A DNA stretch of 33,238 nt. It comes from Bacillota bacterium. GTDB taxonomy: Bacteria > Bacillota > Sulfobacillia > Sulfobacillales > Sulfobacillaceae. The position numbers were made by a program, and so were the translations under genes. The DNA is taken from contig JAKBWA010000008.1 of assembly GCA_021841025.1 (NCBI GenBank), forward strand, positions 1-33,238, read 5' to 3'. Of this stretch, positions 1-33,238 are shown one piece after another (the first letter of the stretch is position 1; each line of letters starts with the position of its first letter). The notes under the pieces are model-generated. The model ran no database searches, had not been told where the DNA came from, and was given only the letters and a program-made list of their open reading frames with translations.

Positions 1-22
1 GTTTATATCAGACCTTGGACGT

Positions 23-436
23 TTAATTTCTTCGTGGACAGATTAGTCGCCCTTTGGTGCCACGACCACCGACATCGTGGATGAGCACTTCATAAATCCA
101 CCCGAAGGTCGTCCACTCGACAGACGCAATGCCTTCGCTCTGAATAACATGCGGTAGGTGTTCGTACAGTCTTTGAGCTTGATTAAGAGGCATGGGTTCG
201 TCCGATAAATGATTGAACGAGTGTAAGACCACGGGCAGAGAGCAGCGCCCCCTTTCCTTAATAAACTCTATCAGGCAGTAACCGAGGGACTGGAGTGTGT
301 CCTCCTTTTCTATTGCCAGGTACAACACTGTGGACTCCGGCGCTTTAATAGCGCGTGCCTGAGTTCCAGCTCCACGAATGGACGGCATTTGGGGCCAAGC
401 CTCAAAAATCTGGGCATAAAAGTATAACGCGATCAA
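23..436 (-). CDS. Stand-alone threonyl-tRNA editing-domain protein (archaeal ThrRS N-terminal domain type)
   Basis: Predicted 137-residue protein resembling the editing (D-aminoacyl-tRNA deacylase-like) domain found at the N-terminus of archaeal threonyl-tRNA synthetases, which hydrolyses Ser-tRNA(Thr). Seen: an opening MIALYFYAQIFEAWPQ like the family's first strand and helix, VLYLAIEKEDT in mid-protein, then VLHSFNHLSDEPMPLNQA and TTFGWIYEVLIHDVGG, matching the family's HLS...A and FGW signatures. I chose the TTG at 436 because GGAGAGG lies 7 nt upstream and translation then begins exactly where the domain begins; longer ATG-initiated readings add unrelated residues across the divergent promoter. 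No synthetase catalytic domain follows, so it would act in trans or on another substrate. It is divergent from the neighbouring lipoprotein gene. Family call fairly confident, substrate unknown. Confidence 0.75.
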   Translation of the reverse strand: MIALYFYAQIFEAWPQMPSIRGAGTQARAIKAPESTVLYLAIEKEDTLQSLGYCLIEFIKERGRCSLPVVLHSFNHLSDEPMPLNQAQRLYEHLPHVIQSEGIASVEWTTFGWIYEVLIHDVGGRGTKGRLICPRRN

Positions 437-476
437 AGAAATTCCTCTCCTTCCTTTCTCTGAGTATGGTGTGTCA

Positions 477-505
477 GATGTAACTGCCGCTGTCTTTGAT
501 ATAAT
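477..505 (+). promoter_or_regulatory. Candidate promoter for the divergent binding-protein gene
   Basis: A perfect TATAAT at 500-505 sits just before the lipoprotein gene; the corresponding -35 region (around 477-482) is poor. Transcription would start near 512, almost at the ATG at 514, leaving a leader of about 29 nt for the ATG at 541. Confidence 0.35.
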
Positions 506-528
506 ACTTAAACATGAGGAGCGGACAA
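501..528 (-). promoter_or_regulatory. Candidate sigma-A promoter for the editing-domain gene
   Basis: On the minus strand TTGTCC (528-523) and TATTAT (506-501) are separated by 16 nt. The -10 box overlaps, on the opposite strand, the TATAAT at 500-505 that would serve the divergent lipoprotein gene. Confidence 0.4.
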
Positions 529-540
529 ACGGTACGATAC

Positions 541-2067
541 ATGCGGCGAATAGCAACAAAAGCAGGACTCATTACTCTTGTTATGCTGTTAACAGGATGC
601 GGCCCCAGGGTGAGTTTGCCTCACATCCATTTGCCGCATCCCAAAATTTTCTATCGTCCCGAAATAGTCTTGGGCGTTCCCCATTTTTCGATGAACCCGT
701 TAACTGCCCGCGTCCAACCCGACAATGGGATAAAGCTTATGAGCCTGATATATGACAGCCTGGTCAAAATCCAGCCTGACGGCCAAGTAAGCCCAGATAT
801 TGCCAACAGTTGGAGTGTGCGCGATCATTATACTTCGTATGTCTTCCATTTGAACCCTCACGCTAAATGGTGGAACGGGAGGCCCATTAGCGTTCATGAT
901 GTGGCGTGGTCCTATGCCCTTTATGCGAATCCGAGGGCACCCATCAGTCCTGACAAATCGTTATCCTCGGTCATCAACCAGATTCATATTGTTAATGCTG
1001 GCACGGTAGAAATTCAGCTAAAATATCCCGATCCGGCTTTTTTGAGCAATGTGGTCGCATCCGGCAATGGACACCCTATACTCCCGGCATTTATGGTATA
1101 CAGTGTGCCCCTGAAACGTTTAGCATCATCTCCTATATTCAACAAAATTCCGGACATGATGGGATCTGGACCGTACAGGCCGGTATCTGCTAATGCTCAA
1201 GGAGTGAAGTGGATTGGCAACCCTCATTATTTCTTAGGGGCGCCCAAGAGTCGTGTGTTGATTACAACGTGGAATAACTCCCCCGCACCGGACATCAATT
1301 GGACTTCCGATAAGACTGACGGGCACCCTCATGTTCTGAGTTATTCTGGCCCTCACTACTATATGTTGCTGTACAACAGCAAAAGGGTTCCAACCGCTTT
1401 AGCCAAAGCATTGCCCCAAATGATGAATCGCAAGGATCTGGCTCACACTCTGTCCCATTCTCTCACTCCTGCTTATGAGCCTGTCATTCCGGGTAGTCTC
1501 TACACCACCAGGCATCCTTCTTACAATCCTCGTGCCATGTTGCTACAATCCGGATACAAGCAAATCCACCACACGTGGATAAGCCCACACCACCATCGAA
1601 TAAATTTCACGATTCTGACCGCAAATGAGCCTGATGCTGTCCGGTTAGGTTCAGCTATCCATCGACAACTTTTGGCAGAAGGATGGGATAATCAGCTCAC
1701 AACTACTCCGAATTTGATTCACGCCATGAAAACACACGCTTTTAATATGGCGCTCGTGAAACGTACAGCCACCCCTTATCCCTTGCTTATGCAAGACTAC
1801 GGATTCCGAAGTCCCGATAACTATGGACAATATAATTCGGTGGCGTTTCGCCAGTCTGCGCACAATATTTTATTTTCACCAAATCCCACTGCCGCCACTA
1901 AGCAGGCGTTAACGGCTTTGCTCCAATCTCCGCCGGGCGTCTTCCTTTTGTGGCACGAACATCACATTTATATTAACTCCCATGTGCAAGGCTTTCGCAT
2001 CAACCCCTTCAATCCCCTGTCCGGTATTCAATACTGGCATGTCATGCCACCTCGGAACAAATCCTAG
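541..2067 (+). CDS. Extracellular solute-binding lipoprotein, family 5 (oligopeptide/dipeptide type)
   Basis: About 508 residues. It opens with a classic lipoprotein signal: MRR, a hydrophobic stretch and the lipobox LTGC, so the mature protein is anchored outside the membrane. Family-5 features follow: an early SLIYDSLVKI, NSWSVRDHYTSYVFHLNPHAKWWNGRPISVHDV, and MGSGPYRPV. The usual role is capture of peptides or nickel/other ligands for an ABC importer. The ATG at 514 is an alternative start that adds nine residues; neither start has ideally spaced Shine-Dalgarno sequence (GAGGAG at 516-521 is 19 nt from 541). No permease follows on this strand; the nearest permeases are the minus-strand pair at 2436-4297, which have their own binding protein. 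Confidence 0.85.
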   Translation: MRRIATKAGLITLVMLLTGCGPRVSLPHIHLPHPKIFYRPEIVLGVPHFSMNPLTARVQPDNGIKLMSLIYDSLVKIQPDGQVSPDIANSWSVRDHYTSYVFHLNPHAKWWNGRPISVHDVAWSYALYANPRAPISPDKSLSSVINQIHIVNAGTVEIQLKYPDPAFLSNVVASGNGHPILPAFMVYSVPLKRLASSPIFNKIPDMMGSGPYRPVSANAQGVKWIGNPHYFLGAPKSRVLITTWNNSPAPDINWTSDKTDGHPHVLSYSGPHYYMLLYNSKRVPTALAKALPQMMNRKDLAHTLSHSLTPAYEPVIPGSLYTTRHPSYNPRAMLLQSGYKQIHHTWISPHHHRINFTILTANEPDAVRLGSAIHRQLLAEGWDNQLTTTPNLIHAMKTHAFNMALVKRTATPYPLLMQDYGFRSPDNYGQYNSVAFRQSAHNILFSPNPTAATKQALTALLQSPPGVFLLWHEHHIYINSHVQGFRINPFNPLSGIQYWHVMPPRNKS

Positions 2068-2121
2068 GCGGCTCATCGTTCAGCGCGTCCTGCCCATTTC
2101 CCCTTGGAAACAAATATGGCA

Positions 2122-2151
2122 TAAAAAATACTGCCTGCAATATGCAAGCAG
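2122..2151 (-). terminator. Rho-independent terminator of the tRNA-Pro gene
   Basis: On the minus strand a 9-bp stem (CTGCTTGCA/TGCAGGCAG, one GU pair, loop TAT) is followed by TATTTTTTAT. It lies about 5 nt beyond the tRNA 3' end. Confidence 0.75.
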
Positions 2152-2156
2152 CGAAA

Positions 2157-2233
2157 TGGTCGGACTGGCGGGATTTGAACCCACGACCTCTACCACCCCA
2201 AGGTAGCGCGCTACCAAACTGCGCCACAGCCCG
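2157..2233 (-). tRNA. tRNA-Pro (anticodon GGG)
   Basis: Reads as a complete 77-nt cloverleaf on the minus strand. The acceptor stem CGGGCTG pairs with CAGTCCG; the D-loop contains AGTTTGGTAGC; the anticodon stem CTACC/GGTAG encloses TTGGGGT, giving anticodon GGG; the T-arm contains GGTTCAAATCC. The first base is C, as typical for bacterial tRNA-Pro, and the 3' ACCA (discriminator plus CCA) is encoded. It has its own promoter and terminator. Confidence 0.95.
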
Positions 2234-2248
2234 ATTTGATGCACACTG

Positions 2249-2277
2249 ATTATATCACTGGCATGTTTCCGAAGCAA
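2249..2277 (-). promoter_or_regulatory. Sigma-A promoter of tRNA-Pro
   Basis: Minus strand TTGCTT (2277-2272), 17-nt spacer, TATAAT (2254-2249), about 16 nt before the mature tRNA 5' end. Confidence 0.7.
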
Positions 2278-2349
2278 CTACTAGCATTAAGGGGGAACAA
2301 AAATCTTAGCGACGATATTTTTCATTCTCACCATTAAACCATCCATACC

Positions 2350-2384
2350 AAAAAAACAGTGGCGCTCCAAGATGGGAGCGCCAC
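2350..2384 (-). terminator. Rho-independent terminator of the peptide transporter operon
   Basis: Perfect 10-bp stem GTGGCGCTCC/GGAGCGCCAC (2359-2368 with 2375-2384), 6-nt loop, followed on the minus strand by TGTTTTTTTGG. It lies about 50 nt after the last permease gene. Confidence 0.85.
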
Positions 2385-2435
2385 CCGGCAATCGCTGAAA
2401 TTCAGAGTAAAATTTGCGGATGGCGATTCCATGAA

Positions 2436-3389
2436 TTAACGGTAGCTAATTCTCGGGTCCACTAGACTATATAAGACATCTGCCAACAAATTGCCGATTA
2501 CGGTTAACACTCCGATGATCATAATGATTCCGAGTAACACGGGATAGTCTCTTTCGTTGGCAGCATTCCAAAACAAGAGACCCATGCCAGGATAATTGAA
2601 CACAAGCTCGACGACCAAAGCTCCTCCAAACAATGTGGGAATAGACAGACCAAATAAGGTGATAATAGGCAATAAAGAATTTCTCAGGGCATGCTTGAAT
2701 ACCACAGCTAATTCCGACAAGCCTTTGGAGCGCGCAGTACGGATGTAATCTTGAAGCATTGAATCAATCATGGACGAACGCATAAACCGCGCCCATGACG
2801 CCACGGTCGCCAAAACCAAAACCAAAATCGGCAAGGCCGCATGATCGATATACCCCACAAACCCTGAAGGTCCACCATTGGTAAAAGAAATGCCCCCCGA
2901 AGGAAACCACCCTAGATAAATGGCAAAAACCAAGACGACCATAATCGCAAGCCAAAATATCGGCATAGACCAGAAGAAAAAGGTGACAGTAGTAATCACG
3001 TGATCAAACCAGCGATTGCGAAAATACCCCTGGATTGTCCCCAAAATAATAGCAATCATGTGAGAAATCATTATAGCGACGACCACAATAGTTAGCGTGT
3101 GGGGCAAATACTCGCCGATTACGGTCAAAACCGGCTGATTAAATGTGTAGGAATAACCAAAATTCCCATGCAACAAATTATCAAACCATATCCAAAATTG
3201 TTGGTATAAAGGTTTGTTCAATCCCAAGGACCGATCAATTGCTGCAATTCGTGCTGGAGTAGCATGCTGACCTAATAAAGTCTGTGCAGGGCCACCAGGC
3301 ACAATATGCAAGAGGATAAAGCTAAAAATTGCTATTCCGATCAAAGCGGGAATTGATTGAAGCAATCGGCGAATAATATAAATAAACAT
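2436..3389 (-). CDS. ABC peptide transporter permease, DppB/OppB type
   Basis: 317-residue inner-membrane permease. It starts MFIYIIRRLLQSIPALIGI, the usual N-terminal helix of DppB-type subunits, and carries the conserved HIVPGGP after it. The periplasmic/cytoplasmic segments and the EAA-like loop (ARSKGLSELAVVFKHALRN) precede LLPIITLFGLSIPTLFGGALVVE and NYPGMG, all family landmarks. It would form the membrane channel with the DppC-type subunit encoded 14 nt upstream. GGAGGGG lies just before the ATG. No gene for a nucleotide-binding ATPase (DppD/DppF) is present in the cluster, so energy must come from subunits encoded elsewhere. Substrate cannot be told from sequence. Confidence 0.9.
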   Translation of the reverse strand: MFIYIIRRLLQSIPALIGIAIFSFILLHIVPGGPAQTLLGQHATPARIAAIDRSLGLNKPLYQQFWIWFDNLLHGNFGYSYTFNQPVLTVIGEYLPHTLTIVVVAIMISHMIAIILGTIQGYFRNRWFDHVITTVTFFFWSMPIFWLAIMVVLVFAIYLGWFPSGGISFTNGGPSGFVGYIDHAALPILVLVLATVASWARFMRSSMIDSMLQDYIRTARSKGLSELAVVFKHALRNSLLPIITLFGLSIPTLFGGALVVELVFNYPGMGLLFWNAANERDYPVLLGIIMIIGVLTVIGNLLADVLYSLVDPRISYR

Positions 3390-3403
3390 TTGTGCCCCTC
3401 CCT

Positions 3404-4297
3404 TTACAGCCGAGTATCAAGCGCAGATTGCAACGCTTCGGAGATAAAGTTAATCGATAGCAGTGTCCACAACAACGCAATGCCGGGCGGATATATCAGC
3501 CACCAGGCGTTTTGAAACATATAGTTCATCGAGGTCGACAACATTTCCCCCCAGTTAGGTGCAGGCGCAGGCAATCCTAGTCCCAGGAAACTCAAAGTCG
3601 CAATGGCAATAATTGATGCAGCAATTTGAAAGATGGTAGCCACCATAACCGTGCCCATGACGTTTGGCAACAGTTCTCTCACCATAATATGCCAATTATT
3701 GGCTCCAAATGCCCGCGATGCTTCAACATAGTCTCGGCTCTTAAGAGATAAAACCTCGGAACGCACAATCCGGGTTACCCCGAACCATGAGGTAACAGCT
3801 AATATGAGGGTTAATAGAAAGGCGTTGGGTTGAAACACGGCATCCAAAAATAATAAGACAAAAAGCGCGGGAATGGTCAGCAACACGTCAATGATGCGCA
3901 TCATCAGGCCGTCAAGAAAACCCCCTGCTAAACCGGAGACAAGCCCATAGCCGACACCAATAATCATAGAAGCCACTGCCGCAGCGAAGCCCACAATGAG
4001 AGATACCTGGCCTCCCAGCATCAACCGAGCCAGATAATTGCGTCCTAAATCATCAGTTCCTAAAGGAAAACGGGCACTCGGTGGTTTCATCAAGTCGCTG
4101 ATATGGGTAGCGTAAGCACTAGCTGGGTACACAATTGGCCCGACAAAGCAAAATAATACGATGATAACCAACCCAATAACGCCAAGCAGACCTAAGGGGT
4201 GGTGCCAAAATGCCCGCCAAGTTCGTGAGTGTTGCGGCTTCTCCTTGGGCACACTCTGCTCTGAAAGAGTTACGGAATTTGTTGTTTGTGAAACCAT
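3404..4297 (-). CDS. ABC peptide transporter permease, DppC/OppC type
   Basis: 297-residue permease from the ATG at 4297, preceded by AAAGGG at 9 nt; a TTG 30 nt upstream would add ten residues and is less well placed. It has the N-terminal DppC signature (FWHHPLGLLGVIGLVIIVLFCF), the FPLGTDDLGRNYLARLMLGGQVSL motif, and the EAA loop RAFGANNWHIMVRELLPN that docks on the ATPase. Gene order is binding protein, C-type, then B-type permease, reversed from the common B-C order. A stem-loop lies between it and the upstream binding-protein gene, which probably lowers permease expression relative to the binding protein. Confidence 0.9.
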   Translation of the reverse strand: MVSQTTNSVTLSEQSVPKEKPQHSRTWRAFWHHPLGLLGVIGLVIIVLFCFVGPIVYPASAYATHISDLMKPPSARFPLGTDDLGRNYLARLMLGGQVSLIVGFAAAVASMIIGVGYGLVSGLAGGFLDGLMMRIIDVLLTIPALFVLLFLDAVFQPNAFLLTLILAVTSWFGVTRIVRSEVLSLKSRDYVEASRAFGANNWHIMVRELLPNVMGTVMVATIFQIAASIIAIATLSFLGLGLPAPAPNWGEMLSTSMNYMFQNAWWLIYPPGIALLWTLLSINFISEALQSALDTRL

Positions 4298-4340
4298 ATG
4301 AGGACACCCTTTCCGTCTCGAATCCAAACTTCTGGGAAAT

Positions 4341-4384
4341 CAAAAAGGAACGGACAGAGGAATTACATCATCCCTCTTCCGTTC
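4341..4384 (-). terminator. Intra-operon stem-loop/attenuator after the binding-protein gene
   Basis: Stem GAACGGAAGAGG with CCTCTGTCCGTTC (4373-4384 with 4347-4360, one bulge), then CTTTTTG on the minus strand. It sits between the binding-protein stop and the permease start, the usual place for a partial terminator or 3' stabilising hairpin that lets the binding protein be made in excess. Confidence 0.6.
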
Positions 4385-4395
4385 GTTTGACTGTC

Positions 4396-6150
4396 TTATT
4401 TGGATACCCACCAGTAGTTGGGTGAAATAGACCCGGTAAACGGGTTTTGAACATACTTGCTTCCAATGTGCACCGTCTTAGCCACTTCATTGTATGTGGG
4501 AGGCCACGGCACCCACAACACCGGCAAATCGTGAGCAACAAAGGCCTGGAAATTATACAACGCTTGCAACGATTGTTTCTTCGTCGCATAGGGCTTGTGC
4601 GTTAAGGAAATTAAATGCGCCATGGTGGGGTTATAATATCCCTGACTATTTAGTCCGACTCCAGGCTTACCGAAAAGGCCACCACCTGTCGGGTAGCTTC
4701 CGCCCCAGCTAATCCCGCCATAATCTTCTATTTGCCATTGATTATTGGTTAGACCCACAATCGTGCTAAAAGGCTCCGCTTTTAAGCTCACTTGGATGCC
4801 TTCCTTAGCCCAGCCTTGTTTTAAGAGAGTAGCCTCTTGGACAAAGGATTGGGATCCGCTCGAATACACCATTTGGAACTTTAGTTGCTGGCCGCCTTTG
4901 GTCATCACCCCACCGACCTCATGCCACCCATGAGATTTCAACAGCTTAACTCCTTTAGCCGGGTCGTAAGGATAGATAGGTTTCAGTCCCGGATCAAAGA
5001 AAATGGACGGGGGTTTCGGAGGAAGAATGCCGACTTCTGTCACCGCATTGCCATGGAAAGAAGCTTGGTTAATCGCGTTTTGGTTGATTCCCATCTGCAT
5101 GGCTTGCCGAATGTACAAGTTTTTAAAGATATTGCCAACCCCATTTGGGGCATTGAGACTGGCCTTCGAATTCCCATGATTCATATTAACCAGCACATCG
5201 CCATATGCCAGGGTATTCTCCACCGTCATATTGTAATTAGCGTTTAAGGCCGCGCGAGATCCCCACAGCGAGTTGGGAAGGTAACCCACTTGCAACTGTC
5301 CGGTCTTAAGCGCGGCAAATTCCGCATTACCACTTGTTTCATACTGGAATATCAATTTGGAGACATAAGCTTTATGCCCTCCATAAGTCGGATTGGGCGC
5401 AAATGTCCATTTTTGGCTAGATACAGCGTGGGTCATTTTAAATGGACCATCGACGACATTATACACACTCGAAGTCGGATCCGTGGCTACCTTGCCCAGC
5501 CATGTCAGCTCTTGTTTCATATTTGTGGGATAGCGGTTAAACACCGATTTGGGCAAGGGCGTAAATTGTCCCAGACCGTTATAAATGAACCACTGCTGGT
5601 TTGCCGGCTTGTTGAGCGTCACAGTGAATTGATAGTTGTTGTTGGCCACTACGCTCTTGACTCCACTAGGAATATCTCCTGTGCCTGCGCCGACATAGGG
5701 CCAGGGAGACGGAGCGTTTGAGGCAGAAGCTGCTTTGATCAAATCCCATGTGAAGACCACGTCCTGAGCCGTAACCGGATGTCCGTTCGACCATTTGTAA
5801 CCATGATGCAAAGTCACCACATATTGTGTGCCTGCACTGTTCGGCTTGATGCTCTTTGCTAACGATCGCTGATAATTGATCGACCCATTGGAATGCAGCG
5901 TAAACAAAGACTTGTACATCAAATTCTGGACCCAAGCATTATAAACACTGTCGTCTAATCCGTTCATTAAAGGAAAATACCAGTTCACATTGCTGTTGGC
6001 AGGCAAAGCAAAGGCTATGGTGCCACCCGACTGGGGTTTCGCTGATGCAGGCTTGGAAGTGCTGGTCGTGGTTCCACATCCAGCCAACGCCAAGCTCGCC
6101 GTTGCAACCAGCGCGGATGCCAACGTGATTTTCTTTGATGTCCGTTTCAC
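4396..6150 (-). CDS. Peptide-binding lipoprotein, solute-binding family 5
   Basis: 584 residues, starting at GTG (6150) behind GGAGGAG. A lipoprotein signal is clear: MKRTSKKI, hydrophobic core, LAGC at about residues 22-25, then a Thr/Ser-rich linker. Family-5 motifs include YKWSNGHPVTAQDVVFTWDLIK near residue 120, NGLGQFTPLPKSVF, and a C-terminal DLPVLWVPWPPTYNEV. It is the substrate receptor for the two downstream permeases, expressed from the same strand. Its upstream region has two palindromes that could be operators. It is unlike the plus-strand binding protein at 541-2067 in length and sequence, so they are not a recent duplication. Confidence 0.9.
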   Translation of the reverse strand: MKRTSKKITLASALVATASLALAGCGTTTSTSKPASAKPQSGGTIAFALPANSNVNWYFPLMNGLDDSVYNAWVQNLMYKSLFTLHSNGSINYQRSLAKSIKPNSAGTQYVVTLHHGYKWSNGHPVTAQDVVFTWDLIKAASASNAPSPWPYVGAGTGDIPSGVKSVVANNNYQFTVTLNKPANQQWFIYNGLGQFTPLPKSVFNRYPTNMKQELTWLGKVATDPTSSVYNVVDGPFKMTHAVSSQKWTFAPNPTYGGHKAYVSKLIFQYETSGNAEFAALKTGQLQVGYLPNSLWGSRAALNANYNMTVENTLAYGDVLVNMNHGNSKASLNAPNGVGNIFKNLYIRQAMQMGINQNAINQASFHGNAVTEVGILPPKPPSIFFDPGLKPIYPYDPAKGVKLLKSHGWHEVGGVMTKGGQQLKFQMVYSSGSQSFVQEATLLKQGWAKEGIQVSLKAEPFSTIVGLTNNQWQIEDYGGISWGGSYPTGGGLFGKPGVGLNSQGYYNPTMAHLISLTHKPYATKKQSLQALYNFQAFVAHDLPVLWVPWPPTYNEVAKTVHIGSKYVQNPFTGSISPNYWWVSK

Positions 6151-6178
6151 GGAAATCTCCTCCTAATCTTTTCAGAGC

Positions 6179-6194
6179 ATGTCTTAATAGACAT
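6179..6194. repeat. Palindrome upstream of the peptide-binding gene
   Basis: ATGTCT-TAAT-AGACAT, 6-bp arms, about 30 nt upstream of the GTG start. Possible operator or leader hairpin. Confidence 0.35.
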
Positions 6195-6270
6195 ACTTTT
6201 CAACCGAACCGACAAATTAATTCGACGCGGGGAATCGAAAATCCTTCTGCAAGGAAAACAAATCTTTAAA

Positions 6271-6297
6271 ATTTGTCGATAGTTCTTATCGACAAAT
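6271..6297. repeat. 11-bp inverted repeat, candidate operator
   Basis: Perfect arms ATTTGTCGATA/TATCGACAAAT separated by 5 nt, about 120 nt upstream of the peptide-binding lipoprotein gene. A half-site-like CCGACAAATT recurs near 6209-6218. No T-run follows, so a regulator site is more likely than a terminator. Confidence 0.45.
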
Positions 6298-6612
6298 ATC
6301 CCCATGGAGCTCTTGGTATAGTGTACGGTGGAGAAGAAAAAATGGTGCGGCCCTAGCGTAAGCGTACAACTGCATCGCTTTTGTTCCGCAGTCGGCAGGC
6401 GCTTGAATATAACCGTAGTCAGGAATTTTTGGCTTTCTAAACAATTTTTCGCTGGGTAGTCATCAAATGTTGCTCTTTGAGATTTAATTCTTTAAGCATC
6501 TTCCTCTCCTAAACTTATCGAACTTTTACCAAAAATTCACCGAACACCCATTGTCCTCGCATACAACATTGAATCGCTCACCACAGTTAGGAGGGTGTGA
6601 GTTTGGACGGTC

Positions 6613-6662
6613 AATAAAAAATCTGCCCTTCACCTTATGCGCATCGCACAGATGACGGGCAG
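6613..6662 (-). terminator. Rho-independent terminator after spoIVA
   Basis: Outer stem CTGCCC/GGGCAG (6623-6628 with 6657-6662) and an inner TGCG/CGCA stem, followed on the minus strand by ATTTTTTATT. About 30 nt after the spoIVA stop. Confidence 0.65.
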
Positions 6663-6690
6663 CATCACAAATTTTATACTTGATTGAGAT

Positions 6691-8169
6691 TCAAATAATG
6701 ATACAGATAAGGCCGCCGGATCCTTCGTTGATGATGCGCTGTAGTGTTTCTTGTAATTTCTCCTGAGCGTTGTCGGGCATTTTGAACAACTTGGATTGGA
6801 TACTCTCCCGGACCAAATCATGCAGCGACTTACCGAATAAATTCGTTTCCCATAATTTAATGGGATCATCTTCAAACTGTTCCATCAAATACTGCACCAG
6901 CTCATCGGCTTGTCTCTCGGTTCCAATGATTGGCGTCAATTCCGTTTCAATATCGGCACGAATCATGTGAATGGAGGGGGCCGTGGCCTTAAGTCTCACT
7001 CCAAATTGGGCACCTCGGCGAATAGGTTCGGGTTCCGCCAAATTTAGTTCTGTCAGGCTTGGAGCCACCATGCCATAGCCTGTGGCCCTTACCTCATGAA
7101 TGGCCTCTTCGAGTTTATCCCATTCTGCTTTGGCCACCACAAACTCGCGCCACAATTTCATAATGTCGCCCCGCGCGGCCACGTGCCGATCGGCCAATTC
7201 ACCCAGTACCCGAAAAAATAAATCTTCCTGGACCCCAACATAAATTTCGGCAATGCCGGTTCCGAGTTCCATATGCATTAGCCGAACGTCATCCAGATAG
7301 TCGTACCCACGAAGATTGCTCACCGCAAGGTCTGCGTCACGCAACCGCGTAATGGAGGCCTTGACCTCATCCAGGGCAGCATCAAGCTGCTTTCGGAGCC
7401 AATGAGTGGTCGACAGCGCTTCCACCCAGTCTGTGATTTGAAAAATGATATCGGTCACGGGGAATTCGTATAAAACTTGCTCTAAAATGTGCACAATGTC
7501 TTCTTGCTGGAGCTCCTGGCAGTTAACAGGGAGAACGGGCACATCATATTTATTCTTCAGCTCGAGGGCCAAATTCGTGGTGTCTTCGGACATCGGCAAC
7601 AAAGAATTCAAAAGCACCAAGAAAGGTTTATCCATCTCCTTGAGTTCGCCAATCACACGCTCTTCGGCGTCTAGGTAATCCTCTCGGCTCAAATCGCCTA
7701 TACTGCCGTCCGTAGTAATCACCAGCCCAATCGTCGAATGATCCTGGATAACCTTACGCGTACCTATTTCCGCTGCCTCTTCAAATGACATCGCCTCATC
7801 AGCCCATGGAGTCATTACCATTCTCGGCCCTTCTTCCTCCCTATAGCCCAAAGCGCCATGAACAGCGTATCCCACGCAGTCCACTAACCGGGCGTGGAAG
7901 CTAATGGCATCCGTTAATTGGATTTCCACGGCTTCATCGGGAATAAACTTGGGCTCGGTGGTCATAATGGTCTTGCCGGTTCCGCTCTGAGGCAGTGAAT
8001 CCTGTGCACGTTCCCGATCGTTCAGATCGCTTATCACAGGCAATATCATTTCTTCCATAAAACGTTTAATAAAAGTTGATTTGCCGGTGCGGACCGGTCC
8101 CACGACGCCAATGTACACATCGCCGCCGGTACGTTCGGCCAAATCCTTGAACAGATCAAACTTTTCCAT
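6691..8169 (-). CDS. spoIVA: Stage IV sporulation protein A, spore coat morphogenetic ATPase
   Basis: 492 residues, to my memory the same length as the Bacillus subtilis protein. SpoIVA hydrolyses ATP to polymerise on the forespore surface and forms the basement layer for the coat. Walker A GPVRTGKST lies at residues 24-32, with the lysine at 30. A TRAFAC GTPase-like domain follows, then a long middle region and a C-terminus ending GGLICIII, matching the hydrophobic tail that contacts SpoVM and the membrane. GGGAGGGG precedes the ATG. It lies downstream of gpsA, as in Bacillus, but the hup gene that often follows is absent here. A CATATGTT at 8261-8254 resembles a sigma-E -10 box, unproven. 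Confidence 0.97.
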   Translation of the reverse strand: MEKFDLFKDLAERTGGDVYIGVVGPVRTGKSTFIKRFMEEMILPVISDLNDRERAQDSLPQSGTGKTIMTTEPKFIPDEAVEIQLTDAISFHARLVDCVGYAVHGALGYREEEGPRMVMTPWADEAMSFEEAAEIGTRKVIQDHSTIGLVITTDGSIGDLSREDYLDAEERVIGELKEMDKPFLVLLNSLLPMSEDTTNLALELKNKYDVPVLPVNCQELQQEDIVHILEQVLYEFPVTDIIFQITDWVEALSTTHWLRKQLDAALDEVKASITRLRDADLAVSNLRGYDYLDDVRLMHMELGTGIAEIYVGVQEDLFFRVLGELADRHVAARGDIMKLWREFVVAKAEWDKLEEAIHEVRATGYGMVAPSLTELNLAEPEPIRRGAQFGVRLKATAPSIHMIRADIETELTPIIGTERQADELVQYLMEQFEDDPIKLWETNLFGKSLHDLVRESIQSKLFKMPDNAQEKLQETLQRIINEGSGGLICIII

Positions 8170-8311
8170 CCTGGTGGTCCCCTCCCTTTAGGTCTCCACT
8201 TGGGCGGCGCCGGTCCTCGCCTGATCCCAAATCACCCTAATGATGACACTAGCAACATATGAGAGAACCACAGGATTCATGCCCCTATTGGTAAAAAATC
8301 TCATGCTTCTT

Positions 8312-9313
8312 TTAAAAATCGAATTCCTCAACTCGTGCCCGATTCATCAAATCATAAATGGCGGCGGATACTGGCTTTCCGTCAAAAATCTCAACTACTT
8401 CGGTGGTAATCGGCAAGGAAAGATGAAACTGACGGCCCAAGCGCTTAGCCACATAGGCCGTAGGTACCCCTTCGACAACCATTGTGGTGCTGCCAAGAAT
8501 CTCAGCGACAGGCCGCCCCGCGGCCAATTGCTCACCCAACCACCGGTTTCTGGATCCCGGAGAATTGGCGGTAGCCACCACATCGCCTAATCCCGACAAC
8601 CCAGCCAAAGTGGTCCATGTGGCTCCGAGTTCCACGGCTAACCGCCCCATTTCATGCAAACCTCGCGTCATAATTGCAGCCTTGGCGTTTTCTCCCAAAC
8701 CCGAAGCTTGCGCGATCCCTACTGCGATAGCCAATATGTTCTTCAGAGCCCCGCCGAGTTCCACTCCCGTAATATCTTTTTGGCTATACAGCCGAATATT
8801 GGCCTTCCCCAGCAAATTCACCACGGTCCGGAACAGTTCCGACCCACCGCCAATAACGGAAGCAGCGGGTCGACCATGGCTAATTTCATAAGCTAAATTG
8901 GGCCCGCTCAAGACCCCCAATTCGCCCTCAAAGTTCGGCCAGGAATCAAGAAGTACCTGCGTCATGCGAAGAGCGGTTGCATTCTCCAATCCTTTGGCAC
9001 AGGAAAGAGCATATAAGCCCTTGGGCACGTAAGGAGCCAGAGACGTTGCCAGATGACGCATATACTGGCTAGGCACAACCAGTAACCACGTGTTGGAATA
9101 CGCTGCTGCATCAGCCAAATCCGTTGTGAAAGTGACTTCGGAAGGCAAATGAAGGTGGGGAAGATATTCGGGGTGAGTGTGAGTGGTCATGAGGGTGCGG
9201 CATAGTTCAGGGCGCCTGACGAACATTTTGACCTCACTTCCCGACCATGCGGCGACAGCCGCTAAAGTCAAAGCCCAGTTTCCCGACCCAAAGATGGTCA
9301 GGCGCGCAGTCAT
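8312..9313 (-). CDS. gpsA: Glycerol-3-phosphate dehydrogenase [NAD(P)+]
   Basis: 333 residues. It reduces dihydroxyacetone phosphate to sn-glycerol-3-phosphate for phospholipid synthesis in the cytoplasm. The Rossmann dinucleotide motif GSGNWALTLA is near residue 10; SGPNLAYEISHGRPAA, the catalytic-lysine region GVELGGALKNILAIAVGI, and SRNRWLGEQLAAG follow in family order. The ATG overlaps the der stop by one base (TAATG), with AAGGAGGG upstream, so the two are translationally coupled. Length and motif set are complete. Confidence 0.97.
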   Translation of the reverse strand: MTARLTIFGSGNWALTLAAVAAWSGSEVKMFVRRPELCRTLMTTHTHPEYLPHLHLPSEVTFTTDLADAAAYSNTWLLVVPSQYMRHLATSLAPYVPKGLYALSCAKGLENATALRMTQVLLDSWPNFEGELGVLSGPNLAYEISHGRPAASVIGGGSELFRTVVNLLGKANIRLYSQKDITGVELGGALKNILAIAVGIAQASGLGENAKAAIMTRGLHEMGRLAVELGATWTTLAGLSGLGDVVATANSPGSRNRWLGEQLAAGRPVAEILGSTTMVVEGVPTAYVAKRLGRQFHLSLPITTEVVEIFDGKPVSAAIYDLMNRARVEEFDF

Positions 9314-10629
9314 TAGGCCAAATCCCTCCTTGAACGGGGACGAAATGATAATTGAATGGGAGAGCCACGAAATCCGTATTTTTCGCGCAGTCGATTCTCC
9401 AAATACCGCGCGTAACTAAAATGAACCAGCTCCGGATCATTCACGAACAAAACAAAGTGAGGCGGTTTATTGGCAACTTGGGTTGCATAAAACACCTTTA
9501 GGTTTCGTCCTTTATCAGTGGGAGGAGGGTTCAAATGCACTGCTTCCCCAATGAGTTGATTCAATTGATGCGTCTGTATACGCTGGATATAACTTTGGTA
9601 CGCCTCCGTAATGGCCCCCCAAATTCGGTCGAGATGCCACTGCGTCAACACCGATACGGGAATCACACTAGCATAATCCAAAAATTTCAACTCACTACGA
9701 ATTTGATTTTGCATGGGGATTGTCGTGCCTTTAACCAAATCCGATTTGTTAAGTAGCACCACACAACCTTTTCCCGCCTTGTGTATTTGACCCGCGATAC
9801 GTTGATCCTGAGCCGTGATGGATTCATCGGCGGAAAGCATTAATAGCACCACATCGGATTTTCTAATGGCATCCAATGTGCGTTGAACCGTCTTTTCTTC
9901 AAGTTTGTCGGAAATTTTATTGGGACGGCGTAACCCCGCTGTGTCCAAAATGATATAACGCTGATTGCCGACATTGACGACACTATCGACTACGTCACGT
10001 GTGGTTCCGGGAATCGGAGTGACCAGTGTTCGATTTTGTCCACTTAAAGTGTTAAGGAGAGAGGATTTACCAACGTTCGGGCGCCCGGCTAATGCAATAC
10101 GAATCTCGCCCTCGAGCGACTCACTCTCTTCTTCGCCCGCTGCCGGCAAATTTTTGACAATTCGGTCCAGCAAATCTCCAGTGCCTTCCCCATGCATCGC
10201 AGACACGAGTATGGGCTCGCCCAAACCGAATTCATAAAATTCTACACCCAGCATCCTGGGGCTTTCGGCTTTATTTACCGCCAAAATTACAGGCTTACGT
10301 GTCTTACGCACAATTTCCAAAACATCTAAGTCACCACTGGTAGGCCCCGACTGACCATCAACAACAAAGACAATCACTTGCGATTCATTTATAGCAATTT
10401 CAGTCTGGGCATGTGTCATGCTGAGTAGATCCTCATCGTCGCCATTAATCCATATACCACCGGTGTCCACGAGGGTAAAGGAGCGGCCATTCCACGTTGT
10501 TTCTTCATACAAGCGATCACGAGTCACACCCGGCACATCCTCGACAATCGCACGCCGGCTTTCTGTCATACGGTTAAACAACGCCGATTTGCCCACATTA
10601 GGTCGTCCTACTAAAGCCACAACAGCCAA
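9313..10629 (-). CDS. der: Ribosome-assembly GTPase Der (EngA)
   Basis: 438 residues from the TTG at 10629, which follows GGAGGG at 6 nt and gives the canonical MAVVALVGRPNVGKS opening; an upstream start would add 17 non-conserved residues. Two tandem GTPase domains are visible: P-loops GRPNVGKSA (about residues 8-16) and GRPNVGKSS (about 182-190), G3 DTGG and DTAG, G4 NKAE (about 119-122) and NKSD, and a C-terminal KH-like domain ending near YGFRGSPIQL. Der acts in 50S subunit maturation. It heads a der-gpsA pair with 1-nt overlap. Confidence 0.97.
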   Translation of the reverse strand: MAVVALVGRPNVGKSALFNRMTESRRAIVEDVPGVTRDRLYEETTWNGRSFTLVDTGGIWINGDDEDLLSMTHAQTEIAINESQVIVFVVDGQSGPTSGDLDVLEIVRKTRKPVILAVNKAESPRMLGVEFYEFGLGEPILVSAMHGEGTGDLLDRIVKNLPAAGEEESESLEGEIRIALAGRPNVGKSSLLNTLSGQNRTLVTPIPGTTRDVVDSVVNVGNQRYIILDTAGLRRPNKISDKLEEKTVQRTLDAIRKSDVVLLMLSADESITAQDQRIAGQIHKAGKGCVVLLNKSDLVKGTTIPMQNQIRSELKFLDYASVIPVSVLTQWHLDRIWGAITEAYQSYIQRIQTHQLNQLIGEAVHLNPPPTDKGRNLKVFYATQVANKPPHFVLFVNDPELVHFSYARYLENRLREKYGFRGSPIQLSFRPRSRRDLA

Positions 10630-10757
10630 CCTTATCCCTCCAGTGACTACGATTATCCAGGCCCTCAAGGCTTTTGACAAGACACGGAACTACCAATGAT
10701 CGAAACGCCCCTATGCCCGCCCTGGCCTTCACACACAAATCCTCGATGGACAATGTT

Positions 10758-11330
10758 TCACAACATTCGCCAGAGAGAAAGGATACTCCTTGTGGTCCAT
10801 GACGTGTACCACGCTATCATGGTTGCAGCCACCGAAAAAGACAGGTCGCGAGCTGTCCTAAAGTGAAGATGTCCTGTCAACACACTAAGAACAGTACTTG
10901 ATTGACTCGTGATGACTGCAGTTGACAAAGCAGACCACAGGGGATCTTTTGCGATAATCCCTATCAACAATCCTGGCAACACACTCTCCAAAATTGGCCA
11001 GTTCACCATCGTCACCTGGTGAGGGTTGAGCGGATCAAAATGCCGCATCACTGCCAGAGTGAAAGTTGTAAGGCTCGTAATCCCCCGTAGGCCATGTGTT
11101 CTTTGAACAAAAATAACAAGGACAATTAAACTCCACAAACAGTTCCCCAAAATCGCGGGCATACCAGGGTTCCACCAAAATCCGATTATTGAGGCCACAA
11201 GAATAAGCATCATTAAAAACCCCGTCCATCCCCGGGACATCCTCTGCGATTCGAGATGAGACTGACCAAATCCCGCCAGAACCAATAGGATTTGGGCGAG
11301 CCAAAAGTCAAAGACAGACCAAGTAAACAT
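10758..11330 (-). CDS. Integral membrane protein of unknown function, in the yphA position
   Basis: 190 residues, five to six hydrophobic segments (for instance FWLAQILLVLAGF, GFLMMLILVASIIGFWW, LWSLIVLVIFV, VLPGLLIGIIA). No catalytic motif is recognised. It sits between the S1-repeat gene and der on the minus strand, where B. subtilis has the membrane protein gene yphA; that is an argument from position only. A modest GGAGCG precedes the ATG at 8 nt. It is not PlsY (no GxxxGSGNxGATN-type motifs) and I see no YIEGIA motif. Confidence 0.7.
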   Translation of the reverse strand: MFTWSVFDFWLAQILLVLAGFGQSHLESQRMSRGWTGFLMMLILVASIIGFWWNPGMPAILGNCLWSLIVLVIFVQRTHGLRGITSLTTFTLAVMRHFDPLNPHQVTMVNWPILESVLPGLLIGIIAKDPLWSALSTAVITSQSSTVLSVLTGHLHFRTARDLSFSVAATMIAWYTSWTTRSILSLWRML

Positions 11331-11479
11331 TCGTCAGGCGCTCCACGGTACATAAATTTCTACCCGAATATGGTTCCGCATGAAACACCTTTCCATGCAC
11401 CCTGGCTTTATGCTAGAATAGCGCGGCTTGTATTATTTCCTTAATAAATTATTCTGAAACTACTGCCGGAGGGACAATA

Positions 11480-12043
11480 ATGCCTCGTTATATGCGATTT
11501 CTAGTCCTGTCTGCATTCGTGACTGCGCTTACCGCCATCGGTGCGTTGACCTCTTTCACGTTACCGTTTTTGACGCTTGTTCCCTTCAGCTTACAAGTCT
11601 TTGGTGTCTATTTGGCCGGAGGATTGTTGCCTGCCAGATGGGCCTTTCTCAGTATGCTCACATATTTGGTTTTAGGTGCTATTGGCCTTCCTGTGTTTGC
11701 GGAAGGCGCCCACGGTGTCGCTATTCTAGTTGGACCGTTTTCTGGGTACTTGTGGGCATACCCAATTGCGGCTTGGGCTATGGCACGCATTCTTCGTGCC
11801 AGTGATCACAAACGTCGGTTAATTCTCGGGCTGGGTGTCAATCTCGTGATTATTTATGCAGGAGGCATGATTGGAATCATGCTAACCACAGGAGCGAGCC
11901 TGATTCACGCCCTCGTAGAAGGAGTACTGCCATTTATCGGATGGGATATGCTTAAAGCGGCTCTGGCGTTTCCTATTATTCAAAAGGCCCGGTCCTTCAC
12001 GTTAAGCCGATGGGGCAAACAAAGCTACCGCCAGGCTAGCTAA
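11480..12043 (+). CDS. bioY: Biotin transporter substrate-capture protein BioY
   Basis: 187 residues, about six membrane segments. Family landmarks: PFLTLVPFSLQVFGVYLAGGLL, TYLVLGAIGLPVFAEGAHG and GPFSGYLWAYPIAAW. BioY is the S component of an ECF-type importer and binds biotin in the membrane. The ATG is preceded by GGAGGG. It is a lone plus-strand gene inserted between minus-strand housekeeping genes, with no ecfA/ecfT nearby, so it would share a general energising module or work alone. I could not find a clear BirA-type operator in its leader. Confidence 0.93.
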   Translation: MPRYMRFLVLSAFVTALTAIGALTSFTLPFLTLVPFSLQVFGVYLAGGLLPARWAFLSMLTYLVLGAIGLPVFAEGAHGVAILVGPFSGYLWAYPIAAWAMARILRASDHKRRLILGLGVNLVIIYAGGMIGIMLTTGASLIHALVEGVLPFIGWDMLKAALAFPIIQKARSFTLSRWGKQSYRQAS

Positions 12044-12066
12044 CAAAGTTATCCTTACTTCAAATA

Positions 12067-12106
12067 TTTGTTCAAACCTCCGATATTTCGCGGGGGTTTG
12101 AACAAA
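12067..12106. terminator. Bidirectional hairpin between bioY and the S1-repeat gene
   Basis: 15-bp stem (12067-12081 with 12092-12106; TTTGTTCAAACC pairs with GGTTTGAACAAA, then CCTCC with GGGGG including one GU), 10-nt loop, between convergent genes. The U-tracts are weak on both sides, so efficiency is uncertain. Confidence 0.6.
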
Positions 12107-12130
12107 GTCTACGAAGCAAGATAAAGTCCA

Positions 12131-13381
12131 TCAAGATGAAGAATTTTCATCATCCCAACTTCCTGCGTGATATGCATTAAGGCGTTCTCCGATAGTGCTG
12201 GATCCCCCCTCATCTTCCACGTGCTCCTGATCTTGCGACAAGGCCCCGTTAGCGATATCGTCGTCGGCTTGTCGTTTGGAGAGCGAGATACGCTTACTTG
12301 CTGCGTCCACAGACAAGATCTTAACCCAAATACGGTCCCCCACCGCGACAACATCTGACGGTTGATGAATACGTTGAGGCGCCAATTGGGAAATATGAAC
12401 GAGACCATCCACCCCCGGCTCCAATTCAACAAAGGCACCAAATCCAGACAAGCGGACCACAGTACCTTCATATAACTGCCCAACACGATATTTCTCTTCA
12501 ACATTTTCCCAAGGATTGGGTAGAACTTGCCTTAAACCCAAAGAAATTTTGTTTTTCTCGGGATCCAAACGCAACACTTTGACGTCGATTTCTTTGCCAA
12601 CTTCCAAGACTTCGGATGGGTGATTGATACGTCCCCATGACATTTCGCTAATATGCAATAGGCCGTCCACCCCCCCTAAGTCAATGAAGGCACCAAAATC
12701 GGTAAGACTCTTCACGACGCCATGGCGAATCTGCCCTTCTTCAATCGTTTGCCAAAGTTTCTCTTTTTTAGTGTTTTCCTCAATTTCTATCGCAATCTTT
12801 CTGGACAAGATTGCGCGCCTTTTGCTTCGATCTAATTCAACGACCTTTAACGGCACAACCTGTCCCAAATAGGGAGTCATGTCGCTGACGTAACCCCGGG
12901 CGATATGCGAAGCAGGAATAAACCCTCTTAGCCCCACATCAACTAGTAATCCACCTTTAACCGTTTCGACCACTGGAGCATATAAAATTTCCCCGGATTC
13001 TTTGGCCTTTTCCAGTCTCTTCCATGCCTCTTGCTCATCCGCCCGCTTTTTCGAGAGCTTTAAGGCACCTTCTTCCCCTTCGTAGCCCAATACGTAGACG
13101 GATATAACATCTCCCAATTTCACTACTTCTTCGGGGCGCTCAATATGGCGGTAACTCAAATCACGCTTCTGGATGATTCCTTCGGATTTGGCTCCCACGT
13201 CGACGAGCACGCCCTCATTGGAAATATGAACTACTTTCCCTTCCACAATGTCTCCCGGATGCACATCTTCCATAGGAGCATAAGCAAGGGAATCTTCCAT
13301 ATTCATGATGTCTTCATGCTCTTCTTCAGTTTTTTTCTCCGTGGAATCCTCTGGCAGTGTGTGTTCCCGTTCATCCATCAT
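12131..13381 (-). CDS. rpsA: S1-domain RNA-binding protein (ribosomal protein S1 homologue, YpfD-like)
   Basis: 416 residues from the ATG at 13381 (AAGGGGG 6 nt upstream; an in-frame ATG at 13399 is less likely). After an acidic N-terminus come four S1 OB-fold repeats, recognisable by GDIVEGKVVHISNEGVLVDVG, VVETVKGGLLVDVG, RHGVVKSLTDFGAFIDLGGVDGLLHISEMSW and YEGTVVRLSGFGAFVELEPGVDGLVHISQL. The tail is Asp/Glu/Ser rich. Firmicute four-repeat S1 proteins bind mRNA but are not always ribosomal. It follows plsC in the cmk-plsC-rpsA order and has its own promoter. Confidence 0.93.
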   Translation of the reverse strand: MMDEREHTLPEDSTEKKTEEEHEDIMNMEDSLAYAPMEDVHPGDIVEGKVVHISNEGVLVDVGAKSEGIIQKRDLSYRHIERPEEVVKLGDVISVYVLGYEGEEGALKLSKKRADEQEAWKRLEKAKESGEILYAPVVETVKGGLLVDVGLRGFIPASHIARGYVSDMTPYLGQVVPLKVVELDRSKRRAILSRKIAIEIEENTKKEKLWQTIEEGQIRHGVVKSLTDFGAFIDLGGVDGLLHISEMSWGRINHPSEVLEVGKEIDVKVLRLDPEKNKISLGLRQVLPNPWENVEEKYRVGQLYEGTVVRLSGFGAFVELEPGVDGLVHISQLAPQRIHQPSDVVAVGDRIWVKILSVDAASKRISLSKRQADDDIANGALSQDQEHVEDEGGSSTIGERLNAYHAGSWDDENSSS

Positions 13382-13438
13382 CGCCGGCCCCCTTGTCATT
13401 GCCTGTATGACACATGCTGTAATAGTTCTTCTTTACAT

Positions 13439-13466
13439 ATTATAACGGAAGGTTGTGTCAATCCAA
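13439..13466 (-). promoter_or_regulatory. Sigma-A promoter of the S1-repeat gene
   Basis: Minus strand TATAAT (13444-13439) with TTGGAT (13466-13461) at 16 nt. An overlapping TTGACA (13461-13456) is too close to that -10 box. About 60 nt upstream of the ATG. Confidence 0.5.
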
Positions 13467-13490
13467 GAATTTTCATTATCATCTCTTTCG

Positions 13491-14087
13491 CTAAAGCGGT
13501 TTTTTCCGCGACAATGATTTGTCACGATTATCGGGAATCTGTTCAGCAATTTTCTGCATCACAAGTTTTTGCGCATCATGCCTATTCATATCCCGGGGAA
13601 TTCTGAACACGGGTCCAATCGAATAACAGATGGTTTTTCGAAAACCATAGTGCCCGCTAATCCCGATGGGAAGACAATCACATCCCGCCTTCTGAGCTAA
13701 ATAGACCGCACCCGCGCGAGCTTCCTGTAATTCCCCGGTTTTCGAGCGATGACCTTCCGGAAAAATGAGAAGTGCTTGTTGGTTCTCCAACAAGTCTAAG
13801 GAAATGCGTATAGCTTGTCTGTCAGGACGCCCCCGGCGAACAGGAAACGCGTGCAGATGCTTAATGAGCCAGCCTAATACCGGATAGGAAAAAAGCTCAA
13901 TTTTCGCCATAAAATAGACAGATCTTGGCATCAATACCGCTGCCATCGGCGGATCGAGCAAAGTGACGTGATTAACCAATATCAAAAGTGGCCCACGCCG
14001 CGGAACATTTTCCAGCCCCCGGACTTGTATGCGGAAATACAAGGAAAAAACGATACGCACAATCCAATATAATAGCCAATAGAACAT
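13491..14087 (-). CDS. plsC: 1-acyl-sn-glycerol-3-phosphate acyltransferase
   Basis: 198 residues. It acylates lysophosphatidic acid to phosphatidic acid at the membrane. The catalytic HX4D motif is NHVTLLD (His40, Asp45), followed by FPEGHRSKTG (about 109-118) and a LPIGISG element; an N-terminal hydrophobic helix (MFYWLLYWIVRIVF) anchors it. The ATG overlaps the cmk stop by one base. With gpsA in the same block, this supplies early phospholipid synthesis steps. Confidence 0.95.
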   Translation of the reverse strand: MFYWLLYWIVRIVFSLYFRIQVRGLENVPRRGPLLILVNHVTLLDPPMAAVLMPRSVYFMAKIELFSYPVLGWLIKHLHAFPVRRGRPDRQAIRISLDLLENQQALLIFPEGHRSKTGELQEARAGAVYLAQKAGCDCLPIGISGHYGFRKTICYSIGPVFRIPRDMNRHDAQKLVMQKIAEQIPDNRDKSLSRKKPL

Positions 14088-14773
14088 TACGAGACGCGCT
14101 GCCGAAAGTTTTCCACCATCATATCGACAACACGATCCACCTCCATATCGGTGGTGTCAATCACAATGGCATCCTCTGCCTGTCGCAAGGGTCCCACTTC
14201 ACGTGAAGCATCGAGGACATCCCGGTTCCGGATCTCTTCTCCCAAAACATTCAATTCAGGGTGAAAGCCCTGCGCAATTAAATCATTTAGGCGACGCCTG
14301 GCACGCGCCTCTAACGAAGCCGTCAAATAGAATTTTAAATCAGCACATGGCAACACATATGTGCCAATGTCCCTTCCATCCATCACGACCCATCCTCCAC
14401 AGGCGAGACGGCGCTGACGGCGCACCATCTCTTCCCTAACCATTCGGAATCCCGCGACCAAGGAAACGCTAGCATTCACTTCCGGAGTGCGCAGAAGTGC
14501 TGTCACATCTTCTCCGTCCAGCCAAACGGCGGGCTCGTGCTGCCCATTACCTAAAAGAGTAATCTCGGATGACGCGAGTAATTCCGCCAATGCTAATTCG
14601 TCGCGCAAGTCTATGCCGTGCTGCAAAGCCTTGAGCGCTAAAGCCCGGTACATTGCACCCGAGTCGAGATACAAAAAACCAAGCCTTTGCGCCATTTTCC
14701 GGGCCACCGTGCTCTTCCCTGCACCAGCAGGCCCATCAACCGCGACAATCGGGCCCCGTTCCCGTACCTCCAT
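14087..14773 (-). CDS. cmk: Cytidylate kinase
   Basis: 228 residues. It phosphorylates CMP/dCMP with ATP. P-loop GPAGAGKST at residues 14-22, then YLDSGAMYRALAL, MDGRDIGTYVLPCADLKFYLTAS, and the LID-region arginines near ASLEARARRR. The ATG overlaps the aroH stop by one base and the plsC start overlaps its own stop, so aroH-cmk-plsC is a coupled set. GAGGAGGG-type ribosome site upstream. Confidence 0.97.
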   Translation of the reverse strand: MEVRERGPIVAVDGPAGAGKSTVARKMAQRLGFLYLDSGAMYRALALKALQHGIDLRDELALAELLASSEITLLGNGQHEPAVWLDGEDVTALLRTPEVNASVSLVAGFRMVREEMVRRQRRLACGGWVVMDGRDIGTYVLPCADLKFYLTASLEARARRRLNDLIAQGFHPELNVLGEEIRNRDVLDASREVGPLRQAEDAIVIDTTDMEVDRVVDMMVENFRQRVS

Positions 14774-15147
14774 TATCCCTCCTCACGGCTTTGAACAAGA
14801 TCTTCACGTAATACTACAGCACCATACTGGTAAATATGGCGGACTTCTTCCTGCATCTTCTCCGTTTCGGCTTGCATGAGCACACGCACAGTGTTAGGAA
14901 GCCCATGAGGAACATCCAATTCCCGCATACAAATGACTGGCACATATCTCCATCCAATCTTTCTTGCCGCTTCTGCGGGAAAGGTAGCACGAAGGTCGGG
15001 AGTCATGGTAAAACAAATGCTGCTCATTTCCTCTGGACGCACATCATTGGCGCGGGCCATTTCCAAGAGCAATTCTTGAGTGCGCTCTAAAATATGCCCA
15101 GCTTCATCGCGATCGACCGTCGTTGCTCCTCGTATTCCCCGAATCAA
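14773..15147 (-). CDS. aroH: Chorismate mutase, AroH type
   Basis: 124 residues from a TTG (15147); AAAGGA lies about 10 nt upstream. It converts chorismate to prephenate for Phe/Tyr synthesis. The sequence follows the B. subtilis trimeric enzyme closely: start MIRGIRGATTV (active-site Arg), MTPDLRATFPAEAAR, YVPVICMRELDVPHGLPNTVRVL and RHIYQYGAVVLREDL. It begins the coupled aroH-cmk-plsC unit; why aromatic synthesis is paired with cmk is unclear, though chorismate-pathway genes often sit near cmk. Confidence 0.95.
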   Translation of the reverse strand: MIRGIRGATTVDRDEAGHILERTQELLLEMARANDVRPEEMSSICFTMTPDLRATFPAEAARKIGWRYVPVICMRELDVPHGLPNTVRVLMQAETEKMQEEVRHIYQYGAVVLREDLVQSREEG

Positions 15148-15228
15148 ACCGTCAACATCCTTTCTCCCCCATGATCCGTACTATTCACGCCTGATCACAA
15201 CATGATTTCGCGATTTTTGCAAGTCATT

Positions 15229-15384
15229 TTACGGCTTCTGCCCTTGTTTGGCCTCCACTTGAATTTTTTGCTGACACGTGTGACAAATATAAGGATGATC
15301 AGGACTATATTTTAACAACTGGTATTCTTTTGTCCAAACTTCTACTTCACTGACTGTACCGCATATTTGGCAACGGACTTGCAT
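15229..15384 (-). CDS. Small zinc-ribbon protein, YlaI/DUF2197 type
   Basis: 51 residues from the ATG at 15384, behind TTAGGAGGG. Two CxxC pairs are seen, CQIC (Cys5, Cys8) and CHTC (Cys34, Cys37), consistent with binding one zinc ion. The arrangement and length match the YlaI family of Firmicutes, of unknown role. Longer upstream readings lack a ribosome site. Divergent from the SWIM-protein gene, 55 nt apart. Confidence 0.8.
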   Translation of the reverse strand: MQVRCQICGTVSEVEVWTKEYQLLKYSPDHPYICHTCQQKIQVEAKQGQKP

Positions 15385-15439
15385 CGCTATCCCTCCTAAT
15401 ACATGATATGACTGAGAACAACCTAATAAGGGGGCCATC

Positions 15440-16570
15440 ATGTCTCATCACATAGTGTCCCAAAACCATACGGACATCACGATAGAAATTGTTGACGATT
15501 ATCTCAGGCAAATACCACAACGAAACCAGCGTCACGCGCGAGACTATTTGTATGAAGATCGCCTAATCCGCACCATGCATATGCCCGGGCGGCTGGTAGC
15601 TGAATTAAGAGGTTACCATGACTCCTATATTCCTTATTTTGAACTCTCGCACGGCTCGTGGCAAGGGGGCTGTACATGTGAGAGATCCGGTTGTTCCCAT
15701 TTGGCGGCTTTGCTCACAAGCTTTCTCGATCATCCCGATACCTTCGTGTTCCCGCCTTTTGCCATAGAAAAAGCCTTAGAAAGCCCATGGAACCTCATTG
15801 CCGAAGAGCGCCCAATACAAAAGATTGTTCGTTTGATGCCCAATCCTGTCCCATGGTGGATGAAAAAACATCAGCAAGGGCAAAATAAACCGACTTCCAC
15901 TAAAACTGCCAGTCTAGAAGACTTCTTGCGCCAGCCTGCTATGTTGGCTGACCTCCATCCGAGCTGGCTGGAAGATAGCGTCATTCATCAAGGGATTCTC
16001 ACATGGGACAGTCATAAGGTTGTTCAGCGCCCAGGATTCCCATTTTGGTTAAATTTGTGGGCCTATAACCCTTATCTTCCGCTCGACTCAGTTTTCTTGG
16101 CCTTCTCGAGTAACTTGGAAGACCATGTGCCTTTAATCCTGTCGCTGTTGTGGCGAGGGAGTCTAATCCCTTTTTCCCCGGACCGGGCTTGGCACCGCGT
16201 TCACCGCTTGCTCTCACTGCTTGAGCCGTTACACTCCAGCCCCATTTTATGGCTGTGGAATCAGTTTTCTCATTTGGATCCCCTCTACCTGTCCCGCACT
16301 CACGCCCTCATGGTACGCGATGGTCCAGAGTCGGCAATCCAGTATATCGAACAGCATTGGCCTGCTGATCCAAAGGATCAACACCGAGTGCGACGGGCTT
16401 TGATACAGTGGCTTCCTGAACAGAAAAAACTTCCGTACTGGATTGCTGAGTGCCTGGACACTGGGTCACGGCAAGACTTGCAAGACCTTGCGGCCCTCCT
16501 TGACCCTACCTCTTATAGGAATTTAGAGGAGCTGTTTAACCATCGCTGGGCCTCTTCTGCCGAATCGTGA
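15440..16570 (+). CDS. SWIM zinc-finger domain protein
   Basis: 376 residues, AAGGGGG 5 nt before the ATG. A SWIM finger is visible near residues 77-90: CTCERSGCSHLAALL (CxCx4CxH). The rest is helix-rich, Trp/Leu-rich and of unknown fold. SWIM proteins of Firmicutes (YwqB-like) are often encoded beside SNF2 helicases; the only SNF2 gene here is 6.5 kb away at 23115-24731, so a partnership is only a guess. Its 3' end overlaps the convergent pncB-like gene by 35 nt. Confidence 0.75.
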   Translation: MSHHIVSQNHTDITIEIVDDYLRQIPQRNQRHARDYLYEDRLIRTMHMPGRLVAELRGYHDSYIPYFELSHGSWQGGCTCERSGCSHLAALLTSFLDHPDTFVFPPFAIEKALESPWNLIAEERPIQKIVRLMPNPVPWWMKKHQQGQNKPTSTKTASLEDFLRQPAMLADLHPSWLEDSVIHQGILTWDSHKVVQRPGFPFWLNLWAYNPYLPLDSVFLAFSSNLEDHVPLILSLLWRGSLIPFSPDRAWHRVHRLLSLLEPLHSSPILWLWNQFSHLDPLYLSRTHALMVRDGPESAIQYIEQHWPADPKDQHRVRRALIQWLPEQKKLPYWIAECLDTGSRQDLQDLAALLDPTSYRNLEELFNHRWASSAES

Positions 16571-17609
16571 GCCCGGGTGACAGGGTAATCCCCGGAATTC
16601 TGCCGCGTTTTGCCACAGGTTGGTCCTCGATAGCCTTAAGGTCCATCGTCATGTCAAGAGGAGGCGCGGCCGCAATATAACTGCCTACTCCAAATCCTGT
16701 TGCCCCCGCCTCTTTCAAAAGACGAATCTTGTCTGGCGTCAAACCACCTGAAACAAAAATACCGACATGGTCATGGCCCTTTTGCGCAAGACGCGTGCGA
16801 ATTTCATGCACGAGTTCCGGAGTGACACCGCCGCGTTCTCTGGGAGTATCCAAACGGATGGCATCCAACCGCCCATCTAGAGCTTCTGCCACTCGAAGCG
16901 CTTCCTCAGCTTCATCTTTAAATGTGTCGACCAGAACCACCCGCGGGGATTCCGGAGGCATTATGCGGTCGTATGCCACAGCCGCCTGGACTGTGTCTCC
17001 TGCCATTAACAATAACGCATGGGGCATCGTGCCAGACGGCATTTGTCCCGCTTGACGCGCACCCAAAATGCTGCTCGCTCCTTGTGCCCCGCCAACCAAA
17101 GCAGCTCTGTCCATGACAGAGGCTACCGCAGGGTGGACATGACGGGCCCCAAAAGAAAAGACCGGTACGCCTTGGGCAGCCTCCACGATTTCTCTGGTGG
17201 CCGTAGCCCATCCAGACGAGGAGGCCAGTATTCCCAAAAGCGCTGTTTCAAAAAGGCCAAAGTCTCCGTAGTGTCCGGTAATCCGCATCACTACTTGCTT
17301 GCTTGTTATCTGAACTCCCTCGTCCAAAGCTTCAACTTGAACGGGAATAGGCGCCATCAGTGCTAAAGCTTCTTCAATTCCGGCTAAAATCCCGGGTCGA
17401 TTGGCAAAAATTTCTGCAGTAACATTTAAGTTGTGCAACTGTAATTCCTTAAGAATTTGTTGAGTTCCCACAAAGTAAACGTCAGCGGTAATTCCGGCCT
17501 GAATTTCTTCGGGGGTTGCCGACCTTATGCTCCTCTTGGCGGGGTGATACTGCGAAACGGCCTGAATACTTGACACCACGTTTTTCAAATCGGTATTGGG
17601 TGTATTCAT
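16536..17609 (-). CDS. pncB: Nicotinate phosphoribosyltransferase (short form)
   Basis: About 357 residues. It would make nicotinate mononucleotide from nicotinate and PRPP for NAD salvage. Seen: EEIQAGITADVYFVGTQ, GHYGDFGLFETALLGILASSSG, SFGARHVHPAV with a GGAQGASS region, LVDTFKDEAEEAL, and a phosphate-binding IFVSGGLTPDKIRLLKEAG. These fit the NadC-like NAPRTase subfamily. The start is uncertain: ATG 17609 has AAGGG 12 nt upstream, ATG 17621 has it immediately adjacent. Either way the first 40 or so codons overlap the 3' end of rluB in another frame. It also overlaps the convergent SWIM gene by 35 nt at its end. Confidence 0.9.
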   Translation of the reverse strand: MNTPNTDLKNVVSSIQAVSQYHPAKRSIRSATPEEIQAGITADVYFVGTQQILKELQLHNLNVTAEIFANRPGILAGIEEALALMAPIPVQVEALDEGVQITSKQVVMRITGHYGDFGLFETALLGILASSSGWATATREIVEAAQGVPVFSFGARHVHPAVASVMDRAALVGGAQGASSILGARQAGQMPSGTMPHALLLMAGDTVQAAVAYDRIMPPESPRVVLVDTFKDEAEEALRVAEALDGRLDAIRLDTPRERGGVTPELVHEIRTRLAQKGHDHVGIFVSGGLTPDKIRLLKEAGATGFGVGSYIAAAPPLDMTMDLKAIEDQPVAKRGRIPGITLSPGLTIRQKRPSDG

Positions 17610-18378
17610 TGAACCTGTCATCCCTTCGATTCATTGAATTCTTTTTCTTAGATTGCTTCACTAAAGCATAGAGTTCCTTCACTTCGCGATGCGTCAGAGG
17701 GCGTAGCTTACCCTCCGCCAACGAATCGAGAGTAAGGGAGCCAAATGCGATACGTTTCAGAGAAATAACAGGATGACCAATAGCTTCAAAAATTCGCCTC
17801 ACCTCGCGCTTGCGTCCCTCTATAAGTGTCAGCCAAAAAAGCGTCCGGTTATTCTCAGACCGGATCACGCGTACATCTCGAGGTTGTGCATAGCCGTCAT
17901 CCAGTAAAATTCCTCGCATTAACCGGGCCAGATGTGTCCTTCTTGGCACTCCTTCGACCCACGTCTCATATACCTTAGGCACTGCATAAGATGGATGCAT
18001 CAATCGATGCGCCAAAAACCCGTCATTAGTTAAAACGAGCAAACCCGAGGTCTCTTTATCTAAACGGCCTACAGGGAATACACGTCCAAACTTTGAAGCT
18101 ACAAGTTCGGAAATAACATGTTCGGCATGCGGATCCTTTAACGACGTCGTATATCCTGGCGGCTTATTCAACATTAAGTACACTCGCTGGAGACGAAGTC
18201 GAAGAGGGTGGCCATCGACCACAATTTTGTCAGTATCCGTGTCAGCCTCTTGGCCAATTAACGCGATTTTGCCATTGACCATCACCCTGCCGGATCTCAT
18301 CCACACTTCAGCTTCACGTCTCGAACACAGTCCTGCCTGAGCCAATATCTTTTGCAACCTGGCTTTCACAGCCGTCAC
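17482..18378 (-). CDS. rluB: Ribosomal large-subunit pseudouridine synthase B family
   Basis: 298 residues from GTG 18378. It isomerises a uridine in 23S rRNA. An N-terminal S4 domain (RLQKILAQAGLCSRREAE) is followed by the RsuA-type catalytic core with GRLDKETSGLLVLTNDG (catalytic Asp), NKPPGYTTS, and LIEGRKREVRRIFEAIGH. The core ends near LYALVKQSKKK; a further ~55 basic residues read across the start of the pncB-like gene and have no family counterpart I recognise. That tail may be a by-product of the shared DNA. Confidence 0.93.
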   Translation of the reverse strand: MTAVKARLQKILAQAGLCSRREAEVWMRSGRVMVNGKIALIGQEADTDTDKIVVDGHPLRLRLQRVYLMLNKPPGYTTSLKDPHAEHVISELVASKFGRVFPVGRLDKETSGLLVLTNDGFLAHRLMHPSYAVPKVYETWVEGVPRRTHLARLMRGILLDDGYAQPRDVRVIRSENNRTLFWLTLIEGRKREVRRIFEAIGHPVISLKRIAFGSLTLDSLAEGKLRPLTHREVKELYALVKQSKKKNSMNRRDDRFNEYTQYRFEKRGVKYSGRFAVSPRQEEHKVGNPRRNSGRNYR

Positions 18379-18560
18379 CTCTTTTTCTCCAGCAAGTTCA
18401 TTTAATATGACAATGCTAAAAAGACTCGCCAGTTGACTGTTCGTGATTTCGTGATTCTCTGATTTTGAAGGCCGGGATCACTTGTTCTTGCTCGGCTTCT
18501 CTCTCCGATGATCCTGTCCCAACTCAGTTATGGCCCTGTGCAAAGGGAGCGCACTTCAGT

Positions 18561-18594
18561 ACAATTAAAGAAACCCCAGGAACGTTCTGGGTTT
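18561..18594 (-). terminator. Terminator after the RidA-family gene
   Basis: Minus strand AAACCCAG...CTGGGGTTT stem followed by CTTTAATTG, just after the 18609 stop. Confidence 0.6.
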
Positions 18595-18608
18595 TCCCCA
18601 CCAAAGTG

Positions 18609-19073
18609 TTATTCACGAACCTCAAAAATACACGCGACTTCCACTGCTGCATTTAAAGGCAAGGCATTGGTTCCGACGGCTAATCGGGCATGACGCCCCT
18701 TGTCTTGAAAAATTTCTTGCAATATCCATGAGGCTCCATTGATAACTTGAGGCTGATCGTGAAATGTCTCAGTGCTTTGTACATACCCTTCGACTCTAAT
18801 TACTCGTTCAAGACGGTCCAGACCTCCGGCAGCAACCGCCGCCACACTAATCGCGTTTAAGGCGGCTTGTTTTGCTGCCTCTTGAGCCTCTTTTACCGTG
18901 ATACTGTCCCCGACAATTCCTTCGGCTACAAGTTTTCCATCAAGAAATGGCAGTTGACCGGAGGTCAAACACCACTTTCCCGAAATCACAGCCGGAACAT
19001 AGGCCGCTACCGCTTGGGGGGCAGGAGGCAAAACGATTCCTAGTTCCTCTAGTCTTTGTGAAAGCCATCCCAT
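18609..19073 (-). CDS. RidA/YjgF-family protein
   Basis: 154 residues from the ATG at 19073, preceded by TTGGAGGAAT. The family includes enamine/imine deaminases that remove reactive 2-aminoacrylate. Seen: SGKWCLTSGQLPF, EAQEAAKQAALNAISVAAVAAGGLDRLERVIRVEGYV, and the C-terminal ARLAVGTNALPLNAAVEVACIFEV. Its length and GxNALPLNA ending fit the longer 'UK114-like 1' branch, in which the deaminase arginine is not always kept, so the exact activity is unproven. Divergent from spmB. Confidence 0.9.
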   Translation of the reverse strand: MGWLSQRLEELGIVLPPAPQAVAAYVPAVISGKWCLTSGQLPFLDGKLVAEGIVGDSITVKEAQEAAKQAALNAISVAAVAAGGLDRLERVIRVEGYVQSTETFHDQPQVINGASWILQEIFQDKGRHARLAVGTNALPLNAAVEVACIFEVRE

Positions 19074-19221
19074 TTTTATTCCTCCAATCATGCCTGTGTC
19101 AACACCGTCATATCTTTCCCTAGACAAGGCATCAGCGCTCGAGATTGTCCGCATTAGTATACCAGGTTGTCTCGGCTATTTCGACCGTTACCGGACTGCG
19201 ATCAAAGGAGTGGGCATTGTC

Positions 19222-19755
19222 ATGACCGCTATTATGGAGACGATTTCTATTTGGGCAATTCCCTTTCTCATTGGCTTTATTCCCTTTTACGGGTGGTTAA
19301 AGGGAGTCAAAGTCTATGAGAGTTTTGTTGAAGGAGCTAAAGAGGGATTCCGCATGGCTGTCCGGATGATCCCCTTCCTAGTCGGTATTTTGGTGGCTTT
19401 AAACATCTTTGAGGATTCAGGGGCTCTTGATGCCGTCATCCATTTTCTTTCCATCCCCCTTCAACATCTCGGGGTACCCGCGCCGATCGTTCCTCTCTTA
19501 CTTGTTCGTCCTCTATCCGGAGGGGCCGCCTTGGGAATAACCACAGGCCTTTTACACCATTATGGGGCAGATTCATTTGTGGGTCGACTCGCCTCCACCA
19601 TCCAGGGCAGTACCGATACAACCTTCTACGTTATTACTCTCTACTTCGGCTCTGTAGGCATCAAAAAGATTCGTTATGCCCTTACCGTCGCTTTAATTGG
19701 GGATCTGGCAGGATTTATCGCGGCGGTCATCATTTGTCATCAACTTTTTCGTTAG
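19222..19755 (+). CDS. spmB: Spore maturation protein B
   Basis: 177 residues from the ATG at 19222 (AAGGAG 11 nt upstream), very close to the B. subtilis length. It is a nucleoside-recognition (Gate) domain membrane protein involved in spore core dehydration. Seen: IPFLIGFIPFYGWLKGVKVYESFVEGAKEGF, RMIPFLVGILVALNIFEDSGAL, RPLSGGAALGI and STIQGSTDTTFYVITLYFGSVGIKK. In most spore formers spmA and spmB are adjacent, same strand; here spmB faces spmA tail to tail. Confidence 0.95.
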   Translation: MTAIMETISIWAIPFLIGFIPFYGWLKGVKVYESFVEGAKEGFRMAVRMIPFLVGILVALNIFEDSGALDAVIHFLSIPLQHLGVPAPIVPLLLVRPLSGGAALGITTGLLHHYGADSFVGRLASTIQGSTDTTFYVITLYFGSVGIKKIRYALTVALIGDLAGFIAAVIICHQLFR

Positions 19756-19759
19756 CCTT

Positions 19760-19793
19760 AAGATTCTGATCCAAGTCTTTGGAGAAGAATCTT
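19760..19793. terminator. Weak hairpin between convergent spmB and spmA
   Basis: 8-bp stem AAGATTCT/AGAATCTT with an 18-nt loop between the two stop codons; only a short T-rich stretch follows. May terminate in either direction. Confidence 0.35.
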
Positions 19794-19799
19794 TCTCGC

Positions 19800-20390
19800 T
19801 TACAGTTTGTCATGGCGGTGAAAATACCGGAAAATGCGCTCGGCACTGATGGCCACAATAGAGGCTATCGTCGTGGCCAAGATCGTAGGTCCCACAATTT
19901 CCGTGGGATTCTTCGATCCCGCTGCCACTCTCAAGGCAATCACCGTAGCCGGGATCAGGTTAATAGACGCAGTATTGATCGCGAGAAACGTAATCATATT
20001 CGCCGACGCGCTGTCCTTTGCCGGATTTAGCTGCTGAAGTTCCTCCATCGCTTTGAGGCCAAATGGTGTGGCCGCTCCTCCCATCCCCAGGATATTGGCG
20101 GCCATGTTCATGAGCATATTTCCCATAGCCGGATGGTCTTTGGGCATGCCCGGAAATAACCGCGATACAAATGGGGAAAAAAGCCGTGAAATAGCTCGCA
20201 TTAGTCCTGATTCCTGTGCAATTTTAGCCATGCCCAGCCACAAGCTCATGATTCCAATAAAACCAAAAGCAACTTCTACGGCCTGATCACTACCATTTAC
20301 GATGGCTTTGGTGACAGAGATCATGGAGTGATTCAGAGCACTGACTATGAGCCCTCCCACAATTAACACTAGCCAGACGATATTAACCAT
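19800..20390 (-). CDS. spmA: Spore maturation protein A
   Basis: 196 residues, ATG behind GGGGGG. Nucleoside-recognition Gate-domain membrane protein, partner of SpmB. Seen: EVAFGFIGIMSLWLGMAKIAQESGLM, FPGMPKDHPAMGNMLMNMAANILGMGGAATPFGLKAMEELQ and SANMITFLAINTASINLIPATVIALR, all well conserved. Its upstream side (20.4-21.4 kb) holds no intact gene; in many Clostridia dacB precedes spmA, and it is missing here. Confidence 0.96.
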   Translation of the reverse strand: MVNIVWLVLIVGGLIVSALNHSMISVTKAIVNGSDQAVEVAFGFIGIMSLWLGMAKIAQESGLMRAISRLFSPFVSRLFPGMPKDHPAMGNMLMNMAANILGMGGAATPFGLKAMEELQQLNPAKDSASANMITFLAINTASINLIPATVIALRVAAGSKNPTEIVGPTILATTIASIVAISAERIFRYFHRHDKL

Positions 20391-21372
20391 TCTTATCCCC
20401 CCAATATTCTAGGGGACAATATATGAATGTTCATCTTGTTACAGACCAAACCTGGCGGCTTATTTAGATAGCGGGGGGTAGGAAAGTCCGAGCAATATAT
20501 TCTCCGTCACCTTCTTTCACTACTTGTCCAAAAAAACTAGGGGCCAGTACCCAATCCCCACCATGACGGGCGGTTGTCACAACAACGTTATCGTCACAGG
20601 ATGAATGACTTCATCTGTTTTCAGTTTTTTTCGGAAAAATCCGCGAGTGAGTGTTCCTTAGTTGATCCGAGGGGATTGGCTGAAAGCGCGGCAGGCATTC
20701 TTGGAGCTGGTGCGTGGAATACCAGCCATCTCGTTCCAGCATGGCGTATACAGAAAACTCATCTGATTTTTAGGGGGATTTTCCGTGCATAACCTCTCTT
20801 GTTCGTCACCACCGGAGATCGCCCCGGATTTTGTGTTAGTGGGCTATGGCTTAGTCCAAAATTGGAGCCCAAATCTCAGAGGGAACAGAGCCTATAGTTA
20901 TGATGCGGAAGAATACGGGTAAATTAAAACCCACTTTAAGCCCAGCATCGTCTTCGGGTTTCACGCACCCTCGCCCACTTCTCAATCAGCCAGTACTGAA
21001 GCTTTCGAATCCGCTTATCTAGAAAAAATAAACCCAAGGCAAATTTACGCCGCAGCAAACGAACAAGGCCTGCGCTCGGGGTAGATCGACGACCAAGTCT
21101 TCCTCCTGACCGAACTCTCCACCAAGACCTCCCAAACACGTTCCGCTGTACGCGTTCGGACGCCGAAAATCACTTAGGTGCGGCGCCCGTAGAATTCATG
21201 ACATCTATTAGCTAAAAAAGCCATGGTTTGTCCATTGATTTTACCCCCGGTCCGTGTAAAGGACATTCAAGATACCATCAGGGTTCTTTAAATATCCCAA
21301 CCGTTGAACCGAAACATCTAAGACACGGGTCGTCGCGACCCAGTTATTCCTCATGCTCCCATAGCCAGAATC
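20391..21372. other. About 1 kb without an intact recognisable gene
   Basis: Between spmA and panC only short or stop-interrupted frames occur. A minus-strand frame at 20464-20580 (GTG start, 38 codons, no ribosome site) could be a fragment. Another at 21241-21354 (37 codons) ends NVLYTDRG, faintly like a DDE-integrase strand. A longer plus-strand stretch with a ribosome site is listed separately. The picture is of decayed DNA at the junction of the conserved block and the inserted panC/NHEJ segment. Confidence 0.5.
20785..21177 (+). pseudogene. Stop-interrupted reading frame of unknown origin
   Basis: A GTG at 20785 has AGGGGGA 6 nt upstream and opens a 45-codon frame ending TAA at 20920-20922. 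The same frame continues with coding-like composition through a further TAG (about 21082) to about 21177. I do not recognise the product. It could be a disabled gene or chance. Confidence 0.3.
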
Positions 21373-22227
21373 TTACAACGACTCCATGACCACGTTATCA
21401 ATCAGGCGGGCGCGCCCGAGACGTGCCGCCAACGCCAGAATGACCGGGGAGTCGGCTATGGTGTCCACGGAAGCCAAAGTGTCAGCATCGACTAATGACA
21501 CATACTCTGGCTCAATGCCATGTGCTTCTAAGATCTTGAATGCTTCAGCAATTAATGAGCCTGCATGTCTTTCTCCACGCTCAAACAGTTTTTTACCAGC
21601 TAACAATGCCTGATAAAGAAAAGCCGCTTGATCTTTTTCCTGGGCAGTCAGGTATTGGTTGCGTGACGACATGGCTAACCCTGAAGGTTCCCGCACGGTG
21701 GGCACTCCCACAATTTCCACGGGAAAGTTTAAATCCCGGGTAAGTTGTCTGATAATAGCTAATTGCTGTGCATCTTTTTTTCCGAAGAACGCAAAATGGG
21801 GTCGAATGATATTGAATAATTTCGCAACCACAGTAGCTACTCCGTCAAAATGCCCAGGACGTCCTAGCCCACACATCGTATTCGTCATGGAGGGCAGAGT
21901 GATCACAGTTCGACTGGGCCCGTTGGGATACATCTCCGCCACTGAAGGCGCAAATACACTTAGAGGACCGTATCGTTCCAATGAATGAAGATCTTTCTCC
22001 AAATCTCTGGGATAGTTTTTAAAATCTTCATGAGGACCGAATTGAAGCGGGTTAACAAATATACTCACAATCACCACGGCTGCCCGTTTTTTAGCTTCTT
22101 CTACCAACGCCAGATGACCTTGGTGCAAAGATCCCATCGTCGGAACCAGAGCGACCCTTTCATTTGCCTGCCGGTCCAAAAATGCCTTCATAGCCTCTAA
22201 TGATTCCAGACAAACAATACTGGACAA
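21373..22227 (-). CDS. panC: Pantothenate synthetase (pantoate-beta-alanine ligase)
   Basis: 284 residues from TTG 22227, with AAGGAG 10 nt upstream. It joins pantoate and beta-alanine using ATP, the last step of pantothenate synthesis. Seen: PTMGSLHQGHLALVEEAK (HIGH-like nucleotide-binding motif), VSIFVNPLQFGPHEDFKNYPRDLEKD, GHFDGVATVVAKLFNI, FFGKKDAQQLAIIRQL, and SSRNQYL (KMSKS-like). It follows the oxidoreductase gene by 28 nt and is probably cotranscribed. panB and panD are not in the window. Confidence 0.96.
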   Translation of the reverse strand: MSSIVCLESLEAMKAFLDRQANERVALVPTMGSLHQGHLALVEEAKKRAAVVIVSIFVNPLQFGPHEDFKNYPRDLEKDLHSLERYGPLSVFAPSVAEMYPNGPSRTVITLPSMTNTMCGLGRPGHFDGVATVVAKLFNIIRPHFAFFGKKDAQQLAIIRQLTRDLNFPVEIVGVPTVREPSGLAMSSRNQYLTAQEKDQAAFLYQALLAGKKLFERGERHAGSLIAEAFKILEAHGIEPEYVSLVDADTLASVDTIADSPVILALAARLGRARLIDNVVMESL

Positions 22228-22255
22228 GAACTGATAACTCCTTCATAAAAGATTT

Positions 22256-22924
22256 TTAAGATTCAAATGACGCCTTTAACCGTCGTAGCAAGTGATCTTC
22301 ACTCAACGCCCCTTCAAAACTTTGTTTACGTCCGGTGTCCTGAATCGTCATGACTGTTTTAGGTACGACATAGACATCTTCCATTTCGGCCATTTCCGCA
22401 AACGCACTAGACTCAATCGACTCACCCCGAATTCTTGCCGGATTGGCCAATGCGATTTGGTGAACCAGGCGGACCGCCCGGGGACAATGGGGTCACGTCG
22501 GTGTCACGAACACCCGCAGCAACACATCATGTTCTAAATTGCGAATGTAATTAATGGTCTTTTCACTGAGCCGAGAGCGGCTAGTTGAAACATCCAAAAT
22601 ATCCTCGATGAGTACGGCAAATTCATATCCCGAAGGCATGCCCAAAATCCGGATTCCCGTATCGTCCTCATTTTTATCACGCAAGAGAAGCGTAGGCACA
22701 CGTTCCACACCATATAACGCAGCCAGAAGACGATTTTTATAAAAGTCATAGACTTCTAAGTGCAGCAAGTCCGGCATCAAACTCACCACCTCGTTCAAAA
22801 TGCCCTCAGTGTGGGTGCTCCAATCACGGCCCGGCTCAGAAAATAGCACCAGATGGACCGGAAACTTCAAGTCCCGGAACATCTCGGACAAGGTTTGACG
22901 GTCCCGCTCACCTAAGAATCCCAC
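22256..22924 (-). CDS. Glutaredoxin-like protein disulfide oxidoreductase with in-frame TGA (putative selenoprotein)
   Basis: 222 residues if TGA (22495-22493, codon 144) is read as selenocysteine. Start GTG 22924, 5 nt after GGGGGAG, gives MGFLGERDRQTLSEMF like archaeal/bacterial PDO proteins. The two thioredoxin folds align along their length with Pyrococcus-type PDO recalled from memory: VPTLLLR and GMPSGYEFAVLIEDILDVS in the N-half; RVFVTPT-[TGA]-PHCPRAVRLVHQIALAN and VVPKTVMTI in the C-half. The TGA stands precisely for the first cysteine of the catalytic CPHC (homologues: TPTCPYCP). No other stop or frame break occurs. The N-terminal CxxC seen in archaeal PDO is absent (LFSEPGRDW). PDOs form or shuffle disulfides in the cytoplasm. 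If selenium is not used, the gene is a nonsense pseudogene, or a truncated N-half is made. Upstream of panC in one transcript. Confidence 0.85.
22465..22495 (-). promoter_or_regulatory. Putative bacterial SECIS element following the TGA codon
   Basis: On the mRNA, UGA is followed after 11 nt by a 7-bp stem CCGGGCG/CGCCUGG (one GU pair) with a GUC loop that begins 18 nt after the UGA. Bacterial SECIS elements usually have the apical loop 16-37 nt from the UGA and a G among its first two bases; both hold. The GGUC run recalls the E. coli formate-dehydrogenase loop. The base after UGA is C, a weak termination context. Folding judged by eye. Confidence 0.6.
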
Positions 22925-23114
22925 AACTTCTCCCCCTTGCTCCAATTCGCCGCCCTACCTCTTGCTGTGCAAGTTTTTGATCTGGCCAATCTGGGCTAAG
23001 GCTGTTTGTGCTTACCGATTATCTATGATATTACACCTTAAATGTTCACGTCATAAAAACCATTTTATTTCCAAGATTTGTCCTATCCCTGCTCGATGGC
23101 GATCAGCTCTGTGT

Positions 23115-24731
23115 TCAATTTGCCGATTTTTCGCCAGACGCATCGGCAGAATGCGTTGGAGCCAGCTGGTCATCACTCGGCCATGTCAATCGCCGCCTTG
23201 TGGCCATGAATTCCTGACCCAAAGCATCCAGCCGCTCTTCAATCACCTTACGGTCGTCTTCCCAGAAGAAGATATCCAATAGTCTCTTCTCCAACGTACC
23301 ACGGCGTTCTAAGTGTCTCAAGATGACATCAAGTTCACCGACCACATGACGAAAGAGATCGATTTTCTCGTGCAGAAGATGCAAAATATTTTCTTCGATC
23401 GTATCCATAGTAAACAAGTTATAAATTTCTACAGGATGTTTCTGCCCCATGCGGTGAACCCGGCCGATACGCTGTTCAATACGCATTGGATTCCACGGTA
23501 AATCGAAATTAATCAATCGATGGCAAAATTGCAGATTTAATCCTTGCCCGCCAGCCTCAGTGGACACCAGCACACGATCCCCGTCTCGAAACCAAGCGAT
23601 AATCCGGTCACGTTCCGTCCGGCTTAAACCCCCATGAAACATTTCTGCCGAAATGTCTGCTTCCCGCAAGGCGTTAACAAGAGTTTTTTGTGTTTCGCGG
23701 TACTCGGTAAACACTAAAACATGACCGGATCCAGGCCGAATTAAGTCAATCAAATTCCGCATTTTGGATGTTTGAGGAATGGACCGGGCTAGGCTCAAAA
23801 GTTCTTCTTGAAGTGTCCCCAACCAATCGGAATGTTCTAAGGTGGGAATCAATGCTTGCGGAGAAGAACACAACTCGCGCTGAAGGGTGATCAGGGGAAG
23901 AATGGTTTGATTGCCCCGTAGCCGCTGGCGGTATTCATCTTTGAGAGCACGAGTCATGCCGTCATACAAACGGCGTTCTTGGGCACTTAGAACAATGGGC
24001 CATAGAGTGACTTCACGCGGCGGCAAGTCCAGTCCGACTTCTTGACGCCGGTTGCGGACCATCACTTTGGCCAGTAGTCTCTTCAGTGCCCGGGCATTTT
24101 TCGGTGTCCTTTTATCAAGAATAAACTGGCGATAAAAGCGCAAGTAACTGCCAAACAGACCGGGTTTTACCAGATTGACGAGCGTGTATAGCTCGTTCAG
24201 CTCATTCTCCATGGGCGTCGCAGTTAACAGCACCAAAAACCGCGATTTTAACCCTGCCACGAGACGGTAGTTTAACGTATCGGTATGTTTTAAATGATGG
24301 GCCTCATCAACAATAACCAAATCCCAATTCACGTATTGCAACTGTTGGTAAAGCGGGGATTTTTTAGCCTTGTCAATCGAAAAAACCCACAGCCACCCTT
24401 TGTCCCGAGCACTGTCGCAGGTACGCCATCCAAACTTGTTTCGCAATTCGTGAATCCATTGCGACACCAATCCCGCAGGAACTAATATCAGGACTTGATT
24501 CACCAGGCCCTTTGCTCTCAACTCCTGGGCAACGAGCCCGGCTTCAATAGTTTTTCCCAATCCCACTTCATCCGCAAGAATAGCACGGCCTTCCAAACGA
24601 TTGACGACGGTAAGAACGCTGTCAATTTGATAGCGGTGTAAGGTGAGCCCGTCCGCTAAATGCTGCTCAATCTTTGGCCAGCATTCAAGATGCGCAGTTA
24701 AATGGTCTAAAGACGGCTCTGCCTTACTCAT
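23115..24731 (-). CDS. SNF2-family DNA helicase/translocase linked to the NHEJ genes
   Basis: 538 residues from ATG 24731, whose ATGA overlaps the stop of the LigD polymerase gene. Helicase superfamily 2: motif I DEVGLGKTIEAG (about residues 54-65), Ia PAGLVSQW, motif II DEAHH (about 142-146), III LLTATPMENELNELYTL, then the C-lobe with VLVFTEYRETQKTL, VSTEAGGQGLNLQF and QRIGRVHRMGQ. It is short, without an N-terminal SWIM or other accessory domain. SNF2 enzymes push along duplex DNA and displace proteins. The coupling to Ku, ligase and polymerase suggests it clears ends or remodels protein-DNA during end joining; that is inference from context. Confidence 0.92.
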   Translation of the reverse strand: MSKAEPSLDHLTAHLECWPKIEQHLADGLTLHRYQIDSVLTVVNRLEGRAILADEVGLGKTIEAGLVAQELRAKGLVNQVLILVPAGLVSQWIHELRNKFGWRTCDSARDKGWLWVFSIDKAKKSPLYQQLQYVNWDLVIVDEAHHLKHTDTLNYRLVAGLKSRFLVLLTATPMENELNELYTLVNLVKPGLFGSYLRFYRQFILDKRTPKNARALKRLLAKVMVRNRRQEVGLDLPPREVTLWPIVLSAQERRLYDGMTRALKDEYRQRLRGNQTILPLITLQRELCSSPQALIPTLEHSDWLGTLQEELLSLARSIPQTSKMRNLIDLIRPGSGHVLVFTEYRETQKTLVNALREADISAEMFHGGLSRTERDRIIAWFRDGDRVLVSTEAGGQGLNLQFCHRLINFDLPWNPMRIEQRIGRVHRMGQKHPVEIYNLFTMDTIEENILHLLHEKIDLFRHVVGELDVILRHLERRGTLEKRLLDIFFWEDDRKVIEERLDALGQEFMATRRRLTWPSDDQLAPTHSADASGEKSAN

Positions 24732-25612
24732 AGTCCTCTTGGCCTCCATAATCTGAGCTTGTCTTCTGATATTCCGCGATCCCGCAAATGCTGGGTCAGA
24801 GAAACCCCTGGGCTTGACACTTGAAACAAGTCACCCTCCCGAGCAATCTTCTCGATGACCCGGTTCATTGTCCACCATCTGGGATCTCGCCCCATTTCAT
24901 TCACCCTGATCGGACAAGACACACAAGCCCCAGGAACGGCCCGAACGGAGTAAACTCCAGCCATCGTCCTTTGACCTGAGTTTTGCAAATAATCAATATA
25001 AACCCGTTTCCCTCTATGTTTTTTCAAACGTTGCAATGTCAGCAAATGAGGGTAAGTCTGCTGAGCGATTTGAGCGATAAGCTGACACGCAAGACTCACG
25101 TCGCGGCCAAGTTCAGGGTGGATTTTGATGTAAATGTGCAACCCCTGCCGCCCGGAAGTTTTTAACACAAAAGGAAGTTCGAGCAAATCAAGAAGCCTGA
25201 TCATAATGCCTGCGGCTTCAACGACTTGCTCCCAACTAACCTGATAAGGGTCCAAATCGAAAACAGCCCAGTCGTGATAATGGGGATCCCGGGCCAAAGC
25301 CAGGGGCACGTGCCATTCGATGACGCCTCTCGCGACCCACTGCAATAAATCTTCTGCGGAATGGACGTGTATAAGACCCTCTTCCTTCGAACCTTCCACT
25401 TTGGTGTGCTTTTGATAAAACATCGCTCCATTAAGACCATGAGGCCAACGTTTGACCGTCAACCAACGATTGCGGTAATGAGGCAAAAGAACAGAACTAA
25501 CCATGGCATAATAATCCATTAACTGCCTTTTGGTGATTCCCTGGTCAGGAAATAGAACCCGGTCGGGATGTGAAACCCGAAGTTTAGTCCTGCCATCGAC
25601 GAATTCGACCAT
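24728..25612 (-). CDS. ligD-pol: NHEJ DNA polymerase (LigD polymerase/primase domain, stand-alone)
   Basis: 294 residues. An archaeo-eukaryotic-primase-type polymerase that fills or extends broken ends. Seen: SHPDRVLFPDQGITKRQLMDYY, FYQKHT, the catalytic metal-binding WAVFDLDP (Asp109, Asp111), KTSGRQGLHIYIKI, and YIDYLQN. In many bacteria this domain is fused with a ligase in LigD; here it is separate. Its start lies 29 nt inside the ligase gene, its stop overlaps the SNF2 start by 4 nt. No nuclease (PE) domain is encoded nearby. Confidence 0.93.
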   Translation of the reverse strand: MVEFVDGRTKLRVSHPDRVLFPDQGITKRQLMDYYAMVSSVLLPHYRNRWLTVKRWPHGLNGAMFYQKHTKVEGSKEEGLIHVHSAEDLLQWVARGVIEWHVPLALARDPHYHDWAVFDLDPYQVSWEQVVEAAGIMIRLLDLLELPFVLKTSGRQGLHIYIKIHPELGRDVSLACQLIAQIAQQTYPHLLTLQRLKKHRGKRVYIDYLQNSGQRTMAGVYSVRAVPGACVSCPIRVNEMGRDPRWWTMNRVIEKIAREGDLFQVSSPGVSLTQHLRDRGISEDKLRLWRPRGL

Positions 25613-26417
25613 GCCTCATCTTTCCCTTTGCTGTAAGTTCACGATATTCCACCTCCACCCGCAGAGGACGTCTGAGCCGCCAGGGGCTGTTGAGACCTTC
25701 ACCCTTTTCTGCCAGGTTATTGCCTGAAAGCACCCAACCACGGGGAGCCTCTAATTTCCCCATAACCAGGCTGGCATCATGTTCTGGGGAAACCCACCAG
25801 TACCATTGACCTTCAGCACTTTGCGAGATGGAAAAAACCTTCGTCCACTGTCTGGACATCACGAGAAATTTTTTCCAATAAGACACTCGTTTTCCTGGCA
25901 GATAAGGACTGTCGAGATGTTTGGCCATAACGCCCTCCAGAGAACGGTCTTTGACTAATTGCCATAATGCAGTTCCCTGTTGGATAATCCCGTCTGCGAC
26001 TACGATTTTACTAGAAGTTGACACGCATCGATTCAGCCACTCAAGTCTAGTCGCCAAGGGTTTTTGGCACAGCCACTGGCCATCAGCGTACAAACAGTCA
26101 AAAACCACTACATGGTGAAGAGTCCCTGTTCGTTTTTGCAACGCGTAATACGATGGTTTGCCATTCTCCCAAGCTATCAATTCACCATCCAGAATCACGG
26201 GAACATCGAGAAAGTTTCCAATATCAGCCAAATCAGGAAACTGTGACAAGAGATCGTGGCCAGACCGGGAAAAAATCTGCAGATGATCCGTCCAATGAAT
26301 TTGACATCGATATCCATCCCATTTAATCTCGTAGCGCCACTTCGCATCATCAAATGGATGGGGTACGGTAATGCCTAGCATGGGCGGAATAAATCGTGCC
26401 GGATTGTTCATCCTCAC
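25584..26417 (-). CDS. ligD-lig: ATP-dependent DNA ligase (LigD ligase-domain type)
   Basis: 277 residues; GTG 26417 overlaps the ku stop by 4 nt (ATG 26411 is possible). Adenylation motif I EIKWDGYR with nucleophilic Lys32, motif III-like FDCLYADG, motif IV LEGVMAKHLDSPYLPGKR, motif V YWKKF, then an OB fold with VEVEYRELTAKGKMRHGRIRRW at the end. It seals Ku-bound ends. It is the minimal form, without DNA-binding or polymerase domains, matching a split LigD. Confidence 0.94.
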   Translation of the reverse strand: MRMNNPARFIPPMLGITVPHPFDDAKWRYEIKWDGYRCQIHWTDHLQIFSRSGHDLLSQFPDLADIGNFLDVPVILDGELIAWENGKPSYYALQKRTGTLHHVVVFDCLYADGQWLCQKPLATRLEWLNRCVSTSSKIVVADGIIQQGTALWQLVKDRSLEGVMAKHLDSPYLPGKRVSYWKKFLVMSRQWTKVFSISQSAEGQWYWWVSPEHDASLVMGKLEAPRGWVLSGNNLAEKGEGLNSPWRLRRPLRVEVEYRELTAKGKMRHGRIRRWQD

Positions 26418-27172
26418 ATTGTCTTTTGCGCAACCGATTCGCGCAATTGTTCCATAAGCAAAATCACTTCTTCAGTTGTCTGGTAGTTCGTCGTATCTTT
26501 AGTCATGGGCATCAGGTTTTGAATTCTCTCTAACAACTTGTGTTTGGCGACATTCGGATAATTCTCAGGAACAAATGGTTCTTGCATGTGTTTGACTAAC
26601 ATGAGAGCCATATCTTGTTCTTTATTGGACACAGGCACGGAAATCTCACCAAACTGGGCTCCCTCCCGCCGTAAGCTCTCCGGATAATAGAGCGTATGCA
26701 TCATCAAAGTAGAGTCTTCATATGTCCTGACTACCGCCAAGGACAATTTCGACCGTAAAGTCAGTTCTGCTAGGGCCACTAGATTGGTCTGTTGCATCGT
26801 ATCGCGCAAGAGACGATACGCCTTATGACCTCCTGCCACTGGTTTAAGCCAATAGGCCTGACGGAAATACACGGGATCAATCGCAGTTAAAAGATGAAAG
26901 CTGAGGATGGTGATGGTATGGTCACGAATTGTCTCAGGTTTTTCGTCATCCAACATCACGTAACGCCCATCCAGTATGGCTGCACCGCGGGCCAGTTCCG
27001 CAGATTCAACCTGGACATGGCAAATGGGGCAATATTTTCGGTACTGAATTCGAGCGCCGCACACCTTATGTATCCAGTGCACTTCAACTTTTTCTTCGTC
27101 CATGGCCTTATAGACTTGAATGGGAATGGATACGAGCCCGAAGCCTATGACTCCTTTGAACAAACTTCTCAC
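26414..27172 (-). CDS. ku: Bacterial Ku DNA end-binding protein
   Basis: 252 residues from a GTG with a weak ribosome site. Homodimeric ring that threads on double-strand ends and recruits the ligase/polymerase. Seen: FGLVSIPIQVYKAMDEEKVEVHWIHKVCGARIQYRKYCPICH (Ku fold start with a zinc-like CxxC pair), YVMLDDEK, IDPVYFRQAYWLKPV, LRSKLSLAVVRTYEDSTLMMHTLYYPESLR. The C-terminus is short. It follows gerW by 11 nt and overlaps the ligase by 4 nt. Confidence 0.96.
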   Translation of the reverse strand: MRSLFKGVIGFGLVSIPIQVYKAMDEEKVEVHWIHKVCGARIQYRKYCPICHVQVESAELARGAAILDGRYVMLDDEKPETIRDHTITILSFHLLTAIDPVYFRQAYWLKPVAGGHKAYRLLRDTMQQTNLVALAELTLRSKLSLAVVRTYEDSTLMMHTLYYPESLRREGAQFGEISVPVSNKEQDMALMLVKHMQEPFVPENYPNVAKHKLLERIQNLMPMTKDTTNYQTTEEVILLMEQLRESVAQKTM

Positions 27173-27183
27173 AGTCTTCAGGC

Positions 27184-27660
27184 CTATTGCGGCGAAAAGT
27201 CGTGAGAATCGATATTGGATTCCATTTTCCTGTGTTCCTTCGCTTCCTTGACGCCAGATCCTCCCTGAATGAGGTGCTGGATTTGTTCCATCAGCTGGGG
27301 AACGTTATTCACCAAGGATTCCATGACATCGCCACGTTCAACAGAAAGCAACCGGACGTTTTCTCCGTTGACGACCAGAAACCCTACAGGGTGAACGCTG
27401 ACACCTGCTCCACTTCCACCACCAAAGGGATGACCCGGCCCATCGGTTTGGTGTTTCCAATATTCTCCGCCACCTGCAGCAAATCCCAAAGACACTCGGG
27501 ATATGGGAATAATCGTGCCTCCATCCGCTGTTTGCACAGGCTCACCAACCACCGTATTGACATCAATCATACCTTTGATGGACTCCATAGCAGTCTTCAT
27601 AAGACTTTCAATCGGATGGGCTTCTCCTTTCCCGACTCCTTGAGTTTGGTTTTGTTCCAT
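27184..27660 (-). CDS. gerW: GerW-family spore protein (YtfJ)
   Basis: 158 residues from ATG 27660 (GAAGG 5 nt upstream; ATG 27681 has no ribosome site). Signature HPIESLMKTAMESIKGMIDVNTVVGEPV, then GGTIIPISRVSLGFAAGGGEY, a Gly-rich GGGSGAGVSVHPVGFLVV. In Bacillus the protein sits in the spore and is needed for normal germination. The C-terminus is longer and polar. It follows the DUF2953 gene as ytfJ follows ytfI, and is 11 nt before ku. Confidence 0.93.
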   Translation of the reverse strand: MEQNQTQGVGKGEAHPIESLMKTAMESIKGMIDVNTVVGEPVQTADGGTIIPISRVSLGFAAGGGEYWKHQTDGPGHPFGGGSGAGVSVHPVGFLVVNGENVRLLSVERGDVMESLVNNVPQLMEQIQHLIQGGSGVKEAKEHRKMESNIDSHDFSPQ

Positions 27661-27685
27661 GATGGCCTTCACCCTTTCCATATAG

Positions 27686-28255
27686 TCATCTGCGGAAGAT
27701 CAGATATAAGGTTCTTACTGCAGCCCCCACCAGCGTTTGTAAAAGATAGCCAACCCTAAATGTCACGGTTGCCGTTAATTCCCCTTCAACATGTACCCTG
27801 TTCCAGACGGGATAAATTCCGAACACGGGTCGAGACGAACTGTTGGGTGCTATGTGCAAGCTTACCCACAGGCCCACTAAATTATTCACAAGACCCGTCA
27901 TGATTGCTGTGGTGGACGCTTCCTCCAAGCCCAGCGATCCGACGCAAGAAAATTGAGTCACCTGGGTTTGAGCCCATAGGACCGAGATAAAATGACGATA
28001 AACATTAAATACGTGAATCCCTTCACGCAGCCGTTTTGGGTCGATCCCAGTAGTCGGTCTGATTTTTCGCTTTGGAGTTGGGACAGGCCATGACCGACTA
28101 ATTCGCATTCCCATTGCGTGGGCATGAAATGCCATGACCCATTGTGTCCCTTGGCCTGAAAACACAATGGTAGTGGTAATAGGCAGAGCCATCAGAATGA
28201 TGACACCTGCCAGACCGATTACAACCATGCCCACAACTATGATGACGACCACCAT
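27686..28255 (-). CDS. ytfI: DUF2953 membrane-anchored protein (YtfI)
   Basis: 189 residues. One N-terminal membrane helix (VVVIIVVGMVVIGLAGVIILMALPI) and a C-terminal part with VHVEGELTATVTFRVGYLLQTLVGAAVRTL, typical of DUF2953. Its adjacency to ytfJ/gerW supports the call. Function unknown, probably spore-related. The ribosome site before ATG 28255 is weak. Confidence 0.75.
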   Translation of the reverse strand: MVVVIIVVGMVVIGLAGVIILMALPITTTIVFSGQGTQWVMAFHAHAMGMRISRSWPVPTPKRKIRPTTGIDPKRLREGIHVFNVYRHFISVLWAQTQVTQFSCVGSLGLEEASTTAIMTGLVNNLVGLWVSLHIAPNSSSRPVFGIYPVWNRVHVEGELTATVTFRVGYLLQTLVGAAVRTLYLIFRR

Positions 28256-28693
28256 CCATACATCCGTAGCATTCGTTGGGAAGGTTCAGCAAAAATATTT
28301 TTAAATGGCATACTATTGTCCCAGGTAAAAGCCTTACGAAAATGCCTTGTCCGTAACCATAAGAAGTCCTTATAGAATAGGACCTTCAGCCGTGCCCGCC
28401 AGAGAATTTCAGCAAATGGAACATACTCTTTCCACCCAAAACCAACACCAATGGTCCATGGAAGATCAGTACACGCATTGGCTCTGGGTTGGTTTTGCCT
28501 GATCTAAGAACGGGTTTCTCACTCTTTAAGTTTTTCGCCCAAGGGGGCTCGGCACTGGAAATCTCCTATTTTCATCCTTAATGAGTGGGAACCCATGAGG
28601 TTGCTATCCTAACCCTAAAGAAAGCACATTTCTTCTCCCACCAGGAGAGCTATATTATGAGGATGCACTGTAAGACAAAAATTTATACCCCAT
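28256..28693. other. 438-nt gap between scpB and ytfI
   Basis: No convincing gene. It contains the stem-loop above, a 27-codon plus-strand frame from ATG 28416 without homology I recognise, and presumably the promoter of the ytfI-gerW-NHEJ unit, which I could not pin down. Part of the plus-strand frame overlapping scpB has a ribosome-like GGAGAG near 28653 but mirrors scpB. Confidence 0.5.
28437..28497. repeat. Long imperfect stem-loop in the scpB-ytfI gap
   Basis: Outer arms CAAAACCAAC/GTTGGTTTTG (10 bp perfect) and inner CCAATG/CATTGG (6 bp) with a 1-nt versus 6-nt internal loop and a 22-nt apical loop. No terminator-like U-run beyond the arms. Could be a structured leader for ytfI, a small RNA, or a mobile-element relic. 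Confidence 0.4.
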
Positions 28694-29245
28694 TTAGGGA
28701 GAATTCTCCTGGGAAGATTTTTCGTCGGAAACAGATAAAGGGGGAAGATGATCTAAGTTGTCAAGCCCAAACTCTCGAAGAAATTGGCGCGTTGTTCCGT
28801 ATAAAATTGGCCGCCCGGGCGCATCCTTGCGCCCCACCTGTTCGATAAGTTCTCGGTTAATCAAAGTTTCCAGCGCGCGTTCCGAATTAGTTTGGCGAAA
28901 CATTTCGATTTCGAGTCGAGTTATCGGCTGGCGGTAGGCCACCACGGACAGGACTTCCCACGCCGCCTGCGACAAGCTTTCGGGAGCCTCCATCTCAAGA
29001 CAGCCGTCGAGAAATTCGCCAAGATCATGGGCCGTTGCCAGCAAATACCCTTCAGCAACCCGTTCAACGCGCAGACCCGAATTCTGGTCGTGCAATTTTT
29101 GTGTTAACGCCTGAACAAATCCAAAAATGTTGGCCACGTCTGTCTTGAGCCATAAAGCCAATTGTTCGTCAGACACGGGATCCGCTTGAGTAAATAATAA
29201 AGCCTCAAGTCTCCGGAGTATTGCGCAATCTACCGCCCTATCCAT
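28694..29245 (-). CDS. scpB: Segregation and condensation protein B
   Basis: 183 residues. Winged-helix kleisin-associated subunit of the SMC-ScpAB condensin. Seen: LRRLEALLFTQADPVSDEQLALWL, YLLATAHDLGEFLDGCL, LSQAAWEVLSVVAYRQPITRLEIEMFRQTNSERALETLINRELIEQVGRKDAPGRPILYGTTRQFLREFGL, all canonical. It begins 3 nt after the scpA stop; AGGAG is 14 nt upstream, so coupling probably helps initiation. Confidence 0.97.
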   Translation of the reverse strand: MDRAVDCAILRRLEALLFTQADPVSDEQLALWLKTDVANIFGFVQALTQKLHDQNSGLRVERVAEGYLLATAHDLGEFLDGCLEMEAPESLSQAAWEVLSVVAYRQPITRLEIEMFRQTNSERALETLINRELIEQVGRKDAPGRPILYGTTRQFLREFGLDNLDHLPPLSVSDEKSSQENSP

Positions 29246-29248
29246 GAA

Positions 29249-30040
29249 CTATTTGTCATCTCCTGTGCTAGGCGTTTGCAATGTAATCCATATCGTGTCA
29301 TACGGATTCTCTTGATTGAGTTCAACTGTCTTGTAATGCCACAAATGAATCATAGCCAAAAACGTCGTGCTAATGCTTTGGGGGCTCTTATCCTCGATTG
29401 TGGTGTCAAAACTTAAAGGACAACCGTATTCGCTGAGTCGGTTCATAATTTGGGCTATTTTCGCGTCCAGCGGGTCACTCTCAGCCTTTATTACTCGCGG
29501 GGCCACGGCTCTCGTTCTAACCCGCAATTTGGGCCACGATCTCGCCAATTTTCCCAGATCTGCCCCTTTGATGGGACGGTAGCGTCGTTCGGATTGTACT
29601 GATACGGGGCGCGAATAAATTTCCTGGCCCAAGGACCAGAGGTCATGCAGGGTGTGTACTGCCTCACGCAAAAAATCCTCTTCTCGCGTGTTCTTGTCTA
29701 AAGAACTATTTGATTCGGCCTCAGGCTCTTTTTGCGGCAATACCACATCGGATTTGCGGCGAATGATCCAGGCGGTGACCGGAGCTTCGTCACTCACTAC
29801 TTGCAAATCATGAACAATCCGCCATCGTTGCGATAAGTTGCGCACAAGATGCAAGAGTGTCAACTCACGCGCCACAACTGGATCTTTTCTCACCCTTAGA
29901 GCCAGTGCATTGACATCGTCTACCCATTCCACATTGTCCCGAACCCCTGTGGATACCGAGGCCAAATCAAAAGAAGATTCCACCTTGGGATGGGACACAC
30001 AAACTGAAGGTTCACCACCGTGCGTAAATGAATTGCTCAT
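29249..30040 (-). CDS. scpA: Segregation and condensation protein A (divergent)
   Basis: 263 residues from ATG 30040 (AGAGGGG just upstream); upstream in-frame ATGs lack ribosome sites. Kleisin of SMC-ScpAB. The N-terminal half is poorly conserved, but TAWIIRRKSDVVLP recalls the family's A..L..IKS..LLP helix, and the C-terminal PQSISTTFLAMIHLWHYKTVELNQENPYDTIWITL matches the SMC-cap-binding winged helix (xFLALLELxKx..VxxxQ...F.dI). Immediate adjacency to scpB supports it strongly. Confidence 0.88.
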   Translation of the reverse strand: MSNSFTHGGEPSVCVSHPKVESSFDLASVSTGVRDNVEWVDDVNALALRVRKDPVVARELTLLHLVRNLSQRWRIVHDLQVVSDEAPVTAWIIRRKSDVVLPQKEPEAESNSSLDKNTREEDFLREAVHTLHDLWSLGQEIYSRPVSVQSERRYRPIKGADLGKLARSWPKLRVRTRAVAPRVIKAESDPLDAKIAQIMNRLSEYGCPLSFDTTIEDKSPQSISTTFLAMIHLWHYKTVELNQENPYDTIWITLQTPSTGDDK

Positions 30041-30056
30041 ATGCCCCTCTGCCATT

Positions 30057-30275
30057 TCATTGCCGGATATGGCTATGCCAATTCTGCAGTCTTGAGGCAC
30101 TTGGTCCATAGAGATTACATAAAGATGCCGAAGACCATAAACGCCTCGCACGACTCTTTTGAATCGGCGTTAACCCATCGTCGTGATTGCAAACAACGGC
30201 CATGGACATCCACTCCTTTTTTTCGGGCGAACGCCACCCAACCAGACCCCAGAGGCTTGCCGCTCCAATACTCAT
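30057..30275 (-). CDS. Small membrane-anchored protein of unknown function
   Basis: 72 residues with one hydrophobic N-terminal segment (MSIGAASLWGLVGW) and a charged, then Ser/Arg-rich tail. It fits snugly between trpS (42 nt) and scpA (16 nt), which argues for a gene, but no clear ribosome site precedes the ATG and I see no family. A remnant of a larger membrane protein is possible. Confidence 0.35.
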   Translation of the reverse strand: MSIGAASLWGLVGWRSPEKKEWMSMAVVCNHDDGLTPIQKSRARRLWSSASLCNLYGPSASRLQNWHSHIRQ

Positions 30276-30317
30276 GACCAGAAGCCCGTAACTGCCCAGG
30301 TTCAGTCAACCCAGAGC

Positions 30318-31346
30318 TTACCAGCTGTTTCCGTTTAGTGGTTGGGGTTTTAGATGCATGGCATCCTTCACCGCGTTTAGCGTTCCATGTGCTAACTCGG
30401 CAGCAGACCGGGCTCCTTCATGCAAAATCTCTTCAACCCTTTCTGGTTGACTTTGCCACATAAGCCGCCGCTCACGAATGGGGTCCAATTTGACATTGAT
30501 TGCCGAAGCCAAAAGACTCTTGCAGTCCACACAACCAATAGCAGCCTGACGGCAAGACTCCTCAATTTCCTGAACAGTCTTAGGATCACTAAAGACCTTG
30601 TGCAAGCTGAAAACGGGACAAACTTCGGGATGCCCAGGATCTTGCCGTCTAATCCGAGCAGGATCTGTCACCATGGTCCGGATTTTTTGCTTCACGCTAT
30701 CTTGAGACTCTCCCAAACTTAAAGTGTTACCGTAACTCTTGCTCATTTTCTTTCCATCCAATCCGGGCAATACTCGGGCTTCCGTTAGCACCGCCTCGGG
30801 CTCCACCAAAACCTCACCATATAAACCGTTGAAACGCCGGACGATTTCCCGGGTCAATTCCACGTGTGGTACCTGGTCCTGTCCCACTGGCACTTTGTCC
30901 GCTTGATACAAAACGATGTCGGCCGACTGCAATACCGGATATCCCAAAAATCCATAGGTATGAATATCACGTTGCGCTAATTCTTTCAACTTTTCTTTGT
31001 AACTGGGTACGCGTTCTAACCATCCCAAAGGCGTAATCATACTCAGCAACAAGTGCAATTCGGCATGTTCTGGCACCATGGATTGGCGAAAAATTATCGA
31101 CCGTTCAGGATCAAGCCCTGCCGCCAACCAATCGATAACCATATCTAACACTTTCTGGGGCAGATCACGGGTATCATGATAGCCAGTGGTTAATGAGTGA
31201 TAATCTGCCACCATAAAATAGGAATCAAATACGTCTTGGATTTGTACCCAGTTGTCAAGTGCGCCCATCCAATTTCCGATATGCAGTGCCCCAGAGGGCT
31301 GCATTCCCGATAAAACCCGATCTTTGACCGTTGCTCTCACACCCAC
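30318..31346 (-). CDS. trpS: Tryptophanyl-tRNA synthetase
   Basis: 342 residues from GTG 31346 behind GAGGACGG. Charges tRNA-Trp. HIGH motif GALHIGNW, KMSKS motif GLDGKKMSKSYGN, with VADYHSLTT, PLGWLERVPSYKEK, VGQDQVPHVELTREI between. Complete class I enzyme. It follows lysA by 23 nt on the same strand. No T-box leader is seen because it is internal to the lysA unit. Confidence 0.97.
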   Translation of the reverse strand: MGVRATVKDRVLSGMQPSGALHIGNWMGALDNWVQIQDVFDSYFMVADYHSLTTGYHDTRDLPQKVLDMVIDWLAAGLDPERSIIFRQSMVPEHAELHLLLSMITPLGWLERVPSYKEKLKELAQRDIHTYGFLGYPVLQSADIVLYQADKVPVGQDQVPHVELTREIVRRFNGLYGEVLVEPEAVLTEARVLPGLDGKKMSKSYGNTLSLGESQDSVKQKIRTMVTDPARIRRQDPGHPEVCPVFSLHKVFSDPKTVQEIEESCRQAAIGCVDCKSLLASAINVKLDPIRERRLMWQSQPERVEEILHEGARSAAELAHGTLNAVKDAMHLKPQPLNGNSW

Positions 31347-31369
31347 TGTCCGTCCTCTTTTCTGTGCCC

Positions 31370-32674
31370 TTACCCAAGATTTTGCCAGGGAAGATCTTGG
31401 GACAGCAAATCTTGATATGTCTCACGCTTTACCCATAGCTTACTCTGGCCTTCAGAGACTAAAGCAACCGCAGGCCTAGGCACGCGATTGTAATTCGATG
31501 ACATAGCATAATTATAGGCACCTGTACCGAAGACGACTAGATAGTCTCCTGTTTCTATAGGCGCCAAAGAAGCATTGGGAATAAGAATATCGCCACTTTC
31601 ACAATACCGTCCGGCAACGGTATACGGAAACAGTCTCTCAACAGATTTACCATCCACTTGTGCCGTGTAAACAGCTTGGTACAAAGCTGGACGAATATTA
31701 TCTCCCATGCCGCCATCTACTGCAACGTAATGTCTGCCTCCGGGAACAACTTTAGTAGCGTGCACACGGTATATCGTGATTCCTGCCTCCGCCACAATAG
31801 ACCGGCCGGGTTCAATCAAAAGCTTCGGTGCTTGACAGCCAGAAGGTGTCATAGTACGAAGTGTCTGATTAACTTTTAACAAGACACGCTCCACGTCCGG
31901 AGGATCGTCGCCCGGTGTATATTGAACACCGAATCCGCCGCCGATATCGAGCACTTCAGGCCAGAACTCCCGCTGTTCCCATAATCTTAAAACGAACCCC
32001 ATGAGCTTTTGCGCATTATGAACAAAAGGGTCTTCCTCAAATATTTGAGAACCAATATGCGCATGAAATCCTTTTAGTTTGATATGGGACAGCGACAAAG
32101 CAACACTCACGGCCTCATCATGAATTCCATCTTTCATGGCAAATCCAAATTTAGAATCAAACTGGCCTGTGCGAATAAAGGCATGTGTATGGGCTTCAAT
32201 ACCTGGCGTAAGACGCAAGAGGACTGGGGCCTGCATGTCCAAACGTCGAGCAGTTTCATTCACAAGCAACAATTCATCCAAAGAGTCGGCCACCACATAG
32301 CCAACTCCATAGCGAAGAGCTGTTTCAATCTCTTCCGGGGTTTTGACATTGCCGTGAAACACAATCTTGGCCATATCAAATTTCGCTTTCACAGCCGTAT
32401 AAAGCTCACCGCCTGACACGACGTCAAGACCCCACCTTTGTTCATTTAAGAACCCAGCCATGGCCGTGCATAAAAAAGCTTTTCCCGCATAAAACGCCTC
32501 GCCCGGTGGATGCATTTTATCCAATGCGGATTGAAATTGACGAATGCGTTGAAGCATGGTTGCATAATCTAGCACATATAATGGAGTCCCGTAGGTTTCT
32601 GCTAAATCTTTCACCGACGTTCCGCCAATGAAAATCTGATGATGCTCGTCCCTTCGGTAAGTAACTGGAAACAT
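31370..32674 (-). CDS. lysA: Diaminopimelate decarboxylase
   Basis: 434 residues from ATG 32674, 5 nt after GAGGGGG. PLP enzyme making L-lysine from meso-diaminopimelate. Seen: TPLYVLD, FYAGKAF (PLP lysine), HGNVKTPEEI, HAHIGSQI, DIGGGFGVQY, EPGRSIVAEAG and CESGDIL. First gene of the lysA-trpS-scpAB run; a promoter is proposed just upstream. Confidence 0.97.
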   Translation of the reverse strand: MFPVTYRRDEHHQIFIGGTSVKDLAETYGTPLYVLDYATMLQRIRQFQSALDKMHPPGEAFYAGKAFLCTAMAGFLNEQRWGLDVVSGGELYTAVKAKFDMAKIVFHGNVKTPEEIETALRYGVGYVVADSLDELLLVNETARRLDMQAPVLLRLTPGIEAHTHAFIRTGQFDSKFGFAMKDGIHDEAVSVALSLSHIKLKGFHAHIGSQIFEEDPFVHNAQKLMGFVLRLWEQREFWPEVLDIGGGFGVQYTPGDDPPDVERVLLKVNQTLRTMTPSGCQAPKLLIEPGRSIVAEAGITIYRVHATKVVPGGRHYVAVDGGMGDNIRPALYQAVYTAQVDGKSVERLFPYTVAGRYCESGDILIPNASLAPIETGDYLVVFGTGAYNYAMSSNYNRVPRPAVALVSEGQSKLWVKRETYQDLLSQDLPWQNLG

Positions 32675-32725
32675 TCCGTCCCCCTCATGACTCAAGGATT
32701 GATCCTAGTTCTGATCATTGGCTCT

Positions 32726-32754
32726 AGCCTACCATTCGAAACCATAAGGGTCAA
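32726..32754 (-). promoter_or_regulatory. Candidate promoter of lysA-trpS-scpAB
   Basis: Minus strand TTGACC (32754-32749), 17-nt spacer, TAGGCT (32731-32726). The -35 box lies in a GGGTC-AAC-GACCC inverted repeat (32748-32760). The -10 match is modest. Confidence 0.4.
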
Positions 32755-32767
32755 CGACCCGATTTGA

Positions 32768-32820
32768 CTCATAAAAAAAGTACTCCAAACACTTTCGTTG
32801 CCTCATTAAAAAATGTACTC
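32768..32820. repeat. Pair of direct repeats at the edge of an insertion-sequence remnant
   Basis: CTCATAAAAAAAGTACTC (32768-32785) and CTCATTAAAAAATGTACTC (32802-32820) are near-identical and offset by 34 nt. They lie just before the transposase start, as multiple transposase-binding repeats do at the ends of some insertion sequences. Confidence 0.5.
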
Positions 32821-32837
32821 AAAAAAGGAGTGCTACG

Positions 32838-33210
32838 ATGGCAACACGAAATTCTCGGCATCACATTCAGGAGGATTCCTCGATGCCGCTGTCTTTACGA
32901 GAACGTCAAGCTGTCGTGCGTGAGTTGGCTCCCCGGTACCGGAAAGCCGCAAAGCACGAACGGTCTCAAATGTTCGACCAAATCCCGTCGTTATGCCGTT
33001 ACGATCGCGGCTATGCCGCCCGGGCGTTGCGCCACCAGTGCCCTCGACCGCGTCCGGCCGCATCCCGACCGTGGACGCAAGCCCCAGTATGGGCCCGAAG
33101 CGAAAGCCGCGCTCATCCGGTGCGGCTTAGCCCCCGCTAAGTTGACACCAGCGATCTCTCTCGCCGGCGTTCTCACGATTTCAAGATTTTTTCGGAATCG
33201 CTCTGTCTGA
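32838..33210 (+). pseudogene. Truncated, frameshifted transposase (integrase-core type)
   Basis: ATG 32838 follows AAGGAG; a second start at 32883 has AGGAGG. The N-terminal helix-turn-helix region reads MPLSLRERQAVVRELAPRYRKAAKHERSQMF...YDRGYAARALR, as in rve-type transposases that recruit repeats upstream. About 33020-33045 the homology changes frame: GRKPQYGPEAKAALI lies in another frame (+1 relative). After about 33120 similarity stops, with no catalytic DDE residues. It is a decayed end of an element, probably continuing no further than the window edge. Confidence 0.6.
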
Positions 33211-33238
33211 TCGTGTCCAAACCTCTCTAAACCGCCCT

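Follow-up and report, generated by a model that had tools for sequence, protein, structure and literature searches.

We find that a reverse-strand gene in a 33,238-nucleotide stretch of DNA from a Sulfobacillaceae bacterium (hereafter the window, meaning the whole stretch analyzed) very probably encodes a selenoprotein: a protein disulfide oxidoreductase (PDO) with two thioredoxin folds, in which an in-frame TGA supplies the selenocysteine (Sec) of a C-terminal Sec-Pro-His-Cys site. Sec insertion at this codon is what we infer from features that were computed, namely the reading frame, the protein family, the predicted fold, the conservation of the TGA, a constrained hairpin and the Sec genes. 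A preliminary description of this DNA had proposed selenocysteine at this codon, and the proposal is now well supported by the conserved TGA, the alternation of TGA and TGC among orthologues, the constrained SECIS hairpin, and Sec machinery both in this genome and in related ones.

The gene, its frame and its protein family

Translation of the gene yields 222 codons and a final stop, and the single internal stop is the TGA within VFVTPT*PHCPRAV (Table 1). As the preliminary description held, this one TGA stands at the first Cys position of a CPHC motif (U-P-H-C), and frame and length continue past it with no other lesion. When the TGA is taken as a residue, the NCBIfam model TIGR02187 (protein disulfide oxidoreductase, PDO_seleno_TRX) matches the whole length (residues 6-217) at 195.1 bits (curated NCBI cut-off, 185 bits), and Pfam Thioredoxin_3 matches the C-terminal half. 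The earlier assignment to the PDOs is confirmed by this match and by the AlphaFold model (pLDDT 91), for which the closest solved fold is the Pyrococcus furiosus PDO (1a8l, TM 0.91); compared with 1a8l, the model predicts two tandem thioredoxin folds. Sequence matches to solved PDOs include those of P. furiosus (E ~1e-36) and P. horikoshii (E ~2e-33). The protein departs from the canonical two-site pattern of PDOs, having the C-terminal U/CPHC only: an N-terminal CxxC was found in no orthologue in the alignment (which included the further same-genus genome described below), and Cys147 is the only Cys of the protein.

Table 1. Positions of the PDO gene and associated features in the window
Feature	Position	Strand	Remarks
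Sec-containing PDO gene, 222 residues	22256..22924	(-)	GTG start 22924, TAA stop 22256-22258
In-frame TGA interpreted as selenocysteine (residue 144), first position of C-terminal active site UPHC	22493..22495	(-)	
TGT, resolving Cys, residue 147 of the UxxC motif	22484..22486	(-)	Invariant in orthologue alignment
Bacterial SECIS hairpin CCGGGCG-GUC-CGCCUGG	22465..22481	(-)	Loop 22472-22474
Probable ribosome-binding site CAAGGGGGAG, 5' of GTG start	22930..22939	(-)	Suggested by reading the sequence
panC, pantoate-beta-alanine ligase, directly downstream of PDO gene	21373..22227	(-)	Neighborhood conserved in relatives

Termination is a general competitor of Sec insertion at UGA, and on that ground the codon might serve chiefly to stop translation; the main product would then be a 143-residue N-terminal protein, and the product of selenium-dependent read-through would be minor or regulatory. 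We consider this very improbable: the shorter product would hold neither Cys nor Sec, and the only active site sits in the C-terminal half, which is conserved.

Elsewhere in the window (23115-25612, minus strand), the gene for an SNF2-type helicase adjoins one that encodes a LigD primase-polymerase domain on its own; together they may form a DNA end-joining cluster.

Conservation of the TGA among orthologues

Scanning one genome per species yielded eight relatives (all Sulfobacillus or Bacillota bins, 57-90% identity). The active-site codon is TGA in seven of them, including Sulfobacillus thermotolerans Kr1, and TGC in the eighth (L004). A further same-genus genome (L135) has TGA at the same codon, so that the recurrence of the TGA lies far beyond chance. 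With the window included, 9 of the 10 distinct Sulfobacillus-clade orthologues carry TGA and the remaining one TGC (L134 is a repeat of the L004 sequence); this is the outcome of the homologue alignment that the preliminary description had suggested. Most of these orthologues come from draft metagenome bins, while the S. thermotolerans Kr1 genome, with TGA, is complete. Downstream of the TGA, dN/dS is 0.07 for one and 0.14 for the other of the two nearest relatives, and it is saturated for most others; purifying selection thus acts on this part of the gene.

These results bear on the idea that a nonsense mutation or sequencing error produced the TGA, leaving a pseudogene or a miscalled Cys codon. 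Such an origin would be in keeping with the draft state of the genome (118 contigs) and with the single base that separates TGA from TGC and from TGT. Nevertheless, the same TGA recurs across several species whose genomes were assembled separately (one of these genomes is complete), the gene has no other lesion and is under strong selection after the stop, and the hairpin described below is constrained, which together leave this explanation a negligible probability.

A constrained SECIS hairpin downstream of the TGA

The hairpin with a GUC loop that had been described 18 nt past the UGA is present, with a 7 bp stem and a folding energy of -10.5 kcal/mol. It also passes the SECIS check proposed at that time, falling within every limit of the published bSECIS model, which specifies a loop of 3-9 nt with a G in the first two loop positions, a distance of 16-37 nt from the UGA, a stem of 4-16 bp and an energy of at most -7.5 kcal/mol (PMC13188914). 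Applied elsewhere in the gene, to codon positions 60 nt or more away, the same hairpin test gave none as low as -10.5 kcal/mol. Among the nine TGA orthologues, 27 alignment columns are invariantly Arg, Leu or Ser, and just three of the 27 use a single codon throughout; these are exactly the three stem codons, which a random pick of 3 from 27 columns would hit with a chance of 1 in 2,925.

Across the family (66 rows, a few of them duplicates), the full SECIS test is passed by 36 of 43 TGA genes versus 2 of 23 Cys genes, both of the latter being the L004 sequence, and at ~6% of the remaining positions in these genes. In two paralogues from the window's genome, the stem is kept with swapped base pairs (U-A replacing C-G or G-C). 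A column-shuffle control of the pairing was exceeded only mildly (0.807 observed; shuffled mean 0.754, maximum 0.789) as most of the stems hardly differ from one another, and the synonymous constraint and the contrast between TGA and Cys genes are stronger evidence for the hairpin than this control. We propose that the hairpin, lying just 3' of the UGA, would be recognized by SelB carrying Sec-tRNA-Sec, whereupon the ribosome would put in Sec at the UGA with no termination.

The TGC orthologue (L004 6001-6651) still keeps a SECIS-like hairpin, and the combination likely reflects a recent Sec-to-Cys change. We rejected the notion that this TGC is still read as Sec, which nothing beyond the hairpin supports, a recent Sec-to-Cys change being simpler.

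Selenocysteine genes in the genome and its relatives

The preliminary description had called for a search for Sec genes, and this search succeeded in part: the draft assembly holds a complete selA, a Sec-type selD that itself carries a Sec codon (motif SGUGCK) and the first 16 nt of a tRNA-Sec, while selB was not found in it. The tRNA-Sec fragment ends contig C22, whose terminal GGGAGTAGTTGGGGGC exactly matches the opening 16 bases of a relative's tRNA-Sec (L041), so the gene appears to be cut by the contig end. A complete tRNA-Sec was not found in the assembly, and a search for the 3' part returned nothing, which fits a gene cut in this way. The tRNA-Sec search of the genome also gave nine below-cut-off matches, and those inspected are ordinary tRNAs (Ser, Leu, Arg and Tyr among them). 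An Rfam search of the window itself returned tRNA-Pro only.

Seven of the eight relatives have selB. In one of them (G002) and in S. thermotolerans, it belongs to a single conserved block with secD, secF and sugar-nucleotide genes, these neighbors being named from a reading of their translations. The window's assembly matches the G002 stretch over its first kilobase only, on contig C107, which ends 1.5 kb past that kilobase, in addition to some short matches in tRNA genes and elsewhere. No secD above the cut-off was found in the assembly. To our knowledge, secD is nearly universal in bacteria; because it too is absent, an assembly gap is the simplest reading, and selB probably falls in it. Separately, the two relatives' genomes G006 and G008 (of L006 and L008) have selA, selB and a Sec-type selD with no tRNA-Sec at the Rfam cut-off, reflecting either an assembly gap or a divergent tRNA-Sec.

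It could also be argued that a suppressor tRNA or a changed code places Cys or some other amino acid at the UGA, since S. thermotolerans and the L004 genome have an odd tRNA-Cys, long in its variable arm, whose score exceeds the tRNA-Sec cut-off. The GCA anticodon of this tRNA does not read UGA, however, whereas a true tRNA-Sec (UCA anticodon) is present in four relatives and starts at the contig end in the window's genome. Furthermore, TGA terminates 9 of the 29 other genes predicted in the window, where the run-ons span 1 to 54 codons; UGA thus functions as a stop there. The SECIS-like hairpin, for its part, is for the most part confined to TGA genes. We therefore judge this alternative highly unlikely. 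More generally, pseudogenization, error and a changed code are all unlikely because the TGA is conserved, the sequence 3' of it is under purifying selection and UGA is a normal stop in the window; selenocysteine remains the preferred reading.

The long-arm tRNA-Cys(GCA) genes of the Sulfobacillus clade (L049 1497-1587, minus strand; L050 1497-1587, minus strand; L045 685-781, plus strand) score near or above the Rfam tRNA-Sec cut-off, and are unusual among bacterial tRNA-Cys.

Paralogues and the wider family

The window's genome holds three more TGA-containing PDO paralogues (L138, C67:3556-4173; L139, C110:49788-50387; L140, C48:49811-50140). Each has one TGA at the same active-site position, and two of the three are very divergent. 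None of the four Sec PDO paralogues has the N-terminal CxxC, whereas it is retained in most relatives from other families. Many TIGR02187 members within the phylum and class carry one TGA; in every such member whose sequence was read, it occupies the first position of the C-terminal motif. On the family tree, the bootstrap of which is not fully settled, parsimony counts 11 changes between Sec and Cys, of which at least four are forced by well-supported branches.

Relation to known systems and proposed function

The preliminary description had supposed that a Sec-containing PDO might be undescribed, which does not hold. A selenoprotein family named 'Homolog of AhpF, amino-terminal domain' was listed in 2006 from Carboxydothermus and Symbiobacterium (PMC1794560), a selenoprotein list of 2026 gives the family under TIGR02187 with UxxC (PMC13188914), and the NCBI model itself bears the name PDO_seleno_TRX. 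The listed proteins (Grx-like domain protein; Carboxydothermus hydrogenoformans ABB15282.1 and Symbiobacterium thermophilum) share with ours the NCBIfam model, the UxxC motif and a SECIS just 3' of the UGA; the Sulfobacillus protein differs in lacking the N-terminal CxxC and in having four Sec paralogues in its genome. The Sec-containing PDO is thus an already known selenoprotein family, to which the Sulfobacillus gene adds a member and no new kind of system. Sulfobacillus is not named as a host of this family in the papers found, and our literature search found no described PDO selenoprotein in Sulfobacillus; a Sec-containing formate dehydrogenase (PMC4378227) and a Sec-containing PrxU (PMC7409299) are known there.

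Archaeal PDOs (P. furiosus 1a8l and the Sulfolobus solfataricus PDO) have the same architecture of two thioredoxin folds (34% identity, TM 0.91), and their C-terminal CPYC aligns with the Sulfobacillus UPHC. They use Cys, with a CxxC in each domain (PMC7465337), whereas the Sulfobacillus protein has one site, with Sec. The N-terminal domain of AhpF has the same fold (TM 0.72-0.84), but the Sulfobacillus protein stands alone without the flavin reductase part, and it reaches 68 bits with the AhpF model, for which the cut-off is 503. In the S. solfataricus PDO, thiol transfer relies mainly on the C-terminal site, isomerase activity needs both sites, and electrons pass from thioredoxin reductase to peroxiredoxins (PMC7465337). 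Because the C-terminal (Sec) site alone is present here, the protein is best read as a disulfide reductase and not an isomerase. Its N-terminal domain would keep the fold without the CxxC, leaving Sec144 and Cys147 as the single redox center, and its likely role would be that of a cytoplasmic disulfide reductase passing electrons from a thioredoxin-reductase-like flavoprotein to peroxiredoxins or other oxidized proteins.

Our findings correct how a conserved Sulfobacillus gene is annotated, which standard reading would truncate at the UGA. They also provide well-supported Sec/Cys pairs, complete with SECIS elements, for a selenoprotein family on which documentation is sparse. The remaining interest is modest and lies in the expansion to four Sec paralogues in an aerobic acidophile, a testable feature, together with the loss of the N-terminal CxxC. 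We tentatively raise the possibility, on which we would not yet rely, that in Sulfobacillus and its relatives the PDOs diversified into single-site selenoenzymes that may serve as specialized disulfide reductases in an aerobic, metal-rich and acidic habitat, which would constitute an undescribed lineage-specific expansion.
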